Shown one piece after another: positions 1-64,000 of a DNA stretch of 64,000 nucleotides; position 1 is the first letter of the stretch; the number at the start of each line of letters is the position of its first letter. Source of the stretch: an uncultured Allomuricauda sp. (lineage in GTDB: Bacteria > Bacteroidota > Bacteroidia > Flavobacteriales > Flavobacteriaceae). Below the pieces are notes generated by a model. It saw only the letters and a program-made list of their open reading frames with translations. It searched no databases and was not told where the DNA came from. Where the stretch lies: the NCBI RefSeq assembly GCF_947499695.1, contig NZ_CANMPQ010000001.1:682001-746000 (forward strand). The letters run 5' to 3'. Position numbers and translations under genes: made by a program.

Positions 1-1
1 A

Positions 2-841
2 CTCATTGATCTTTTTCTGTTCAATGATTATGAATTGACCCAGAATGTTGAAAAATTATTCATAAATCCGTCACAGTATCAGTTTCTCCTCTATTTAACA
101 CAATATATATATGTCATAGTACTTTTGGCGTGGTTATTAAAAAAGCTTAATGGCTACACCAAAAAAATCAAAAATTATTTCTCGAGCATCGAGCATATCA
201 ATCTTAGGTGGTTTCGATATTTTGTAATTGCTTTCTTGAGTTTAAGTTCTATTGGATTTGTTGTTTTTACAAGTTTTAGTATGGGCTTCATTGAGAACAT
301 TGATATTCCTTTTGGAATTGAATATGTTATATTCATCGCATTGCTATTTTATCTATGTTACAATGGTATAAGACAATATTCACTTACCGGATTGAGGAAC
401 AACTTTCTTAACTCGCAAATTAAGGATCCTCAAAAGAATAGCTCTTCAGCAGAAAAGTATACATCATCCAATTTGACCAATGAGAATATTGAATCCTATT
501 TTAAGGAAATATTACAATTATTTGATGAAGAAGAAATCTTCCTAGAATCCCAGTTAAAAATCGAAGATGTTGCCAAAAAACTTGATATCTCCTTGCACAA
601 GGTTTCGCAGGTCATAAATTCAAAATCCAACAAGACTTTTTTCGATTTTGTGAATCATTATCGAGTTGAGTATTTCAAAAGGCTACTATCCGAACCAGAT
701 AAGCGAAAATTCACAATATTATCTTTAGGTATTGAAAGCGGTTTTAATTCAAAAGCATCAATGAACAGGGTTTTTAAAAATATTGTAGGGCAATCTCCAA
801 AAGAATTTCAACAAAACCAATCTAAAGAGCCCATTTTATAA
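2..841 (+). CDS. Membrane AraC-type transcriptional regulator (5' end cut by window edge)
   Basis: The reading frame is open to the first bases of the window, so the N-terminus lies upstream. The first usable codon inside the window is only a TTG at 35 and is unlikely to be the start. The visible part has hydrophobic segments around residues 15-35, 60-85 and 92-110 (counted from 35), a short linker, and a C-terminal AraC/XylS double helix-turn-helix from about residue 165 to 260. The helices around KLDISLHKVSQVIN and GFNSKASMNRVFKNIVGQSPKEF fit the family. Such Bacteroidota proteins are membrane-bound one-component regulators that control neighbouring uptake or hydrolase genes. It is followed after about 130 bp by a same-strand operon, which is its likely target (inference). 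Confidence 0.85.
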   Translation, partial: LIDLFLFNDYELTQNVEKLFINPSQYQFLLYLTQYIYVIVLLAWLLKKLNGYTKKIKNYFSSIEHINLRWFRYFVIAFLSLSSIGFVVFTSFSMGFIENIDIPFGIEYVIFIALLFYLCYNGIRQYSLTGLRNNFLNSQIKDPQKNSSSAEKYTSSNLTNENIESYFKEILQLFDEEEIFLESQLKIEDVAKKLDISLHKVSQVINSKSNKTFFDFVNHYRVEYFKRLLSEPDKRKFTILSLGIESGFNSKASMNRVFKNIVGQSPKEFQQNQSKEPIL

Positions 842-970
842 ATTAAGCCAAACCATCTTAGTTTTTTAGGTCTCATCTTATCGCATGAGGCATTTTAGCG
901 GTTAAAACACTTCACATTTGCAACTGTAACATAGCTATTCGATTTCGCTATTGAACAAAAAACAGAAATC

Positions 971-2122
971 ATGCAAATTCAAAAAACCGTAATCACATCC
1001 AAATTTTATTTCCTTTTTGTGCTAACAATGTTCCTTACATCATGCAGCAATGAAGACAATACTGTTGGTGCATCGGTACCAGAAGAAAAAAATCTTTCCA
1101 CTACCCTATCCGAATATTTGGATGAAAATCAATCGGAAGCTGACCCAGGGTTAAGTATTTTAATCAAGCATAAAGGAGAAATTGTATATCAAGTACAAAA
1201 GGGTCTTGCCAGAATACAGGGCAATCACGCAATTGAACAACACACCGGTTTTAGAATTGGTTCAATAACCAAGTCAATAACTGCCATCGCAATTATGCAA
1301 TTAGTGGAGCAAAACCAGTTGTCTTTGCAAGACAAGCTTCTTGATATTTTGCCTTTTTTACCAAGCTCTTTTGAAAACATAACCATAGCACATCTGTTAT
1401 CGCACCGTTCCGGTCTCTTGGATTATATAGACGATAATACTGATTTATCCTCGCTTGATGGTGTTACCACATCCCAAATTCCATCTATTATTCCCGGTTC
1501 CGGTCTAGACAATCTGTTGTTTGAACCAGGTTCGGAAGGAGAATATTCAAATACAGGATATGTTTTTTTAGCATTGATTATTGAAGAAATAAGTAGTATG
1601 CGATATCCCGATTTCTTGAAGAAGAACATTTTTGAACCACTGGGCATGACCAACACCTTTGTAATCGATGAAGATGAGCATCTCGGTGATTTAAACGACA
1701 ATTATGCACTTTCATTTGGCAATTCTGTTAAAGTCTTAGGATTCGATTCATTAATATATGGCGGTAGTGGTATTGTAAGTTCACCCCATGATCTTAATCT
1801 TTTTATTGAAGCACTTTTGAACTATGAGCTGATTACCAAACAGAATTTAAATATCATGACCATTGAACAAGGTCCTATCGAAGAAATAGCTGATTACGGC
1901 TATGGTTGGATGACCGGGACAGGGCAATATTGGCATACAGAAGAACTTACTGATCCGAACGATTTTTGGCATACCGGAGGTTTCGATGGATATCGCTCAG
2001 TTTTATCAGTTAATCCAGATTTGGACCTGCAAATCATCATTTTGACGAACAATGGAGATAAGAGTCAAGAAATTATGTGGGGAATCATGCGCTTAACCAA
2101 AGAATATTTCAAAAACAATTAA
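971..2122 (+). CDS. Serine hydrolase, beta-lactamase/DD-peptidase family lipoprotein
   Basis: The protein has 383 residues. It begins with a lipoprotein signal whose lipobox LTSC puts the lipidated cysteine at residue 25. The three class C beta-lactamase / penicillin-binding fold motifs are present: S98-I-T-K101 (nucleophile and lysine), Y192-S-N194, and H334-T-G-G in place of KTG. This family includes D-aminopeptidases, esterases and DD-peptidases, so the substrate cannot be read from sequence, and true beta-lactam hydrolysis is not implied. It is the first gene of a probable four-gene operon running to 4436. The next gene starts about 11 nt after its stop. Confidence 0.88.
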   Translation: MQIQKTVITSKFYFLFVLTMFLTSCSNEDNTVGASVPEEKNLSTTLSEYLDENQSEADPGLSILIKHKGEIVYQVQKGLARIQGNHAIEQHTGFRIGSITKSITAIAIMQLVEQNQLSLQDKLLDILPFLPSSFENITIAHLLSHRSGLLDYIDDNTDLSSLDGVTTSQIPSIIPGSGLDNLLFEPGSEGEYSNTGYVFLALIIEEISSMRYPDFLKKNIFEPLGMTNTFVIDEDEHLGDLNDNYALSFGNSVKVLGFDSLIYGGSGIVSSPHDLNLFIEALLNYELITKQNLNIMTIEQGPIEEIADYGYGWMTGTGQYWHTEELTDPNDFWHTGGFDGYRSVLSVNPDLDLQIIILTNNGDKSQEIMWGIMRLTKEYFKNN

Positions 2123-2133
2123 TCAATTCCATC

Positions 2134-2805
2134 ATGCAGCATAAAACAATCAAAATCAGCATTTTCTTTTCAACGCAATTATATCTGCTTCTTTTTCTCT
2201 TCTCTTTGACAATCTCTTTTGGACAACAGTCAGAGCTTAGCAACGGGCATTTTGATGGCCCTTATATTGGACTCACATTTGGTTCACAAAATATTTTTGG
2301 TGGAGCTTTTATCGATGATTTAGATGTATTAGGTCAAAAATCTGGGCTGGTAGTTGAACTTTCCCCAGGGTATCGAAAACAATTCTTAAATGACCGATTG
2401 GTGGTCGGTGTAGCGTTTCAATTTGGACTTTCAGATGGTGATTTGACCCAAACAGATACCAGAAACCAAATGATGGTTGATTATAAAAACAACAGTCAGT
2501 TTGGATATGGGATACAACTTGGAGTGGCTTTGGGTCAAAAAAAGGGATTCCTACTATATGCCTTTGGCAATGACACCAAACGAAACTTTGACATTACGGT
2601 TACAGCAATAAACGGTTTGAGTTTTACCCAAAAAGACGGGCAACGTTTTGGACGTTATGGATTAGGTCTGGAAGTTCCGGTTTATAAAAAGATAAATATC
2701 AATGCAAACGTAGGAAGGGTAAGTGTTGATTATGGCGATTTGGAAACAAATATTGACGTAGATGATAAAACCGATTTTAATCTTGGTATAACCTATCAGT
2801 TTTAA
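2134..2805 (+). CDS. Outer-membrane beta-barrel protein
   Basis: I chose ATG 2134 (223 residues) because an earlier in-frame start at 2077 would overlap the upstream hydrolase by 46 bp, while 2134 leads straight into a signal peptide ending near SFGQ. The mature part has alternating amphipathic strands and ends in a Y-Q-F terminal motif, typical of small Bacteroidota outer-membrane barrels (OmpW/porin-like fold). No enzymatic motif is seen. It sits between a serine hydrolase and a glycosyltransferase in the same orientation, so a role in envelope modification or transport is an inference only. Confidence 0.75.
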   Translation: MQHKTIKISIFFSTQLYLLLFLFSLTISFGQQSELSNGHFDGPYIGLTFGSQNIFGGAFIDDLDVLGQKSGLVVELSPGYRKQFLNDRLVVGVAFQFGLSDGDLTQTDTRNQMMVDYKNNSQFGYGIQLGVALGQKKGFLLYAFGNDTKRNFDITVTAINGLSFTQKDGQRFGRYGLGLEVPVYKKININANVGRVSVDYGDLETNIDVDDKTDFNLGITYQF

Positions 2806-2830
2806 AGGCTCTAACAGTAAATCACATACT

Positions 2831-4096
2831 ATGAAAGTTCTTCTTACATCGGTTGGAACTCGTGGCGATATTGAACCTTTTCTGACAATTGCAAACATGC
2901 TGCACCAAAAAGGACATAATGTTCTATGTTGCTTTCCTGAACAATTTAAAAAGATGACTATTGACATGGAAATTCCTTTTATAAGCTTGGGAAAGGAATA
3001 TTTGGAATTGCTGGACACCAAAGAGGGGAAAAGTGTGATGGGCGGAAAAGTCAATTTTTTTGAAAAGCTCAAAGCCTATTACCATTTATACCGAAAATCT
3101 TCCCATGTAAATAGGTTAATCGCAAAAAGACAAAAGGATATCATCGCTGATTTTAGGCCAGACCGTGTGGTGTTCCATATAAAATCAATCTATCCGCTGA
3201 TATGGGGGGTTGAAAACCCAAAAAAGGTAGTCTTAGTGAGTCCAATTCCCTATTTGGTTCATTATACAAAGACCCAAGGGCATATAGGTTTCAATAAAGA
3301 CCATGGTGTTTTTCTGAATAAGCTCACGTACCGTTTATCCAACTTTGCTCTTTTAAAAAATGTGCTTTCAGTTACAAAGCAAATGGATTCATGCATTCAA
3401 GTCTCCTATGGTCTGCTCAAAAAAACCATGCTTAGTATTAAAATGGTATTTACAATATCACCGACATTGTTTCCAAAGCCTCAATATTGGTCTGATCATA
3501 TCCAGATTTTGGGGCATCATTCTATCACAACATCTAAAATTTGGAAACCAGACAGATCATTGGAACAATTTCTTCAAAGACATGAGAAAATTCTGTTTGT
3601 GACTTTTGGTAGTATGACGAATGATAGTCCGAGGGAAAAAACCAAAGCTATTCTTGACATTGTCCAAGAATATAACATCCCCACCATTGTCAATACTTCT
3701 TCCGGAGGGCTAATAACTATAAATGAATATAACCCTGAACTAATATACTATGTTTCCAATATCCCATATGAATACATTTTTCCAAAGATTTATGCTGTAA
3801 TTCACCATGGGGGGTCCGGAACAACACATTTAGCGCTAAAACATGGATGTCCTTCTTTGATAATATCCCATATTATTGATCAACATATGTGGGCAAAACT
3901 TGTACATCGAATGGGAACGGGGCCTAAGAGCATCACTATCAGTAAGATGAATTCCAAGAAATTGGAATCAAAAATTTTAAGCCTGTTTCAAAACAATGTA
4001 TATAAAATCATGGCTGAGGAAATCGGGTCTAGTATGAAGGAAGAAGATTTCAAAGAAGATCTGATTCAATTTTTAACCATAACAAAAAAAGATTAA
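2831..4096 (+). CDS. GT1-type glycosyltransferase (UDP-glycosyltransferase / sterol glucosyltransferase-like)
   Basis: The protein has 421 residues. The N-terminus MKVLLTSVGTRGDIEPFLTIA is the typical acceptor-domain start of the MGT/sterol 3-beta-glucosyltransferase group. The C-terminal donor domain carries the signature HHGGSGTTHLALKHGCP followed by IIDQHMWAKLVHRMGTGP, the nucleotide-sugar binding region. Family members transfer a sugar from a nucleotide donor to a small lipophilic acceptor (sterol, macrolide, carotenoid or lipid). The acceptor here is unknown. No signal peptide is present, so it acts in the cytoplasm or at the inner membrane. The next gene starts one base after its stop, indicating translational coupling. 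Confidence 0.88.
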   Translation: MKVLLTSVGTRGDIEPFLTIANMLHQKGHNVLCCFPEQFKKMTIDMEIPFISLGKEYLELLDTKEGKSVMGGKVNFFEKLKAYYHLYRKSSHVNRLIAKRQKDIIADFRPDRVVFHIKSIYPLIWGVENPKKVVLVSPIPYLVHYTKTQGHIGFNKDHGVFLNKLTYRLSNFALLKNVLSVTKQMDSCIQVSYGLLKKTMLSIKMVFTISPTLFPKPQYWSDHIQILGHHSITTSKIWKPDRSLEQFLQRHEKILFVTFGSMTNDSPREKTKAILDIVQEYNIPTIVNTSSGGLITINEYNPELIYYVSNIPYEYIFPKIYAVIHHGGSGTTHLALKHGCPSLIISHIIDQHMWAKLVHRMGTGPKSITISKMNSKKLESKILSLFQNNVYKIMAEEIGSSMKEEDFKEDLIQFLTITKKD

Positions 4097-4097
4097 G

Positions 4098-4436
4098 ATG
4101 ATTTTAGTAATAACCAGTATAACATTAAAATCTCCATGGAAATTTTTTCCACTATCTCATCGGGCAATGAATATTGTTCGACAAATGAAAGGTTCGCCCT
4201 ATATAGCATTTCAAAAGAAAGGCTTTTGGACCACGCATTATACCATGTCGCTCTGGCCTAATATTGATGACATGAAAAAATTCTCCCATAGCGGTGCCCA
4301 TATGGAAGCCATTAAAAAAACTAAAACCATCGCAGAGGAAGTAAGGACTCTTACCATTGAGGCTAATGATTTCCCAAAATGGAAGGAAGCAAAACTATTA
4401 TTGAAAGAAAAAGGTAAAATAATCCGATATGAATAG
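4098..4436 (+). CDS. Small dimeric alpha/beta-barrel-like protein (DUF3291/ABM-like)
   Basis: The protein has 112 residues and no signal peptide or membrane segment. The pattern (strand, helix with AMNIVRQMKGSP, strand with FWTTHYTMSLWPNIDDMKKFSHSGAHMEAIKK, strand) resembles the ferredoxin-like dimeric alpha/beta-barrel fold of the DUF3291 and antibiotic-biosynthesis-monooxygenase families. The WPNIDDMKKFSHSGAHMEAI stretch is characteristic. It starts 1 nt after the glycosyltransferase stop, so the two are almost certainly co-translated. It may modify or bind the same small molecule. The fold call is moderate and the function is not known. Confidence 0.7.
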   Translation: MILVITSITLKSPWKFFPLSHRAMNIVRQMKGSPYIAFQKKGFWTTHYTMSLWPNIDDMKKFSHSGAHMEAIKKTKTIAEEVRTLTIEANDFPKWKEAKLLLKEKGKIIRYE

Positions 4437-4508
4437 TCTGATGTATTTTTTCTTACGAAACTTTTCTGAATTAATGCAAATTACAATTGTAATAACTGCT
4501 TTAATTAG

Positions 4509-4533
4509 TAATCCTTATAAGGGTTTTATTAAT
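4509..4533. promoter_or_regulatory. Shared 25-bp element upstream of AraC-type regulator (copy 1)
   Basis: The element contains the perfect 10-bp palindrome CCTTATAAGG at 4513-4522, followed by GTTTTATTAAT. The same 25 bases with a single mismatch occur in the reverse orientation at 13681-13705, upstream of the paralogous regulator. Here it ends 34 bp before the start codon; there it ends 36 bp before. Conserved sequence and position in otherwise diverged upstream DNA indicate a binding site or core promoter common to the two regulators. Autoregulation is inference. Confidence 0.65.
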
Positions 4534-4567
4534 CATTTCAAGATTTAAATATTTTTAAAATAAAAGC

Positions 4568-5692
4568 ATGCGTTTATCCTATTTGCTCGTTTTAGTATTG
4601 GCATTCCAAGCCATATTAATGGCAATCCTTTTTATATTTCGAAAATCCAACACCAGATACGCAAATGTCCTTCTGGCCTTTTTTTTATTGTCTACCTCTT
4701 GGTTGCTCATCTATACGGTTTTATATTGGACTCGATTGTTACTCGTCAAGTCATATGTTCATTTTTTTCTAACTTATTATATTCCGCTTTCAACTTTTGC
4801 ACCTCTTTTCTATTTCTATTTGAGAAAAATCGTTTTAGACAAATCTTTAGTATTAAAAAAAGATTTTTGGCATTTTGTTCCCTTTTTATATAGTATTATT
4901 GGTACTATTCCGTTCCTTTTTCTTTCTGCCAATAGGAAAATCAATATAATTCCTGCAGGCCAAGCATTAGAATATACGTATTTCCCATTTGAACATTTTG
5001 ATATGATTTTAGTCGTAATCATGAATGCGTATGGGATAGCAACTATTCTTAATTTCTGGAAAGTTTATAAGAGAAGTAGGGATTTAAAAATTTGGGTCAG
5101 GGTTATTATCATGTTATTTTTATGTTGTACAATTAGCTTTACCATATATTATGGATTGTATTATTTGGGGGCTCTCACAGAATTACAAGACTACGCCTTT
5201 ATAATCTTCCTATCTGTTTTTGTATTGACCATTTCATACTACGCATTTAATTATAATGCCATTTTTAATGGTATTCCGATAGAAGATGTACTTCCCTTTG
5301 TTAAATACAGGAAAACAGGACTTTCCAAAAATTATTCTTTAGAACTGAAGGGTAAGTTAGAAACCATAATGTCAAATGAGAAACCTCACTTGAACAGTGA
5401 ATTAAGGTTGGACAATCTTGCTGAACAATTAGGAATCAGTAGGCATCATGCTTCCCAGGTTATCAATGAATATTTTAGTTCTAGCTTTTTTGACTTTATC
5501 AATTCGCATAGAATTGCCGCGGCCGTAGAACTGCTTGAAGAAAAGAAAAAGGAAATCACCTTATCAGAGTTAGGCTACCTTGCTGGGTTCAACAATACAG
5601 TTTCCTTCAATAAAGCGTTTAAAAAGAATACGGGCCTTACCCCTTCAAAATATCGTGAATTACTTTTGAGTACGGATAAAATCCATAATTAG
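4568..5692 (+). CDS. AraC-type regulator with multi-TM N-terminal domain (paralogue A)
   Basis: The protein has 374 residues. Residues 1-235 form about seven hydrophobic segments (such as LVLVLAFQAILMAILFIF), and residues about 265-370 form an AraC double HTH (LAEQLGISRHHASQVINEYF, LGYLAGFNNTVSFNKAFKKNTGLTPSKYRELL). It is a close paralogue of the protein at 12514-13644: the two align without obvious gaps over their whole length and are nearly identical across the HTH domain. It flanks the susC/susD operon on the opposite side from that paralogue. A membrane-embedded sensor coupled directly to DNA binding is the likely mode of action. The ligand is unknown. Confidence 0.88.
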   Translation: MRLSYLLVLVLAFQAILMAILFIFRKSNTRYANVLLAFFLLSTSWLLIYTVLYWTRLLLVKSYVHFFLTYYIPLSTFAPLFYFYLRKIVLDKSLVLKKDFWHFVPFLYSIIGTIPFLFLSANRKINIIPAGQALEYTYFPFEHFDMILVVIMNAYGIATILNFWKVYKRSRDLKIWVRVIIMLFLCCTISFTIYYGLYYLGALTELQDYAFIIFLSVFVLTISYYAFNYNAIFNGIPIEDVLPFVKYRKTGLSKNYSLELKGKLETIMSNEKPHLNSELRLDNLAEQLGISRHHASQVINEYFSSSFFDFINSHRIAAAVELLEEKKKEITLSELGYLAGFNNTVSFNKAFKKNTGLTPSKYRELLLSTDKIHN

Positions 5693-5784
5693 TAAAAACT
5701 AAAACTGGTCATGAAATGTATGTGGAAATTCTATTACCGAACAGGAACTGACTAGTCTCTCTTAATTTCTTTTTCTGAGTGATA

Positions 5785-6228
5785 TCAATTTTTATCCTCC
5801 CTTTTTTTAAATTCCCAAAATACATTGATGATTGCCCAATTTTCATTTAGTTTGACCAAATGAATGTATTCGGTCCATCTCGCCTTTGGATATCCGGTTC
5901 TTAGACTTGCGCTTGCCATATTTCCATAAACAGAAATATTTTCCACCATATTGTATTGATGTTTTACCGCAAATTTGGGTTTAGTTAACATAAGTTCTTT
6001 TAATTTCTCTGGAGGGAAATCATCACTTATCGTACCGTCAGGATTCAGTCCCCTCTTCGCAAGTCTAGGGTGTAATGATTCATTCATTGTTTCATAATTG
6101 TTCTCAAAGAAATTTTCAATATAATTTAGAATCGTTTTTTCTATTGCACTAGCTTCAGTTGATTTCAGTTGAGCATTAGAGTGAAGTATAGATACCGATA
6201 CTATAATAATGGTAATAATTTTTTTCAT
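5785..6228 (-). CDS. Secreted lumazine-binding/NTF2-like protein
   Basis: The protein has 147 residues and begins with a signal peptide (MKKIITIIIVSVSILHSNAQ). The mature part (IEKTILNYIENFFENNYETMNESLHPRLAKRGLNPDG, then a beta sheet ending in VKLNENWAIINVFWEF) matches the putative lumazine-binding branch of the NTF2-like superfamily common in Bacteroidota. These small alpha+beta cone proteins are poorly characterised, and ligand binding rather than catalysis is usually assumed. It is transcribed towards paralogue A (convergent) and lies beyond the end of the susCD operon on the same strand, about 160 bp away. Confidence 0.78.
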   Translation of the reverse strand: MKKIITIIIVSVSILHSNAQLKSTEASAIEKTILNYIENFFENNYETMNESLHPRLAKRGLNPDGTISDDFPPEKLKELMLTKPKFAVKHQYNMVENISVYGNMASASLRTGYPKARWTEYIHLVKLNENWAIINVFWEFKKREDKN

Positions 6229-6390
6229 GTTTTTTATTCAAATATCCTCGCTTTGTGTATTTAATTTAAGCCAACATCAATTATTAAAGAGTTTAACATT
6301 TGTTGGGGGTTTCCAGACAAAAGGGACATCATATAGATGCCCCTTTAACTTTTCCAAGGCTTGTGTGAAAGCCATGTATTCTCTGAAATA

Positions 6391-7293
6391 CTAGTTACAG
6401 ATGTTCAAAACAATCTCACCAGGAGCTGGGCCAGGGCCATCGGCCGCAGCAGTTTCACCTGTTGGAGCTTCCAACTCATAAGAATGCTCACCCTCAAAGT
6501 TTCCTGGGGTATACGTCCATACCAATTCAGTGGTACCTCCAGGTACGGTGATCACCTCAGTGTTAGTAGTCGCTTGCGCGGTAGAAACAGTGTAATCTGT
6601 ATTGGTACCATCGATGGTCACCGTGATAAAGGCACCGTCCCATCCATCACCAAAACTATCATCCATGGTCAATGTATAATCACCGGTTACTGGTGATGTT
6701 GGGATACAATTGATACCGGCCCTATAGGCATATGGTGAGGAGAAGAACGATCCACCGGATACTCTTCCTTCTGTATCAGTGTCGGTAAAAGATCTTCCAT
6801 CGGTAAGGTTTACCACCAATCGGATATTGATCTGGTCACCACCGGTCACATTGGCCGGGGTGTTTGCAACACCAAGTGCCGAAAGCGCATCGCCCAGGGA
6901 TACCGAGAAGCTAGTCCTTGGCAGCCCATTTGGCCCAGAAGTGAATTCTGAGGCCGCAACAGTGCTCACAAGGGTCTCCGTTGCAGCAGTGGTACCGTTG
7001 GAATCTGTGTTGTCAACGAAACCTACATAGATCTCGATGTTCGACAATAGGTCCCCGTCCTCATGGTCCTGCTCCTCGATGGTCACACCGAAGATCGATG
7101 CGGGATCGAAAACGTTGAATGTGGTGCTCTCAAAGGATACCGTCCTTAGGACAGCTCCTCTAGAAACTGTTTCCTGGACCTCTAAGGTAATCTTGTCGTC
7201 CTCACTACACGAAGCCACAAGTGCCACAAGTGCCACAAGTGCCAGAGCTATATATAATCTTAAATTTTTCATGTATTCTAATTTTGTTTTCAT
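6391..7293 (-). CDS. SusCD-associated surface lipoprotein (SusE position)
   Basis: This is the third gene of the susC-susD operon, starting 10 nt after the susD stop. Two starts are possible: 7293 (300 residues) or 7272, which gives MKNLRLY and places the lipobox cysteine at residue 22, a more usual signal length. The hydrophobic core of the signal peptide is encoded by three perfect copies of a 9-bp repeat. The mature protein is acidic, has beta-sandwich-like segments, and near its C-terminal third carries the DSFGDGWDG motif found in Bacteroidota surface proteins. Proteins in this position usually bind the substrate at the cell surface next to SusD. No catalytic motif is seen and the substrate is unknown. 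Confidence 0.78.
   Translation of the reverse strand: MKTKLEYMKNLRLYIALALVALVALVASCSEDDKITLEVQETVSRGAVLRTVSFESTTFNVFDPASIFGVTIEEQDHEDGDLLSNIEIYVGFVDNTDSNGTTAATETLVSTVAASEFTSGPNGLPRTSFSVSLGDALSALGVANTPANVTGGDQINIRLVVNLTDGRSFTDTDTEGRVSGGSFFSSPYAYRAGINCIPTSPVTGDYTLTMDDSFGDGWDGAFITVTIDGTNTDYTVSTAQATTNTEVITVPGGTTELVWTYTPGNFEGEHSYELEAPTGETAAADGPGPAPGEIVLNICN
7214..7240. repeat. 9-bp tandem repeat (3 copies) in lipoprotein signal peptide
   Basis: Three perfect copies of GCCACAAGT lie at 7214-7222, 7223-7231 and 7232-7240, followed by a degenerate fourth unit. On the coding (minus) strand they encode repeated Ala-Leu-Val in the hydrophobic core of the signal peptide just before the lipobox. The unit length keeps the frame, so gain or loss of a copy would lengthen or shorten the hydrophobic core by three residues. 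Confidence 0.9.
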
Positions 7294-7303
7294 TGCACTT
7301 TTA

Positions 7304-9013
7304 TTAATTGGCCGCAGGAACCCCAGCTGTATCCCAGAATACAGGCTGTTGCTGATCTGATTTCTGGCTGATGCTCGAGTTGTTGTTCACCGAGTTTGTC
7401 GGATAGTACATAGATCGAACGAAAACATCCGGGTTCGGCTCAAGGTTCGGCTGTAGTGTCGTCGGGAACCCAGTCCTTCTATAGAAGTTGTAAGGATCTA
7501 CCCCGTTACCGAAGCTTGCGATCCATAACTGCTCTGCAATGATGTTTGCTTGACCGTCCGCATCGGCGGCGTCCCAAGCGGCATCGACCGCATCCCTGTA
7601 AGCAGTGATGTCAGCTGCCGATGGCTCGAAAGAAGCATCCGCACCCGCCAATCTTGTAGATGAGAAAGCCTGTACCTTGGCAACTGACTTGTCAAGTGCT
7701 GAAAGCACGGCAGCTTTTGCACCTGGGGCATCTCCTGATACGAAGGCCATCTCTGCAATCATGAAATCGGCACCGAAAGCGGTCAACAGGTTGGTTATAC
7801 CAAGACCTGCGGCTCCGGCCACCAATCCAATTGCCTTAAAGGTATCATCATCGAACTTACCACCTACAGGATACGTACCATAAACAGTTCTAAGAAGGCC
7901 ATCCGGCGGAATACCTTCATTATTACCGTGGTCACGCCCCCAATATCCATTGGGAAGGTTACAGAAGGTAAAGCCTCCGTCCAAGTAGTGCTGCGGAGCT
8001 GTTTGTAAAGAACAGACCAAAGTTACTTCATCTGGAGGAGTAGTTCCTGAACCAGGTACCGTGGCATTCTGTCTGTAGAAATAGTAACGCATCCTTGGAT
8101 CGTCAGAGGTGTCCATAAGGTTCATCAACCAGTTGGACATATAATCACCACCTCCTGAAGCAGTATAGTTGATCCCATAACGTGGATGTCTGTTATCAGG
8201 TTGTGAAGCACTGGTAGCGCCCCAATTGAATACCATATCATCTGCTGTATCAACTATATAGTTTCCGCCTGTGACGATAGCGTTGAAACTTGCCAAGGCG
8301 CTTCCATCGACCAACCTTCTCTGAAGGTAGATCTTCATTTTAAGGGTATTGCACGCTCTGATCCACTGATCCTCATCGCCACCATAATAGAAATCCGTCG
8401 GTGGCTTGGCTGCAGGGTCAGTTCCAAAATTGGCGATCGCCTGGTCCAACAGTACAAGAGCTGCATCATAGATGGATGCCCCTGGATCCGCTGCAGGGTT
8501 GAAGTTGTCGTCCGCTATTGCGGCCTCCGTGTAGGGAACGTCCCCGAAGAAGTCCACCATGGTCACAAAAAGGTATGCCTCTATGAACTGTCCTATCGCG
8601 ATATGGTGCGTAAGACCTGCTTCCGTTGCCAAAGGCTCCATGGTCCGGATATTGGCCAATAACCTGTAGGCATTGTCCCATTCATCCGACATGTCACTTC
8701 CCTGGTATACGCTGGCATAGTTCCTACCGTTCATGTTCACGATACGTGTAAGCTCCATTCCTAGCTCGTTGAAACCGTCACCAGTGGTGTTACCACCCGA
8801 TGCCCAGTTATCACCGGGGTCGTTGTCCGCATCCCCTTCAAATTGTCTCACGAAATCCTCCTGGATCGAGTTCAAAAGGAAATCGGGAGAAGATTGCTCC
8901 GGGGTCAAGAAGTTGGGGTTCGCAGTAAGATCCAACTCCGTGGTCTCACAGGAAACCAACACTAACGCCATTGCGCAAAATGCTGTAAATATGTTTTTAC
9001 TTATTCTTTTCAT
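7304..9013 (-). CDS. susD: SusD/RagB family nutrient-binding outer-membrane lipoprotein
   Basis: The protein has 569 residues with a lipobox ending at C22 (VLVSC). The region after it (FLTPEQSSPDFLLNSIQEDFVRQFEGDADNDPGDNW) and the helical TPR-like core (AYRLLANIRTMEPLATEAGLTHHIAIGQFIEAYLFVTMVDFFGDVPYTEA) are diagnostic of SusD/RagB, the lid protein that captures ligand over the SusC transporter. It ends with the usual family C-terminal region (YYPTNSVNNNSSISQKSDQQQPVFWDT). It lies 20 bp downstream of susC. No glycosidase or sulfatase is linked to the operon, so the ligand (glycan or peptide) cannot be assigned. Confidence 0.95.
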   Translation of the reverse strand: MKRISKNIFTAFCAMALVLVSCETTELDLTANPNFLTPEQSSPDFLLNSIQEDFVRQFEGDADNDPGDNWASGGNTTGDGFNELGMELTRIVNMNGRNYASVYQGSDMSDEWDNAYRLLANIRTMEPLATEAGLTHHIAIGQFIEAYLFVTMVDFFGDVPYTEAAIADDNFNPAADPGASIYDAALVLLDQAIANFGTDPAAKPPTDFYYGGDEDQWIRACNTLKMKIYLQRRLVDGSALASFNAIVTGGNYIVDTADDMVFNWGATSASQPDNRHPRYGINYTASGGGDYMSNWLMNLMDTSDDPRMRYYFYRQNATVPGSGTTPPDEVTLVCSLQTAPQHYLDGGFTFCNLPNGYWGRDHGNNEGIPPDGLLRTVYGTYPVGGKFDDDTFKAIGLVAGAAGLGITNLLTAFGADFMIAEMAFVSGDAPGAKAAVLSALDKSVAKVQAFSSTRLAGADASFEPSAADITAYRDAVDAAWDAADADGQANIIAEQLWIASFGNGVDPYNFYRRTGFPTTLQPNLEPNPDVFVRSMYYPTNSVNNNSSISQKSDQQQPVFWDTAGVPAAN

Positions 9014-9033
9014 TATCTTTTAATTTTTTGTTC

Positions 9034-12000
9034 TTAGAATGTTGCCTTTACACTAAGACCATATCTTCTTGCACTAGGTCCGTTGATGAAATCAAAACCA
9101 GCTCCGTTGGATACACCCAGACCGGCCGTGTTGGGGTCGAAGTTTGCACCTTTCGGGGTATTGATGGCCCTGAAGTATAGGTTGTTACCTGAAACGGTAA
9201 AGGTCAAGTTTCCAAATGGGGTCTTGTCCAAGAACTTCTTTGGAAGCGCATAGCTCAACGAGGCCTCCTGTAACCTTACGGTCGTGGCATCGTATACCTG
9301 TAGTTCACTTGGTCCGAAAAGGATGTTGCCAAACCAGAAGGTTGAGTTAACTATTTGTCTTTTGTTTGGATTTCCGTTGGCATCAACACCTGGCAGGATA
9401 TAAGTATCTTCTCTATCTACAGTCTCCGTAATCAATCCCCTACCCATAAGAGTGGAAATTGTACTGGAGTAAACGTCCCCACCCTGTGTATAGTTCCACT
9501 GGAAACCAAGGGTAAAGTTCTTGTAGGAGATACTGTTCCTTACGTTGGCCACCCAGTCCGGGTTTGGATCTCCGATGATACCATCGTTCGGGTCCTGTAC
9601 GTAGTTACCATCGGCCCCCACTACAAAGTCCCCGTTGGCATCCCTTAGGATACGGGTACTGAAGAACACGCCCAAGGGCTCTCCCTCAATTGCTGCATTA
9701 CCAAGGTTAGAGAAACCAGAATAAACAACCTGGTCGGTATCGACACCAAGGTCAAGTACCGTGGTCTCATAAGCGGTAAAGTTAAGGTTGGTCTTCCAGC
9801 TGAAGTCACCTTCCTCTTTGCCCCTGAACCAGTTGATCCCAAGGTCTGCTTCGACACCTTCCGACTGGATCTCACCGATGTTCACAGCTACCCTTCTTGT
9901 TCCAAGGTCGGCAGCAGGATCCAATGGCCTGTCAAGGATAAGGTCGTTGGTGTTCCTTTGATATACAGAAGCATCCAAGGTGATGCGTCCGTCCCACCAG
10001 CGGGATTCGATACCAATCTCTATCTCTTCCAAGGTCTCTGGCTTAAGTGCAGGGTTACCTGTTCTTGTACCCACTTCGTTGGTCACGATGTTCGCTCCCG
10101 ATCCGTCCTGTACATCCTGTGTGTCAAGGATAAGTGTACTTGCGATAGGATAGTTGGACGACTCAAAGTTCGCCGATACCCCTAGACCAGCACGGATCTT
10201 AAGGTAGTTGAGCACATTCTCCGACTTTAGGCCATCGATGGCAGCGGTCGGTATAAAGGACACACTGGCAGATGGGTAGAACTGGCTCCTGTTCTCTTGG
10301 GAGAAGTTGGACACCCAGTCGTTACGTCCGGCCAAGGTCACATATACCCAGCTGTCATAGTCAAAATCGACCTGACCGTAAAGACCTACGAGGTTTCTTT
10401 CAACAAAAAGTTGGATCTCGTTCTGGTTAAGGTAATTGAAGTGTCTGAGCACGTCGAACACCTGCTGGCCGTCACTGGCCACACCGTTCTGGTCAAAGAT
10501 CTCACGTCTTGAAGTGGCACCTACGTTGAAGGTGGTCCCGATCTTATCGGTAATGTCATAGTCACCGTTCAAAAGGAAGTTGTGGTCCCAGATGGTGTTG
10601 GTGTTGTTCCAGGTCTCATAGAAACCGCTCACCGTTCTGGCGCCACCACCGATACCACCCTTGTTCTGGTAGTTGGTGTTGTTCTCGCTATAGATATCGA
10701 TACCCGCCCTGTAGACAAGGTTAAGGTTATCGTTGATGTCATACATGATGGATGCCTGTCCAAAGACCCTGTTGGTCTCCTGGAAGGAAGCCGCGTTGTT
10801 CACCGTCCACAATGGATGCTGGATGGAGTTGTTCTGTCTGTAATAGACACTGCTTCCATCGATAGGGTTCTGGAATGGGAGTCCGGCAACATCAACACTC
10901 CTTGGTGTGAACCAAAGGTGGCCGAAGACGGAGGAACCTGTACCTGTTGAACCGTTACCCTGGCTGAGTGCCACCGGTGGAGATGTGAACTTGGTCCTTG
11001 CATAGTTCAATGTACCTGTTGCGGAGAACTTGTTGCTCAATTGCGCCCTACCACCTACTGAAAGGGTGTTACGCGTAACACTGTTGTTCGGTGTGAAACC
11101 ATTGTCCTTAAGGTAACCGTAGTTCACGTTGTACCCTATCTTGCCATCATCGGAGGCTCCCCTTACGTTGACAGAGGTGTTGGCCACTGTCCCCGTTTTA
11201 AAGAAACTTCCAACACTGTCATAAGGTCTCCAGTCATAGCGCTGACCCTGAAACTCTGGGAAGGCCGCCTGTATAGCTGCGGTTGATGTGGAATATGGGT
11301 GGGCAAGGGTACCATTGTCATCAATGGCAGCTTGGTTTCCCCATCCTGCTGCTCCCTCTCTCCTGAAGCTTGGGCCCCAGTTGGAGAAGAACCATCCGAA
11401 GTTTTGGTCAAATCCGTTACCATATTCGTTCTGGTAATCCGGAAGTGATGCTATCTCGTTGAAGAAAATGGAGGAGTTTACCGTTATCTCGGTCTTCTTT
11501 GGACCGGCAGCGCTTGACGAACCACCCTTGGTGGTGATAAGGATCACACCGTTACGTCCCTGTGAACCATAAAGTGTGGCGGCCGCAAGACCCCTAAGCA
11601 CGTTCACGCTCTCGATACTGTTCGGGTCAAGGTCAAGGAACCTGCTCGAACCGTTGTTACCGTTGACGAAATCCTGACGGTCACCCTGTCTACCCTGTGA
11701 GTTGGTGTCCGTACTGAAAGGTACACCGTCCACGATGAACAGCGCCTGGTTACTGGAGCTGAAGGTGGATAGACCACGGATTATAATGTTTGTTCCCGAT
11801 CCGGAAAGTCCACTCTGGTTTGTTATCTGTACCCCGGCGGCCTTTCCCTGGAGCACCCTGGCAACATCGCCATCGGGCCTTTGCTCTAGGTCCTCGCTAC
11901 CAACCTCGGTAACCGCATAACCCAATGCTTGTTTCTCTCTCTTGATACCAAGGGCCGTTACCACAACTTCCTCAAGGGCCTGGGTATCGTCCTGCATCTG

Positions 12001-12279
12001 AACGTTGATAACGCTCTCCGCGCCGATCGCCCTACTTGCAGGGCGCTGCCCTATATAGGTGAAAAGTAGTGTCTGACCTTGACTGGCACTGATCGAATAG
12101 TTACCATCAAAATCTGTTTGGGTACCATTAGTGGTGCCTTCGACGACAATGTTGACCCCAGGCAACGGAATATCTGCGGCATCGGTAACCGTACCACTAA
12201 TTATTTTCTCCTGGGCTAGGGAGGTGGTGCAGTAAAATATAGCTAGCACCAAAACCCCTAACAGTTTTTTTAGTTTCAT
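9034..12279 (-). CDS. susC: SusC/RagA family TonB-linked outer-membrane transporter
   Basis: The protein has 1081 residues, a normal SusC length. It has a signal peptide (to about residue 22, SLAQ), then a carboxypeptidase-regulatory-like beta-sandwich at about 24-105 (ISGTVTDAADIPLPGVNI...DFDGNYSI). The SusC-specific segment EEVVVTALGIKREKQALGYAV comes next, then the plug domain with GLSTFSSSNQALFIVDGVPF and LYGSQGRNGVILITTKGG. The rest is a long beta-barrel ending in RRYGLSVKATF with a terminal aromatic residue. With SusD it imports a polymer fragment across the outer membrane using TonB energy. The gene is clearly GC-richer than flanking genes, consistent with strong expression or different codon selection. 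It is first in the operon, downstream of a large inverted repeat. Confidence 0.96.
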   Translation of the reverse strand: MKLKKLLGVLVLAIFYCTTSLAQEKIISGTVTDAADIPLPGVNIVVEGTTNGTQTDFDGNYSISASQGQTLLFTYIGQRPASRAIGAESVINVQMQDDTQALEEVVVTALGIKREKQALGYAVTEVGSEDLEQRPDGDVARVLQGKAAGVQITNQSGLSGSGTNIIIRGLSTFSSSNQALFIVDGVPFSTDTNSQGRQGDRQDFVNGNNGSSRFLDLDPNSIESVNVLRGLAAATLYGSQGRNGVILITTKGGSSSAAGPKKTEITVNSSIFFNEIASLPDYQNEYGNGFDQNFGWFFSNWGPSFRREGAAGWGNQAAIDDNGTLAHPYSTSTAAIQAAFPEFQGQRYDWRPYDSVGSFFKTGTVANTSVNVRGASDDGKIGYNVNYGYLKDNGFTPNNSVTRNTLSVGGRAQLSNKFSATGTLNYARTKFTSPPVALSQGNGSTGTGSSVFGHLWFTPRSVDVAGLPFQNPIDGSSVYYRQNNSIQHPLWTVNNAASFQETNRVFGQASIMYDINDNLNLVYRAGIDIYSENNTNYQNKGGIGGGARTVSGFYETWNNTNTIWDHNFLLNGDYDITDKIGTTFNVGATSRREIFDQNGVASDGQQVFDVLRHFNYLNQNEIQLFVERNLVGLYGQVDFDYDSWVYVTLAGRNDWVSNFSQENRSQFYPSASVSFIPTAAIDGLKSENVLNYLKIRAGLGVSANFESSNYPIASTLILDTQDVQDGSGANIVTNEVGTRTGNPALKPETLEEIEIGIESRWWDGRITLDASVYQRNTNDLILDRPLDPAADLGTRRVAVNIGEIQSEGVEADLGINWFRGKEEGDFSWKTNLNFTAYETTVLDLGVDTDQVVYSGFSNLGNAAIEGEPLGVFFSTRILRDANGDFVVGADGNYVQDPNDGIIGDPNPDWVANVRNSISYKNFTLGFQWNYTQGGDVYSSTISTLMGRGLITETVDREDTYILPGVDANGNPNKRQIVNSTFWFGNILFGPSELQVYDATTVRLQEASLSYALPKKFLDKTPFGNLTFTVSGNNLYFRAINTPKGANFDPNTAGLGVSNGAGFDFINGPSARRYGLSVKATF

Positions 12280-12402
12280 AGAATCTAAGGTTTTGTTAAA
12301 AATTATGAGTTAGTGCAAAGAGAAAGGAAGGTGGCTTTAAAGCATTGACAGCTAATTCAAATAACTTCTTAAAATAAGAACAAAACCTAATGGTTGTCAG
12401 TT

Positions 12403-12501
12403 CCGAAAGAAGTAAGGCTTCTCACCACCTTACCTTTACAATTGCGAGGTAAAACAACATAAATGAGAAACCATTTATGAGAAGCCTTATAAACCTTTCG
12501 G
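12403..12501. promoter_or_regulatory. Interrupted inverted repeat upstream of susC
   Basis: A perfect 12-bp inverted repeat has arms TAAGGCTTCTCA (12413-12424) and TGAGAAGCCTTA (12478-12489). It is extended outside by a second matched pair, CCGAAAG (12403-12409) and CTTTCGG (12495-12501), and inside by TTACCT / AGGTAA. The outer arm AAGCCTTATAA (from 12483) is identical to part of the element upstream of the neighbouring regulator. It lies between the regulator stop (12514) and the susC start (12279). It could be a dimer or looping operator for the AraC-type regulator, or an RNA structure in the leader or between the two genes. It has no T-tract like a classical terminator. Confidence 0.6.
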
Positions 12502-12513
12502 TTTTTGCCGATA

Positions 12514-13644
12514 CTAATTAAAAGTTTTGTCCGTATCCATTAGAAGTTCACGATACTTGGATGGAGTAAGGCCCGTATTCTTTTTAAAAGCCTTGTTGAA
12601 AGAAACGGTATTATTGAAGCCGGAAAGATAGCCCACTTCGGATAGTGTGACCTCTTTTTTTCGAACTTCCAAAAGTTCAATTGCTTCAATGATTCGATGT
12701 GAGTTAATAAAATCAAAAAAGTTAGAACTAAAATATTCATTGATAATCTGAGAGGCATGGTGACGACTTATTCCTAAAAGTTCTGCCAGATTATCCAACC
12801 TTAATTCACTATTTAAATGAGGTTTATCGTTAGACATTAGAGCTTCCAATTTACCTTTAAGTTCAAGCGAGTAATTTTTGGAAAGCCCGGTCTTTTTATA
12901 TTTCACAAAAGGAAGAACATTTTCAATTGGGACACCATTGAAAATTGCACTATAATTAAAGGCAAAATATGATATAATCAATACGAATATTGAAATAAAA
13001 AGTATCACAACATAATCTTGAGAGAGCGAACTAATTCCCAAAAAATAAGATGAGTAATTCACAAAAAAACCGAATACGCAACCAAGAAAGGCTAAAATAA
13101 TTACCCGAGTCCAAATCCTTAAATCTCGATTGCCCTTGTAGATTTTCCAATACTTTTTTACAATAGCCACTCCATACGCTATCATAATTAACACCAAAAC
13201 CGCATCTAAATATCCAAAAGGGAAGAGTAGGTAAGCATAGTCCCGCGTCTGGGCTTTCATAACCAATTCCATTTTAGCATCTGCTGTCAAGAAGAAGAAA
13301 GGAGCAATGCCAATGATGACATATAACAGGGGAATAAAATGCCAGAAATCCTTGTTCAAGCTAACTGACTTGTCTGTGACAACCTTTCTGATATAGAAAA
13401 AAAACAAAGGCGCAAAGGTTGAAAATGGGATGTAATAGGTAAAAAAGAAGTGAACATATTCCTTAGTAAATAATAATAAGGACCAATAAATCACTGTGAA
13501 AATAAGCAGGAAGGCAGCTGCAATTAAAAAAAGAGCTAAGATTATATTAGCATATCTAATTTGCGATTTTCGAAATATGAAAAATATGGCAATCAAAAGA
13601 GCCTGAAACCCTAAGAGTAAAATAAATAAGTATGCAAGGTTCAT
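12514..13644 (-). CDS. AraC-type regulator with multi-TM N-terminal domain (paralogue B)
   Basis: The protein has 376 residues, with about seven hydrophobic segments in the first 240 residues and a C-terminal AraC double HTH (LAELLGISRHHASQIINEYF; VGYLSGFNNTVSFNKAFKKNTGLTPSKYRELL). It is a close paralogue of 4568-5692. It is transcribed in the same direction as susC, about 234 bp upstream of it, and has the shared 25-bp element 36 bp before its own start. It is the prime candidate for the regulator of the susCD operon (inference from position and shared sites). Confidence 0.9.
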   Translation of the reverse strand: MNLAYLFILLLGFQALLIAIFFIFRKSQIRYANIILALFLIAAAFLLIFTVIYWSLLLFTKEYVHFFFTYYIPFSTFAPLFFFYIRKVVTDKSVSLNKDFWHFIPLLYVIIGIAPFFFLTADAKMELVMKAQTRDYAYLLFPFGYLDAVLVLIMIAYGVAIVKKYWKIYKGNRDLRIWTRVIILAFLGCVFGFFVNYSSYFLGISSLSQDYVVILFISIFVLIISYFAFNYSAIFNGVPIENVLPFVKYKKTGLSKNYSLELKGKLEALMSNDKPHLNSELRLDNLAELLGISRHHASQIINEYFSSNFFDFINSHRIIEAIELLEVRKKEVTLSEVGYLSGFNNTVSFNKAFKKNTGLTPSKYRELLMDTDKTFN

Positions 13645-13680
13645 TATTTTTTATTTCAAAAATATTGATACCTGAAGTTA

Positions 13681-13705
13681 ATTAATAAAAGCCTTATAAG
13701 GATTA
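13681..13705. promoter_or_regulatory. Shared 25-bp element upstream of AraC-type regulator (copy 2)
   Basis: On the minus strand this is the same 25-base element as at 4509-4533 with one mismatch, including the palindrome CCTTATAAGG at 13692-13701. It lies 36 bp upstream of the start codon of paralogue B, within a 124-bp gap after the preceding regulator gene. It is a likely operator or core promoter. Confidence 0.65.
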
Positions 13706-13768
13706 TGAATTTAAAATCTCTTTTAATTCTAATTGCTAAGAATGTGATTAAGGTTAATTAGGGTAGGA

Positions 13769-14821
13769 TTATGAATTCTTTTTTCTGTAAGATGACGGCG
13801 TAATGCTTTCAAATTTTTTAAAAGCGCTATTAAATGAAGATAAGCTACTGAAGCCAACATCGAATGCGATAGATGCTATGGTGAAATTTTCACTGTCCAC
13901 ATCCAAAAGCAATCTTTTGGCTTCCTGTATTCGATAGTGGTTTATAAAGTCATTAAAGTTCTGTTTTGAATGTTGATTAATGACCTCTGAAGCTTTTTGT
14001 GTACTAACACTTAACAACTTGCCAAGACTAGAAAGTGATACATCGGATTCCAAGTAAAGTTTATTTTGCTCTATAAAACCCTTAATTTGATAAAACAACT
14101 CAGCATCTTCATTCTTTTTGAATGTGTTCCCGTCCAAATCTGTTATTCTAAGCTGAAATGCCTTAAAACTCAAAAAATACACAACCATCGAATATATGAT
14201 AGGGCCTATTATATAAGGGACGGCATCTTCTATAATGTTTAGGAAGTATGAAATCCAAATGATTGCGAAACCAATCGTCAAAAGATTCAACCAGATTAGA
14301 ATTGCCCTTTGGGATTTGGTGCATTCCTTACTTGGATGGTTTTGTTTAGTTCTACGTACAGCTTTCGCAGCAATAAAAATGTAAAATGCAAAATGTAGGT
14401 AGATAAAGATCAGAGCGCTTCCAAATATGATAATAACTTCCTTGCTATTGGTGTCAAACCAACTTTTTGTTACAAAGAAGCTACTTAAAAAAATTAATCC
14501 GAAAGGCAATAGTTCTATAAGGTAATACCTCGGTAATTTATATCCGACAATCGTCATTCCAGAAACATACCAACGTAAAAATGGGCCTATCAATAGAAGA
14601 AAAGCTAAACCCGCAAAAATGAATGCGGGCTCTAAATCGCTGCCTAAATTCAGCATTACGGATTTACCAATCCGAAAGGCCATAAAGACCAAAATCAAGG
14701 CTAATAGATAATTGGGAAGTGTTTTTTTCTTCTTAAAAAAGCATAGGTAGAGTGCAAACGCTATCCCATGCAAAAGGCCCGCACTACTGATAATAACAAG
14801 AAGTATCTCTGAAAAACCCAA
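13769..14821 (-). CDS. AraC-type regulator with multi-TM N-terminal domain
   Basis: The protein has 350 residues: about seven hydrophobic helices in the first 225 residues, then an AraC double HTH (LGKLLSVSTQKASEVINQHSKQNFNDFINHYRIQEAKRLL; IAFDVGFSSLSSFNSAFKKFESITPSSYRKK). It has the same architecture as the regulators at 4568 and 12514 but is clearly more diverged. It lies directly upstream of paralogue B on the same strand and 22 bp downstream of the DJ-1-like gene. Its target is not evident; the adjacent DJ-1-like gene is one possibility. Confidence 0.87.
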   Translation of the reverse strand: MGFSEILLVIISSAGLLHGIAFALYLCFFKKKKTLPNYLLALILVFMAFRIGKSVMLNLGSDLEPAFIFAGLAFLLLIGPFLRWYVSGMTIVGYKLPRYYLIELLPFGLIFLSSFFVTKSWFDTNSKEVIIIFGSALIFIYLHFAFYIFIAAKAVRRTKQNHPSKECTKSQRAILIWLNLLTIGFAIIWISYFLNIIEDAVPYIIGPIIYSMVVYFLSFKAFQLRITDLDGNTFKKNEDAELFYQIKGFIEQNKLYLESDVSLSSLGKLLSVSTQKASEVINQHSKQNFNDFINHYRIQEAKRLLLDVDSENFTIASIAFDVGFSSLSSFNSAFKKFESITPSSYRKKNS

Positions 14822-14843
14822 ATAGCTATTTTTCCAAATTTAC

Positions 14844-15947
14844 CTATATTTTCTTTGTTTTAGCTTCACACTTTTTCGCATAAGAAACCAAACTTATTAA
14901 ACTCGGGAAGTCACCTAAATGACCTTTCATCACAGAAATTATACTATGTTTTGCCAATAGTATCCTGTCCATGGGTTTATTTTCACTAAACAGGTCTTCA
15001 ATCATTTTCTTAGCCTCCTTCTTTCCTTGTTTTTCATAGGTCAACAGCACTTTTACTGTGTTTTCTTCTGCAGTTATTTTCCTATACTTAGGCGTATAAC
15101 CCAATTGTTGCACCATTTGTTCAGCTACATGCCATGTAGACCAAGGGTTTTGACCCGTAATTAAATTGCGATCGTGACTAACGTTATCCAAATACATCAC
15201 CCCTTCGTTAAAATTTGCACCTTGTTCAATCATTTTATCTTGAAGAAGGAAGGGGAAGATTGATTTAGCATCGGAAATTAACAACAGCTCTTCTTTATTT
15301 GTAAAACCACTTACTGTTTTGTTTTCCAAAAGTGATGCCCCGTTGTCCAATTTTACATTTACGAGTGCTGCGGGACCATGACAGACGGCGCCAACCACTT
15401 TGTCGGACTGATAATAATCTTTCACCAAAGTTTGAATTGTTCTATTCTCCGGAAAATCGAACATGGCACCTTTACCTCCAACGAAAAAAACCGCTTCATA
15501 ATCATCCGCAACCACATCTTCCATCGGAATTGTATGGCTTGTTTTATGTTGCGCTATTGAATCATTTAAAAATGCGAAGTCAAACTCTCCCATATCCTCA
15601 TCATCTATTACAACTGGCGGCTTCCCTCCTTTTGGGCTGGCTACATCCACTTCAAAACCATTGGCGGTAAAGGTGTAATACGCCCGAGCCAACTCTGTAA
15701 GTTCATAACCTGTGCTTTTATCGCTGGTCCCCATGATATCCGTGCTTGTTACCACGGCCAATATTTTTCCTCTGTGAGGAACTATGTTTTCCGACAAATA
15801 GGGCAAATCTTTTACAGTTGACATTTCATCATCATGATTTATAGGTGGCAATAGACTTTTAAACCAAAAGCCAAAGCAAACTACTGCAACAACTAAAAAA
15901 AGAATAAAGAGTGATGTCCATTTAAGGACCCGATATTTTTTAAACAT
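14844..15947 (-). CDS. Membrane-anchored DJ-1/PfpI family protein (Hsp31-like)
   Basis: The protein has 367 residues. Residues 8-30 form an N-terminal membrane anchor. The DJ-1/PfpI domain spans about 60-290, with the nucleophile elbow AVC189H190GPAAL and an upstream acidic residue in YELTELA (E82), as in the Hsp31/glyoxalase III branch. The C-terminal 70 residues or so form an extra helical domain (KVLLTYEKQGKKEAKKMIEDLFSENKPMDRILLAKHSI) not part of the core fold. Hsp31 relatives act as holdases, deglycases or glutathione-independent glyoxalases. The anchor suggests a periplasm-facing domain. Activity is inferred from the Cys-His pair only. Confidence 0.8.
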   Translation of the reverse strand: MFKKYRVLKWTSLFILFLVVAVVCFGFWFKSLLPPINHDDEMSTVKDLPYLSENIVPHRGKILAVVTSTDIMGTSDKSTGYELTELARAYYTFTANGFEVDVASPKGGKPPVVIDDEDMGEFDFAFLNDSIAQHKTSHTIPMEDVVADDYEAVFFVGGKGAMFDFPENRTIQTLVKDYYQSDKVVGAVCHGPAALVNVKLDNGASLLENKTVSGFTNKEELLLISDAKSIFPFLLQDKMIEQGANFNEGVMYLDNVSHDRNLITGQNPWSTWHVAEQMVQQLGYTPKYRKITAEENTVKVLLTYEKQGKKEAKKMIEDLFSENKPMDRILLAKHSIISVMKGHLGDFPSLISLVSYAKKCEAKTKKI

Positions 15948-16050
15948 AACCTTTCATTTATAATTATCAGCTAAATAAGCGCAGGAAGCCAATAAAAGCT
16001 GTCGAAATGATAATTCCGTCAGAGTAAAAGATTATTTCGTAAAATGTAAA

Positions 16051-17070
16051 TTAGGCTAAACTCAAATTGTTTTGTCTGTATCGATTAGGAGTGCATTTTT
16101 CATGTTTTTTAAAAACTGAAGAAAAATACTGGCTTGTTGTAAAGCCGCATCGGTACGCCACTTCGGTCACCGTAAGATTGATATCTTCCAAAAGCATTTT
16201 TTTTGCCATTTCGAGACGTCTCATCATCAAATAACGCATAGGTGTAAGATTTGTAATTTGCTTGCAATGATATGTAAATCGAGTTACCCCTACTCCAGCA
16301 GACTGCGACATGGATTCTATGGTCCAATTTTCAGTTAAGCTATTCTCCAGTTCTTTCAAGAAGAAATTCACACTTCTAGAACTTTCGGTGAGGGATTCGT
16401 TCAAAATCATGTCATCCGTATCCAACAGGTCCAAAAGCAATATCAATAAATGATTAATGTGCAGTCTTATTTTGGAAGCATTGCTTCCAGATCTGTCCAG
16501 GTCTATTGCTCTGCCAATATTTACAAAGCAATTCCGCACCTCTTTATTGGTTTTCAGAATTGACTTTTCATTCTGCCTTAGAATCGTGGTCAGCTTGAAC
16601 AAATCCCTTTGGGTCATTGTAATCCAATCAGGCCACTTCCAGTCTTGATGCGGTCTTCGTATACCCAAGTCGATGATGACCCAATAGAATTTTCCCATTC
16701 CAACATATGGGTTTCCTACTTTGTGCACTTCCCATGGTCGTGTAATGGTCAAATAGTCCGGTTTTAGTATGACTTCTTTGTTTTCTTGGGAATAAGGCAT
16801 GGTTCCAGATTCTAAAAAATGAAACTCGATTCCCTCATTTCTGTGCCAATCCAATCCCCAATCCTGCGGCTCATGGGCATCCCAATAGCCAATACTATTA
16901 AGTCCTAAGGTGTTATCATCCAATCTTTCTCCGGGATAGGTATGTCTTGACAGCATTCTGGATTTGATTTTTTTACGCTGGGCAGCATCCACCAAGGGCA
17001 GGCATTTATCTGCTCTATACACAATCCCTTCAGCTCGATATGGTTGAATTTCCTGTATAGTACCTTTCAT
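16051..17070 (-). CDS. AraC family transcriptional regulator (soluble, cupin-type sensor)
   Basis: The protein has 339 residues and no membrane segments. The N-terminal half (GLDWHRNEGIEFHFLESGTMPYSQENKEVILKPDYLTITRPWEVHKVGNP) looks like an AraC-type cupin ligand-binding domain. The C-terminal 100 residues are the AraC double HTH (IESMSQSAGVGVTRFTYHCKQITNLTPMRYLMMRRLEMAKKMLL; VAYRCGFTTSQYFSSVFKKHEKCTPNRYRQN). Such regulators generally respond to sugars. It is transcribed away from the TMEM220-like gene; the large ThuA/sugar dehydrogenase gene at 17705 lies beyond that and is a plausible target (inference). Confidence 0.88.
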   Translation of the reverse strand: MKGTIQEIQPYRAEGIVYRADKCLPLVDAAQRKKIKSRMLSRHTYPGERLDDNTLGLNSIGYWDAHEPQDWGLDWHRNEGIEFHFLESGTMPYSQENKEVILKPDYLTITRPWEVHKVGNPYVGMGKFYWVIIDLGIRRPHQDWKWPDWITMTQRDLFKLTTILRQNEKSILKTNKEVRNCFVNIGRAIDLDRSGSNASKIRLHINHLLILLLDLLDTDDMILNESLTESSRSVNFFLKELENSLTENWTIESMSQSAGVGVTRFTYHCKQITNLTPMRYLMMRRLEMAKKMLLEDINLTVTEVAYRCGFTTSQYFSSVFKKHEKCTPNRYRQNNLSLA

Positions 17071-17158
17071 TGAAATTTTTTACACAAAATAGATTGAAAA
17101 GTAATTAAATTTATAGGTGCAACCAAATACCCTTCCCCCGAAGGGTAAAATTGAATTT

Positions 17159-17542
17159 ATGAAAACCCAGAATACATCTTTCTCCATGAAAAAAGCCATA
17201 AACATCCTGTTATTTATCATTTTTTCGTTATTTGCAGCTCTTCAATTAAATGATAAGGATGGGTGGATTTGGTTTATCGTTTATGGAATTGTAGCCATAA
17301 TTCATCTATACGCTGCATTTAAAACCCTAAATCAGATGCTAATTTGGGTGTTGGTTTTGGGCCTTTCAATCTATTGTATATTCCATATTCCCTATCTTAT
17401 AGAATGGATGCAAGTAGAGGACAAATCAGAGATTTTTGGTGAAATGGTTTATGAAAAACCCTATTTGGAAGGTACCCGCGAATTCCTAGGGTTACTGATA
17501 GCTATCATCGCATTGTCCTTCAAACTAAAACGCAAAAAATAA
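17159..17542 (+). CDS. TMEM220-like small membrane protein
   Basis: The protein has 127 residues from ATG 17159. A GTG at 17117 is possible but adds a non-hydrophobic tail; a further ATG at 17186 would give MKKAINIL. Four hydrophobic segments are visible. The stretch after the first, SLFAALQLNDKDGWIWFIVYGIVA, matches the conserved LQxNDPD-W core of the TMEM220 family, and the ending ARG-free LGLLIAIIALSFKLKRKK is a positively charged cytoplasmic tail. The function of this family is unknown. It is divergent from the AraC regulator (gap of about 90 bp). Confidence 0.75.
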   Translation: MKTQNTSFSMKKAINILLFIIFSLFAALQLNDKDGWIWFIVYGIVAIIHLYAAFKTLNQMLIWVLVLGLSIYCIFHIPYLIEWMQVEDKSEIFGEMVYEKPYLEGTREFLGLLIAIIALSFKLKRKK

Positions 17543-17704
17543 CCCCCAAAGTTCTAGTTGCTTCTTTGTAAGACTGAAACTTATTTTAAAGTGAGAATTC
17601 CATACTAGTTGTATAAAATATTTCACTGACCTAATCTACACAATTGGAATTCATTAAATATGTAACTTCCAGTCCCATAGTCCAATCCATTTAGTTATAC
17701 AACC

Positions 17705-20700
17705 ATGAAATCTGTACAATACCTGTCTATACTTCTGATATTAATCACAGTGGTTTCCTGTGGAAAAAGTCAAAAAGAAATCTTGGTTTTCAGTAAAACT
17801 GAAGGCTTCAGGCATGAATCAATTGAATCTGGACTAATTGCCCTGAAAAAATTAGGACAGGAAAATGATTTCAAGGTGATTACCACCGAAGATGCCTCAT
17901 ACATCGTTGAAGATTCACTTCAAAATTATTCTGCAGTTGTATTTCTTAATACGACTGGAAATATCCTGGATGCCATTCATCAAGCAGATTTCGAACGCTA
18001 TATACAAGCAGGAGGTGGTTTTGTTGGAATTCATGCAGCTACCGATACTGAGTACGATTGGCCATGGTACAATCAATTGGTGGGCGCCTATTTTAAAAAT
18101 CATCCCAAAGTGCAACCTGCTACATTAAATATTGTAAACAAAACCCATTCTACTACTCAAATGTTGGACAGCACCTGGGTTAAAGAGGATGAGTGGTACA
18201 ATTTTAATAGCATCAATCCCAATATTAACGTACTCATAGAAATTGACGAAAACAGTTATGAAGGCGGCGAGAATGGTGAGCGTCATCCCGTTTCATGGTA
18301 TCACAATTTTGACGGAGGCAGGTCTTTCTACACTGCTATGGGACATACCGAGGCCACTTTTGCAGATGGGAACTTCTTAAAACATCTATTAGCAGGTATA
18401 AATTATGCGTCAAACGGCTCACTTGATTATGACAAGGTCAAAACGGATAGAGTACCCCCAGAGCACAGATTTACGAAGAAAATCCTGGACTTTAATTTGG
18501 ATGAACCTATGGAATTGGCTGAATTACCGGGAAGAGGAATTTTATTTATAGAAAGAAGAGGATTACTCAAACTTTATGATTTTAAGACTTCCAAAACCAA
18601 AGAAATCTCACAGTTAAATTTGTTTTATGGAAACGAAGATGGTCTTCTTGGGTTGGCAGTTGACCCAAATTACATAGAAAACAATTGGATCTATCTTTTT
18701 TATTCTGCTGCAGATAAGGAAGAACAACATATTTCCAGATTCACCCTTAAGGGTGACAAGTTGGATTTTGATTCAGAAAAAATCCTAGTTACCATTCCCC
18801 TATTGCGTGAATGCTGCCATAGTGGAGGTGCTCTAGAATTTGGACCAAATGGCAATTTATTTATAGCAACTGGTGATAATACTAATCCATTTGAATCGCA
18901 AGGTTTTGCTCCCATTGACGAGCAAGAAGGCAGAGTACTTTGGGATGCTCAGAAGTCTGCAGCCAACACCAATGATCTTCGCGGAAAAATACTTCGAATA
19001 AAACCGGAAGATGACGGTACGTACTCAATTCCAGAAGGAAATTTGTTTGCCCCTGACACACCGAATACTAAACCTGAAATTTATATCATGGGCTGTCGTA
19101 ACCCATTCAGATTCTCAATCGATTCCAAAACTGGCTATGTGTATTGGGGTGATGTTGGTCCTGATGCAGGCAAGGGTGATGAAAATAGAGGACCTAAAGG
19201 AATGGGCGAAATTGACCAGGCCAGAAAGGCGGGTTTTTGGGGATGGCCGTATACACGGGGCAACAATCAACTGTACAACGATTACGATTTTGCAAAGGAG
19301 CAGCATGGACCCAAATTCGACCCGAACCGTTTAATCAATGATTCACCCAACAACACTGGGATACAAGAACTTCCACCGGCACAGGAATCACTTATTTGGT
19401 ATTCCTACGATCGGTCAGAAGAATTTCCTTGGTTGGGAGAAGGTGGTGTTAATCCAATGGCAGGTATAGTTTTTCATTCTTCAGATTATCCAAATGCACA
19501 AGATGGAACGTTCCCTGATTATTTTGAGAACAAATTTTTCGTTTACGAATGGATGCGGGATTGGATTTATGTTGTAACGCTAGATGAGAATCACAACTAT
19601 GTAAAAGCGGACCCCTTTATGCCAAATACCGAGTTTTCTCATCCCATGGACATGATTTTTGGTTCTGATGGGAAAATGTACATATTGGAATATGGACAAA
19701 AGTGGGTCTCCAGAAACTTGGATGCAAGATTAAGTCAAATATCGTATATCGAAGGAAACCTAAAACCTGTGGCACAGATTGCGGCCAATACCGAAGTAGG
19801 TCCTGCTCCCCTTACTGTTGAATTTTCGGCTTTATCCTCTATAGATTACGATGGTGACAAATTAAGTTACGAATGGTCTTTTTCCAATAACGGCCAAGTT
19901 GAATCAACCGATGCTACGCCCAGCCATACATTTGAAAAAGCGGGTGTTTATAACGTTCGGTTAAAAGTATCAGACCCAGCCGGAAACTTTAGCACAGTAC
20001 GGACAAAGATTTTGGTAGGAAATACACCTCCAGAGCTTCAAATTCAAATTGAACCCAAGGATTCAATATACTTCAATAGTAAAAAAGTGACCTATAAGGT
20101 CATGGTTGCCGATGCCGAGGATGGTAGTTCTGAAAGTGGAACCATTCCTCCAGACAAGGTCAAGGTTACCTTTAGTTATATTCCGGAAGGCGAAGATATG
20201 ATCAAAGCCTCTATCGGGCATCAGCAAAATGTAGTACCTGAGGGGAAGAAAATCATGGATGCCACCGACTGTGCAGCTTGCCACGCTTTGGATGTAAAAG
20301 TAAACGGCCCGAGTTATATGGAAATTGCGGAAAAATATTCCAAGGAAAACCGGAATTACCTTATTGACAGGGTTAAAAAAGGAGGCTCGGGAGTTTGGGG
20401 AGAATCATTAATGTCTGCCCACCCGCAATTGGAAATTGAGGAAATAGGTAAAATGGTGGATTATATTCTATCGTTAAGCCCGGATGAAAAAGTAGAGGAA
20501 CAATTATTACCTCTTTCTGGAAAAGTTGAATTTACAGAACATATAAATGGTAATACTGGTGGAAAATATGTGTTGATGGCTTCCTATTTGGATAACGGGC
20601 ATCCCAAGGTTCCCAACTCTGAATTGGCCTCAAGCTCACAGGTAATTTTTAAAGCTTCAAAACTTGAGGCGGAAAATGCTGATGATAGGAGTGATGATGT

Positions 20701-21055
20701 TGGGGATTGGAGTAACGAAGGCTTTGAACTCGTAAGCTCCATAAAACATAACAGTTACATCGGGTTCAACAATGTTAATTTCAACGGCTTAAAAAGTATT
20801 AGTTTTTCCACTTTCTACATTGCCAACTATGAGTATAAAGGCATACTCGAAGTCAGGGAAGGTTCTCCAACAGGCACACGCATTGGCAGTGCGCCCTTGG
20901 GCTATTTCCATAAAACCGAGCAAAGTTTGAAGAGTTATCAGATTCCTGTCCAACCCACAGTGGACCAAAGCTCGCTTTATCTGGTATTTAAGAATACAGC
21001 AGACGAAAAGCAATTTATAGCCAATGCCAACTGGATAATTCTAAATTATCAATAG
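17705..21055 (+). CDS. ThuA / PQQ-type sugar dehydrogenase / PKD / cytochrome c / CBM fusion lipoprotein
   Basis: The protein has 1116 residues with a lipobox ending at C19 (TVVSC). Domains in order: ThuA-like (about 25-235, with VFSKTEGFRH, GGGFVGIHAATD and the family ending GHTEATFADGNFLKHLL); a six-bladed soluble glucose/sorbosone dehydrogenase-type propeller (about 255-680); a PKD domain (about 690-775); a class I cytochrome c domain with heme site C856-A-A-C859-H860; and a C-terminal CBM6-like beta-sandwich (about 960-1116). This suggests periplasmic or surface sugar oxidation with electrons passed to the attached heme. Similar fusions occur in Bacteroidota and Planctomycetes; substrate and cofactor are not proven. 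It appears to be a single-gene unit. Confidence 0.88.
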   Translation: MKSVQYLSILLILITVVSCGKSQKEILVFSKTEGFRHESIESGLIALKKLGQENDFKVITTEDASYIVEDSLQNYSAVVFLNTTGNILDAIHQADFERYIQAGGGFVGIHAATDTEYDWPWYNQLVGAYFKNHPKVQPATLNIVNKTHSTTQMLDSTWVKEDEWYNFNSINPNINVLIEIDENSYEGGENGERHPVSWYHNFDGGRSFYTAMGHTEATFADGNFLKHLLAGINYASNGSLDYDKVKTDRVPPEHRFTKKILDFNLDEPMELAELPGRGILFIERRGLLKLYDFKTSKTKEISQLNLFYGNEDGLLGLAVDPNYIENNWIYLFYSAADKEEQHISRFTLKGDKLDFDSEKILVTIPLLRECCHSGGALEFGPNGNLFIATGDNTNPFESQGFAPIDEQEGRVLWDAQKSAANTNDLRGKILRIKPEDDGTYSIPEGNLFAPDTPNTKPEIYIMGCRNPFRFSIDSKTGYVYWGDVGPDAGKGDENRGPKGMGEIDQARKAGFWGWPYTRGNNQLYNDYDFAKEQHGPKFDPNRLINDSPNNTGIQELPPAQESLIWYSYDRSEEFPWLGEGGVNPMAGIVFHSSDYPNAQDGTFPDYFENKFFVYEWMRDWIYVVTLDENHNYVKADPFMPNTEFSHPMDMIFGSDGKMYILEYGQKWVSRNLDARLSQISYIEGNLKPVAQIAANTEVGPAPLTVEFSALSSIDYDGDKLSYEWSFSNNGQVESTDATPSHTFEKAGVYNVRLKVSDPAGNFSTVRTKILVGNTPPELQIQIEPKDSIYFNSKKVTYKVMVADAEDGSSESGTIPPDKVKVTFSYIPEGEDMIKASIGHQQNVVPEGKKIMDATDCAACHALDVKVNGPSYMEIAEKYSKENRNYLIDRVKKGGSGVWGESLMSAHPQLEIEEIGKMVDYILSLSPDEKVEEQLLPLSGKVEFTEHINGNTGGKYVLMASYLDNGHPKVPNSELASSSQVIFKASKLEAENADDRSDDVGDWSNEGFELVSSIKHNSYIGFNNVNFNGLKSISFSTFYIANYEYKGILEVREGSPTGTRIGSAPLGYFHKTEQSLKSYQIPVQPTVDQSSLYLVFKNTADEKQFIANANWIILNYQ

Positions 21056-21298
21056 GGACCTGAAGATATATATGGTTCGTCTAGCTCTTTGAAATCAACA
21101 GAAATAACCGTTGAAAATTGGGCATTCTTGGCCATGGCACCAGCCAGACAATTATCCCAAGAATATCAGGAGTAAAATATTGGACACTGGATAACTTTCA
21201 GCATATATTGAGTATTATATTATTTCTTTTCTTACAAGATTGCAAGATAATTCGTATTTATTGTTAACTTACTGACAATTAACTTCTAACAACACTTC

Positions 21299-22720
21299 AT
21301 GTCTAGCACTACTGAATTATCCGACCAACTCACCAAAGACCTTTTGAGCATAGACCAAACAGTTCCTATCGCTGATAACCCACTTCAATCCGATTGGGTT
21401 TTTCTTAAAGAAAGTGAGATTCGATTTATCGACTTTATGAAAGACAGGCCATTACCTTCAGATGGTAATCTTGAATATGGCCCCGCACTCTATCTATTAC
21501 ATCAATTTCCCAAGGGTGTTGTGGACATTCTAAAATGGATGGGAATGCCCAATACCGACATCCATAAAACAGATTGGGACATTTGGATGAAAAACGTAAC
21601 CAATGGCCCCGGTGTTGTGGCCCCCGATGGCACCCTCTATCTGGAAACACTGTACGCACAGCTGGATTATCATTGGACAGAATCCTTGGTGTATTACCTG
21701 TATTATAGATGGGACAGAAAAGCGGATGCAACATTTGGCACAACTCCCGTGACCACCAAGATTACGGGTCAAGACCAACTTACCATTGCCATTATGGGAG
21801 ATTGGGGTACGGGAATCTATAATGATCAAGGATTTCCATCGCCCTCTTCTTTGGTGGGCAATGCCATTAAAAATCTGCCTCCTGAGGAGAAAGCAGACAT
21901 AACCCTGCACCTTGGCGATGTTTATTACGCAGGCCTGGGCAAAGAAGAGATGAACAAGCTTCTAAAACATTTCCCTAGAAGTAAAATGGCCAATTTCACA
22001 TTGAACTCCAACCATGAAATGTATGATGGGGCCAACGGATATTTTGATGTTGCATTGGCCAACCCTTTGTTTCTTAAAGACCAGAACAACACAAGTTACT
22101 TTGCCATCACCTTTGGTAATTGGGTCGTTATAGGGTTGGACACCGCTTTTTATGATAGTAGTAAAATGTATATGGATGGAGCTTTATACGATACCAATCA
22201 AATAAATTTCATCAAAAGTTTGAACATTGGTGCCACGCAAAAAATCATCTTAATGACCCACCATACGGGTATGACCGCCGATGGAAAAGACCTTACCCCA
22301 CCAACCTATGATGGTACCAACATAAAAAAGCCATTGTTCACCCAGGTAGTCAATGCTCTTGGGCGCGCTCCGGATTACTGGTACTATGGCCATATCCATA
22401 ATGGTATTGTGTATAACGACCAATCTGTGGCGGGCAAATACAAATGTCCGTCGGGTGAAAGCCCTAAACTTCGTTGTGTGGGGCATGGCGCCATACCCTT
22501 TGGAAAAGGAACATCATTGCACACCGGTGGCAAGACCAATCCAGAGATAGACTATTTTTCCCAAACGCCAATGCCCAATAGCACTCCCCCAACCAAATTG
22601 TTGGAGTTTAGGGTGCTTAATGGCTTTGCCACCATAACACTTGGCCCTAACGGGATCAAGGAACAATTTTATGAAGTTTCGGCCATAACCGGCACCTCCA
22701 AAGTTTGGAACAATGGATAG
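21299..22720 (+). CDS. Metallophosphoesterase
   Basis: The protein has 473 residues and no signal peptide. The calcineurin-like metal-binding motifs occur in order: MGDWGTG (about residue 165), LHLGDVYYAG (GD-x-x-Y), SNHEMYDG (the NHE motif), MTHHTGM and YGHIHNG (the GHxH motif). All five motifs of the binuclear metal site are therefore present. The first 160 residues are a helical N-terminal extension of unknown role. It hydrolyses phosphomono- or diesters, and the substrate cannot be inferred. It is visibly GC-richer than the next downstream cassette and lies 68 bp before the JAB-domain gene on the same strand. Confidence 0.85.
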   Translation: MSSTTELSDQLTKDLLSIDQTVPIADNPLQSDWVFLKESEIRFIDFMKDRPLPSDGNLEYGPALYLLHQFPKGVVDILKWMGMPNTDIHKTDWDIWMKNVTNGPGVVAPDGTLYLETLYAQLDYHWTESLVYYLYYRWDRKADATFGTTPVTTKITGQDQLTIAIMGDWGTGIYNDQGFPSPSSLVGNAIKNLPPEEKADITLHLGDVYYAGLGKEEMNKLLKHFPRSKMANFTLNSNHEMYDGANGYFDVALANPLFLKDQNNTSYFAITFGNWVVIGLDTAFYDSSKMYMDGALYDTNQINFIKSLNIGATQKIILMTHHTGMTADGKDLTPPTYDGTNIKKPLFTQVVNALGRAPDYWYYGHIHNGIVYNDQSVAGKYKCPSGESPKLRCVGHGAIPFGKGTSLHTGGKTNPEIDYFSQTPMPNSTPPTKLLEFRVLNGFATITLGPNGIKEQFYEVSAITGTSKVWNNG

Positions 22721-22788
22721 TGGATAATTTTAGGATACTTCTTTTGGGCCTGCCCCACCCTATTGCCCACAAATTGTATATTTGAAAT

Positions 22789-23409
22789 ATGAACGTCCGT
22801 CTTACCAAGGAACAGAAAATTAAGGTCTTAAATTCTGTTGATATCTACTTTGTAATGCAGCAGATATTGCTGCGCGAAAACAAGATCCGCCGCAACCAAG
22901 AACATTTTTGGGTGGTGGGGCTCGATACCAAGAATAAGGTGCTTTTTATAGAACTTATTGGCCTTGGTGCGGTAAACCGGGTAAATGCCGACCCGCCAGA
23001 TGTATTCCGTATGGCCATTTACAAACTGGCCGTAAAGGTGATCTTGGTGCACAACCACCCCAGTGGCTCGGTAGATGCCTCTAAAGGAGACCATGAGTTT
23101 ACCGACCGTATGCTAAAGGTGGGCAAGCTGATCAATATTGAAGTGGTGGACCACCTGATCATTACCGAGGACGGCTATACCAGCTTTGCCGACAAGGGGA
23201 TCATGGACGAACTACGAAAGTCTGGCCTGTTTGAGATCATGGGCCCCGAAAAAAAGGAGCTGGAACAATGGAAGATCGATACCGAAAAGAAAAAGGCCAA
23301 GAAGGAAGGGTTAAAGGAGGTTGCCAAATCCTTAAAAGCTAGCGGTATGTCTGATGCTGAAATTAAAAAGCATACGGGGTTGAGTGAGGCTGCGGTGAGG
23401 AGGTTGTAG
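22789..23409 (+). CDS. Stand-alone RadC-like JAB (MPN+) domain protein
   Basis: The protein has 206 residues. The JAMM metal site is complete: H88-x-H90-P-S-G-x4-S98-x-x-D101 (HNHPSG...SKGD). The N-terminal helix-hairpin-helix domain of RadC is absent. The C-terminus is a lysine-rich helix followed by a small HTH-like tail (LKASGMSDAEIKKHTGLSEAAVRRL) resembling the C-terminal tails of Rpn/PD-(D/E)XK transposase-like nucleases (from memory). RadC-type JAB proteins are common in mobile and defence regions, but this one shares the composition of its host neighbour rather than of the AT-rich cassette that follows. Its substrate is unknown. Confidence 0.85.
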   Translation: MNVRLTKEQKIKVLNSVDIYFVMQQILLRENKIRRNQEHFWVVGLDTKNKVLFIELIGLGAVNRVNADPPDVFRMAIYKLAVKVILVHNHPSGSVDASKGDHEFTDRMLKVGKLINIEVVDHLIITEDGYTSFADKGIMDELRKSGLFEIMGPEKKELEQWKIDTEKKKAKKEGLKEVAKSLKASGMSDAEIKKHTGLSEAAVRRL

Positions 23410-23465
23410 AGTTGAAATTTTTCACATAGTAAATAGGATGTAACCCGGTTTCTGAATATCTATTT

Positions 23466-24191
23466 TTAAACACTGTGTTGCAATTCAATTTCAGGCATCT
23501 CATCATAAGTTCGTCCGTTCAGTTCTCTACCATTTTTCTTTTTGTTCTTTCCTCCCCATTGTTTGAAGAAAAATGCTACCTCAGCGCTTTCACATTGCTC
23601 TTGAATATCAATAACCCAATCTGCATCCATAGGTCGAGGATTATGACCACTCTCGCCGCCAACTATCACCCAATCAATCTTATCTAAATTTAAATTTTTT
23701 AGAGGCCCAATTAACGGCTCAAGAGATAGAAATTTTACTCTTGCATTAGTATCTCTTAAAAAGTCAATCCTCTTTTCTACTTTTTGTTCTTCAACCGATA
23801 CGCCCATCCAAATATTGTGTGACCATTTTAATTCTTCGTGCAATTCGTATAGTCTTTCTGCTCTTTTGGTCAAGACTTGAAAAACATGTTGCGGGTTATC
23901 ATTCATAACCTTAAAAACCTTTTTAATGAATTCCAAAGGAATTTCTTCATGGAATAAGTCGCTCATAGAGTTTACAAAAACAACTTTTGACTTTTTCCAG
24001 GTGTAAGGTACCTTTAAAGCAGATTCATGTGTGCGAACTTTGAAATTATCTTTATACTTTTCAACTCCCATTGCTTGAAGTCTTTTAGACATTATTTCAG
24101 CATAGCAAAATTTACAACCTTGTGATATTTTTGTACAGCCGGTTGTCGGATTCCAAGTCATTTCTGTCCATTCTATACTCGATTGTGCCAT
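23466..24191 (-). CDS. Three-Cys-motif protein, phage Gp37/Gp68 family (DUF5131)
   Basis: I chose the start at 24191 (MAQSSIEWTEMTWNPTTGC, 241 residues) because it follows the tcmP stop by one base and matches the conserved WTxxTWNPxxGC beginning of the family. An upstream in-frame ATG at 24254 would overlap tcmP by 62 bp. The three cysteines are C19-x6-C26-x2-C29-Y, resembling a radical SAM iron-sulfur cluster motif with wider spacing. Other family landmarks are present: VFVNSMSDLFHE, QVLTKRAERL, IWMGVSVEEQ, FLSLEPLIGP, DWVIVGGESG and FFFKQWGG. The function is unknown; in many genomes it neighbours TcmP, as here. Confidence 0.9.
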   Translation of the reverse strand: MAQSSIEWTEMTWNPTTGCTKISQGCKFCYAEIMSKRLQAMGVEKYKDNFKVRTHESALKVPYTWKKSKVVFVNSMSDLFHEEIPLEFIKKVFKVMNDNPQHVFQVLTKRAERLYELHEELKWSHNIWMGVSVEEQKVEKRIDFLRDTNARVKFLSLEPLIGPLKNLNLDKIDWVIVGGESGHNPRPMDADWVIDIQEQCESAEVAFFFKQWGGKNKKKNGRELNGRTYDEMPEIELQHSV

Positions 24192-24192
24192 C

Positions 24193-25314
24193 TTAATTGA
24201 ATTTAATTTTTGCTGTATAAGTAATTCTTTTTGTTGGATTTCCCTTTTTATCAAATAAAGTAATTTTATTGTTGCTTATAAGAATCTCAATTGCATCTTT
24301 ATAATTCTGTTTTACATAGTTCGTACTATAGTTGTGTTCTCTATATATTTCTTCAATAGTTTTATGATTAAAATCTGTATGCTTTTTCAAAATAATTTTG
24401 CTCAATTTTTTAACTGAATAAACACACAAGGAAGGAAAAAACAGTGGGTCTTGTTTTAGATTTGCCCCAAATAAGGGAACCCCATCTTCCTGCGTGTCAC
24501 TGTATTTAGTCATTATTTCTTTTGCTCGAGTAATGGCAATATGAACTTTAGAAATAAAGAACAAATAATGACTTGTCTGATTTCTGTTTGGGAAGTTCAC
24601 TCTAAATTTCAAGATGAAATAACCCCTATCTTCAAAAATCTTTTGAAATGTTTTTATAATAAAATCCTCTCTTTGATGAGGTCTTTCCTCTTTTTTATAG
24701 AATTCCAGAATTTTATGGTAATAAGAAGCAAAAATACCTTGCATATTCTGCTTTACTTTTTTATTTCTAATTGCAGCTCGAATCCTATTGAAGTTGAACA
24801 GCATAAACAAATCAGAACCCCAATTTTTGACAGAATACAAAAGCATATTCTGAGTATAATTGTAACCAAGTGGGTCTATAAAAGTTAAACTTGGATTTGA
24901 AGATTGTAAATATTCTTCGAGCATTTTTTGACTCGCTGGCTCATTAGCAATTACTGGCTTATTTGTAATGTCATTATAATATGTAAGGTTCTCAATATTT
25001 CTTTTTAAGTCATTAGCTAATTTTTCACTTTTATCATTAAAAAAGGTTTTAACTGCTTTATCAAAATCGATAAACTGACCTTTACTTTGGTTTATACTGT
25101 TTAAAATTTTAATTGGTGTGGAAGGTTTTCCATCATCGTATAATCCTGGACCAGAGAATAAATCAACATATAAAAGGGTGTTAATTTTTCGATATTGTTG
25201 CCCTTTAAGAAGAATAGCGGCCCAAGCTTTGAAATATTCATTAAGTATTTCGGATTTGATTTCAGAAGCAGATCGCTTTTCTTTGAAAAAATCGGATAAG
25301 TTTATCCCCGGCAT
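24193..25314 (-). CDS. tcmP: Three-Cys-motif partner protein TcmP
   Basis: The protein has 373 residues. The N-terminal Rossmann-like part has YVDLFSGPGLYDDG (motif I-like, D51) and LTFIDPLGYNY (residues 144-152, motif IV-like), a pattern reminiscent of SAM-dependent methyltransferases. The C-terminal 80 residues look like a winged-helix domain (IEEIYREHNYSTNYVKQNYKDAIEILISNNKITLFDKKGNPTKRIT). This matches the TcmP family, defined by its regular pairing with the three-Cys Gp37/Gp68-like protein encoded one base downstream. Biochemical role is unknown. Very AT-rich, unlike the upstream JAB and phosphoesterase genes. Confidence 0.88.
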   Translation of the reverse strand: MPGINLSDFFKEKRSASEIKSEILNEYFKAWAAILLKGQQYRKINTLLYVDLFSGPGLYDDGKPSTPIKILNSINQSKGQFIDFDKAVKTFFNDKSEKLANDLKRNIENLTYYNDITNKPVIANEPASQKMLEEYLQSSNPSLTFIDPLGYNYTQNMLLYSVKNWGSDLFMLFNFNRIRAAIRNKKVKQNMQGIFASYYHKILEFYKKEERPHQREDFIIKTFQKIFEDRGYFILKFRVNFPNRNQTSHYLFFISKVHIAITRAKEIMTKYSDTQEDGVPLFGANLKQDPLFFPSLCVYSVKKLSKIILKKHTDFNHKTIEEIYREHNYSTNYVKQNYKDAIEILISNNKITLFDKKGNPTKRITYTAKIKFN

Positions 25315-25328
25315 AAATTATTGTTTTT

Positions 25329-25352
25329 CAGTGTAGTGACAACAGTGTAGTG
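25329..25352. repeat. Direct repeat CAGTGTAGTG x2 between cassette genes 1 and 2
   Basis: Two perfect copies of CAGTGTAGTG lie at 25329-25338 and 25343-25352, 14 bp apart start to start. They are in the 52-bp gap between the HExxH gene stop and the tcmP start, about 15 bp upstream of the tcmP start codon. They could be a regulator site or a slippage product. Confidence 0.75.
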
Positions 25353-25366
25353 CGCATTTAGCAAGG

Positions 25367-26692
25367 CTATATTCCACAAATCTCATTAAAACCATCTATT
25401 CTTTGTTCACAATATGTATATAGCCTGAACCATTCTTCTCTAGATATATCTTCTTGCCTAATCACTTTGTCTCTAATCGGCCTTAGCTCCAAATCTTCAT
25501 AATCAAATAAGGTGGATGCAAATATCAAATAAGGTCTGTCTCTTACAAATTCCGACAAATCTATAGAAGGCTTTTGTTGTCCTAATCCCGTTGTTTCTCG
25601 AAATTGGTTTCCGAAAAAAATTCTATCAATAATCTGACGATTGAAACTATTCTTTTCAATTAAAATCTCCTCATCAAACTTTGAGATTTCTTCTAAAATT
25701 ATACCCTCTATGGTTTCTTCATCTGGCAGATTTGACGCAGTGAGTATTTTCTTTACATCTATTTCATGGCCATCAATTTTTCCATAGGTTTCACTATAGT
25801 TTGTTAAGAGAAGGTAGAATAAAAACCCTCGGTCGTTATTTCTTAATAAATTGTTTGAATTCTTCACCCAAATTTCACTGGCTTTAAACTCTTTAGGAAT
25901 CAAAACATCATTAAAAAGAGAATTAGGAATATTTAATGCAATTTTTGCAAATACAGATGAAACTTTATATCCTAAAATAGGGTCCTTTATCTTTAGATAA
26001 ACAGAGGTAAGATGAACTGCTGCAGAATATAGTGTCAGTTCAGGATGATATAGTTTTTTTTCAATTTTAGAAGAAAGAGCTTCTCCTTGAGTTTCTTTAT
26101 GAGGTGATTTTAATTTTAATGCTTCATTGAGTAAAAAATTATACTCTGCATAAGTTGCAGTTGTTTCTAAAAGAGAAGCAACGCTTAATGGAACCCTGCT
26201 AATTTTTCTTCCATCACTTGAGCTAAAAGTCACGAAAGGAATGGGCTTGTCTTCACTTACATTTCCATTAAAATCAAACCTAAGGCCTACCGTAATCTGA
26301 AACTTCCATCTATCAGCATAACTCCCTTCAATTAAGTTATATTGTTCTGTATAATATTCTAAATAATAATCTCTTTGAAGGGTTAGAATTAAGTCTCGGT
26401 AGTAATGGAAATCATACTCATTTCCTAAAATTGCAGCATTAAATGCCCTAAAAATTCTGAAGATATTTAATATTCCCCAATAAGTACTTACTTGGTCTAT
26501 ATAGTGCTGGTTTTCGTGTACATATGTACTAAATCTGTTTTTCTCTGTACTAGGATTTGTAACAGCCTTTTTGAATTCGGCTTCATCTTCAAATTCATTA
26601 AGCTGAATGTAATTTCCAAGACAATGATAATATCCGAGCGTGTCTACGTTTGGGAATTTTTTCCAACTTTTTATTTCTTCCTGAAATTTCAT
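25367..26692 (-). CDS. Uncharacterised HExxH (zincin-like) protein of the TcmP cassette
   Basis: The protein has 441 residues and no signal peptide or clear membrane segments. It contains STYVH59ENQH63YIDQ, a classic HExxH zinc-binding helix, and later SLLE176TTATYAE183Y, which could supply the third ligand, as in gluzincin-like enzymes. The rest is mostly helical and unlike anything I recognise. It is the first gene of the AT-rich cassette, 52 bp before tcmP and on the same strand. A soluble intracellular metalloprotease-like enzyme paired with TcmP and the three-Cys protein is the best description. A peptidase function is inference from the motif. Confidence 0.75.
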   Translation of the reverse strand: MKFQEEIKSWKKFPNVDTLGYYHCLGNYIQLNEFEDEAEFKKAVTNPSTEKNRFSTYVHENQHYIDQVSTYWGILNIFRIFRAFNAAILGNEYDFHYYRDLILTLQRDYYLEYYTEQYNLIEGSYADRWKFQITVGLRFDFNGNVSEDKPIPFVTFSSSDGRKISRVPLSVASLLETTATYAEYNFLLNEALKLKSPHKETQGEALSSKIEKKLYHPELTLYSAAVHLTSVYLKIKDPILGYKVSSVFAKIALNIPNSLFNDVLIPKEFKASEIWVKNSNNLLRNNDRGFLFYLLLTNYSETYGKIDGHEIDVKKILTASNLPDEETIEGIILEEISKFDEEILIEKNSFNRQIIDRIFFGNQFRETTGLGQQKPSIDLSEFVRDRPYLIFASTLFDYEDLELRPIRDKVIRQEDISREEWFRLYTYCEQRIDGFNEICGI

Positions 26693-26738
26693 TTCAATTT
26701 TCTGTAGCTGTCTTAATGTGCAAGTTTAATCACTTTAC

Positions 26739-26761
26739 CCAACCAATCTGGAGATTGTTGG
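26739..26761. repeat. Hairpin-forming inverted repeat upstream of the HExxH/TcmP cassette
   Basis: CCAACCAATC (26739-26748) and GATTGTTGG (26753-26761) pair over nine bases with a single bulge and a 4-nt loop. It lies about 47 bp upstream of the first cassette gene and about 105 bp downstream of the panE-like stop. There is no T-run, so an operator or leader structure is as likely as a terminator. Confidence 0.4.
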
Positions 26762-26866
26762 AATTCTTATCCTTTTAATCTACATGTGGGGGAATACAAA
26801 TCCCATTTAGGTTTGAGATAGCTGTACTAATATACCTAAATAATTAATACCTTTTTTTCCTACTTT

Positions 26867-27802
26867 TTAAGAAATACGTTTTTGTATTTCCCCAAACAAT
26901 TGTCGGTAAGTTGGAGCATCAACACTAAAGTGTTGTGCTACACTTACTACATAGCCTACTAAAGCCTGAACTTCGGTATTGGTTTTTTTGGCGGTAACAT
27001 CAGAATGTAGTGAAGAGGTTGCCGTATTGGGTAGACTTTTCAGTTTGGCTACTACCTGTTCGGCCATATTGTTGGAGATGGCAATACCTTTTTGGTTTGC
27101 AATTTGGGAAACTTCGTTGACCAGGGCAATCACGGTATTTCGCTTTTCCAAATCGGTAACTATGGGACCTACAGATGTATCAAAATATGTAGTGGCCGTA
27201 GCCATTACCGAGATAAAGACAAACTTTTCCCAGATCACCTTTTCAATCTGTGGGGTCAAGGTCACCTCTACCCCAGCTTCTTGGAGCAACTTTTCCAAGA
27301 CCTCCAATCGGGCATCGGAACGGCCTTCTACACCAAAAAACAGTTTTTTTATGTTGCCCAGGTTCTCCACCACTCCAGGTCGAGATAGTCGTGCAATAAT
27401 GTACACGCAACCATCGCACACCAAGTTGTTGGGCAGCAGTTTTTGGACGCGTTCCCTACAGTCCACCCCATTGAGCAAGGGCAAGATCACTGTTTGCGGG
27501 CCAATACAGGGTGCAAGTTGCCGTATGGTCTGCTCCAGATCATAACTTTTGGTGCAAACTATAATATAATCGACCTTGCCAATATCATCAGGATTATCTG
27601 TTGAAGACTTTGGAGCAGCCACAAACTCTTCATCACCTTCAATAACCTTTAGTCCTAACTTCTGAATTTGTTCTAGATGCGCCCCTCGAGCCAGAAAATG
27701 AACTTCTAAAGCTTTGCTGTCCTCAAATTGTTTGGCGAGCAAGCCTCCAAAAAAGCCTCCCACCCCTCCTATTCCAGCAACCAAGATTTTTGTTATGCTC
27801 AC
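26867..27802 (-). CDS. panE: 2-dehydropantoate 2-reductase (ketopantoate reductase family)
   Basis: The protein has 311 residues and starts with GTG at 27802. The N-terminal Rossmann motif GIGGVGGFFGG binds NADPH. DYIIVCTKSYDLEQTI, ILPLLNGVDCRERVQ, and the C-terminal helical domain with EKVIWEKFVFISVMATATT are typical of ApbA/PanE. The catalytic lysine is likely within IEKVIWEKF. The enzyme reduces 2-dehydropantoate to pantoate in pantothenate/CoA synthesis, although many Bacteroidota paralogues act on other 2-oxoacids. It starts 2 nt after the stop of a small upstream gene, so the two are co-translated. Confidence 0.85.
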   Translation of the reverse strand: MSITKILVAGIGGVGGFFGGLLAKQFEDSKALEVHFLARGAHLEQIQKLGLKVIEGDEEFVAAPKSSTDNPDDIGKVDYIIVCTKSYDLEQTIRQLAPCIGPQTVILPLLNGVDCRERVQKLLPNNLVCDGCVYIIARLSRPGVVENLGNIKKLFFGVEGRSDARLEVLEKLLQEAGVEVTLTPQIEKVIWEKFVFISVMATATTYFDTSVGPIVTDLEKRNTVIALVNEVSQIANQKGIAISNNMAEQVVAKLKSLPNTATSSLHSDVTAKKTNTEVQALVGYVVSVAQHFSVDAPTYRQLFGEIQKRIS

Positions 27803-27804
27803 AA

Positions 27805-28170
27805 TTAAAGGGCCTTAGGGTTTGGATAATTGTCCGATTGATCTTCGGTTGTCTCATCCATGCACACAAAATCCTTTTCCACCAACAAAAACAATTCATT
27901 ACCGTTGTTTAATGTCATGGTATGTTCAAAACCTACAAGATTGTTCACATCCCAATTTTTGCTGGTAGCTGCGGGTACATATAAAATAATGGAGTCATCG
28001 AGAAATTTAGCATCCATTTCAGTGTTGGCCTCTGATACTTTTAAAGCATAGGTAAAGGTTCGGTCGTTGAACTCAGTAGCTTCCGAAAAATAACCGGTAT
28101 TGCAAAAAATTTCCACCTCACTTCGGGTGAGACGATAGCGGATGGAATTTCCTTTGATTCTAATTTTCAT
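27805..28170 (-). CDS. Small uncharacterised protein (DUF7009-like)
   Basis: The protein has 121 residues, no signal peptide, and a beta-rich pattern starting MKIRIKGNSIRYRLTRSEVEIF. The conserved opening IRxRLTxxEV and a C-terminal segment NNGNELFLLVEKDFVC fit a small Bacteroidota family that I recall as DUF7009; the label is from memory. Function is unknown. It is coupled to the panE-like gene with a 2-nt gap. About 70 bp separate it from the upstream DUF2911 gene on the same strand, so all three could share a transcript. Confidence 0.65.
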   Translation of the reverse strand: MKIRIKGNSIRYRLTRSEVEIFCNTGYFSEATEFNDRTFTYALKVSEANTEMDAKFLDDSIILYVPAATSKNWDVNNLVGFEHTMTLNNGNELFLLVEKDFVCMDETTEDQSDNYPNPKAL

Positions 28171-28243
28171 GATGACTCGCTATTCAAGATGCGATACTTT
28201 TTAGAGTACCATCATAAAAATAAGCTTTATTCAATTAAGAATG

Positions 28244-29323
28244 TCAACCTCCGTTTTCCAAAATATGCTTGTTTGAAAGATACATATACCGAGCATACGG
28301 TTTAGATCTCTCGCCAGCATTTTCATAGGCTTTTTTAAAATGAAATGTTGCTTTTTCTTGGTTGTTCTGCTTAATATAATATTCTCCCATAGCCAAGTTT
28401 GTAATGTAATTATTGGAATCCGTCGCAAGCATTTCAGTCAATAGTACAAGGGTTTTATCGCTGTCACCTTCTAATAGCATAAAGCTCAAGGGGTAGTAAT
28501 AGAAGTATGGAAAGCCTTCTCCCATGGTCAAAGCCTCTTCTTTGAGCTTAATGCTTGCGGAGTTCATCCCCTTTTTTGCCAACAAATCGGATTTAAGCAT
28601 TAGGTTTCTAAATTCCTTCCCTATCGCTATGGATTTGTCCACATATTTTAATGCCTCATCAATATTATCCTCATTTTGAGCAACTGTTAACTGTGCCAGC
28701 TTTATATAATCGTCAGATGACTTCTCTTCTTTTGATTTTAAATCTACTAAGACATTAGTGGTTACATCTACTTCTATTTCAATACCGCACTTCACATTGG
28801 ACCATTGCAATTCCAACCTGGCAGATTCTGGCTTTCGGGTGACGAATTCATAGTTCAGCCACTCCTGATATGGTCCTTTTTCGGGAATAGCTTTTACGCG
28901 TAAAGCATCGTCTTCCTTGTTATAGCTGAAACTGCCCCAGCTATCCGAAGTTTTGGAAAAGATAAAAGTCCACTCCTTTTCCTTTACATAAATATGTAAT
29001 CCATATGTACCCTTAGCAATAAACTTTCCTTGAACTCGGACATCATGAGTGAATTCAATTGTGGTATTTTGGTTTGAACCAGCTCTCCATGGATATTGAA
29101 TGCCATCTACCTCAAAGTCATAGGGAACTATACCTCCAAATATTTTACGCTGTTTGGCTGAAGGGCTATGGTATACCACGGTAACATCGGTAGTTCCAAT
29201 GCGCTGCATAACACTTGCCTTGGGACTCACCTTAGTGGCCACCAACATGTCCTGGGCGTTTAAACCCCAACACCCAAGTAGCAGGAATAAATAAGAAACT
29301 AATTTAGGTTTGCTGTGTATCAA
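28244..29323 (-). CDS. DUF2911 protein with C-terminal TPR repeats
   Basis: The protein has 359 residues with a signal peptide (LLGCWGLNAQ). Residues about 28-175 are DUF2911: SPKASVMQRIGTTDVTVVYHSPSAKQRKIFGG, PWRAGSNQNTTIEFTHDV, GTYGLHIYV, WGSFSYNKEDDALRV. The C-terminal half is helical with TPR-like pairs (EALKYVDKSIAIGKEF; YYIKQNNQEKATFHFKKAYENA). DUF2911 proteins are secreted Bacteroidota proteins of unknown role. It lies 25 bp downstream of the LamG-like gene in the same direction, so the two probably form an operon. Confidence 0.87.
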   Translation of the reverse strand: MIHSKPKLVSYLFLLLGCWGLNAQDMLVATKVSPKASVMQRIGTTDVTVVYHSPSAKQRKIFGGIVPYDFEVDGIQYPWRAGSNQNTTIEFTHDVRVQGKFIAKGTYGLHIYVKEKEWTFIFSKTSDSWGSFSYNKEDDALRVKAIPEKGPYQEWLNYEFVTRKPESARLELQWSNVKCGIEIEVDVTTNVLVDLKSKEEKSSDDYIKLAQLTVAQNEDNIDEALKYVDKSIAIGKEFRNLMLKSDLLAKKGMNSASIKLKEEALTMGEGFPYFYYYPLSFMLLEGDSDKTLVLLTEMLATDSNNYITNLAMGEYYIKQNNQEKATFHFKKAYENAGERSKPYARYMYLSNKHILENGG

Positions 29324-29347
29324 TTTGACTCTGGATTTAAGATGAAA

Positions 29348-30448
29348 CTATTTTATTTTTAATCCTTCAGGGTTTGGAAACTTTCCTGTTACCAACCACC
29401 CTCCAAAATCTTCTGAAACAGCAAGTATAAGAGTATTCTTTCCTTTTTTAAGATTCAAATAAACTGCATCAAACAGTCCTATGGTGCCCAAGTATCTATA
29501 ATCTCTAGATCGAAATCGATTGTTTCCTTTGTAAATAGGTTTGCCATTAAGGATGGCCACTACTCTATCACTATAGCCAAACTCGAATAGTCTCATCATG
29601 TCATTATTGGACGTTATAGTAATTTTGGCCAAAACGGTATTGCCAGAAGAATCGTCCCCCAGTTCAACAGCTCTAGAAATATTGGCGGCTACTCCTTCTT
29701 CCAAGTATATCTTCTTTCCCCACTTTCTATCAGCTATCACCGATTCAAGTTTGCTGCTGTCATCCAAAAGTTTTTCCTCAAACTTGTCTGACACTTCCCA
29801 TTGTGCTATAGCACCATCAATTGCCTCACGTTTACCTGGCATAAAATCCTTGATATCATGAACGTCATTGTTAATTTTAATATTAGCGATGTGAATACCA
29901 CTAGCACCGCCCCCAGTAAAGCTTATCTTTCCTGCTTTAGGTTCATGGAATAATTGCCAAGATAGTCTTGGTTTTTCCTCATTGTCCAGATAAATCTGAG
30001 CTCGTTTTCCCTCGACTACTATTTTAACATGTGTCCAAACATCGTGATTATATACATGTGGAAATGAATACTTTGGGCCGAAATATAGCTGCCACGCTGT
30101 AAGACCTTTAAAAACACCTATTGCCTGGGTCGCATCCGGATTCCCCGATTGATGTGGTCTAAAATAAAATTGTTCTGCTTCGGAATCATTCACTCTAAAA
30201 TAAACCGCGGGAAATGCCCTGGTCTTTTTTAAATGAATATCGTATTCAATAGTTCCGTTTAGAAAATTGGCATCCTTTAGAGTAATAGAACCTGCCTGTA
30301 AATAAATTGCATCTTTGCCCATATGCGGTTCCAATACATGTGCCCTAGCATCTATATCCCAATGCAATGTATCTAAAGGAATTATTTCTTGGGAAAAACC
30401 TAATGTGCAAACAAAGAAGAAAATAATTGTAATCGAAGTTTTAAACAT
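29348..30448 (-). CDS. Secreted LamG / DUF1080-like domain protein
   Basis: I chose ATG 30448 (366 residues) because it begins a clean signal peptide (MFKTSITIIFFFVCTLGFSQ); an in-frame start at 30505 would add 19 hydrophilic/aromatic residues before it. Residues about 40-195 form a concanavalin/LamG-type beta-sandwich (GTIEYDIHLKKTRAFPAVYFRV, VYNHDVWTHVKIVVEGKRAQIYLDNEEKP, GKISFTGGGASGIHIANIKI), the fold shared with 3-keto-disaccharide hydrolases. A second C-terminal beta domain (GNTVLAKITITSNNDMMRLFEFGYSDRVVAILNGKPIYKG) resembles a galactose-binding-like module. Probably glycan binding; catalytic role not shown. Divergent from 30577. Confidence 0.78.
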   Translation of the reverse strand: MFKTSITIIFFFVCTLGFSQEIIPLDTLHWDIDARAHVLEPHMGKDAIYLQAGSITLKDANFLNGTIEYDIHLKKTRAFPAVYFRVNDSEAEQFYFRPHQSGNPDATQAIGVFKGLTAWQLYFGPKYSFPHVYNHDVWTHVKIVVEGKRAQIYLDNEEKPRLSWQLFHEPKAGKISFTGGGASGIHIANIKINNDVHDIKDFMPGKREAIDGAIAQWEVSDKFEEKLLDDSSKLESVIADRKWGKKIYLEEGVAANISRAVELGDDSSGNTVLAKITITSNNDMMRLFEFGYSDRVVAILNGKPIYKGNNRFRSRDYRYLGTIGLFDAVYLNLKKGKNTLILAVSEDFGGWLVTGKFPNPEGLKIK

Positions 30449-30576
30449 GTCTTTTGATTTTTGATAGTACGAAGTAAACGGTATGGGCCAAAAAAGTCGA
30501 AACAAGTTCGTTCAAGTTGATTCATTCCCATTCAGGATATGTTTTTTTTGTGATCTTTGTTTAACAAAGACAATAG

Positions 30577-31842
30577 ATGTATTCAGAATACTCATTGGTT
30601 AAAAAATGTTTGTCGCTCATCGAAAAAAAGTTGGGCTGGGGACCTTCAGATTCCTGGCATAATGATATGTTCTTTGAATTGAGTGAACGTATTCAGCAGG
30701 AGACCAAAGTTTTGTTGAGCTCAGTGACCCTAAAACGGGTTTGGGGCCGAATAGATTACCAAAGTGCGCCTAGCATAACCACATTGAATACGCTTTCGCA
30801 ATTTGCTGGCTTTGAAAACTGGAGGGATTTTAAGAGCAAAGTAGTCGCTAAGAAGAAGTCGCGGATTTCAAATATGATTCGACCTAATTTAGGCGTAATC
30901 ATGTTGAGTGCTTCTGTTATGACCATAATCTTTATTTCATTTTTTTCCTTAAAAGGTCCTGTTGAAAATGGGACATCGGTGGATCTTTCCAAAATTGTTT
31001 TCGAAAGTCGGCCCATTGCCAAAGGACTTCCTAACTCTGTTGTTTTTAACCTGGATTTGGAGGGTATCAAGTCCGACAGTATTCATATTCAACAGTATTG
31101 GGACCCTACAAAAACTATAAGTTTAAAACCAGGTCAACAGCAAGCTACTGGGCAGTATTATTTTCCAGGATATTTTAGGGCAAAGCTGTTGGTGGATGGG
31201 AGTCCAATAAAACAACACGATTTGTTTATTAAAACAGAAGGCTGGTTGGGTACCTTGGATTACAGACCTATTCCGAAATACATCCCATCTTCCAAGATTC
31301 ATAATGGGAAAGTTTCTTTTTCTTCTGAAGTTATAACCGAAATTGCATCTATGGAGGAGCCTTTCTCTTCGACCTTTCACATGGTAAAGGATTTTGAGCC
31401 AATCTCGGGGGATAATTTTGAACTCCGGTCGACAATTAAAAATACATATCGGGATAAATGGGCAGTATGTCAAAAGGCCTATATCATTGTTTTGGGAACA
31501 AAAGGAGCTATGGTCGTATCATTTTCTATTCCCGGCTGTATCTCAGAATCGTATGTAATGCTGAATGACATTTATTTCAATGGAAAGGAACATGACCTTT
31601 CAGGACTTGGAGTTGATTTAAGCCAAGAAACAGACATTAACCTAGAGGTCAGAAATAAAAACCTTAGCGTATTTATTGGTGACCAACTTGCTTTTTCAGG
31701 CGGCTATAATGAGGACATGGGAAGAATCGCAGGGGTGCGTTATCGATTTTTGGGAGCTGGAGAGGTTTCACAAAGTAAACTCAGTGATTTGCAAGGGCAA
31801 ATCAATATTGATTTTCTTGAAGAAAACACCCTCCTAAAGTAG
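30577..31842 (+). CDS. Single-pass membrane protein with Bacteroidota cytoplasmic domain
   Basis: The protein has 421 residues. The first 95 or so residues are cytoplasmic and show the pattern TLKRVWGRIDYQSAPSITTLNTLSQFAGFENWRDFK, which recurs at the N-terminus of many uncharacterised Bacteroidota proteins and looks like a compact helical, possibly DNA- or protein-binding, domain. One TM segment follows (about 105-126, VIMLSASVMTIIFISFFSL). The extracytoplasmic part is beta-rich and ends with a LamG-like module (LSGLGVDLSQETDINLEVRNKNLSVFIGDQLAFSGGYNEDMGRIAGVRYRF). It is divergent from the secreted LamG-like gene, with about 128 bp shared between the starts. A transmembrane sensor of glycans is a reasonable guess. 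Confidence 0.65.
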   Translation: MYSEYSLVKKCLSLIEKKLGWGPSDSWHNDMFFELSERIQQETKVLLSSVTLKRVWGRIDYQSAPSITTLNTLSQFAGFENWRDFKSKVVAKKKSRISNMIRPNLGVIMLSASVMTIIFISFFSLKGPVENGTSVDLSKIVFESRPIAKGLPNSVVFNLDLEGIKSDSIHIQQYWDPTKTISLKPGQQQATGQYYFPGYFRAKLLVDGSPIKQHDLFIKTEGWLGTLDYRPIPKYIPSSKIHNGKVSFSSEVITEIASMEEPFSSTFHMVKDFEPISGDNFELRSTIKNTYRDKWAVCQKAYIIVLGTKGAMVVSFSIPGCISESYVMLNDIYFNGKEHDLSGLGVDLSQETDINLEVRNKNLSVFIGDQLAFSGGYNEDMGRIAGVRYRFLGAGEVSQSKLSDLQGQINIDFLEENTLLK

Positions 31843-31955
31843 ACAAACTCTCCGCTATCCATTGTTATAAATATTGCTTTATAGCGCATTTTTGAAGAGT
31901 TCTTCTTTATTATCCGCACAATCCCTAATATTGATGTATTATAATTTCAAAAAAA

Positions 31956-33020
31956 ATGGAAACGTACAAGGTATTGGTTGTGGGATGCGGAAATATGGGC
32001 ACCTCACATGCTAGAGCCTATCACAAACTAGAACAATTTGAGATTGTTGGATTGGTAAGTCGAAATCCCGAGAGTAGAAATAGATTATCTGATCAGTTGG
32101 GAGGGTTACCTGCGTATTCAGACTTTGAAGAGGCACTAAAACTATCCAAACCCAATGTTGTTTCCATCAATACCTATCCCGAAACCCATGCCGATTATGT
32201 ACGGAAAAGTCTGAACGCCAAGGCTCATGTTTTTGTAGAAAAACCAATAGCCACCACAGTCGAAGATTCTATGGAATTGGTCAAACTAGCAAAGTCCAAC
32301 AATCTTAAGCTAGTGGTTGGGTATATTTTGAGAGTGCACCCAGCATGGGCAAAATTTGTATCTCTAGCCCAAAATCTAGGGAAACCTTTGGTTATGCGAA
32401 TGAACCTGAATCAGCAAAGTTGTGGAATGCAATGGGAGACACACAAGAATCTGATGAAATCCATGTCACCCATTGTGGATTGCGGTGTCCATTATGTGGA
32501 TATTATGTGCTTAATGACTCAAGCAAAACCCATAAAAGTTAGCGGAATTGGAGCCAAATTATCCAACGAGATTGACGCCCAAATGTATAACTATGGGCAA
32601 TTACAAGTAACTTTTGATGACGGGTCAGTTGGATGGTATGAAGCCGGATGGGGGCCTATGATAAGCGAAACCGCCTTTTTTGTTAAAGATGTGATGGGAC
32701 CTAAAGGGAGTGTTAGTATTGCAGAGAAAACCGATACTGCCTCTCAAAATATTGATGAACATACCCAGACAGGAGCATTACATCTGCATTTCAGTGATGT
32801 GGATAAGAATGGCAATTTTGTTAGGGCAGATGAGTCAATCCCTATTGAGAATGAACCCACGCACGACGAACTTTGTCAACTGGAACAGGAGTATTTACTC
32901 AAGGCCATTGAAGAAGACTTGGATTTGTCCAAACACCTAGAAGATGCCATTAACAGCTTAAGGATTGTATTGGCTGCGGACGAATCGTTCCGAACAGGAA
33001 AAACGGTATACTTGGATTAA
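31956..33020 (+). CDS. Gfo/Idh/MocA family NAD(P)-dependent oxidoreductase
   Basis: The protein has 354 residues. The Rossmann motif VVGCGNMGTSHARAYHKL, the substrate-site motif AHVFVEKPIATT (EKP lysine), and PIVDCGVHYVDIMCLMT (with the catalytic DxxxH pattern) place it in this sugar dehydrogenase/reductase family. No signal peptide, so it acts on cytoplasmic sugars or sugar alcohols. It converges on the aminosugar operon: its stop is one base from the end of the deaminase gene (33020 versus 33022). A role in the same sugar pathway is possible but not required by position. Confidence 0.88.
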   Translation: METYKVLVVGCGNMGTSHARAYHKLEQFEIVGLVSRNPESRNRLSDQLGGLPAYSDFEEALKLSKPNVVSINTYPETHADYVRKSLNAKAHVFVEKPIATTVEDSMELVKLAKSNNLKLVVGYILRVHPAWAKFVSLAQNLGKPLVMRMNLNQQSCGMQWETHKNLMKSMSPIVDCGVHYVDIMCLMTQAKPIKVSGIGAKLSNEIDAQMYNYGQLQVTFDDGSVGWYEAGWGPMISETAFFVKDVMGPKGSVSIAEKTDTASQNIDEHTQTGALHLHFSDVDKNGNFVRADESIPIENEPTHDELCQLEQEYLLKAIEEDLDLSKHLEDAINSLRIVLAADESFRTGKTVYLD

Positions 33021-33021
33021 G

Positions 33022-33726
33022 TCAATCACTATTCAAGATAAGACAATCCACATTAGAATGTGTCCATAGGAAGGAAGCAGGACATTCAGGATCAACTTTG
33101 GCTGACAGAAATTGTTGTTTTGCCCTTTCTTTTCCCTGGCCTGATATTAATAGCAGTATTTTTTTGGAATTAAGAATATCTTGAATACCCAATGTCATTC
33201 CAAATTCTGGTTTTTTTAATTGATTCGAAACCATATCATGTTCTTGAGATTGAGCGGTTAAATGTGCTACATGACATTTTTTAGTCGGATCAGCAGGTGG
33301 TTCGTTAAATCCAAGATGCCCATTCTTACCCAACCCCAGAACACATAAGTCTATTGGACCCTTATTGTCCAGAAGGTTTTGGATACGCTTGCATTCTTCA
33401 ATAGGATTCTCTGTTTTTTCATCAAATCCGATATAATTGCGTTCTTTTATTTTCAAGGGATTGATAAGTTCTTTTCGTAAATAGGTCTCGCAACTTCCAG
33501 TATTATTCTCCAAACTTACCCACTCGTCTAACTTAATGATATGTAAATGTTTATATCGATTTATGCGAAGTTTTGCATCATATACTAACCTTCTGTACAC
33601 GGGTAATGGAGAATTACCTGTTGCAGCACACAAAAGCAATTCTGGTGCCCTATCTATCTCCTGAATCAATAAGCCAGCAGCTTTGTTTATAAAGTCTACC
33701 TCATTTTCAAAATGTTGAATTCTCAT
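33022..33726 (-). CDS. Glucosamine/galactosamine-6-phosphate deaminase-type isomerase
   Basis: I chose ATG 33726 (234 residues, MRIQHFENE); an in-frame start at 33756 would overlap the symporter gene. Motifs of the NagB/6-phosphogluconolactonase fold are CAATGNSPLPVYRRLV (phosphate loop), KLD67E68W, and GLGKN135GH137LGFNE142P. In Escherichia coli NagB the residue before the GH is the catalytic Asp141; here it is Asn135. The NGHLGxNEP form is, from memory, seen in AgaI-type galactosamine-6-phosphate isomerases. So it may act on galactosamine-6-P, or a different 6-phospho sugar. Last gene of the GH4-symporter operon. Confidence 0.82.
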   Translation of the reverse strand: MRIQHFENEVDFINKAAGLLIQEIDRAPELLLCAATGNSPLPVYRRLVYDAKLRINRYKHLHIIKLDEWVSLENNTGSCETYLRKELINPLKIKERNYIGFDEKTENPIEECKRIQNLLDNKGPIDLCVLGLGKNGHLGFNEPPADPTKKCHVAHLTAQSQEHDMVSNQLKKPEFGMTLGIQDILNSKKILLLISGQGKERAKQQFLSAKVDPECPASFLWTHSNVDCLILNSD

Positions 33727-33730
33727 GACA

Positions 33731-35521
33731 TTATTGAGTTTTGACTTTTTCAACAATTCTTAATGTAAACCATCCACTTATTATTCCAACCAATAGTAGC
33801 ACTATGGCATACATGTATCTCCCAAGAACGGCATGTCCCACACTAAAAAGAATACTATTTAAAAAAATCACGCCAAGTACAAAACCCATCCAACTTCTTT
33901 TCACCTCTTCTTTCTCAATATTATTTGTAACTAGCTGAGCTGCTATTGGACCCCACCATCCTTTTGGCCTGACCTTTGTGTAGAATGCAACAAGTGTTTT
34001 ATTGGCAACTGGTTTGGTAAAATAGGTTACAATTAAGCTAATAGCCGTGCACAATAGCAGAATAATTGTTGCTCGAATCAAAGCGTGTTCATCATTGTAC
34101 CAAACGTTTACAGTTTTTAAAAGGGACTCATCAATCCATTCTAACTTATACAGTCCGCTAACAATTAAATGACCATTGGCCAATACCAAAGCTGAAATCA
34201 TTGCAGTTATCTCTGACCAGGCATTAATGCGCCACCAAAACCATCGAAGCATTAAGATAATGGCAATGCCTGAAACTATTTCGATGATGTAAATCCATGC
34301 CCCTGCAATGCTATCCATTTGCCAAGCCGCCATTGCGGAAAGCAACAATAAACCTGTTATACCAATCCGTGATACCATCAAATAATGAGCGGGAGATGCT
34401 TTCTTTTTTATAAAGCGTTTATAAATATCATTCACAATATATGATCCACCCCAACAGAGGTGTGTGTCAACAGTACTCATGAAAGCTGCCATGAACGCTG
34501 CTACCAGAAGACCTTTTAATCCCGATGGCAATACTTCCAATATCATCATGGGATATGCTAATTCTGGATCCGCAACCAAAGCCGCTGATGCTTCTGAAAT
34601 AGGCAAGATCACTATAGATCCTAAACCAACCACGATCCATGGCCATGTTAGAATCACAACGCCTGCTACGGCAAACCAAAGCGAAGCTTTGATGGCATGT
34701 TTTTCCGTTTTAGCAGAAAAAAGACGTTGAACTATATAACCATCCCCCTGCGCCTGTCCCAACCACAAAATTCCAATAAGACAAACAAAGGCAATCATCT
34801 CAGTGGGTCCAATATGGGATAAATTTGGAAGCATATCCAACACCCCCGCCGGTGCATCGGGCCTTGCAGCAATTTGAGAAGCCAATTCTGTTGGTCCGCC
34901 GATTTGAACCAGGATCAAAATCGCCAAAAGTATGGTACTAATAGTACCTGCCGAAAAGTGTAGCATGTCTAATATGACCACTCCTTTGATTCCAGATGCC
35001 AATGTATGAATCAATGCGTAGCCACATGTTACAATCAAAGCAAACTCAGCACTCCAACCCAACATGATCTGAGAAAACTTCAGCATGGCGAGCATAACCC
35101 AACCCAGTGTGATGCAATTCTTGAAAATACCAAAGAATGCAGCCGTAAATCCACGTAGAACTGAAGCAGACTTGCCACTATATCGCATTTCAATTAGTTC
35201 GGCATCGGTTAAAATCTCGGCTCTTCGCCAATATTTGGCATAAAAAAAGACCATCATCATTATACCAATTCCCAGGTACCACCATAGCCAATTTCCGTAA
35301 ATACCTTTACTACGAACCAAAGCGGTAACCGCCAACGGAGCATCTGTAGCAAACCAAGTAGCGGCAATTGAAGTGCCCAACAACCACCATGGCAGACTGC
35401 GTCCGGCCACAAAGAACTCCGTGATATTTTTGGATTTATGCTTTGCAACAAAAACACCAATTGTAATGGTGATCAGCATATAGATTACAATGACAACCCA
35501 ATCCAGTGTTTCAAGTCCCAT
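33731..35521 (-). CDS. Sodium:solute symporter family transporter
   Basis: The protein has 596 residues with about 13-14 membrane helices. Its N-terminus LDWVVIVIYMLITITIGVFVAKHKSKNITEFFVAGRSLPWWLLGTS is the standard SSS start, with the family signature GRSLPWW in the first cytoplasmic loop. Members carry sugars, amino acids or sialic acid together with sodium across the inner membrane. It sits between the GH4 gene (33 bp upstream) and the deaminase (4 bp downstream), so it likely imports the sugar handled by those enzymes. Since it is not a PTS, the sugar should arrive unphosphorylated. Confidence 0.92.
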   Translation of the reverse strand: MGLETLDWVVIVIYMLITITIGVFVAKHKSKNITEFFVAGRSLPWWLLGTSIAATWFATDAPLAVTALVRSKGIYGNWLWWYLGIGIMMMVFFYAKYWRRAEILTDAELIEMRYSGKSASVLRGFTAAFFGIFKNCITLGWVMLAMLKFSQIMLGWSAEFALIVTCGYALIHTLASGIKGVVILDMLHFSAGTISTILLAILILVQIGGPTELASQIAARPDAPAGVLDMLPNLSHIGPTEMIAFVCLIGILWLGQAQGDGYIVQRLFSAKTEKHAIKASLWFAVAGVVILTWPWIVVGLGSIVILPISEASAALVADPELAYPMMILEVLPSGLKGLLVAAFMAAFMSTVDTHLCWGGSYIVNDIYKRFIKKKASPAHYLMVSRIGITGLLLLSAMAAWQMDSIAGAWIYIIEIVSGIAIILMLRWFWWRINAWSEITAMISALVLANGHLIVSGLYKLEWIDESLLKTVNVWYNDEHALIRATIILLLCTAISLIVTYFTKPVANKTLVAFYTKVRPKGWWGPIAAQLVTNNIEKEEVKRSWMGFVLGVIFLNSILFSVGHAVLGRYMYAIVLLLVGIISGWFTLRIVEKVKTQ

Positions 35522-35554
35522 AAGTTGCCCTTTTCAATTTCTGATTTGGATGCA

Positions 35555-36928
35555 TTATTTTAAGGTAGGTAAAACATCTTTTTGTAATTCCAACATTTCA
35601 TTGCACATATCTATGGCATTTCTGTATGAGTTGACAGTAGGTTCTATTAAAATGGCCTGTAATAATTTATCTTTTGATTTTTCATCATATGCTTCTACCA
35701 ATAATTGATGGATGCTAGCATGTAACCGAATAGTTGCTGCAATTGCTTCTGGCATGGGTTCGAGTTGAATACCATGAATTCCGGAAGCATCACAAAACGC
35801 TGGAACTTCAACTACAAGTTCATCTGGTAAGTTCGGAATATATCCCTTGTTTGGAATATTGACTGCTTCGAGCCACTTTTTTAGCCCTGTCACCTTTGCC
35901 TCCATGATTATCGTGGCTATTTCACCCGAACTTTTAAAACTTCCGTCTTCGTTCTCCAAAACAATTTCCTCCGTACTACCCACAGGTAGCAGTTTTTTAT
36001 TCCAATCCTTGACCCATGGACGGTCATAATTTACTCGGTCTACGGTATACACCCCTTCTGGAACCTGGTCATTTTCCCAAGGATGTCCATCATACGGGTC
36101 ATAAAAAAATTGTAGTTGAGGAATTACGAATTCCTCTGCCCAACGAATGTATTCACCATAATGGTTTGAAGCTGGCGAAGGCCATTGTCCAAATCTTCGA
36201 AAAAGTATTCTCCCCAAAGCCAATTCGTGCCAATTGGCAAGCCAATCCCCTTTTTTTTCTATTTCACGTAACCTTGGGTAAAGGTCTTTTCCGGTAGATT
36301 TCTGTAAAATCTCCTGGAACCAGGTAAAATGATTTATACCGCACGCCTTGGTTTGTAAATCATCCAATGGAATCTTCAACAATTCTGACAATTGTTCACG
36401 GCCCATGAAAACGCCATGGCACAATCCAACGGCTTTGATTTTTGTTAAGCGTGTTACCGCTTCGCATATTTTATGTTCTGGATTGGAAAAATTCAACAAT
36501 AATGCATTTGGACATAGTGTTTCCATTGCCTTGGCCAAGTCTATAATGACCTTAATATTGCGCAGTGCATGAAACAAAGAACCCACACCGCCATTTTCTC
36601 CATAGACTTGTTTAAATCCATACTTTCTGGGAATATGAAAATCTTGTGACCAGTAAACATTGCGGTCCTTTTCAAGGGCGCATATTACAAAATCCGCATT
36701 TCTGATCGCTTCATCCCTATTGGTCCCCGAGCTGATCTTTGCGTTTCGTTGCAATTTCTCATTGACATATTCTGCATGCGATTGGACGTGGTTCAAATGG
36801 GATTTTTCAATATCCATAAGATAAATTTCCAATCCCTTGGAACATAGTTCTTCACTCAATAAAATATCTTGAACTATCATCGGGCCAAATTGAAGACTTC
36901 CGGCACCTATGTAGGCAATCTTTATCAT
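35555..36928 (-). CDS. Glycoside hydrolase family 4 protein
   Basis: The protein has 457 residues. Features of GH4 are a Rossmann start IAYIGAGSLQFG (NAD-binding), YGENGGVGSLFHALRN, NFSNPEHKICEAVTRL, GLC170HG (metal ligand Cys and neighbouring His) and CGIN199H200FTW (metal ligand His). GH4 enzymes hydrolyse alpha- or beta-glycosides by an NAD- and Mn-dependent oxidation/elimination/addition/reduction mechanism in the cytoplasm. Substrate specificity (glucosides, galactosides, galacturonides, 6-phospho-glycosides) cannot be decided by eye. It is the first gene of an operon with a sodium symporter and a NagB/AgaI-type protein. Confidence 0.9.
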   Translation of the reverse strand: MIKIAYIGAGSLQFGPMIVQDILLSEELCSKGLEIYLMDIEKSHLNHVQSHAEYVNEKLQRNAKISSGTNRDEAIRNADFVICALEKDRNVYWSQDFHIPRKYGFKQVYGENGGVGSLFHALRNIKVIIDLAKAMETLCPNALLLNFSNPEHKICEAVTRLTKIKAVGLCHGVFMGREQLSELLKIPLDDLQTKACGINHFTWFQEILQKSTGKDLYPRLREIEKKGDWLANWHELALGRILFRRFGQWPSPASNHYGEYIRWAEEFVIPQLQFFYDPYDGHPWENDQVPEGVYTVDRVNYDRPWVKDWNKKLLPVGSTEEIVLENEDGSFKSSGEIATIIMEAKVTGLKKWLEAVNIPNKGYIPNLPDELVVEVPAFCDASGIHGIQLEPMPEAIAATIRLHASIHQLLVEAYDEKSKDKLLQAILIEPTVNSYRNAIDMCNEMLELQKDVLPTLK

Positions 36929-37114
36929 ACTATTGGTTATTTATCGGTTGTTGGTAACCCATGTAAATTACGATTTGATTTAAAATTTAGGATAGCGGAA
37001 TGAAAATAAGTTCTCAAAAAACAGTTAAACCCTCGCCCTTTATATTCTAAAAACATAAATCTCACCCCTTCATTTAACATACTTGATGAAATCTATTTAG
37101 TATATACTCCAAAC

Positions 37115-37153
37115 CATGTTTCTTCAATTCAAAACATGCATTCATCAATTCAA
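37115..37153. repeat. Direct repeat 21 bp apart upstream of small membrane peptide gene
   Basis: TTCTTCAATTCAA (37120-37132) and TTCATCAATTCAA (37141-37153) match at 12 of 13 positions and are 21 bp apart, two helical turns. Each is preceded by CATG (37115 and 37135). The second copy ends 49 bp before the ATG at 37203. Spacing and position are typical of tandem regulator sites. Confidence 0.5.
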
Positions 37154-37202
37154 CTTCTTAATCAAACAAGAATTATCCTAGTTTTTCTAAAAAAATAGGA
37201 AA

Positions 37203-37322
37203 ATGACTACACTAGAACTTATAAGTGGATTACAAATTGTAAGCTTGATACTCTCAGCAATCATATTATACTTGATTGGTTTCTTTCATGGAATGCATTG
37301 GAAAAAAAGGAATGGAGTATGA
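37203..37322 (+). CDS. Small single-TM membrane peptide (39 residues)
   Basis: A short frame from ATG 37203 encodes 39 residues: MTTLELISGLQ, then a hydrophobic stretch of about 17 residues (IVSLILSAIILYLIGFF), then HGMHWKKRNGV. This is a typical single-pass inner-membrane peptide with a positively charged C-terminus. Its TGA (37320-37322) overlaps the ATG of the following lipoprotein (37319-37321) in an ATGA arrangement, which strongly suggests translational coupling and a real gene. The function is unknown; it may assist or anchor its partner. Confidence 0.6.
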   Translation: MTTLELISGLQIVSLILSAIILYLIGFFHGMHWKKRNGV

Positions 37323-37834
37323 AGGCCTTCCATTTTGTGATGGCAATAGTCCTCCTATCCCATATTTCATGTAATCGAGTCGACCATAAGGGAAAGCTAG
37401 ATCAGGTAGTGCTGGAGTTAGCCAATGCTCAGGAAGCTCTTAAACATACTGAAAACGAAAGGGATATGAAAACATCACTGATTGAACTTTATAAAAATGT
37501 AAAAACCAATCTTGTTCTCTGCGATAATTTCGATTTTACCATTCGAGTGGACCGGCTAGTCAATGATTCGTTGAGATACACGTGCTGGAAAAAGCCAAAA
37601 TCAACCTATGATATCCCGGACTTGGTCTTAGATTTTGGAACAAAGTTTGAAAATAGCACTGATGACAGACAAGAATACCTATTTTCCAATGCTGATTGGA
37701 ACTATTCCGTGGAGAGAATAATTTCTAAGGACGTTTCCAATACCGTTCATATATTTCTTGAGATAAAGAATAAAGACGGAAAGGAAAACTATGCTTGGAA
37801 AATGAGAGACTTAAGCAATTCTTCAGTTCAATGA
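37319..37834 (+). CDS. Uncharacterised lipoprotein with coiled-coil segment
   Basis: I chose ATG 37319 (171 residues) over an in-frame ATG at 37298 because it begins directly with the lipoprotein signal MKAFHFVMAIVLLSHISC (C18) and overlaps the stop of the upstream small peptide. After the signal there is a short heptad-like helix (KLDQVVLELANAQEALKHTENERDMKTSLIELY), then a beta-rich domain with two cysteines (LVLCDNFDF, YTCWKKPKS). No family recognised. Convergent with the serine hydrolase at 37860. Confidence 0.7.
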   Translation: MKAFHFVMAIVLLSHISCNRVDHKGKLDQVVLELANAQEALKHTENERDMKTSLIELYKNVKTNLVLCDNFDFTIRVDRLVNDSLRYTCWKKPKSTYDIPDLVLDFGTKFENSTDDRQEYLFSNADWNYSVERIISKDVSNTVHIFLEIKNKDGKENYAWKMRDLSNSSVQ

Positions 37835-37859
37835 CTTTCCAAGCATGGTTTACTTTCCC

Positions 37860-39002
37860 TTAAAAAAGGAAGAGCTTCTTGATGATTTTTTTTCGCATTT
37901 TATAATATGTTTTCGCATAATCTTTTGAAGCCGACCGTAATCCTGAATTGCAAAATACGGCAACAGTCATCTCCTGTTTAGGAAAATAATAAAGGTCGGT
38001 AGTTATGCCTATGCCCCTACCCGAGTGCCCAATTGATAATTTATAAGGAAAACTTTTATCTGCCGAGAGGCCTAAACCATAATCAGGATCTTTTTCGTCA
38101 TTCCAAGTTGTCATCTCTTTCATTGTTTTTTCATCGAGAATTTTGTTTTTAAGAAGCTTTTCCATAAAAATACTTGCTTGTCCGATAGTGGCGTAAATAC
38201 CATCATCCCCACTATACCAGTTAGTCGTTTCAATAGTTTCTTTTGAAAGGTTTTCGGTAATGTTATTTTCATCAATATCCCCATAATGTTCAACCAATCG
38301 CTCAGGGGGTGTTTGCTTGTAATAGGTGTCCTCCATATTGAACTTTGCAATGAGGTCTTCTCGCATGTAAGCTTCATGTCCCTTGGGAACTACCGAATCC
38401 ATTATCATAGACAAAAGCAAGTAATTTGTGCTGCTGTATTTATATTCACCCAATGGCTTTGTATGTTCGGTTATTCCATAGGCATATCTCCGGAGTGCAT
38501 TGATATGTGATAGGGTATCCAATTTTAGGTTTCCTGATAAATAAAGTTCGTTCAGTTCTGGATTTCTATTATAATTATATAAACCCGATGTATGTCCGAG
38601 TAAATGTCTTATCGTCACATCTTTTGCAGTTGGAAAACCATCTATTATTTCCTGGGGCAGATATTTTTGGATTTTATCATCTAGGTTCAGTTTTCCATCT
38701 TCTACCAGTTTTAAAACTGCTACCGCGATATAGGTTTTGCCAATACTTGCAAGACCAAAAATGTCGTTTTCCTTCAACGGTATTCTTTTTTCCAAATTGG
38801 AATAACCTGAAGTGCCAATCCATTGACCAAGTTTTGGGCTTTTAATGTACACGGATACTCCCACAAGGTTATTTGATGTGGCTGCATCCATATAACTTTG
38901 GATTCTAGCCAATTTTCCACTTTTCGTCTGGGCGCATGCAGAGATAATTATTAAGCTAAAAACTAGCAATGATGTTCCGAATGTGTGTTTTGATAATTTC
39001 AT
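37860..39002 (-). CDS. Serine hydrolase, beta-lactamase family lipoprotein
   Basis: The protein has 380 residues and a signal peptide with lipobox ISAC (C23). Catalytic motifs are S86-I-G-K89 (nucleophile and general base), YKYSSTNYLLL (Y-S-x-T-N) and GHSGRGIG in the KTG position. It belongs to the same broad family as 971-2122 but is clearly different in sequence. The C-terminus is a basic tail (YKMRKKIIKKLFLF). It is likely a periplasmic peptidase, esterase or amidase; the substrate is unknown. It appears to be a single-gene unit. Confidence 0.88.
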   Translation of the reverse strand: MKLSKHTFGTSLLVFSLIIISACAQTKSGKLARIQSYMDAATSNNLVGVSVYIKSPKLGQWIGTSGYSNLEKRIPLKENDIFGLASIGKTYIAVAVLKLVEDGKLNLDDKIQKYLPQEIIDGFPTAKDVTIRHLLGHTSGLYNYNRNPELNELYLSGNLKLDTLSHINALRRYAYGITEHTKPLGEYKYSSTNYLLLSMIMDSVVPKGHEAYMREDLIAKFNMEDTYYKQTPPERLVEHYGDIDENNITENLSKETIETTNWYSGDDGIYATIGQASIFMEKLLKNKILDEKTMKEMTTWNDEKDPDYGLGLSADKSFPYKLSIGHSGRGIGITTDLYYFPKQEMTVAVFCNSGLRSASKDYAKTYYKMRKKIIKKLFLF

Positions 39003-39092
39003 GATTTTTATTTTTTGATTTGATCAAAGGAATTATTCAAACGTCAAATCAAAAAGTAAAAAGGGAGATATGTAGCCCAAGTGATATTAAAA

Positions 39093-39932
39093 TCAGCTTG
39101 AACTGCTATTATACCATTTCCGAAATGAAGCAGCTTTAAGTCTACTTATAGTAATTGAGTTATTCTCTTCTAGAGAATTTTTAACTGTAAGGTCTATTTT
39201 TCCGTAGGTTGACGGGGAAATTGACATAATCGTATCACGATGAATTATTGCATTACGTGTTGCAAGAAAAAACAAGTGCTTTGGAAGTTGGCCCATTAGA
39301 TTAGTAAGTGTGTTCAGAAACACCGCTTTTTCCATATCATAGTAGACCCAAACCACTCCTAATTCAGCCTTTACAAAGTTGATGTCAGATGCATTTATTT
39401 GGAGCATGCTATTTCCCTTAAGAAGTTCAATTCGAGTATTTTTTTTATCGAACTCTGATTTTAATTCGTTTAAATGTTCATGGGTAGTTTCTAAGTTCCG
39501 CTCTGCGTGAATCCAACTTTTATAAAAATGCATAGACCATTTGAAAAATGTAAGTAGTAATGCAACTGCAAAAACACAGAGATTTATAATAACATATTCG
39601 CCAGTTGAGTAAAAACCATCTCCTATTACCCATATATAGATATTCCCCACAATGTTAATCAATACTAACAGTGTCGTGGTTAAATATACCAATTGATGCA
39701 AAAATCGTTTTCCAAGATTATTTGTCCAGCTTATTTTTTTGTCCAATTTCTTATCAATCAAACGATTGATTTCTGTTAGTACAACTCCAAAGATAATTGC
39801 GACAAAAAACTCTTCGAAGATGAAATCAGGGTCAGCAGGATCAAAAATGAAATTAATGACAATATTGGCTATTGAACCCAAAAGAACGGGCTCTAAAATT
39901 CTCCAGTAGTTTATTTTTTTATGATAAGTCAA
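39093..39932 (-). CDS. LytTR-domain membrane regulator
   Basis: The protein has 279 residues. Four hydrophobic segments lie in the first 135 residues, followed by a helical linker (HAERNLETTHEHLNELKSEFDKKNTRIELLKGN) and a C-terminal LytTR DNA-binding domain (about 170-275: LQINASDINFVKAELGVVWVYYDMEKAVFLNTLTNLMGQLP, FFLATRNAIIHRDTIMSISPSTYGKIDLTVKN). It is thus a one-component LytTR regulator without a receiver domain. LytTR proteins bind tandem direct repeats near promoters. The target is not evident. Confidence 0.83.
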   Translation of the reverse strand: MTYHKKINYWRILEPVLLGSIANIVINFIFDPADPDFIFEEFFVAIIFGVVLTEINRLIDKKLDKKISWTNNLGKRFLHQLVYLTTTLLVLINIVGNIYIWVIGDGFYSTGEYVIINLCVFAVALLLTFFKWSMHFYKSWIHAERNLETTHEHLNELKSEFDKKNTRIELLKGNSMLQINASDINFVKAELGVVWVYYDMEKAVFLNTLTNLMGQLPKHLFFLATRNAIIHRDTIMSISPSTYGKIDLTVKNSLEENNSITISRLKAASFRKWYNSSSS

Positions 39933-40009
39933 TTTAAATCACTTCTAGAAAACTAAATTAAGGATGGAAAAGAAAACTATTTCAAATTATGTTTACCTCT
40001 AAAACATAA

Positions 40010-40909
40010 TTAGAGAAACTTTTGAAGGTTTTCCTTAAAATAAGCTGCACTGTCCGTAATACTTTGAATAGAATTCTTTGCAAAATTACCACCCTGTTCC
40101 AAATAATAGAATTGTAATCCGGATTTGTCCAACTTCGGTAACATATCAATGTAGTCAATGGAGCCGTTGCCCAACTCTGAATAATCCCGGGTCACTTTAT
40201 CCATATCCTTGATATGCCACATCACATAGCGGTCTGGTTGATTCGCTATAATTTCAACAGGACTCTGTTTAGAGGAATGTTTTACCCAATATAAATCGAT
40301 TTGAAGCTTCACCAATGAAGAGTCTGTGCCGTTAATAATAATATCATATCCGTTGGTTTCTCCTAAATTATCAAATTCAAAACCATGATTATGGTATGCG
40401 AAACCTAGACCGGACTTGGTTACCTGCTCCCCTATATTATTCAATATATAGGTAAGTTTTTTGAACCCGTCTTCGTTCCTAAATTTAGGGTCAAGCCAAG
40501 GCCAGGTGATATAATCCTGTTTCAACTTTGTTGCACCTTCAATACACTGGTCTACATAGCGCTTTAAATCAGCCTCGGGTTTATCAAAGAAGTTCATCAA
40601 TCCATAATGCCCGCTCGAAGTGGTCAAATTATGGTCCTCCAAAATCTTTTTGAAATCGGTCGTCTTGTAGCCATAATAGGTGTCTTCTTCACCGTTATAA
40701 CCATAAATTTCAAGGTCTTGGTATCCAAGGCTTTGAACTGTCTTTAAGCTTCCAATAGGGTCCTTTTCCATAGCATCACGAATGGTAAAAAGTTGAAGCC
40801 CCATTTTATACTTAGGTTTCGTTTCCATTGTAAATCCGGATACGGAAAACGGAATGGTTGAACCGGCCATTGCTATTGCGGATTGTTTTATGAAATTTCT
40901 GCGCTGCAT
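40010..40909 (-). CDS. Exported sugar phosphate isomerase/epimerase-like TIM barrel
   Basis: The protein has 299 residues. The N-terminus MQRRNFIKQSAIAMAGSTIPFSVSG is a Tat-type signal (RRNFIK). The mature domain (KMGLQLFTIRDAMEKDPIGSLKTVQSLGYQDLEIYGYNG, YHNHGFEFD, LQIDLYWV, MWHIKDMD, YYLEQGGN) is the xylose-isomerase-like TIM barrel with metal-binding E, D, H and E positions. Such exported Bacteroidota isomerases commonly occur with sugar dehydrogenases and Gfo/Idh proteins. The sorbosone dehydrogenase gene ends 20 bp upstream on the same strand, so the two form an operon, presumably for periplasmic sugar oxidation/isomerisation. Confidence 0.88.
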   Translation of the reverse strand: MQRRNFIKQSAIAMAGSTIPFSVSGFTMETKPKYKMGLQLFTIRDAMEKDPIGSLKTVQSLGYQDLEIYGYNGEEDTYYGYKTTDFKKILEDHNLTTSSGHYGLMNFFDKPEADLKRYVDQCIEGATKLKQDYITWPWLDPKFRNEDGFKKLTYILNNIGEQVTKSGLGFAYHNHGFEFDNLGETNGYDIIINGTDSSLVKLQIDLYWVKHSSKQSPVEIIANQPDRYVMWHIKDMDKVTRDYSELGNGSIDYIDMLPKLDKSGLQFYYLEQGGNFAKNSIQSITDSAAYFKENLQKFL

Positions 40910-40928
40910 TTTTAACTAAATTCTGGTT

Positions 40929-42098
40929 TTAATTAGTATAAGTGATTCTGTAGATAGCATCTCCAAAATCATCCGATATAAGCATGGAACCGTCATTTAA
41001 GAACAGCATATCTACCGGTCTACCGAAAGCTTCCTGCTTTTCCTCATCGAGCCAGCCATCTATAAATGTCTCATAGCTAACCGCCTTGTTATCCTCAAGC
41101 TTGACCAATGAAATCCGATAACCAACTTTTGACGACCGATTCCAAGAACCGTGTTCTGCAACAAATGCATAATCCCTATATTTTTCAGGAAACATGCTTC
41201 CCCTGTAGAATTTAACTGCTAACGGAGCAACATGTGCACCCATGGGCTGCACAGGAGCAACAAAGTCAGAACATGGGAATTGATCTCCGAATTCTGGGTC
41301 TTTTACGATGCCTCCATGACAATAGGGATATCCAAAATGTTGTCCAGCTTCTGTTGCACGATTCAATTCGCACGGTGGAATGTCATCACCCAGCATATCT
41401 CGACCATTATCCGTAAACCAAAGGTCTCCGGTTTCTGGGTGCCAAGTAAAGCCCACCGTGTTCCGTACTCCCTTTGCATAAATCTCTCTATCACTGCCAT
41501 CAGGGTTCATACGGGTAATGGTTGCAAAACGCTCATCTTCACTGGACCGTTCACAAATATTGCAAGGTGCTCCAACGGGAACATATAGTTTTTCATCTGG
41601 GCCAAAGGCAATGTACTTCCACCCGTGGTGAAACTCTGTAGGATAATCATCATAGATAACCTCCGGCTCTTGCAGATTGGACAACTGGGCTTCAATGTTC
41701 GGATATCGGAGCAGTCTGCTCACTTCGGCCACGTAAAGTGCTCCATCTTTAAAAGCAACTCCGTTGGGCACCTCAAGTGTGGTATCCAAAACCATAACTT
41801 TTTCAGCATAATAATCATTATCCAAATCTTGAACAGCATAGATGGTATTTTCATTACGAGTGCCAACAAATAAAGTACCGTTATCCCCCATTGCCATGGA
41901 ACGTGCCCCATCAAGGCCTTCAGCGAATACCTCAATTTTAAAACCTGGTGGTAGGTTCAGATTCGCAAGTGGTAAAGTTGTTTCGTGCGCTACTGCTTGC
42001 TCCGCATTCACTTCATGGTTCTCCTGCTGATCTTTTTTACCCTTGCAGGATATAATGAAAATTGAGAAAATAATTACAAAAGGGATTTTTCTAAACAT
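40929..42098 (-). CDS. PQQ-type sugar dehydrogenase (sorbosone dehydrogenase-like) lipoprotein
   Basis: The protein has 389 residues with lipobox IISC (C18). The six-bladed propeller shows NLPPGFKIEVFAEGLDGARSMAMGDNGTLFVGT, WKYIAFGPDEKLYVPVGAPCN, GVRNTVGFTWHPETGDLWFTDNGRDMLGDDIPPCELN, FVAEHGSWNRS and GRPVDMLFLNDGSMLISDDFGDAIYRI, all typical of L-sorbosone/soluble glucose dehydrogenases. It probably oxidises an aldose in the periplasm; PQQ use is family knowledge, not shown here. It forms a two-gene operon with the Tat-exported isomerase. Confidence 0.88.
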   Translation of the reverse strand: MFRKIPFVIIFSIFIISCKGKKDQQENHEVNAEQAVAHETTLPLANLNLPPGFKIEVFAEGLDGARSMAMGDNGTLFVGTRNENTIYAVQDLDNDYYAEKVMVLDTTLEVPNGVAFKDGALYVAEVSRLLRYPNIEAQLSNLQEPEVIYDDYPTEFHHGWKYIAFGPDEKLYVPVGAPCNICERSSEDERFATITRMNPDGSDREIYAKGVRNTVGFTWHPETGDLWFTDNGRDMLGDDIPPCELNRATEAGQHFGYPYCHGGIVKDPEFGDQFPCSDFVAPVQPMGAHVAPLAVKFYRGSMFPEKYRDYAFVAEHGSWNRSSKVGYRISLVKLEDNKAVSYETFIDGWLDEEKQEAFGRPVDMLFLNDGSMLISDDFGDAIYRITYTN

Positions 42099-42421
42099 GC
42101 TTCTAGATTGAGTATTATTGTTTTTGGTAACTTTACTAGGTCTACCCTAGCTCCGTTGACAAATTATTAATTCTTTATAAAGCCTTTATATTGATTGAAT
42201 TGATGCACCTAAAATACGTAAAAACTTGGTCTTGTTTTTGTGATTAAAAGAATCATCCAATCTTTCCAAAGACAATTCACAAAGAGATGGAACCCTGTTA
42301 GATTTAGGTAATGGGTAATTTCATGACTCTCCAATGCATATTCAGGACAAAGCTCTTCAATAACACCTTAAAAATCCATCAAATATTCCTTTTTTGTATC
42401 ATCACATTAAAATGGACAACA
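42099..42421. other. Intergenic region without recognised gene
   Basis: This 323-bp AT-rich stretch lies between the divergent sorbosone-dehydrogenase and ankyrin-protein genes and so must carry both promoters. I see no RNA gene, strong hairpin or repeat in it. An upstream extension of the ankyrin gene frame to 42311 is possible but starts with a non-signal-like segment. Confidence 0.5.
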
Positions 42422-42931
42422 ATGAATAGAAAAGCATTTATTAAACAAAATTTGCTTCTAGGTGGAGCAATCACTTTAGGTTCCGGGACCATATTAGCTG
42501 GAGCTGGAAAGGATCCGGAAGATATTTTTGATCAGGAATTGATTTTAGAATTCGTGTTTGCCGCACACAAGAGTCTAGAGGAAACAAAAAAAATTCTTGA
42601 CAAATATCCACTTTTGCTGAATTGTACCAGCCAGTTTAAAAAAGGGGATTTTGAAACAGCGGTCGGAGGCGCTTCTCATATGGGGAGAAAGGACATCGCT
42701 GACTTTTTGGTAAGTAGAGGTGCTCGCTTGGATATCTTTAACTATGCGTTTTTGGGCTACGATGATTTCGTAAAACAATTGATTACCGATTATCCAAATT
42801 TTCTCAACGCGCCCGGGCCGCATGGTTTTACTTTACTTCATCACGCCCAAGTTGGGGGACGTACATCATTAGCCGAATGGCTGCAATCCAAGGGATTGAC
42901 AGAAAAAATGTTTCAAGGAGTTTTTGGTTAA
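42422..42931 (+). CDS. Exported ankyrin-repeat protein
   Basis: The protein has 169 residues from ATG 42422, where it begins with an export-like signal MNRKAFIKQNLLLGGAITLGSG (RKAFIK, weakly Tat-like). A start at 42311 would bury this signal. The rest shows ankyrin-type repeats (FVFAAHKSLEETKKILDKYPLLLNCTSQF, ETAVGGASHMGRKDIADFLVSRGARLDIFNYAFLG, GFTLLHHAQVGGRTSLAEWLQSKGL). Protein-protein interaction in the periplasm is likely. Upstream of the LytTR gene at 43004 on the same strand, 72 bp away. Confidence 0.75.
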   Translation: MNRKAFIKQNLLLGGAITLGSGTILAGAGKDPEDIFDQELILEFVFAAHKSLEETKKILDKYPLLLNCTSQFKKGDFETAVGGASHMGRKDIADFLVSRGARLDIFNYAFLGYDDFVKQLITDYPNFLNAPGPHGFTLLHHAQVGGRTSLAEWLQSKGLTEKMFQGVFG

Positions 42932-43003
42932 ACAGAACTCAAATAAACTCTAATTCATAGGATATTTTGGTATATTACAGTTACGGATTTAAATGCCAAT
43001 GCG

Positions 43004-43738
43004 ATGCTGGAAATTAGAAACCAAAAAAAATTCCTGTATATATCGACCATTATTCTGTTGGCAATTTTTGCAATTACCCTGGTCCAAAACATTATCCGTT
43101 ATAGTAATCATGCCAGCTATAGTATTTGGGTGTCCATAGTTTACCTATGTGTTTCGGTACTTTTCTTTATGCCAGTTGTAGCCATTTCTTTGCGGGCTCA
43201 AATTGGGATACAGAAAAAGTATCCGGCAAAATTTTGGGGATTGGTTTTGCTACTGACCCCGATAAGTCTATTTATTTTTTATATCATTTCCAATATTGTA
43301 TTACATGCACTGGGTTACTTTAACCATTATATTGATGCTGAATACGCCCGTTATTATTTCGGCCGAGAGGCACTTTATCATTTGCTAATGCTTTTAGGAT
43401 CTGCAGTCTACGTCAATCGTACCAAAGGTAAAGTTCAGACGATTGATGTCTTTAAAGGACGTAAAAAACTGACCATTGAACTACACAGTGTAGAATGGAT
43501 AGAGGCTGATGGTCATTACGTAAACTTTTATGTGAACAATGAAACTTATGTAAAACGTGAAAAACTGAGTGCATTGAACAAAATTTTTGGACCAAGTTTT
43601 ATTAGAATCCATAGAAAGTATATCGTAAATAAAAGTTATATCAAGTCTATTGAAAAACAGGGAAGGAATGAAAATCTTATCCTTAAATCAGGAAAACGTC
43701 TCAAAATAGGGCAATCATTTAGACCAATAGAATGGTAG
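43004..43738 (+). CDS. LytTR-domain membrane regulator
   Basis: The protein has 244 residues: four hydrophobic helices (IILLAIFAITLVQNII, IVYLCVSVLFFMPVVAISL, LVLLLTPISLFIFYIISNIVLHAL, and ALYHLLMLLGSAVYVNR) and a LytTR DNA-binding domain at about 150-244 (HSVEWIEADGHYVNFYVNNETYVKREKLSALNKIFGPSFIRIHRKYIVNKSYIKSIEKQGRNENLILKSGKRLKIGQSFR). The LytTR part is canonical (RIHRKYIVN). Convergent with the DUF4251 gene with a gap of only 2 bp between stops. Target unknown. Confidence 0.87.
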   Translation: MLEIRNQKKFLYISTIILLAIFAITLVQNIIRYSNHASYSIWVSIVYLCVSVLFFMPVVAISLRAQIGIQKKYPAKFWGLVLLLTPISLFIFYIISNIVLHALGYFNHYIDAEYARYYFGREALYHLLMLLGSAVYVNRTKGKVQTIDVFKGRKKLTIELHSVEWIEADGHYVNFYVNNETYVKREKLSALNKIFGPSFIRIHRKYIVNKSYIKSIEKQGRNENLILKSGKRLKIGQSFRPIEW

Positions 43739-43740
43739 TC

Positions 43741-44298
43741 TCATTCCATTGTTAGTTTTTCAACTTCACCACTATACCAAATGGGAGTTCTATGGGAACT
43801 ATTTACGTTGACTGTGCTAGATAAATCTGGAAATATTTCTGCAATTACAGCAAATGTCTCTGTTCCATTGCCAACATTGAACCGTACCGTATAACCTTGA
43901 TTTCTATTGTTTTGGGCAATCTCAAAGTCCTCTGGAATATTCTTAAACTGAACTCCTGTATTATTTGCATTATACGTCGTAGGCAATTGTCTTTCCCCAT
44001 AGTAAGGTATTTCAGCAAATACACTATCATTGGTTACTCTCAAGTAGCTGGACATCCCTGTTAGGTCAATTCTACTCACATTACTGCCGGGAGGCAAAAG
44101 TCCAGAATTGGCAATCCTACTCACTGCCCCTGTGGCCAAAGGCCTAGCAACAGTAATATCAATCACAAAAGCTCTATCCTCTACTATAGCGTTTAACGCT
44201 TCAACTTGAGTAGCAGACGGAACAGTTTGTTTTTGGGACCCACAACCAAAAACCATCAATAAAAAGATTAAAAAAAGGGGGGCGTGAAATGTCCTCAT
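43741..44298 (-). CDS. DUF4251 domain lipoprotein
   Basis: The protein has 185 residues with a lipobox ending VFGC (C19). The mature domain (LNAIVEDRAFVIDITVARPLATGAVSRIANSGLLPPGSNVSRIDLTGMSSYLRVTNDSVFAEIPYYGERQL, then GVQFKNIPEDFEIAQN) carries the DUF4251 pattern: a cystatin-like small secreted protein restricted mostly to Bacteroidota. Function unknown. The start is about 90 bp from the divergently transcribed DUF5916 gene. Confidence 0.85.
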   Translation of the reverse strand: MRTFHAPLFLIFLLMVFGCGSQKQTVPSATQVEALNAIVEDRAFVIDITVARPLATGAVSRIANSGLLPPGSNVSRIDLTGMSSYLRVTNDSVFAEIPYYGERQLPTTYNANNTGVQFKNIPEDFEIAQNNRNQGYTVRFNVGNGTETFAVIAEIFPDLSSTVNVNSSHRTPIWYSGEVEKLTME

Positions 44299-44387
44299 AG
44301 CTATTTTTCCAACCTATACAAGATACGAAATCCACAAATAATTTCCGATTTAAACAGTATCTTTAACTTTTAACCAGACCAACATTT

Positions 44388-46610
44388 ATGAAAGTTCTGC
44401 TTTGCAGTGCTGTCTTCTTTTCAGCCTTATTTTCTACAATAGTATCCGCCCAGAGCGGTACAGCAAAAGATTCAATTCAAACCAAACCTCAATATGTAGC
44501 CACGGAGCTTACACAAGAACCGGCTATTGACGGTGATATCCTTAACGATCCAGTATGGCAGAACGTCCCAGCTATTGAAAACTTAGTGCAGCTACGGCCA
44601 AACTACGGTCAACCTGTTTCTGAAAAGACAGAAATACGTATAGCCTATACTTCGAGTATGTTTTATGTTTCCGTTATATGCTATGACACTGATGCTGCAA
44701 ATATTGTGGTCTCGGATTCACGACGGGACGCAAGTCTCAATGATGAGGATAGCTTCCTTTTCATAATAGATACTTACAATGACCAACAAAACGGTTTTCT
44801 GTTTGGAACCAACGCACAAGGAATGGAGTATGATGCGCAAATCGATAATGAAGGAAAGGGAAATTTCAATACAAACAGACAACAAGGAGGCGTAATCGGT
44901 GGCACAAATCTGAATTGGGATGCCACATGGACCGTGAAATCAGAATTGGGCGACTATGGATGGAGTGCCGAATTTGCCATTCCCTTTAGATCACTCCGAT
45001 TTGCTTCTGGAAAAAATAGGACCTGGGGGCTTAATTTTAGACGAAACATCAGTAAGAATTCCGAAACCGCTTTTTGGACATCGCTTCCTTTGGGATTTGA
45101 CATGAAACGGCTTTCCCTTGCTGGAAAATTGAATGGACTCAACCTAAAAAACCCCGGTAATTTGAAGTTGATTCCATACGCCTTGGGTCAAGTTGTAAAT
45201 GATAAATCGGTATCCCCAAGCGAAACTGATACCAACTTTGAGGTCGGAGCAGATGTAAAATATAGTGTCACCCCAAGTTTAACCCTTGATCTTACATACA
45301 ACACAGACTTTGCACAGGTTGAGGTGGATGACCAACAAGTAAACTTAGACCGGTTCAATCTATTTTTTCCTGAGAAACGTGCGTTCTTTCTTGAAAATGC
45401 CGGACAGTTTAGTGTAGGAAGTCCCGGCGAGGTGGACCTTTTTTTTAGCAGAAGAATTGGAATTGGGGATGATGGGAGCTTGGTTCCTATTATTGGCGGG
45501 GCCAGATTATCTGGAAAAGTTGGACAAACCAATGTAGGTCTTCTTAGCATGTTTACCGAAGATGTAGAAGCCGCCGGAATTGAAAAAAACAACTTTTCTG
45601 TAGCACGGGTGAATCACGATTTCCAGGGAACTAGGTCCTCTCTTGGTGGAATTTTCATCAACAGGGCTGGACTTGGAGGTATGGATGATGATTTTAATCG
45701 GGTTTATGCCATGGATGGGAAATGGGGCATTGGAAACAAAGCTGAGATTAACGGATTTGTGGCAAAAAGCAACACACCCGGTATCGACAGCGATGATCAT
45801 GCATTTAAAATTTTGGGGAATTACAATTGGAACGGATGGGATCTACGCGCTGGATATACCGAAGTGGGCCAAGGTTTCAATCCCGAGGTTGGATTTTTGC
45901 AGCGAACCGCCTTTCGCAAACCTGAGTTCTTGATTTTTAAGGCACACCGATTTAAGGATGCTGGAAAACTATTGGAAATTCGACCCCATGTTTCTTATCG
46001 AGGGTATTGGAACTTTGATGATGAGCTTATCACTGGTTTTTTGCATGTGGATAATCATTGGGAGTTTAAAAGTGGATTTGAGATACATACTGGAATAAAC
46101 TTTACCACTGAACGTGTACTCCAAGATTTCAATATTTCCGATGTTACCGTGCCCATAGGAAATTATAGGCATGAAGAACTCCAATTTATCCTAATCACTA
46201 ATAGAAATAACGCCTTTTCGCTGGATACACGGACAATAATTGGGGGGTACTTTAACGGCAACCGAATTACAAACAGTGGCACAGCCAGATATCGAATTGG
46301 TGATAGGTTCAATTCCTCTTTGATATTCAGCCATAGTGACATTAAACTGGACACTGGTAATTTGACCGCATTGGTTGGTGGTTTACGTCTGTCCTATTCC
46401 TTTACGCCACGAATGTTTGTGCAGAGTTTAATTCAGCGAAACAATGTATCCGAGATTACCTCGGTCAACGCACGTTTTGGATGGCTTCAAAATGCCAATA
46501 CAGGTCTTTTTGTGGTTTTCAATATTGTAAAGGACGATAACGATTTAGATTTATTGAACAATCAAATCATAACGGTGAAATATACACACCGGATAGACAT
46601 CCTTAACTAG
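44388..46610 (+). CDS. DUF5916 protein with N-terminal CBM9-like domain and C-terminal barrel
   Basis: The protein has 740 residues and a signal peptide ending near TIVSAQ. Residues about 35-230 are a CBM9-like beta-sandwich (AIDGDILNDPVWQNVPAIENLVQLRPNYGQPVSEKTEIRIAYTSSMFYVSVICYD; FGTNAQGMEYDAQ; WDATWTVKSELGDYGWSAEFAIPFRSLRF). The C-terminal 500 residues are DUF5916, containing VDLDRFNLFFPEKRAFFLENAGQF-like landmarks and barrel strands to the end (KYTHRIDILN). These are outer-membrane proteins of unknown function, often next to peptidases or transporters. Confidence 0.88.
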   Translation: MKVLLCSAVFFSALFSTIVSAQSGTAKDSIQTKPQYVATELTQEPAIDGDILNDPVWQNVPAIENLVQLRPNYGQPVSEKTEIRIAYTSSMFYVSVICYDTDAANIVVSDSRRDASLNDEDSFLFIIDTYNDQQNGFLFGTNAQGMEYDAQIDNEGKGNFNTNRQQGGVIGGTNLNWDATWTVKSELGDYGWSAEFAIPFRSLRFASGKNRTWGLNFRRNISKNSETAFWTSLPLGFDMKRLSLAGKLNGLNLKNPGNLKLIPYALGQVVNDKSVSPSETDTNFEVGADVKYSVTPSLTLDLTYNTDFAQVEVDDQQVNLDRFNLFFPEKRAFFLENAGQFSVGSPGEVDLFFSRRIGIGDDGSLVPIIGGARLSGKVGQTNVGLLSMFTEDVEAAGIEKNNFSVARVNHDFQGTRSSLGGIFINRAGLGGMDDDFNRVYAMDGKWGIGNKAEINGFVAKSNTPGIDSDDHAFKILGNYNWNGWDLRAGYTEVGQGFNPEVGFLQRTAFRKPEFLIFKAHRFKDAGKLLEIRPHVSYRGYWNFDDELITGFLHVDNHWEFKSGFEIHTGINFTTERVLQDFNISDVTVPIGNYRHEELQFILITNRNNAFSLDTRTIIGGYFNGNRITNSGTARYRIGDRFNSSLIFSHSDIKLDTGNLTALVGGLRLSYSFTPRMFVQSLIQRNNVSEITSVNARFGWLQNANTGLFVVFNIVKDDNDLDLLNNQIITVKYTHRIDILN

Positions 46611-46626
46611 TAAAACAATTTGAAAC

Positions 46627-47544
46627 TTATCTTTTAAAACGTGCGAAGAGGGCCAAGCGCTTCTTTGTGTTTATAAAATAAACACCCGTAAGAAGAACCA
46701 CCGCGGCAACGATTGATTGTGAAGTAATCTCCTCTTCCAAGAAATACCAGCCCAAAATCAGCGCTACAATAGGATTGACATATGTTGAAGTGGCAACTTT
46801 CTCTGGAGACACAGATTTTAGAAGATAGTTGAACGAGGTGAAAGCTAAAATGCTTCCGAAAATAACAAGCAATATCATTACAAGCTGAACTTTTCCACTC
46901 CAATCTAGAGGTGAAGTCCATTCTTCACCAAATCCAAAGCTCATTAAAGCCAGGATTATACCTCCAGTGAACATTTGATATCCTGTATTTACAAAGTAAT
47001 TGGATGGAAGGTCCGCTTTACCTACAAATAGGCTTCCATATCCCCAACTAAGCATACATGCAAAAATCATGATCATGCCTAAAATAGAACCTTCTTTAGT
47101 AATAATCTGTTTTTGACTTATCAAAAGATAGATACCCACAATACCAAAGATTACCCCAATAATGGACATTGGCTGAATCTTTTTACCCTGTAGCATCCAC
47201 ATCAGCAATAGTATAATTAGGGGTTGGGCAGATATTTCCAACGCTGCAAAACCGGTATCCACATACTTCAGTGCCCATACAACTACCCCATTTCCAAAAC
47301 TCAAAAACAAAAAACCGGCTATTATGGTATTTCCAAGTTGCTTTCGAGTAATTGAAATCTTAATGCCCATTATTCTAGCCAAAACAAATATTAAGATTCC
47401 GGCGGTGGTAAAACGAAAGGACGCCAACATGAATGGAGGTAGCTCCAAAACAGCTATTTTATTGAGTAAATATGTAGACCCCCATATCACATATATGGCG
47501 AAAAATGCAAGTACTATCAGTGTGGTCTTAGAGGATTTACCCAT
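46627..47544 (-). CDS. EamA family (DMT) transporter
   Basis: The protein has 305 residues and ten hydrophobic segments in two EamA repeats: repeat 1 begins FFAIYVIWGSTYLLNKIAVLELPPFMLASFRF and repeat 2 contains LIMIFACMLSWGYGSLFVGKADL-like sequence and ends EEEITSQSIVAAVVLLTGVYFI. Drug/metabolite exporters of this superfamily move amino acids, nucleotide precursors or other metabolites across the inner membrane. Specificity cannot be read. Convergent with the DUF5916 gene, 16 bp between stops. Confidence 0.9.
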   Translation of the reverse strand: MGKSSKTTLIVLAFFAIYVIWGSTYLLNKIAVLELPPFMLASFRFTTAGILIFVLARIMGIKISITRKQLGNTIIAGFLFLSFGNGVVVWALKYVDTGFAALEISAQPLIILLLMWMLQGKKIQPMSIIGVIFGIVGIYLLISQKQIITKEGSILGMIMIFACMLSWGYGSLFVGKADLPSNYFVNTGYQMFTGGIILALMSFGFGEEWTSPLDWSGKVQLVMILLVIFGSILAFTSFNYLLKSVSPEKVATSTYVNPIVALILGWYFLEEEITSQSIVAAVVLLTGVYFINTKKRLALFARFKR

Positions 47545-47652
47545 TACAATTCTAGGTTACTGATTGCAATATTACGGATGTTTACAGGAGTAAAAAACAG
47601 ATGACCTTAGTTTTAAATAATCTTACCTAAGGTTATTTGGTTGGAAGTCTAA

Positions 47653-48021
47653 CTAAAAATATTGATTGGTGTCCAAAAGATAAGCTGCCATATCCTTCTC
47701 CAACTTTTTGAACAGTTTCAAATGCTGATTGATTTCAATATCTAAAGCTGACGGCACGGTAGATTTGCTCTTTAAAATGCCAACAATTCGATTTTGATGG
47801 ACCGTAAACTGCTTAAAACTGTGCTTTAAATCGTAGAATTTTTCAAAACAAGAAGAATCATGGGGTTCACAGGTATAGGAGTTCAGTTTTTCCGATAGTT
47901 TTTTTATTATGGTATTATTTCGGTCCATCCGAATCAATAGTTCTTGAATTTGAGCAGCATCTTTTTGTTTTAGACCGTCCATACCATTTTGTTTAATGTT
48001 TGTATTGATAAAACTTCCCAT
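47653..48021 (-). CDS. Small helical cytoplasmic protein, unknown function
   Basis: The protein has 122 residues, no signal or membrane segment, and mainly helical, charged sequence (MDGLKQKDAAQIQELLIRMDRNNTIIKKLSEKLNSYTCE; HLKLFKKLEKDMAAYLLDTNQYF). Two cysteines lie close together (YTCEPHDSSC). No family recognised. It starts upstream of the YceI gene in divergent orientation with 247 bp between. The reading frame and AT-rich codon use look like a real gene. Confidence 0.55.
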   Translation of the reverse strand: MGSFINTNIKQNGMDGLKQKDAAQIQELLIRMDRNNTIIKKLSEKLNSYTCEPHDSSCFEKFYDLKHSFKQFTVHQNRIVGILKSKSTVPSALDIEINQHLKLFKKLEKDMAAYLLDTNQYF

Positions 48022-48268
48022 TAAGTTACTAATTATCCTACAAAGTGATACAAAATTAACGCTAAATTATAGTTCCGAAGCGAAGTTGTTTTTATTACAT
48101 GTTTAGGTAAACATTTTATAATCAAAAGTTTACAATTAAAGTGTCATTTCCTGTTTGTATTTACCTTATTCCAATTCAATTCATATTGAGGAAGACGAAA
48201 AACTTAAACAAACTAGCTTTTTACTATCATTTGTAAGTATCTTGTGGAGTCCATGACTTAATTATCAT

Positions 48269-48802
48269 ATGGAAAACATGACGAAAATGAAATCCTTTAT
48301 CACTTACTTTATATTCCTTGGATTAATCTTGGCGCCAATACGATTTCATGGCCAAAAGGTTGAAATAAGCAAAGCTGAAATTTCCTTTGTATTTGTTTCC
48401 AAGGATGTAAAAGGTACTTTTTCTGGATTTGAAAGCGCATCGAAAATTGATCTGGACAATTTGGAAAATTCGATTTTTCAAGGTTCTGTTCTTTCCAAGA
48501 CAATTGACTCCAATAACCGTCTTCGTAATTGGTCTTTGCGAAGTGGGAAATATTTTGATGTTGACGACTTCCCGAGAATCTCCTTTCAAAGCACTCACGT
48601 ATCACGGGAGGGCAATCAACTAAAAGTAAAGGGTGAGCTGACCATAAAACAAACTGTAAAGCCCATTACAATTACCTTTACAAAAAGTCAGGACAAGTTG
48701 ATAGGCACTGCATCTTTATACTCCATCGATTATGGCATAAAAATCAGAAAAAAGCGTGAGGACAACTTGGTGAACATCAAAATGATTTTCGACTTAAATT
48801 AA
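48269..48802 (+). CDS. YceI family protein
   Basis: The protein has 177 residues; an alternative ATG at 48287 gives a cleaner signal peptide (MKSFITYFIFLGLILAPIRFHGQ). The mature protein matches the YceI lipocalin-like fold that binds polyisoprenoid or other hydrophobic molecules: IDSNNRLRNWSLRSGKYFDVDDFPRISFQSTHV, GNQLKVKGELTIKQTVKPITI. It ends VNIKMIFDLN. Secreted, periplasmic. No neighbours on the same strand; convergent with the methyltransferase at the end of the polyketide operon. Confidence 0.88.
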   Translation: MENMTKMKSFITYFIFLGLILAPIRFHGQKVEISKAEISFVFVSKDVKGTFSGFESASKIDLDNLENSIFQGSVLSKTIDSNNRLRNWSLRSGKYFDVDDFPRISFQSTHVSREGNQLKVKGELTIKQTVKPITITFTKSQDKLIGTASLYSIDYGIKIRKKREDNLVNIKMIFDLN

Positions 48803-48834
48803 CTCAACAGCCCAAGGAAATTTATCCCAAGTCC

Positions 48835-49881
48835 TTAAGAGGAAATTCTTTGGTAAATATAAAAATCGGCAAAAGAGGTTTTACGCGGTTTCTTTTTGTT
48901 ATAAGGATAAGCGTTTGGGACATGTTTTATTAACTTAAAATCTTTGACATGAGTTGATACCCATTGGTTGAATTCCCGATGTCTTACATGAGGGTCATTG
49001 CTTTCGATTTCTTTGTTATTTGAAGAATAGATGATTACATATTCCATAGAGTTGGCAAAGAGGTTTTGCATATATCCATCAAAGATATCGTCTTCAACCA
49101 GGTGGTAAAGCACATCTAAACTCATTACCAATTCACCTTTCTCCAGTTTATCCTGAGGGAGTTTATAAAATTCCTTTGTTTTTTCATTTTTATACATCTC
49201 ACGGCACATTGCCACGGCATCTTCACTAACATCATACCCTACATACTGCTTGAAATCGAAATATCTTAGCTGATTACCATCGCCACTTCCAAATTCAATA
49301 ACTTTTTCTATGTTGTTGTCTTTAACAAAATTATTGATGATTTCGGCTTTAAAAGTGGCTAAGTTGTTATAGGAGCCAGCACCTGAATTACCCTTGTTTT
49401 TATATCGATTTTGCCAATATTTATCAGAAGTTGAAAATGTTATCTTATTCTTGTCTGATTTTTTGAACAACATTGAATAAATCTTTCCGACGCCCCAATT
49501 CCCCAATGGGAAATACAGGGCAAAGAAAAGCGCCATTCCCAAACTAAAATTCCGAATATTGAAAAATTGGTCCAAAATGTTGTCAGGATAGGCATATGAT
49601 GTCTGTAAGGCATAGCCTCCGAATTCCAACACTCCCATAGCAACTAGACCATATGCGTACTGAGCGTGAAAAGGAAGTCCCCTTAACAGCAATGATATAG
49701 GAACCATATATAAAATATAGCACGTGATCACTTGCCACCAATATGTGAATTTTGCAATCTCAACTTGGGCTCCGAACAAATCCATGCCCGTTCCCCATAA
49801 AAAATAAACAATGCAATAAATGGCAACAAGTTGTTTATCAACATTTAATTTTTGTTTTGCATACTTTAAAAACTCTTTCAT
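48835..49881 (-). CDS. Membrane-domain-fused SAM-dependent methyltransferase (last gene of PKS operon)
   Basis: The protein has 348 residues. The first 145 or so residues contain four hydrophobic helices (LVAIYCIVYFLWGTGMDLF; WWQVITCYILYMVPISLLL; AYGLVAMGVLEFGGYAL; SLGMALFFALYFPLGNW). The C-terminal part is a class I methyltransferase with VIEFGSGDGNQLRYF (motif I) and LVMSLDVLYHLVEDD. The membrane region suggests a lipophilic substrate. It starts 15 bp after the ACP gene and is the eighth gene of the operon. Whether the methyltransferase half acts on the polyketide product is inference. Confidence 0.82.
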   Translation of the reverse strand: MKEFLKYAKQKLNVDKQLVAIYCIVYFLWGTGMDLFGAQVEIAKFTYWWQVITCYILYMVPISLLLRGLPFHAQYAYGLVAMGVLEFGGYALQTSYAYPDNILDQFFNIRNFSLGMALFFALYFPLGNWGVGKIYSMLFKKSDKNKITFSTSDKYWQNRYKNKGNSGAGSYNNLATFKAEIINNFVKDNNIEKVIEFGSGDGNQLRYFDFKQYVGYDVSEDAVAMCREMYKNEKTKEFYKLPQDKLEKGELVMSLDVLYHLVEDDIFDGYMQNLFANSMEYVIIYSSNNKEIESNDPHVRHREFNQWVSTHVKDFKLIKHVPNAYPYNKKKPRKTSFADFYIYQRISS

Positions 49882-49896
49882 GATTTGGGGTGTGGT

Positions 49897-50148
49897 TTAT
49901 TTGTCAGTTATCTTTTTATCTATGATTTCTAGTGCATCTTTTACGGTTTGCATACCATCCATATCCTCGTTTTCAAGCATAATGTCGAAAGCATCCTCTA
50001 CATCTAGAACAATATCCACCAAATTCGCGGAGTTGATATTTAATTCTTGGGTGAAGTTACTTTGAATGGTAATGGAATCCGCTGAAACATCATCAGGAAG
50101 ATAGGTTTGAACAATTTCTTTTAGTTTTTGATAATTTTCTTGTTCCAT
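49897..50148 (-). CDS. Acyl carrier protein (dedicated to PKS operon)
   Basis: The protein has 83 residues: acidic, helical, with the phosphopantetheine attachment site ELNINS40ANLVDIV, corresponding to the DSL serine (here N-S-A). Sequence differs from a housekeeping AcpP, which has LGADSLD. It lies 13 bp after the ketosynthase gene and 15 bp before the membrane methyltransferase gene. It probably carries the acyl chain built by the neighbouring ketosynthase, dehydratase and reductase before transfer to the type III PKS (inference). Confidence 0.87.
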   Translation of the reverse strand: MEQENYQKLKEIVQTYLPDDVSADSITIQSNFTQELNINSANLVDIVLDVEDAFDIMLENEDMDGMQTVKDALEIIDKKITDK

Positions 50149-50161
50149 TTAAGTGATTTTC

Positions 50162-51433
50162 TTATTCATATTTTTTAAAAATAATGCAGGCATTTACATC
50201 CCCAAAACCAAAGCTGGCTTTTGCGATAATTTTTGGCACAACATTCAAGGTTTTTCTGGGAATTTTGGAATCTTCAACAATTTCATTGATTTGTGGGTGG
50301 ATGTCTTCGCAATTTACATTTCCAAAAATCTCATTTTCTTGAAACTGCAGCAAGGTCCCAACGCATTCAATGCTGCCTGCAGCAGCCAAACAATGCCCCA
50401 TTAACCCTTTAAAAGAGTTGATGTACGGAAAATTGTTGCCTGAACGCCCCAAGGCATTGCTCCAATTCTGCAATTCTATAGGATCCTTACTGGTTGCGGT
50501 CAAATGTCCATTGATGACATCAATCTCACTAGCATCTATTTTTGCATCCTTTACTGCATCTTGAATGCATTTAACAACGGCTTTGCTATTTGGGGCTGTC
50601 ATGGAGCCTCCTCCTCGCTGCCCACCACTGTTGACGGCTCCGCCAATAATCTCGCCATAAATGCTTGCGCCACGTTGCAAGGCACTTTCTAAAGATTCGA
50701 GGACCAAGGCACCTGCACCGCTTCCAGGTACAAAGCCAGCTGCGGTGGCACTCATGGGCCTGCTTCCCTTTTCTGGATTATCATTATAATTTCTGGGAAG
50801 TATTCTCATGGAATCAAATCCTCCCCAGATATATGGTCCGCTATCGCCACAGCTTCCAGCTAATATTCTTACTGCCTTTCCGGCTCTTATTCGTTCGTAC
50901 GCCATTAGAATGGCCTCAGTTCCAGTTGTACATGCTGAAGAGTTTGTAGTAACCTGATTGCCACAACCAAGCATTCCTCCAAGATAAGCGCTTATTCCGC
51001 TCGCCATGGTTTGAACTACTGAGGTGCTGCCCAAACGTCTCACATTGCCTTCGTCAACTTTGTAGATGGCTTCTCTGAATTTGTCTACTCCAAGAATTCC
51101 AGTGCCAAAGATGATACCATTGTCCCAATCTGGGTTTTCACTGTCAGCTCTAGGTAATTTTGCATCATTCCAGGCATCTTGACCTGCAATTACCCCGTAA
51201 ATTAGTCCGCTTGCGTTCAATCCTTTTAGCTGTACATTGGTAAAGTATTCATTTAAGTTGATAGTATCAATATTCGGTTTTCCAGCTATTTGACATGAAA
51301 AGTTTAAAGTTCTTAAATCATCATGAAATTGAATGCCACTTAGTTGACCCTTAAGACTTTTGGTAAATTCAGGAATACCAACTCCATTTGGAGCACACAC
51401 TCCCATTCCGGTCACCACCACCCTATTCCTCAT
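50162..51433 (-). CDS. Beta-ketoacyl-ACP synthase (KAS II-like)
   Basis: The protein has 423 residues. The catalytic triad is intact: nucleophile in TTNSSAC168TTGTEAI, histidine in NGH310LTATSKDP, and histidine in GLMGH347CLAAAGSIE. Also present is PGSGAGALVLE. It condenses malonyl-ACP with an acyl primer; given the dedicated ACP this is likely a pathway-specific chain builder. The start overlaps the end of the hotdog dehydratase gene by 11 bp (51423-51433), showing tight coupling. Confidence 0.9.
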   Translation of the reverse strand: MRNRVVVTGMGVCAPNGVGIPEFTKSLKGQLSGIQFHDDLRTLNFSCQIAGKPNIDTINLNEYFTNVQLKGLNASGLIYGVIAGQDAWNDAKLPRADSENPDWDNGIIFGTGILGVDKFREAIYKVDEGNVRRLGSTSVVQTMASGISAYLGGMLGCGNQVTTNSSACTTGTEAILMAYERIRAGKAVRILAGSCGDSGPYIWGGFDSMRILPRNYNDNPEKGSRPMSATAAGFVPGSGAGALVLESLESALQRGASIYGEIIGGAVNSGGQRGGGSMTAPNSKAVVKCIQDAVKDAKIDASEIDVINGHLTATSKDPIELQNWSNALGRSGNNFPYINSFKGLMGHCLAAAGSIECVGTLLQFQENEIFGNVNCEDIHPQINEIVEDSKIPRKTLNVVPKIIAKASFGFGDVNACIIFKKYE

Positions 51434-51887
51434 AAACCTCCGTTTTAATCATGCCGGACAAAACACCTTTGCAGACCAGCTTTTCCTCCTTATTGAACAT
51501 TTTCACTTTGCATTTCAGCTTATTGAAACGGAAATACACTTTTTCCGAAACCACTTTTACGGTTTCACCAGGAAAAATGGGTAGGTAAAACTCCATTTCC
51601 GAACTGGACATTACAATTTGCAGTTTTTCCTGCTTTTTATCTAGTTCCAGGGTTCGGTCCAAAAGGTAAATTCCCAAACAGACCAAACCTATTTGAGCAC
51701 AGCACTCTGTTAAAATTACCCCGGGGGTCACAGGCGTGTCTTTAAAATGACCCTTATAGAAATCCAATGATTCACTGAATGAATAAGTGCCTTCGACAGA
51801 GTTTTCATCAATATGATTTAGCTTGTCAACAAAGCGAAAAGGCTTTGAATATGGCAGTTTTGAAAGTATTTTATCCTTTTCCAGCAT
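51423..51887 (-). CDS. FabZ/hotdog-type 3-hydroxyacyl-ACP dehydratase
   Basis: The protein has 154 residues. The FabZ pattern is LPYSKPFRFVDKLNHID, then FYKGH47FKDTPVTPGVILTE61, giving the catalytic His and Glu, followed by the hydrophobic helix CCAQIGLVCLG. Such proteins dehydrate 3-hydroxyacyl-ACP. It overlaps the SDR gene at its start by one base (stop and start share 51887) and the ketosynthase at its end by 11 bp. It is therefore part of a dedicated acyl-chain module. Confidence 0.87.
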   Translation of the reverse strand: MLEKDKILSKLPYSKPFRFVDKLNHIDENSVEGTYSFSESLDFYKGHFKDTPVTPGVILTECCAQIGLVCLGIYLLDRTLELDKKQEKLQIVMSSSEMEFYLPIFPGETVKVVSEKVYFRFNKLKCKVKMFNKEEKLVCKGVLSGMIKTEVYEE

Positions 51888-52669
51888 TATTGTAGACTTT
51901 CACCTCCGTCAACCTTAATCACCGTTCCTGTAATCCATTTAGCCTCAGGCAATGCCAATAAGTACGCTGCATTGGCCACGTCTTCTGGTGTAGTCAGTCT
52001 TTTATGTGGATTCCTGGCAAGGGCCTGCTCTTTCAATACATCGCTATCGGGAATCATACGTAACGATTTTGTGTCTGTAACACCAGCTTGGATGCAGTTG
52101 GCCGTTATCCCCAAATGGGCAAATTCCAAAGCTACATTTCTCACAATAGCTTCCAAAGCAGCTTTGGCAGCAGAAACTGCGGCATAGTTTTTCCATGCCT
52201 TTGCGTTTCCTTCACTGGTATATGCTACAATTCGTGCTTCACGCGAAAACAAGTTTTGGCCAACTAACTCTTTCACCCAGTCGTATAAATTTATGGCCAT
52301 GGCATCCATTGTCAAATGAAAATCTTGATTAACCAAGGTGTTTGCATCTTCTGCATACATTGGCTTAAGGTTACCTTTGGCCAAGCTATGCACTAATGCA
52401 CTTATTTTACCCTTCCCAACAAACTCTATAATTTTTCGCGTGATTTCAATTCGCTTTTGAGGATTGATGGCATCGGCATTGAAACTGTAAAAACCATTCG
52501 CAGTTTGGGAAATCTCATCAAATTGGGTTTGAATTTTTTCCATGTCGGTTTTTCTGTCTCTGTGGACAACAACAACTCCAAAACCATGAGATACGAATTT
52601 TCTAGCGGTGGCCAATCCAAGACCACTACTTCCGCCAATGATTAAAACCCACCTATCTTCCTTGTTCAT
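51887..52669 (-). CDS. SDR oxidoreductase, enoyl-ACP reductase-like (FabI/FabL type)
   Basis: The protein has 260 residues. N-terminal nucleotide motif: IIGGSSGLGLATA. The catalytic region is VAY150TSEGNAKAWKNY162AAVSAAK169AALEA. The spacing is Tyr-x6-Lys, as in FabI/FabL enoyl reductases, rather than the Tyr-x3-Lys of ketoreductases, and NY-x6-K-A-xLEA closely resembles the FabI active site. C-terminal GITANCIQAGVTDTKSL and ITGTVIKVDGGESL are typical of SDRs. No separate ketoreductase is linked, so one from elsewhere may serve. Four bases after the PKS gene. Confidence 0.8.
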   Translation of the reverse strand: MNKEDRWVLIIGGSSGLGLATARKFVSHGFGVVVVHRDRKTDMEKIQTQFDEISQTANGFYSFNADAINPQKRIEITRKIIEFVGKGKISALVHSLAKGNLKPMYAEDANTLVNQDFHLTMDAMAINLYDWVKELVGQNLFSREARIVAYTSEGNAKAWKNYAAVSAAKAALEAIVRNVALEFAHLGITANCIQAGVTDTKSLRMIPDSDVLKEQALARNPHKRLTTPEDVANAAYLLALPEAKWITGTVIKVDGGESLQ

Positions 52670-52673
52670 ACAA

Positions 52674-53729
52674 TTACCATTCTAACAACACTCTTTGAGC
52701 AGAGAATCCCGGGCCAAAACTCAAAACTAGACCTTGTTCCCCTTCATTGAAGTCCTTTTCCAGAAAACGTTCCAGTACATAAAGTACCGTAACACTGCTC
52801 ATATTGCCATAAGCCCTTAAAACTTCCCTCGTATCATCAATATTCTTTCCCAATTTACCAAACAATTCCTCAACGGTTCTGACAATCTTCTTTCCTCCAG
52901 GATGAAAAACAAGATGATTCACTTTTTCGATAGAAGTTCCATGTTTTTCAAGAAATGGATATACAATTTTTGGGAAATGATTGGAAATTACGTCTGGAAC
53001 AGCAGGATCCAAAATCATTTTCAATCCGGTATTGGTCAAGTCAAAACCCATTAGATGTGTTGCGTTTGGAAAATGATACATTTCCTCACCAAGAATTTTA
53101 GGTCCGACAGCGCTTTGTTCCGATGACAGTAAAACACATGCCGCACCATCTCCAAATATCGCAGCACTAACCATATTTGCCATGGAATAATCATCCAATT
53201 GGAATGTTGCCGTTGGACTTTCAACCGCCACAATTGCAGCTCTTTTGCCGGGATTCGACTTCAGAAAATTAGAAGCATAAATCAATCCGGAAACTCCTGC
53301 GGCGCATCCCATCTCTGTAACTGGAAGACGTACAATATCATTTTTTAGTCCAATTGCGTTGATAAGGTAAGCATCCAATGAAGGAATCATAATTCCAGTG
53401 CAGCTGACTGTAATAATAAAATCAAGGGATTCCGGTAACCAATTAGCTTTTGACAAAGCATTTTGAAGTACCTGCTCTCCCAATTGTTTTACTTCCCTGA
53501 CATAAATCGTATTCTTTGCCTCGAACGAAGTCGCAGTAAAAACCTCTTCAATATCCATTATTCCATATCGATGGTCCACACCAGCACCTTCGAATATCTT
53601 AACTACCTTTCTTCTAAACCGATCTTCTTGACCGGAAAGCCAGAGATTGACAAAAGGGATGATATCCGAGGTTTTCCTATTGTGTTTTGGCAACTGTTTT
53701 GAAACTGTTACGATACGTACTGACTCCAT
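52674..53729 (-). CDS. Type III polyketide synthase (chalcone/stilbene synthase family)
   Basis: The protein has 351 residues. The catalytic triad is present: VTEMGC142AAGVSGLIYA, VFH276PGGKKIV and AYGN309MSSVT. The C-terminal GPGFSAQRVLLEW is also characteristic. These homodimeric enzymes extend acyl-CoA or acyl-ACP starters with malonyl-CoA and cyclise the chain to pyrones, resorcinols or phloroglucinols. Adjacent methyltransferase (starts ends immediately, 53730) and FAD oxidoreductase recall the Streptomyces srsABC set that makes methoxy-hydroquinone lipids (family knowledge). Product is not determinable by reading. Confidence 0.93.
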   Translation of the reverse strand: MESVRIVTVSKQLPKHNRKTSDIIPFVNLWLSGQEDRFRRKVVKIFEGAGVDHRYGIMDIEEVFTATSFEAKNTIYVREVKQLGEQVLQNALSKANWLPESLDFIITVSCTGIMIPSLDAYLINAIGLKNDIVRLPVTEMGCAAGVSGLIYASNFLKSNPGKRAAIVAVESPTATFQLDDYSMANMVSAAIFGDGAACVLLSSEQSAVGPKILGEEMYHFPNATHLMGFDLTNTGLKMILDPAVPDVISNHFPKIVYPFLEKHGTSIEKVNHLVFHPGGKKIVRTVEELFGKLGKNIDDTREVLRAYGNMSSVTVLYVLERFLEKDFNEGEQGLVLSFGPGFSAQRVLLEW

Positions 53730-54443
53730 CTACTGCTCTGGTTTGAGTTTCATTATCCAAACATACCTGAAAGCCCATTTCCATTTGATTTCATGTATAA
53801 CGTCTGGTATTTTATTGGAGAGTTCAACCAATTCTTTTCGTTTAAAACCTTTTAGTATGGAAACCAACCCATCATATCGGGCCACCTCGGTTTGAAGAAA
53901 TAGATGACTGAAAATTTTAAAAAGGTAGTAGGCTAGTCCACTTCGGTGCAGGTCATTAATAATCACTCCAACCTTAGCCAACTGAACGAACTTACTCAAA
54001 AAGGCATCGATACGCTCTTCTTCAAAATGATGCATGGTCAATGTATTGATGACTATGTCACATTCGAAGCTTGAATCAGCTTTAAGTATGTCCATTTTCC
54101 TAAACTGGATGTTTGGAATACTCTCAGTATTTTCTTTGGCGATTTGCAATACGTCATCCCTTAAATCCACTCCTACCATACGATGCGAAACATGATTTTT
54201 AGTGAGAAAATTGGATAATTTCAACAACATGGTCCCATCACCACAACCCATATCCAAAATCGTATACGATTTACTTTTGTCCGCTTTTACCAAATTCCAC
54301 ACGGCATTAATGGTTATATCATCTCCTCCTAGCCATTTATTGCATTTATTGATATCTGTATACGCATTCTTCAACTCCTCAAATCTCATATTTGGGTCGT
54401 CCATCCGCTCATCTGCCCTACTGCGTACTGTTAAGTCCATCAA
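53730..54443 (-). CDS. SAM-dependent methyltransferase (polyketide tailoring)
   Basis: The protein has 237 residues. Motif I: TILDMGCGDGTMLLKLS; motif II acidic VGVDLRDD; motif III DIVINTLTMHHF. It resembles UbiE/Coq5-like quinone/phenol methyltransferases. Its ATG overlaps the stop of the FAD gene (54440-54443) and its stop directly precedes the PKS start with no gap, so the three proteins are made together. It most likely methylates the polyketide ring; position is unknown. Confidence 0.87.
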   Translation of the reverse strand: MMDLTVRSRADERMDDPNMRFEELKNAYTDINKCNKWLGGDDITINAVWNLVKADKSKSYTILDMGCGDGTMLLKLSNFLTKNHVSHRMVGVDLRDDVLQIAKENTESIPNIQFRKMDILKADSSFECDIVINTLTMHHFEEERIDAFLSKFVQLAKVGVIINDLHRSGLAYYLFKIFSHLFLQTEVARYDGLVSILKGFKRKELVELSNKIPDVIHEIKWKWAFRYVWIMKLKPEQ

Positions 54444-55567
54444 TTTAAAATTGGAGTTCCGTGAGTTGTGCGTATCATACTGCTCAGCAAGGTTTTTGAT
54501 TTGGCTAAAGTGTTCATGCCAAAATTAAACCAGGTGGTATTCAACATAAGTCCCTGTAATTGTCGCCCCATCCAAAGTCGTCTTTTGAAAGTATCGTACC
54601 ATAAGGCTTGATACGATTTTTCCATGTCTTGTCGTGAAAAATTCGAATTTTCCAAGAACGGAACAATAGAATCTGCCGCCAGTTTTGCACTATGTATTGC
54701 CATAGCCATTCCATTACCACATAAGGGATGGATTAGACCTGCAGTATCACCACACATTAGTATATGATTTTCCACTGGTTGTTTTTTATTAAAGGAAATT
54801 TGTGCAATCGCCAACGGTTTTTCAAACAAAGGGGTGGCATCCGATAAAAATTTCTGAAAAAAAGGATTCTTCGAAACTACAGACTTGTTAAACCTGTGAA
54901 CATCTGATTCCATTCTGAAATTTTCATAGTTGACCAAGTAGCATAGGTTAACAACTCCATTTTCTACTTGTGACAACCCTCCATAACCTCCTTGAAAATT
55001 ATGCAATGAAACCTTATTGGCAGGTTGACCTGTATTTTGGTAGTGGCATTTTATAGCTAACCATGGAGATTTTTGCTTAACAAAGCTTCGTTCCATCTTC
55101 ATATCAAGATTTGAGCGTTTTCCAAACGCTCCCAAGACAACCTTACTTCGTATAGTTTCTCCATTTAATCTTACTACATTGAATTCATTCCTGTTAAAAT
55201 GAACATCAACAATGGTTTCATGTAGAAACTCCACTCCTTTAGTCAAGGCGAGTTTGTAGAGTTCAAAATCAAACTTGTATCGACTAATTCCAAAACCTCC
55301 CAAAGGCAATTTCACCTCAATCGTGCTTCCTTTGGATGAACTAAGTTCTAATGTATCTATTTGGGGAAGGTTAAAACTATTAAATCTTAGTCCTAATCTT
55401 TCTATGTAGGGAATCACTTCGTTGGAAACATATTCGCCGCACACCTTATGATTAGGGTATTGGTTTTTTTCCACGACTAGGACCCGCTTTCCTCTTTCGG
55501 CCAAATCCAACGCTGCCGTTAACCCCGCAAGTCCTCCACCAACTATAATTACTTCAAATTGAATCAC
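54440..55567 (-). CDS. FAD-dependent oxidoreductase/monooxygenase (geranylgeranyl-reductase-like)
   Basis: I chose a GTG start at 55567, giving MIQFEVIIVGGGLAGL, because the first in-frame ATG (55606) lies inside the stem of the terminator of the upstream gene. Protein of 375 residues. FAD motifs: GGGLAGLTAALDLAERGKRVLVVEK and CGDTAGLIHPLCGNGMAMAIHSA. The CGEYVSNE segment and PHxxG-like context resemble geranylgeranyl reductase/flavin monooxygenases. In SrsC-type systems the analogue hydroxylates the alkylresorcinol; here hydroxylation or reduction are both possible. First gene of the eight-gene operon. Confidence 0.85.
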   Translation of the reverse strand: MIQFEVIIVGGGLAGLTAALDLAERGKRVLVVEKNQYPNHKVCGEYVSNEVIPYIERLGLRFNSFNLPQIDTLELSSSKGSTIEVKLPLGGFGISRYKFDFELYKLALTKGVEFLHETIVDVHFNRNEFNVVRLNGETIRSKVVLGAFGKRSNLDMKMERSFVKQKSPWLAIKCHYQNTGQPANKVSLHNFQGGYGGLSQVENGVVNLCYLVNYENFRMESDVHRFNKSVVSKNPFFQKFLSDATPLFEKPLAIAQISFNKKQPVENHILMCGDTAGLIHPLCGNGMAMAIHSAKLAADSIVPFLENSNFSRQDMEKSYQALWYDTFKRRLWMGRQLQGLMLNTTWFNFGMNTLAKSKTLLSSMIRTTHGTPILN

Positions 55568-55592
55568 TCTTTGAAGATAGTCGATTAGAAAC

Positions 55593-55620
55593 AAAAAAAC
55601 CGACATAAATATGTCGGTTT
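55593..55620 (-). terminator. Rho-independent terminator after OmpA gene
   Basis: An 11-bp perfect stem, TATGTCGGTTT (55610-55620) pairing with AAACCGACATA (55597-55607), with a 2-nt loop, is followed on the minus strand by a run of seven T residues (55593-55599 on the plus strand are A). It lies 26 bp downstream of the OmpA-family stop codon (55647) and overlaps the predicted ATG of the FAD gene. Confidence 0.85.
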
Positions 55621-55646
55621 TAACAAATCGTCTTTAAAGCGTACGA

Positions 55647-56342
55647 TTATCCTTTTGTTTTTTCGTAAGCTTCCTCTTTGAGCTCATCACTTGCTACGAT
55701 AGCCAATTCAACTCTTCTGTTCTTAGCTTTTCCTTCAGATGTTTCGTTGCTTTCTCTTGGTTGGGTTTCTCCATACCACTTTGTGGTAAACCTACCGCTT
55801 GAAATTCCTTTACTTACCAAATATTTGGTGACTGATTCAGCTCTTTGCTGAGATAGGCTCAAATTGTACTCTTCACTTCCAGCGCTATCGGTATGTCCTT
55901 CGACCAAAATGATGGAATTTGGATACTCTTTGAAGATTCCGGCCAACTTATCCAAGGTAGAAGCTGAAGTTCCTTTAACATCCGATCTATTGGTGTCAAA
56001 ATACACACCAGCATCTTCATTAAAGGTGACGTTGATTCCTTCACCTACTCTTTTTACTTCAGCTCCAGGAATTTCTTCCTCAATACGTTCTGCTTGTCGA
56101 TCCATTCTATTCCCAATGTATCCACCGGCAGCTCCTCCAACAACGGCTCCTATAATAGCGCCAAGTGCTGTATTACCACCTTTGCCAACGTTGTTTCCTA
56201 TTATTCCTCCAATTACAGCCCCACCTGCAGCACCTATTCCTGCACCTTTCTGGGTATTATTTGCATTTTTAACCGCATTACAACTTACAATTAGGCTAAG
56301 AGCCATTAAGGATGCGATACTTTTGATTAGTATGTTTTTCAT
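55647..56342 (-). CDS. OmpA-family lipoprotein with glycine zipper
   Basis: The protein has 231 residues with lipobox IVSC (C21). Residues about 34-78 form a glycine-zipper segment (GAGIGAAGGAVIGGIIGNNVGKGG, AIIGAVVGGAAGGYIGNRMDRQ). Residues about 105-220 are an OmpA peptidoglycan-binding domain (GVYFDTNRSDVKGTSASTLDKLA, ILVEGHTDSAGSEEYNLSLSQQRAESVTKYL, NRRVELAI). It anchors the outer membrane to peptidoglycan. It follows a lipocalin-like gene by 4 bp and ends at a clear terminator, so the two form a bicistronic unit. Confidence 0.92.
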   Translation of the reverse strand: MKNILIKSIASLMALSLIVSCNAVKNANNTQKGAGIGAAGGAVIGGIIGNNVGKGGNTALGAIIGAVVGGAAGGYIGNRMDRQAERIEEEIPGAEVKRVGEGINVTFNEDAGVYFDTNRSDVKGTSASTLDKLAGIFKEYPNSIILVEGHTDSAGSEEYNLSLSQQRAESVTKYLVSKGISSGRFTTKWYGETQPRESNETSEGKAKNRRVELAIVASDELKEEAYEKTKG

Positions 56343-56346
56343 ATTC

Positions 56347-56832
56347 TTATTTTTTTGTGAATTGGTAAACGATGGTAACTAGTTCTCCATCGACAGATAC
56401 ATTGGACTTAAGGGTCATTGATTGTTCATTGATATTTGCGATGGTCAAACGATAACCCGTTCCGCCAGAAATATCTTTTCGTTTTTCATCAATAAACTTG
56501 AATTGCAACTGACTGCTGTAATTCTGGGAAGGTTCCACAACAGACCATCTAAAAAAACGATCTCCGCCTTGACATAAAGTACTTTGGGATATCGTATACC
56601 TTCCAGTACTATTATTGTCTCTAAAAAACCAGTCACTGCCCTCAAAACAGATATCCTCCGCATCGTTGAATATTACGGATTTAAAATTCCCTGTGTTGTT
56701 CTCGTAAGATACATCGTTCAGGGTCCAAGAACCGCTGAAAAGATTTCGTTGTGACCTTGCGCTTTTGGAAACAGAGCAAGACATCAATAAAACCCCAATC
56801 AATGCAGTAAAAATTAGTGTTTGTTTTGCCAT
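56347..56832 (-). CDS. Lipocalin-like lipoprotein
   Basis: The protein has 161 residues with lipobox LLMSC (C19). The mature domain (RNLFSGSWTLNDVSYENNTGNFKSVIFNDAEDICFEGSDWFFRDNNSTGRYTISQS, ending QSMTLKSNVSVDGELVTIVYQFTKK) has the lipocalin_4-type beta-barrel pattern common in Bacteroidota. It probably binds a small hydrophobic ligand at the outer membrane. The OmpA gene follows by 4 bp. The cytoplasmic E1 dehydrogenase lies upstream on the same strand with an 85-bp gap. Confidence 0.8.
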   Translation of the reverse strand: MAKQTLIFTALIGVLLMSCSVSKSARSQRNLFSGSWTLNDVSYENNTGNFKSVIFNDAEDICFEGSDWFFRDNNSTGRYTISQSTLCQGGDRFFRWSVVEPSQNYSSQLQFKFIDEKRKDISGGTGYRLTIANINEQSMTLKSNVSVDGELVTIVYQFTKK

Positions 56833-56917
56833 AAGAATTGGTATTAAATTTTAGTATATACGATTGAGACACCATATCAACCGTTTCGTTTTGTTAAAAA
56901 TTTGTTAAAATGAAAAA

Positions 56918-58894
56918 TTAATAGGCAATAAGCTCCAATAAAATGGCTTCGAATCTTTGTTTTGGAAGGTAGTTCTCCTCGAGTGCCTTAGCAAAAGGGA
57001 CAGGGGTTTCCAAACTTCCTACTCGCCGGACCGGTGCATCCAGACATTCGAAGCAGTTTTCCATGACCATTGCTGCAATATCGCTCGCGATACCTCCGAA
57101 AATCGTGTCTTCATGTAAAACAATTAATTTTCCTGTCTTTTTCACCGATTGGTAGACAGTTTCAATATCTAGAGGTTGAAGTGTACGCAAATCTATAATA
57201 TCCGCATCAATTTCTGGGTGTTTTTCCAAAGTTTCCAAGGTCCAGTGAACTCCAGCACCGTAGGAAACCACGGAAATAGCAGTGCCTTCTTTTATAACGC
57301 TTGCCTTTCCAAACGGCAGAGTATAATAGTCCGTCGGGACATCTCCATAGACACTTCTATATAGCCCTTTATGTTCAAAGAAAAGAACAGGGTTTGGATC
57401 ATTAATTGCCGTATTTAAAAGTCCTTTGGCATCATTTGGAAAGGCCGGGTAAGCTACTTTGAGACCAGGAGTTTTGGTGAACCACGCTTCGTTGGTTTGT
57501 GAATGAAAAGGTCCAGCACCCACTCCACCTCCACAGGGCATTCGAATAACTACATCAGCATTTTGTCCCCATCGGTAATGCACTTTGGCCAAATAATTTA
57601 CTATCGGATTAAATCCGGAGCTGACAAAGTCGGCAAATTGCATCTCCACAACCGCTTTCATCCCATTTATAGAAAGGCCCATGGCGGCTGAAACAATAGC
57701 TGATTCACAAATAGGTGTGTTCCGAACCCTGCTTTTACCAAATTTACTTGTAAACCCATCTGTTATTTTAAAAACCCCTCCATATTCTGCAACATCTTGC
57801 CCCATAATAATAAGCTCGTTGTATCGCTCCATGGATTGTTCCAATCCTTCAGAAATAGCATCTACAAGCCGAATATTCTTTGAATTTGAATTTTTATCAA
57901 AATGTTGATAATTAAATACTTGAAATACCTCTTCTAATTCTTTTGTTTCATTGGATTCAATAAGCGGTTGGTCAAAGGCCATCTTCAAATTGGAATTGAT
58001 TTCCTCTGTGATTTCCGCTTTGAGGTTGTCGATTTGTTCTTGAGAAATCACTTTCTCTTTCAATAAAAAAGCTTCGAAGTTTGAAATGGGGTCTTTTTTA
58101 GCCCATTTCTTCATCAATTTCTCGGGAACATACTTGGTGCCACTCGCCTCTTCATGTCCGCGCATACGGAATGTTTTAAACTCAATAAGAACTGGACGAG
58201 GTCGCTTTCGAATAGATTTGCACAACTCGTCAATTTTGGAAAACACTTCTAAAATGTTATTACCATCAATAATGCGGGATTCCATCCCATACCCTCTGGC
58301 CCTATCAGCCAAATGCTTGCAGTTGTATTGCTCATTGGTTGGCGTAGAAAGCCCATAACCATTGTTCTCAATACAGAAAAGAACGGGAAGATTCCAAACG
58401 GAGGCCACATTTAATGCTTCATGAAAATCCCCTTCACTTGTTGCTCCCTCTCCAGTAAAAACTGCAGTAACCCTTTTCTTTCTGCGCAACATATCGGCCA
58501 AAGCAATGCCATCGGCCACTCCCAATTGCGGACCCAAATGGGATATCATGCCAATAATTTTATAATCCTGTGTGCCAAAATGAAAACTACGGTCCCTACC
58601 CTGGGTAAAACCTCCTGACTTACCCTGCCATTGCTTAAATAGCTGATGAAGCGGAATGTCCCTTGACGTGAATACGCCCAAGTTACGATGCATTGGTAAA
58701 ATATACTCTTCGGTTTTCAGAGCTTGGGTGACTCCTACCGAAATAGCCTCTTGCCCAATACCGCTAAACCATTTGGAAATTTTGCCTTGACGCAGCAAAA
58801 CCAACATTTTCTCTTCAATCATTCTAGGTTTTAGCATTCCAGTATATAAGCCTAGAAGCTTTTGTTGGTCAAATCCGCCAATGTGATATCTCAT
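56918..58894 (-). CDS. Fused alpha/beta 2-oxoacid dehydrogenase E1 (branched-chain type)
   Basis: The protein has 658 residues. The alpha half (1 to about 320) has the thiamine-diphosphate motif GEGATSEGDFHEALNVASVWNLPVLFCIENN and MRGHEEASGTKYVPE. The beta half (about 335-658) has LIMGQDVAEYGGVFKITDGFTSKFGKSRVRNTPICESAIVSAAMG and VVEMQFADFVSSGFNPIVNYLAKVHYRWG. Alpha and beta subunits are one polypeptide, as common in Bacteroidota. It decarboxylates branched-chain 2-oxoacids and transfers the acyl group to lipoyl-E2, producing branched acyl-CoA starters. E2 and E3 are not in the window. Confidence 0.92.
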   Translation of the reverse strand: MRYHIGGFDQQKLLGLYTGMLKPRMIEEKMLVLLRQGKISKWFSGIGQEAISVGVTQALKTEEYILPMHRNLGVFTSRDIPLHQLFKQWQGKSGGFTQGRDRSFHFGTQDYKIIGMISHLGPQLGVADGIALADMLRRKKRVTAVFTGEGATSEGDFHEALNVASVWNLPVLFCIENNGYGLSTPTNEQYNCKHLADRARGYGMESRIIDGNNILEVFSKIDELCKSIRKRPRPVLIEFKTFRMRGHEEASGTKYVPEKLMKKWAKKDPISNFEAFLLKEKVISQEQIDNLKAEITEEINSNLKMAFDQPLIESNETKELEEVFQVFNYQHFDKNSNSKNIRLVDAISEGLEQSMERYNELIIMGQDVAEYGGVFKITDGFTSKFGKSRVRNTPICESAIVSAAMGLSINGMKAVVEMQFADFVSSGFNPIVNYLAKVHYRWGQNADVVIRMPCGGGVGAGPFHSQTNEAWFTKTPGLKVAYPAFPNDAKGLLNTAINDPNPVLFFEHKGLYRSVYGDVPTDYYTLPFGKASVIKEGTAISVVSYGAGVHWTLETLEKHPEIDADIIDLRTLQPLDIETVYQSVKKTGKLIVLHEDTIFGGIASDIAAMVMENCFECLDAPVRRVGSLETPVPFAKALEENYLPKQRFEAILLELIAY

Positions 58895-59007
58895 TCAATA
58901 CATATTCAATAGGGCTAAATGTAATAAAAAAGCTAGCGATGATATGCTATAATTTCCGAAAGATTTGGCAATATTCTGTACTTTTGATGTAAAGTAAATT
59001 TGATGTT

Positions 59008-59958
59008 ATGAGTGCAATACCAAGTGTTGATTTAAGGGATTTTGTTTCCGGCGATTCGGACAGAAAAGAAAAGTTTATTCAAGAAATAGGCGGTGCCTTT
59101 GAAAATATTGGTTTTGTTGCACTCAGCGGGCATTTTCTTTCTGATGAACTTGTAGAGCAATTGTATGCGGAAATAAAGAAGTTCTTTCAATTGCCCCAAG
59201 ATGTCAAAGATAGTTATGAAATCGAGGGTATTGGTGGACAAAGGGGCTATACATCCTTCGGAAAAGAACATGCCAAGGGAAGAAAAGAGGGTGATTTGAA
59301 GGAATTTTGGCACTTTGGTCAATATGTGGAAAACAATCCGAAATTAGAAGCTGAATATCCCGATAATGTTTCAGTAAGTGAGCTTCCGGACTTTGATAAA
59401 GTTGGGAAAGAAACGTATAAGATGCTCGAAAAAACCGCGCAGTTTGTGCTTCGAGCACTTGCTTTGCACTTAGATTTGGATGAAAATTACTTCGATGAAT
59501 GGATTAAGAACGGAAATTCCATTTTAAGACCAATTCACTACCCTCCCATTACGAACGAACCTAAAAATGCGGTAAGAGCTGCAGCACACGGTGACATCAA
59601 CCTAATTACATTGCTTATGGGAGCTCATGGAAAAGGCTTGCAGGTTCAGAACCACCATGGAGAGTGGGTTGACGCCATAGCAAGACCCGACCAACTGATG
59701 ATCAATGTGGGCGATATGCTTTCAAGACTCAGCAATAACAAATTAAAATCCACAATACATCAGGTCGTAAATCCACCAAGAGAGCTATGGGGAACATCTC
59801 GCTATTCCATCCCATTCTTTATGCATCCCATTAGTGAAATGCCGCTAAACTGTTTGGAAAACTGTATTGATGAGGAGCATCCTAAAGGTTTTGAAGATAC
59901 AACTGCAGGAGCCTATCTTCATGAGAGGCTTATCGAACTTGGACTAGTAAAGAAATAG
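59008..59958 (+). CDS. Isopenicillin-N-synthase-like 2-oxoglutarate/Fe(II) oxygenase
   Basis: The protein has 316 residues. The non-heme iron triad is H194-x-D196 (AAHGDINLIT) and H251 (STIHQVVNPP), with R265-x-S267 (RYSIPFF) for cosubstrate binding. The N-terminal DIOX_N region starts IPSVDLRDFVSG and contains ALSGHFLSDELVEQLY. Such enzymes hydroxylate or desaturate small molecules. It starts 113 bp from the divergent E1 gene and stops 3 bp before the SUI1 gene, so it heads an operon of unrelated-looking genes. Confidence 0.9.
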   Translation: MSAIPSVDLRDFVSGDSDRKEKFIQEIGGAFENIGFVALSGHFLSDELVEQLYAEIKKFFQLPQDVKDSYEIEGIGGQRGYTSFGKEHAKGRKEGDLKEFWHFGQYVENNPKLEAEYPDNVSVSELPDFDKVGKETYKMLEKTAQFVLRALALHLDLDENYFDEWIKNGNSILRPIHYPPITNEPKNAVRAAAHGDINLITLLMGAHGKGLQVQNHHGEWVDAIARPDQLMINVGDMLSRLSNNKLKSTIHQVVNPPRELWGTSRYSIPFFMHPISEMPLNCLENCIDEEHPKGFEDTTAGAYLHERLIELGLVKK

Positions 59959-59961
59959 TCA

Positions 59962-60291
59962 ATGGACCTTCAAGACCAACTTAAGAACCTCTTCCCAGGT
60001 CATGTCCCAGATGAAACGGATAACTCCGAGGTGACAAAGCCCGACTATTGGATGCAAGATGCGCCCATAATCTGCAAATACGAAAAGAGAAAAGGCAAGC
60101 CAGTTACCATTTTGGAGGGCTATACCGGCGCCGACAGCGACTTCAAAAAACTTACTAAAGAGCTCAAAACACTTTTAAGCGTAGGTGGCAGCTATAAAAA
60201 TGACACCATACTTATCCAAGGAGATTATCGAGATAAGATTATGGATTTCTTGAAGGATCAAGGTTTTGCGGTAAAAAGGGTTGGTGGATAG
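59962..60291 (+). CDS. SUI1/YciH-family translation factor
   Basis: The protein has 109 residues. The C-terminal 75 residues are the SUI1/eIF1 domain: CKYEKRKGKPVTILEGYTGADSDFKKLTKELKTLLSVGGSYKNDTILIQGDYRDKIMDFLKDQGFAVKRVGG, with the conserved KxGKxVTxLEGY...LK..LxxGGS...I.IQGD pattern. Bacterial YciH resembles eIF1 and may influence start-site fidelity, mostly under stress. It begins 3 bp after the oxygenase stop. Confidence 0.93.
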   Translation: MDLQDQLKNLFPGHVPDETDNSEVTKPDYWMQDAPIICKYEKRKGKPVTILEGYTGADSDFKKLTKELKTLLSVGGSYKNDTILIQGDYRDKIMDFLKDQGFAVKRVGG

Positions 60292-60435
60292 CGTATTTTT
60301 TCAGATAATTTCACTCAGATTTTTCATACATTGTTAAAATTAGACATTGACAACCAATGTTTTATGAAAAAATTTTTGTGTTCTTGGTTTAAATCTTACA
60401 TTTAATCTTTCTAACCGACGAAAACTGAACTGAAA

Positions 60436-61368
60436 ATGAAATCACTGTTGCATATCACCAACGGGGACAATTTCACGTCAAAACTTCAATCATTACATCT
60501 TAAGGGAGATATTATTACATGGCGAGAGATGCTTTGCGAAGGAAAAACCCTTTGCAACGTTGGAAGTGAATCTTTTTGGAAGACACGTTTTGAATTTTTG
60601 AACAAGAACTACAAAGTATCCAAATCGTGGTTCGTTGAAAAAACCTTGAAAGAATACAGATCACTTTGCAACCACAAGCAGCAAGATCAAATTGTGCTTT
60701 GGTTTGAATACGACCTTTTTTGCCAAATCAATATGCTTGCGGTACTGAGCTGGCTCAAAACACATAGAAGGCACGCAGAAATATCATTGGTGTGCAGCGG
60801 AAATGAAGATGAAAGCGATAAACTGTATGGATTGGGAGAGCTTAGCGATGAAAAGTTGATGGAGCTATATGAAAATAGGACCATTTTATCCCAAGACGAT
60901 ATCGAGTTTGCCGATTATGCCTGGCAATTGTACTGCAGCGATAATCCAATACGACTAGAGAACCTCATAAACCATAACAGTTTTCAATTTGAATACCTTT
61001 CAGATGCCTTAAAAGCCCATTTGAGACGTTTCCCAACCATTAAAAATGGCCTGAACGAGCTAGAGAATCGTGTTTTGGAAACAGCGTTGACCAAAAAACC
61101 TAGTTCTCGAAAGGAATTATTGGGTGAAGTCTTGACTGACCAAGGATATTATGGTTTCGGAGATACACAACATGACCGAATCATTACCTCGCTAAAACCA
61201 CTTTTTGGTTCTTTCAATCCCGTTAAGCTAACTAAAAAAGGGAAGGAAATTTTGGAAAATAAAGCGAATTATTATTCACAAATACGTGACAATCAATTAT
61301 ATCTAGGTGGTTCTTTAAAGTATAACTTTTTATATAATACTGCTACAGACCGTATCTTAAAACTCTAA
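60436..61368 (+). CDS. DUF1835 protein
   Basis: The protein has 310 residues with no signal peptide. It begins SLLHITNGDNFTSKLQSLHLKGDIITWREMLCEG and includes IVLWFEYDLFCQINMLAVLSWL, the standard DUF1835 pattern. The C-terminal half resembles the DUF3658 winged-helix region (LGELSDEKLMELYENRTILSQDDI; GYYGFGDTQHDRIITSLKP). Role unknown, cytoplasmic. The nucleoside phosphorylase follows after 1 bp, so they are co-translated. Confidence 0.88.
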   Translation: MKSLLHITNGDNFTSKLQSLHLKGDIITWREMLCEGKTLCNVGSESFWKTRFEFLNKNYKVSKSWFVEKTLKEYRSLCNHKQQDQIVLWFEYDLFCQINMLAVLSWLKTHRRHAEISLVCSGNEDESDKLYGLGELSDEKLMELYENRTILSQDDIEFADYAWQLYCSDNPIRLENLINHNSFQFEYLSDALKAHLRRFPTIKNGLNELENRVLETALTKKPSSRKELLGEVLTDQGYYGFGDTQHDRIITSLKPLFGSFNPVKLTKKGKEILENKANYYSQIRDNQLYLGGSLKYNFLYNTATDRILKL

Positions 61369-61369
61369 T

Positions 61370-62254
61370 ATGTCAACATTAGGTGAGTCAGAATTAATTC
61401 TGAATCCTGATGGCAGTATTTACCATCTCAATCTTTTACCAGAAGATATTTGCTCCACCATTATTACCGTGGGAGACCCCAGTAGGGTCCCTATGGTCAC
61501 CAAATACTTTGATAAGGTCCATATTGAGAAAGGAAGACGTGAGTTTTTCACACAAACTGGCTCCTATCAAGGGAAAAGTATTACCGTTATATCCACGGGT
61601 ATAGGTACGGATAATATTGACATTGTTCTGAATGAGCTTGATGCCTTAGTGAATGTCGATTTTAAGACCCGAAAGGTAAAAGAAGACAAAACTCAACTAG
61701 ATTTTATTAGAATAGGAACTTCAGGTGCTATACAGTCGGACATTCCTGTTGATTCTTTCTTAATGAGTAAATCTGCAATTGGTTTTGAGGGCCTTTTGCA
61801 CTTTTATGAGAGTGGACAAGCAAGAAACGCCGATTTGGAAGAACAGCTTAACACCTTTTTAAGGTGGAGTGACCAAAATATTACCGCATATGCGGTAGAT
61901 TCCAATGAGCAATTACAAGAAAAATTTAACTCTAATCGTATACGATTTGGCATAACAGCAACTAATTCAGGGTTTTACGGACCGCAAGGCAGAACTTTAC
62001 GTCTAACGCCAAAAGTTCCAGATTTTAATTCCAAGTTAGCTGCCTTTACTTACAAGAATCAACCAATAACCAACTTAGAAATGGAAACGGCTGGCATCTA
62101 TGGGCTTGCAAAATTGCATGGACATCGGGCAATTTCCTTAAATGCAATTCTGGCTAACCGTGCTACTGGGGAATTTTCTGAAAATGCATTCAAAACTGTT
62201 GATAACCTCATACAATACACCCTAGATAAGATTGTTTCCCAAAAGGAAGCTTAA
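61370..62254 (+). CDS. Nucleoside phosphorylase (uridine phosphorylase-like)
   Basis: The protein has 294 residues. Typical landmarks: ICSTIITVGDPSRVPMVTKYFDKV (phosphate-binding GDPxR), ITVISTGIGTDNIDIVLNELDAL, IRIGTSGAIQSDI and LEMETAGIYGLAKLHGHRAISLNAI. It cleaves nucleosides with phosphate to give base and ribose-1-phosphate for salvage. It is downstream of the DUF1835 gene by 1 bp and upstream of the solute-binding-fold protein by 48 bp. Confidence 0.9.
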   Translation: MSTLGESELILNPDGSIYHLNLLPEDICSTIITVGDPSRVPMVTKYFDKVHIEKGRREFFTQTGSYQGKSITVISTGIGTDNIDIVLNELDALVNVDFKTRKVKEDKTQLDFIRIGTSGAIQSDIPVDSFLMSKSAIGFEGLLHFYESGQARNADLEEQLNTFLRWSDQNITAYAVDSNEQLQEKFNSNRIRFGITATNSGFYGPQGRTLRLTPKVPDFNSKLAAFTYKNQPITNLEMETAGIYGLAKLHGHRAISLNAILANRATGEFSENAFKTVDNLIQYTLDKIVSQKEA

Positions 62255-62302
62255 AAATTCATATACATTCAAACTAATACTTCCGCAACTCTAAAATTTT
62301 AA

Positions 62303-63154
62303 ATGAAAACAGTTAAGATAATTGGCGTTCCAGAACACTTTAACCTTCCATGGCACTTAGCTATTGAGGAAGGTGCTTTTGAAGATCGAGGAATTCGGTT
62401 GGAATGGACCGACATTCCTGAAGGTACCGGTAGAATGAGCCAGATGCTTCAGGATAGGGAAACGGATTTAGCCATTATTCTGACCGAAGGCATCATTAAG
62501 AGCATTTCCCAGGGGAATCCAGTAAAAATTGTTCAAGAATATGTTTCATCCCCACTACTTTGGGGAATACATGTTGCAGCTGATAGTTCAAGGGAATCCA
62601 TTTCAGAACTAAAAAATGATAAAGTGGCCATAAGTCGAATGGGTAGCGGAAGTCATTTAATGGCCTATGTCCATGCCCAAAACCAAGAATGGGATACCGA
62701 TTCATTGGAATTTGAAATCATCAATAATCTAAAGGGGGCCATTGACAACCTTACTTCGGGGTCGAATGCCTATTTTATGTGGGAACATTTTACCACCAAG
62801 CCCTGGGTGGACAATGGAACCTTTAAAAGACTTGGCGACTGCCCTACTCCATGGCCCTGCTTCGTTATTGCGGCTACAGATTCCTTTTTAAGCTCAAATT
62901 CCTCGCTTTTAATGCACATTTTGGAAGTAATAAACATCTACACCTCAGAATTTAAAAACATCCCAAGCATAGACCGAACATTATCCAATAGATACGACCA
63001 AAAATTAGAGGATATACAAGATTGGCTTTCAAAGACTAGATGGGGACAATCACAACTGCCAGAAGCCATAGTGCAAGAGGTTCAAGAAAGGCTGATCAGT
63101 CTTGATTTAATATCCAAAGTCCACCTTCCTGCAAAGTTTTTGCATCAACACTAA
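62303..63154 (+). CDS. Periplasmic-binding-fold protein without signal peptide
   Basis: The protein has 283 residues. The N-terminus KIIGVPEHFNLPWHLAIEEGAFEDRGIRLEWTDIPEGTGRMSQMLQDRETDLAIILTEGI resembles ABC transporter substrate-binding (NMT1/THI5-like) domains, with a second lobe KNDKVAISRMGSGSHLMAYV. No signal peptide or lipobox is present, so it would be cytoplasmic, unlike a transport protein. No transporter genes are adjacent. A biosynthetic enzyme of the same fold is possible. Its 3' end overlaps the convergent receiver gene by 4 bp. Confidence 0.78.
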   Translation: MKTVKIIGVPEHFNLPWHLAIEEGAFEDRGIRLEWTDIPEGTGRMSQMLQDRETDLAIILTEGIIKSISQGNPVKIVQEYVSSPLLWGIHVAADSSRESISELKNDKVAISRMGSGSHLMAYVHAQNQEWDTDSLEFEIINNLKGAIDNLTSGSNAYFMWEHFTTKPWVDNGTFKRLGDCPTPWPCFVIAATDSFLSSNSSLLMHILEVINIYTSEFKNIPSIDRTLSNRYDQKLEDIQDWLSKTRWGQSQLPEAIVQEVQERLISLDLISKVHLPAKFLHQH

Positions 63155-63555
63155 GAAAAGTACTTATTGATCAATACCCTGAACTTTAAATCCGATAATG
63201 GTTTTTGTGCAGTATCGGTTACATTTGGATTGGCTAGTGCCAGCGCCGTTGTTTCCTCCGTATCCAAGGCGGTTAGCATGACAACAACGATGTTCTTCTT
63301 AAAACTATCATCAAATTTATCCTCATATGCATCAAGAAACTCCCAACCATTCATCTCCGGCATATTGGTATCCAGAATAAGAAGACATGGCATGTTTTCT
63401 TCGGCTGGAACATCTTCTAAAAATTCAATAGCCTCTTTACCATTACTGGCGGTATTCACTGTCAGGTTGTTATCCAACTGTTTTACAAAAAATCTGTTCA
63501 GAAAATTTGTGGTGTCATCGTCATCCACAAGAAGTACCGATTTCAGTCTGCGCAA
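63151..63555 (-). CDS. CheY-like response regulator receiver protein
   Basis: The protein has 134 residues: single receiver domain. Acidic pocket VDDDD (D11-D14), phosphoacceptor D62 in LLILD62TNMPEMNGWEF, T95 in MLTALD and K118 in AQK118PLS. No output domain. Such single-domain regulators in Bacteroidota usually receive phosphate from a hybrid kinase elsewhere. Runs towards the upstream binding-fold gene and overlaps it by 4 bp at the 3' ends. Confidence 0.93.
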   Translation of the reverse strand: MRRLKSVLLVDDDDTTNFLNRFFVKQLDNNLTVNTASNGKEAIEFLEDVPAEENMPCLLILDTNMPEMNGWEFLDAYEDKFDDSFKKNIVVVMLTALDTEETTALALANPNVTDTAQKPLSDLKFRVLINKYFS

Positions 63556-63641
63556 AATATAAGAATTTTCCTATAAGGGGGTTATTTTCTTAAACGTACG
63601 AATTCTTATTATATTTTCAGAATTTACTTTCAAAAAATAAT

Positions 63642-64000
63642 TCACCAACTTATCAACGGCTTTCCCATTTGAGCAAGAAGAGTATTGGTTTTGCTAAAAT
63701 GTTGATTTCCAAACCAAAGACCTCTATTGGCACTTAACGGCGAAGGATGACCTGACATTAGCACATGGTGTTTTGTCTTGTCGATTAATGCTGATTTTTT
63801 CTTAGCAAACCCACCCCACAACAGAAAAACAATCCCTTCAAGCTCTGAGGAGATTGTTTTGATTACCGCATCTGTAAACTGCTCCCAACCTTTTTTTTGA
63901 TGGCTGCCGGCCTGATGTGCCCTAACTGTTAGAGTGGCATTCAACAATAATACACCTTGCTGGGCCCATCGTTCCAAATTGCCGCTTTTGGGATACGGTT
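63642..64000 (-). CDS. ung: Uracil-DNA glycosylase (5' part beyond window end)
   Basis: The frame is open to the end of the window, so the N-terminal half, with the catalytic aspartate region, lies beyond 64000. The first visible TTG (63977) is not the true start. Visible landmarks are [43 protein letters not shown] and the DNA-intercalating loop [23 protein letters not shown], characteristic of family 1 UDG. It removes uracil from DNA in base excision repair. Confidence 0.94.

Follow-up and report, generated by a model that had tools for sequence, protein, structure and literature searches.

The closest described systems are PDC-M30 and PDC-M41, two candidates catalogued in PADLOC in which the first component matches TcmP and the second matches the three-Cys protein DUF5131. 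In the accessible parts of one report, PDC-M30 is described as a catalogued candidate that was found by "guilt-by-embedding" and that was carried by 32 of 100 P. aeruginosa strains, with phage resistance in 68.8% of them (PMC10855318). According to an excerpt of a second report, most such candidates in the core defensome described there await validation (PMC12988326). Excerpts of two others list the TcmP gene SMa2243 beside hna (SMa2245) among upregulated genes in Sinorhizobium (PMC12445080) and describe modules embedded in type I restriction-modification, with DarTG2 (PMC12255303). The literature searched, which lay mostly outside subscription journals and wholly outside preprints, yielded no mechanism for either TcmP or DUF5131. 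Here, as in that literature, phage defense by the pair is an inference.

Results

Layout and acquisition of the cassette

We analyzed a 64,000-nucleotide stretch of DNA from an uncultured Allomuricauda sp., referred to here as the window. The list of open reading frames (ORFs) contains three consecutive minus-strand ORFs, of which the first two lie at 25367-26692 and 24193-25314 and the third, taken by its first start codon, at 23466-24254. In the DNA itself, the TcmP stop codon is followed by one base and then an ATG at 24191, which matches the family-conserved N terminus of DUF5131 so that the third gene spans 23466-24191 and encodes 241 amino acids (Table 1). These data uphold a first-pass annotation that described a minus-strand trio of an HExxH protein, TcmP, and a three-Cys protein, with a single base between the last two genes and HENQH at residues 59 to 63 of the 441-amino-acid product of the first. 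Also in agreement with its description of an AT-rich cassette unlike its neighbors, G+C content was 31.7% in the HExxH gene, 29.2% in tcmP, and 35.5% in the DUF5131 gene versus 47.0% in the flanking RadC gene, 44.3% in the ketopantoate-reductase-like gene, and 38.9% in the whole window. Elsewhere in the window, G+C content rises to 0.44 to 0.52 over positions 6001 to 12000 relative to 0.389 overall, suggesting another acquired or differently selected stretch.

Table 1. Positions of the cassette genes, their motifs, and the flanking genes in the window
Feature	Position	Strand	Evidence or remark
HExxH (zincin-like) protein, 441 aa	25367..26692	-	Lone single-gene passenger outside the pair; without Pfam, NCBIfam, or PADLOC family
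HENQH motif, residues 59-63 of HExxH protein	26504..26518	-	HExxH kept in 11/11 members
TcmP, 373 aa; methyltransferase fold like that of RlmJ, wHTH at C terminus	24193..25314	-	TIGR04474, PADLOC PDC-M30A; predicted model and fold comparison
TcmP SAM-binding-like motif D51-L-F-S-G-P-G57	25144..25164	-	D51, G55, and G57 invariant in 22/22 aligned
TcmP motif D147-P-L-G150, at RlmJ DPPY position	24865..24876	-	D147 invariant in 22/22 and 30/30; aligned with RlmJ DPP
GMT-like wHTH domain of TcmP, residues 318-358	24241..24363	-	PF22560, 31.2 bits, above cutoff
DUF5131 (three-Cys, Gp37/Gp68-like), 241 aa, predicted radical-SAM-related	23466..24191	-	PF07505, PDC-M30B, PDC-M41B; radical SAM bridge protein
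C19-x6-C26-x2-C29 motif of DUF5131	24105..24137	-	Invariant in 25/25
Accessory block extent	23410..26892	.	blastn: without homology to the G021 stretch (L017) between RadC and the ketopantoate-reductase-like gene
Flanking RadC-like gene, outside module	22789..23409	+	PF04002
Flanking ketopantoate-reductase-like gene, outside module	26867..27802	-	PF02558/PF08546

Among 59 relatives searched, the HExxH gene was present only in the genome of the window itself; the other 58 include 35 of the same genus. Queried with the window TcmP, the other genomes of the genus yielded just two matches, both weak and partial. The ketopantoate-reductase-like flank is present in 4 of the 59 relatives. In G021, whose arrangement comes closest to that of the window, RadC and the reductase enclose other genes, which encode an HTH protein that weakly matches M78 peptidases and a 166-residue protein, indicating a site with alternative cargoes. 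RadC was not found beside the reductase in the other two genomes carrying this flank. No exact direct repeat longer than 8 bases connects the two border stretches, so we do not claim an attachment site. These findings support the cassette as an acquired accessory block, as the first-pass annotation had suspected. The G021 cargo (L017:5561-7263), with HELHH in its Peptidase_M78-like protein, is another zincin-motif accessory cargo, and RadC of G021 (L017:4850-5469) is divided between two ORFs that overlap and looks broken.

Independence of the HExxH gene

The HExxH protein had no match to Pfam models above their cutoffs or, at E ≤ 1, to those of NCBIfam or PADLOC. An exact-peptide scan, tblastn on plasmids, and viral-contig searches, which may miss more distant relatives, identified 10 homologs in one Psychroflexus genome, six plasmids (from cyanobacteria, rhizobia, bacilli, and Sphingomonas), and three viral contigs, and none in annotated phages. 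The nearest homolog, from Psychroflexus (L001), is 77% identical, and the DNA common to this locus and the window covers exactly the HExxH gene (25368-26701). A second HExxH-containing protein (192 aa, HESIH) is encoded 1.2 kb upstream of the Psychroflexus gene (L001:6232-6810).

TcmP and DUF5131 were absent beside all 10 homologs within the flanks read, which on one side of L006 extended to only 2.3 kb. The TcmP search was performed with one divergent query, which recovered 7 of 40 known TcmP proteins, and was repeated at nine of these loci with a 74-sequence profile that recovered all 40. Reciprocally, the HExxH gene was found at none of the 40 other TcmP loci read with flanks, and an HExxH profile matched 1 of 392 genomes versus 55 for TcmP. 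We did not detect a shared third partner in an all-against-all blastp comparison of ORFs of at least 100 amino acids from nine HExxH loci, with the tenth (L196) outside the comparison; the only cross-locus matches were the HExxH proteins themselves. A PADLOC scan of 76 neighbors gave single hits only (DarT and DarG, AbiJ, NERD+UvrD, PDC-M11, and others), and Pfam likewise gave single hits plus two transposases and two integrases.

The first-pass annotation had proposed the zincin as a third partner of TcmP and the three-Cys protein, with co-occurrence set beforehand as the test on which a three-gene module would fall, and all 10 homologs lacked tcmP within the flanks read. A three-gene defense module in which the zincin takes part would account for the common strand, the 52-base gap, and the similarly low G+C content in the window. 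However, this reading is highly improbable, and we rejected it on the basis of 0 of 10 HExxH relatives with TcmP or DUF5131, 0 of 40 TcmP loci with the HExxH gene, an HExxH gene in only 1 of 392 genomes, and a closest homolog with only that gene in common. The cassette is best explained as two independent acquired units side by side, a TcmP-DUF5131 pair and a lone HExxH gene, and the latter, a zincin-like gene, lands in varied mobile and defense neighborhoods.

HExxH is kept in all 11 family members seen, window included; such conservation, like that of the three cysteines in 25 of 25 aligned DUF5131 proteins, shows that these motifs did not arise by chance. In the first eight members, E176, E183, and H227 do not vary either and could provide a third ligand, which makes a metal site plausible. 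A structure model built from four sequences had a mean pLDDT of 40.9 and was too poor for a fold search or a test of the zincin fold. One guess is that the protein would cleave a protein during infection. Sequence searches found no convincing solved relatives of the HExxH protein, TcmP, or DUF5131, whether alone or as profiles.

TcmP and DUF5131 as a genomic pair

Across 392 Bacteroidota genomes, DUF5131 lies within 2 kb of 50 of the 58 TcmP places, and at least one of the eight without it (in G097) is near a contig end. Both proteins are encoded in 48 of these genomes versus 11.2 expected by chance. From the opposite direction, TcmP adjoins 48 of 67 strong bacterial DUF5131 genes, and the other 19 had no TcmP neighbor with a wider profile either. 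The genomic pairing of the two proteins is strong, as the first-pass annotation had stated for TcmP and the three-Cys protein, and they are catalogued in PADLOC as a defense candidate. Among the best 80 of at least 595 DUF5131 matches in viral contigs, 42 were accompanied by TcmP, which lay upstream in 14, downstream on the same strand in 8, and in convergent orientation in 20. Of the 61 loci with 1.6 kb or more of sequence to each side, 27 were without it. These solitary bacterial and viral genes indicate that DUF5131 has some role alone. Such solitary genes, common among these viral contigs (L092-L171), could be anti-defense genes.

The window TcmP matched TIGR04474 with 119.1 bits (cutoff, 53) and PDC-M30A with 57.5 bits, and its predicted model has an RlmJ-like fold by fold comparison. 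The catalytic motif of adenine-N6 methyltransferases is [DNS]PP[YFW]. This motif is absent from the window TcmP, which has DPLG in its place within a family of DPxG or DQxG proteins, so that methylation is not assured. With 373 amino acids and a wHTH, the window TcmP belongs to a long class, and a 285-amino-acid protein (L070) exemplifies a short class.

The window DUF5131 matched PF07505 with 337 bits and, almost equally, PDC-M30B (440 bits) and PDC-M41B (444.5 bits). The usual cluster motif of radical SAM enzymes is CxxxCxxC, of which variants exist. DUF5131 proteins have instead Cx6CxxC, the cluster motif that the first-pass annotation had read, in 25 of 25 aligned sequences. PF04055 did not match the window protein at E ≤ 1, and TIGR04471 (radical SAM mobile pair protein A) reached 86.4 bits, below its cutoff of 355. 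A bridge protein of the TIGR04471 kind (L172) matched both PF07505 (2.8e-33) and PF04055 (7.5e-8) above their cutoffs, a link to the window protein that is indirect. Through this bridge, DUF5131 is predicted to be related to radical SAM enzymes.

Exchange of the TcmP partner

Comparison of the window with G238 (L070) revealed DUF5131 proteins 89% identical beside TcmPs that are 21% identical and of different class (373 versus 285 amino acids). We read 40 of the 58 TcmP places with flanks. In 33 pairs, which included the window and were drawn from 35 loci without L053 and L054 (reverse order) and L086 (broken TcmP), identity of DUF5131 did not correlate significantly with that of TcmP (Spearman 0.07, P = 0.10). 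DUF5131 proteins at 92 to 93% identity occurred beside TcmPs without a blastp match to each other. Divergence of TcmP within a class is moderate (for example, 86% and 73% identity), and thus unrelated TcmPs beside 92% identical DUF5131 proteins reflect replacement rather than fast drift. In eight comparisons that were cross-class or distant, DNA homology broke off between 0 and 13 bases upstream of the start of the DUF5131 gene, and in two same-class controls it continued through tcmP.

On a quick tree of 78 DUF5131 proteins, made without bootstrap, the partner changed between long and short class at least 22 times, 9 of which were forced by well-supported (starred) branches; L086 carried no class in this count, and L053 and L054 were called short from their PADLOC match. 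Shuffled class labels gave a mean of 25.7 changes, with 40 of 500 shuffles as low as the observed number, which is therefore close to random. PDC-M41A corresponded to short and PDC-M30A to long TcmP in all 10 proteins scanned. DUF5131 is highly conserved and partner-agnostic, and TcmP has been repeatedly replaced at the same place by a TcmP of different architecture. This exchange is new to us.

Exchange was also observed within hsd operons. Between L062 and L076, HsdR (95%), HsdM (97%), and DUF5131 (92%) are conserved beside HsdS at 51% identity and TcmPs without a blastp match, and between L063 and L064, HsdR is 80%, DUF5131 93%, and HsdS 49% identical, again with unmatched TcmPs. The exchanged block in these operons also holds ABC-3C parts, Fic, PIN, and, judged by eye, RelE-like genes, so TcmP is not replaced alone; a TcmP was always put back. 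In three hsd loci, direct repeats of 63 to 116 bases (85 to 92%) join the hsdR 3' end to a stretch upstream of tcmP (L062:5785-5899/8980-9094, L071:5911-5973/8362-8424, and L076:3895-4010/4853-4968) and give the appearance that insertion of accessory blocks there was accompanied by a duplication.

One alternative is that TcmP is a harmful modifier of nucleic acid (e.g., RNA) released upon infection and that DUF5131 is an enzymatic antidote preventing or reversing the lesion, with solitary phage DUF5131 serving in anti-defense. This possibility, which we consider rather unlikely, would fit the asymmetry between TcmP, with DUF5131 at 50 of 58 places, and DUF5131, without TcmP in 19 of 67 bacterial cases and, among the best 80 of at least 595 viral matches, in 27 of 61. 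It would also fit the exchange, since an antidote acting on a lesion need not coevolve with TcmP. However, 8 of 58 TcmP places are without DUF5131 (at least the one in G097 near a contig end), and a radical-SAM-type antidote would be unusual.

Genomic setting of the pair

Type I or related restriction genes surround 13 of 35 TcmP-DUF5131 loci, five of which match by construction because the eight Hsd queries were drawn from them. A Pfam check on a set of 26 proteins verified the hsd domains. The sole background for this frequency is a genome-wide count of HsdM_N, with 169 matches in 118 genomes, averaging 1.4 copies per genome. No hsd genes lie beside the window locus.

DUF5131 is also frequent on mobile elements, with 159 of 50,697 phage records, at least 595 viral-contig stretches, and 410 of 72,556 plasmid records, and PHROGs places it in families of unknown function. 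This distribution would suit nucleic-acid modification genes of phage or plasmid origin that are retained for a function other than host defense, such as shielding the DNA of a mobile element. We consider this reading unlikely to explain the pair, as 13 of 35 chromosomal or contig loci lie among restriction genes, with the background of HsdM_N noted above.

Discussion

We tentatively favor a reading in which the TcmP-DUF5131 pair would be an anti-phage, restriction-like nucleic-acid-modification system, acquired beside an independent HExxH unit; we regard this as quite possible, short of probable. In its favor are the strong pairing, the partner exchange, the RlmJ-like fold, the radical SAM link, and a defense context, with restriction genes around 13 of 35 loci and a listing in PADLOC. 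DUF5131 would be the constant, radical-SAM-related enzyme, whereas TcmP, which has an RlmJ-like domain for SAM binding and, in long-class members, also a winged helix, would serve as the exchangeable component, recognizing the target and making the first modification on it. By analogy to RlmJ, we guess this target to be RNA. Since the TcmPs that partner DUF5131 have little sequence in common, the two proteins are probably coupled by way of a shared substrate or a small conserved patch, and probably not through a coevolving interface. Counting against this reading are the lack of restriction genes at the window locus, the absence of [DNS]PP[YFW] from TcmP, the Cx6CxxC motif of DUF5131 with no PF04055 match, and solitary DUF5131 genes in 19 of 67 bacterial cases and 27 of 61 viral cases (the latter among the best 80 of at least 595).

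A bolder and more doubtful proposal is that the pair represents a new restriction-like immune type, with a constant radical-SAM-type enzyme and a swappable RlmJ-like specificity or effector subunit. Swaps would leave a clean junction at the start codon of DUF5131 and go along with changes of HsdS, the specificity subunit of the host type I restriction operon. If so, a cell could change its immune specificity without changing the enzyme. The exchange points to which gene is constant (DUF5131) and which varies (TcmP), and it merges two PADLOC candidates, PDC-M30 and PDC-M41, into one. With the zincin out of the picture, a three-part mechanism need not be sought, and the interesting part is the exchangeable partner, which is directly testable in a pair that reaches 48 of 392 Bacteroidota genomes, with DUF5131 also on many plasmids and phages.

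The individual proteins resemble known enzymes with clear differences. The predicted model of the window TcmP has its fold in common with RlmJ, the 23S rRNA A2030 N6-methyltransferase, but TcmP lacks the DPPY motif, is 14 to 15% identical, has an extra C-terminal wHTH, and is mobile in distribution. DUF5131 is linked to radical SAM enzymes and TIGR04471 through L172, but its cysteines are spaced x6-x2 instead of x3-x2.

Relative to PDC-M30, both components are present on adjacent window genes, with TcmP as a distant member (M30A, 57.5 bits; M30B, 440 bits), and our analysis contributes the fold, describes the partner exchange, and equates the candidate with PDC-M41. The window DUF5131 also matches PDC-M41B (444.5 bits), but its TcmP is of the long class with a wHTH, in contrast to the short TcmP that is PDC-M41A. 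Finally, TcmP-DUF5131 occurs among hsd genes like other modules embedded in type I restriction-modification loci, and TcmP varies there beside HsdS while the other subunits are kept, but neither TcmP nor DUF5131 is itself an hsd gene, and the window copy stands outside such loci.
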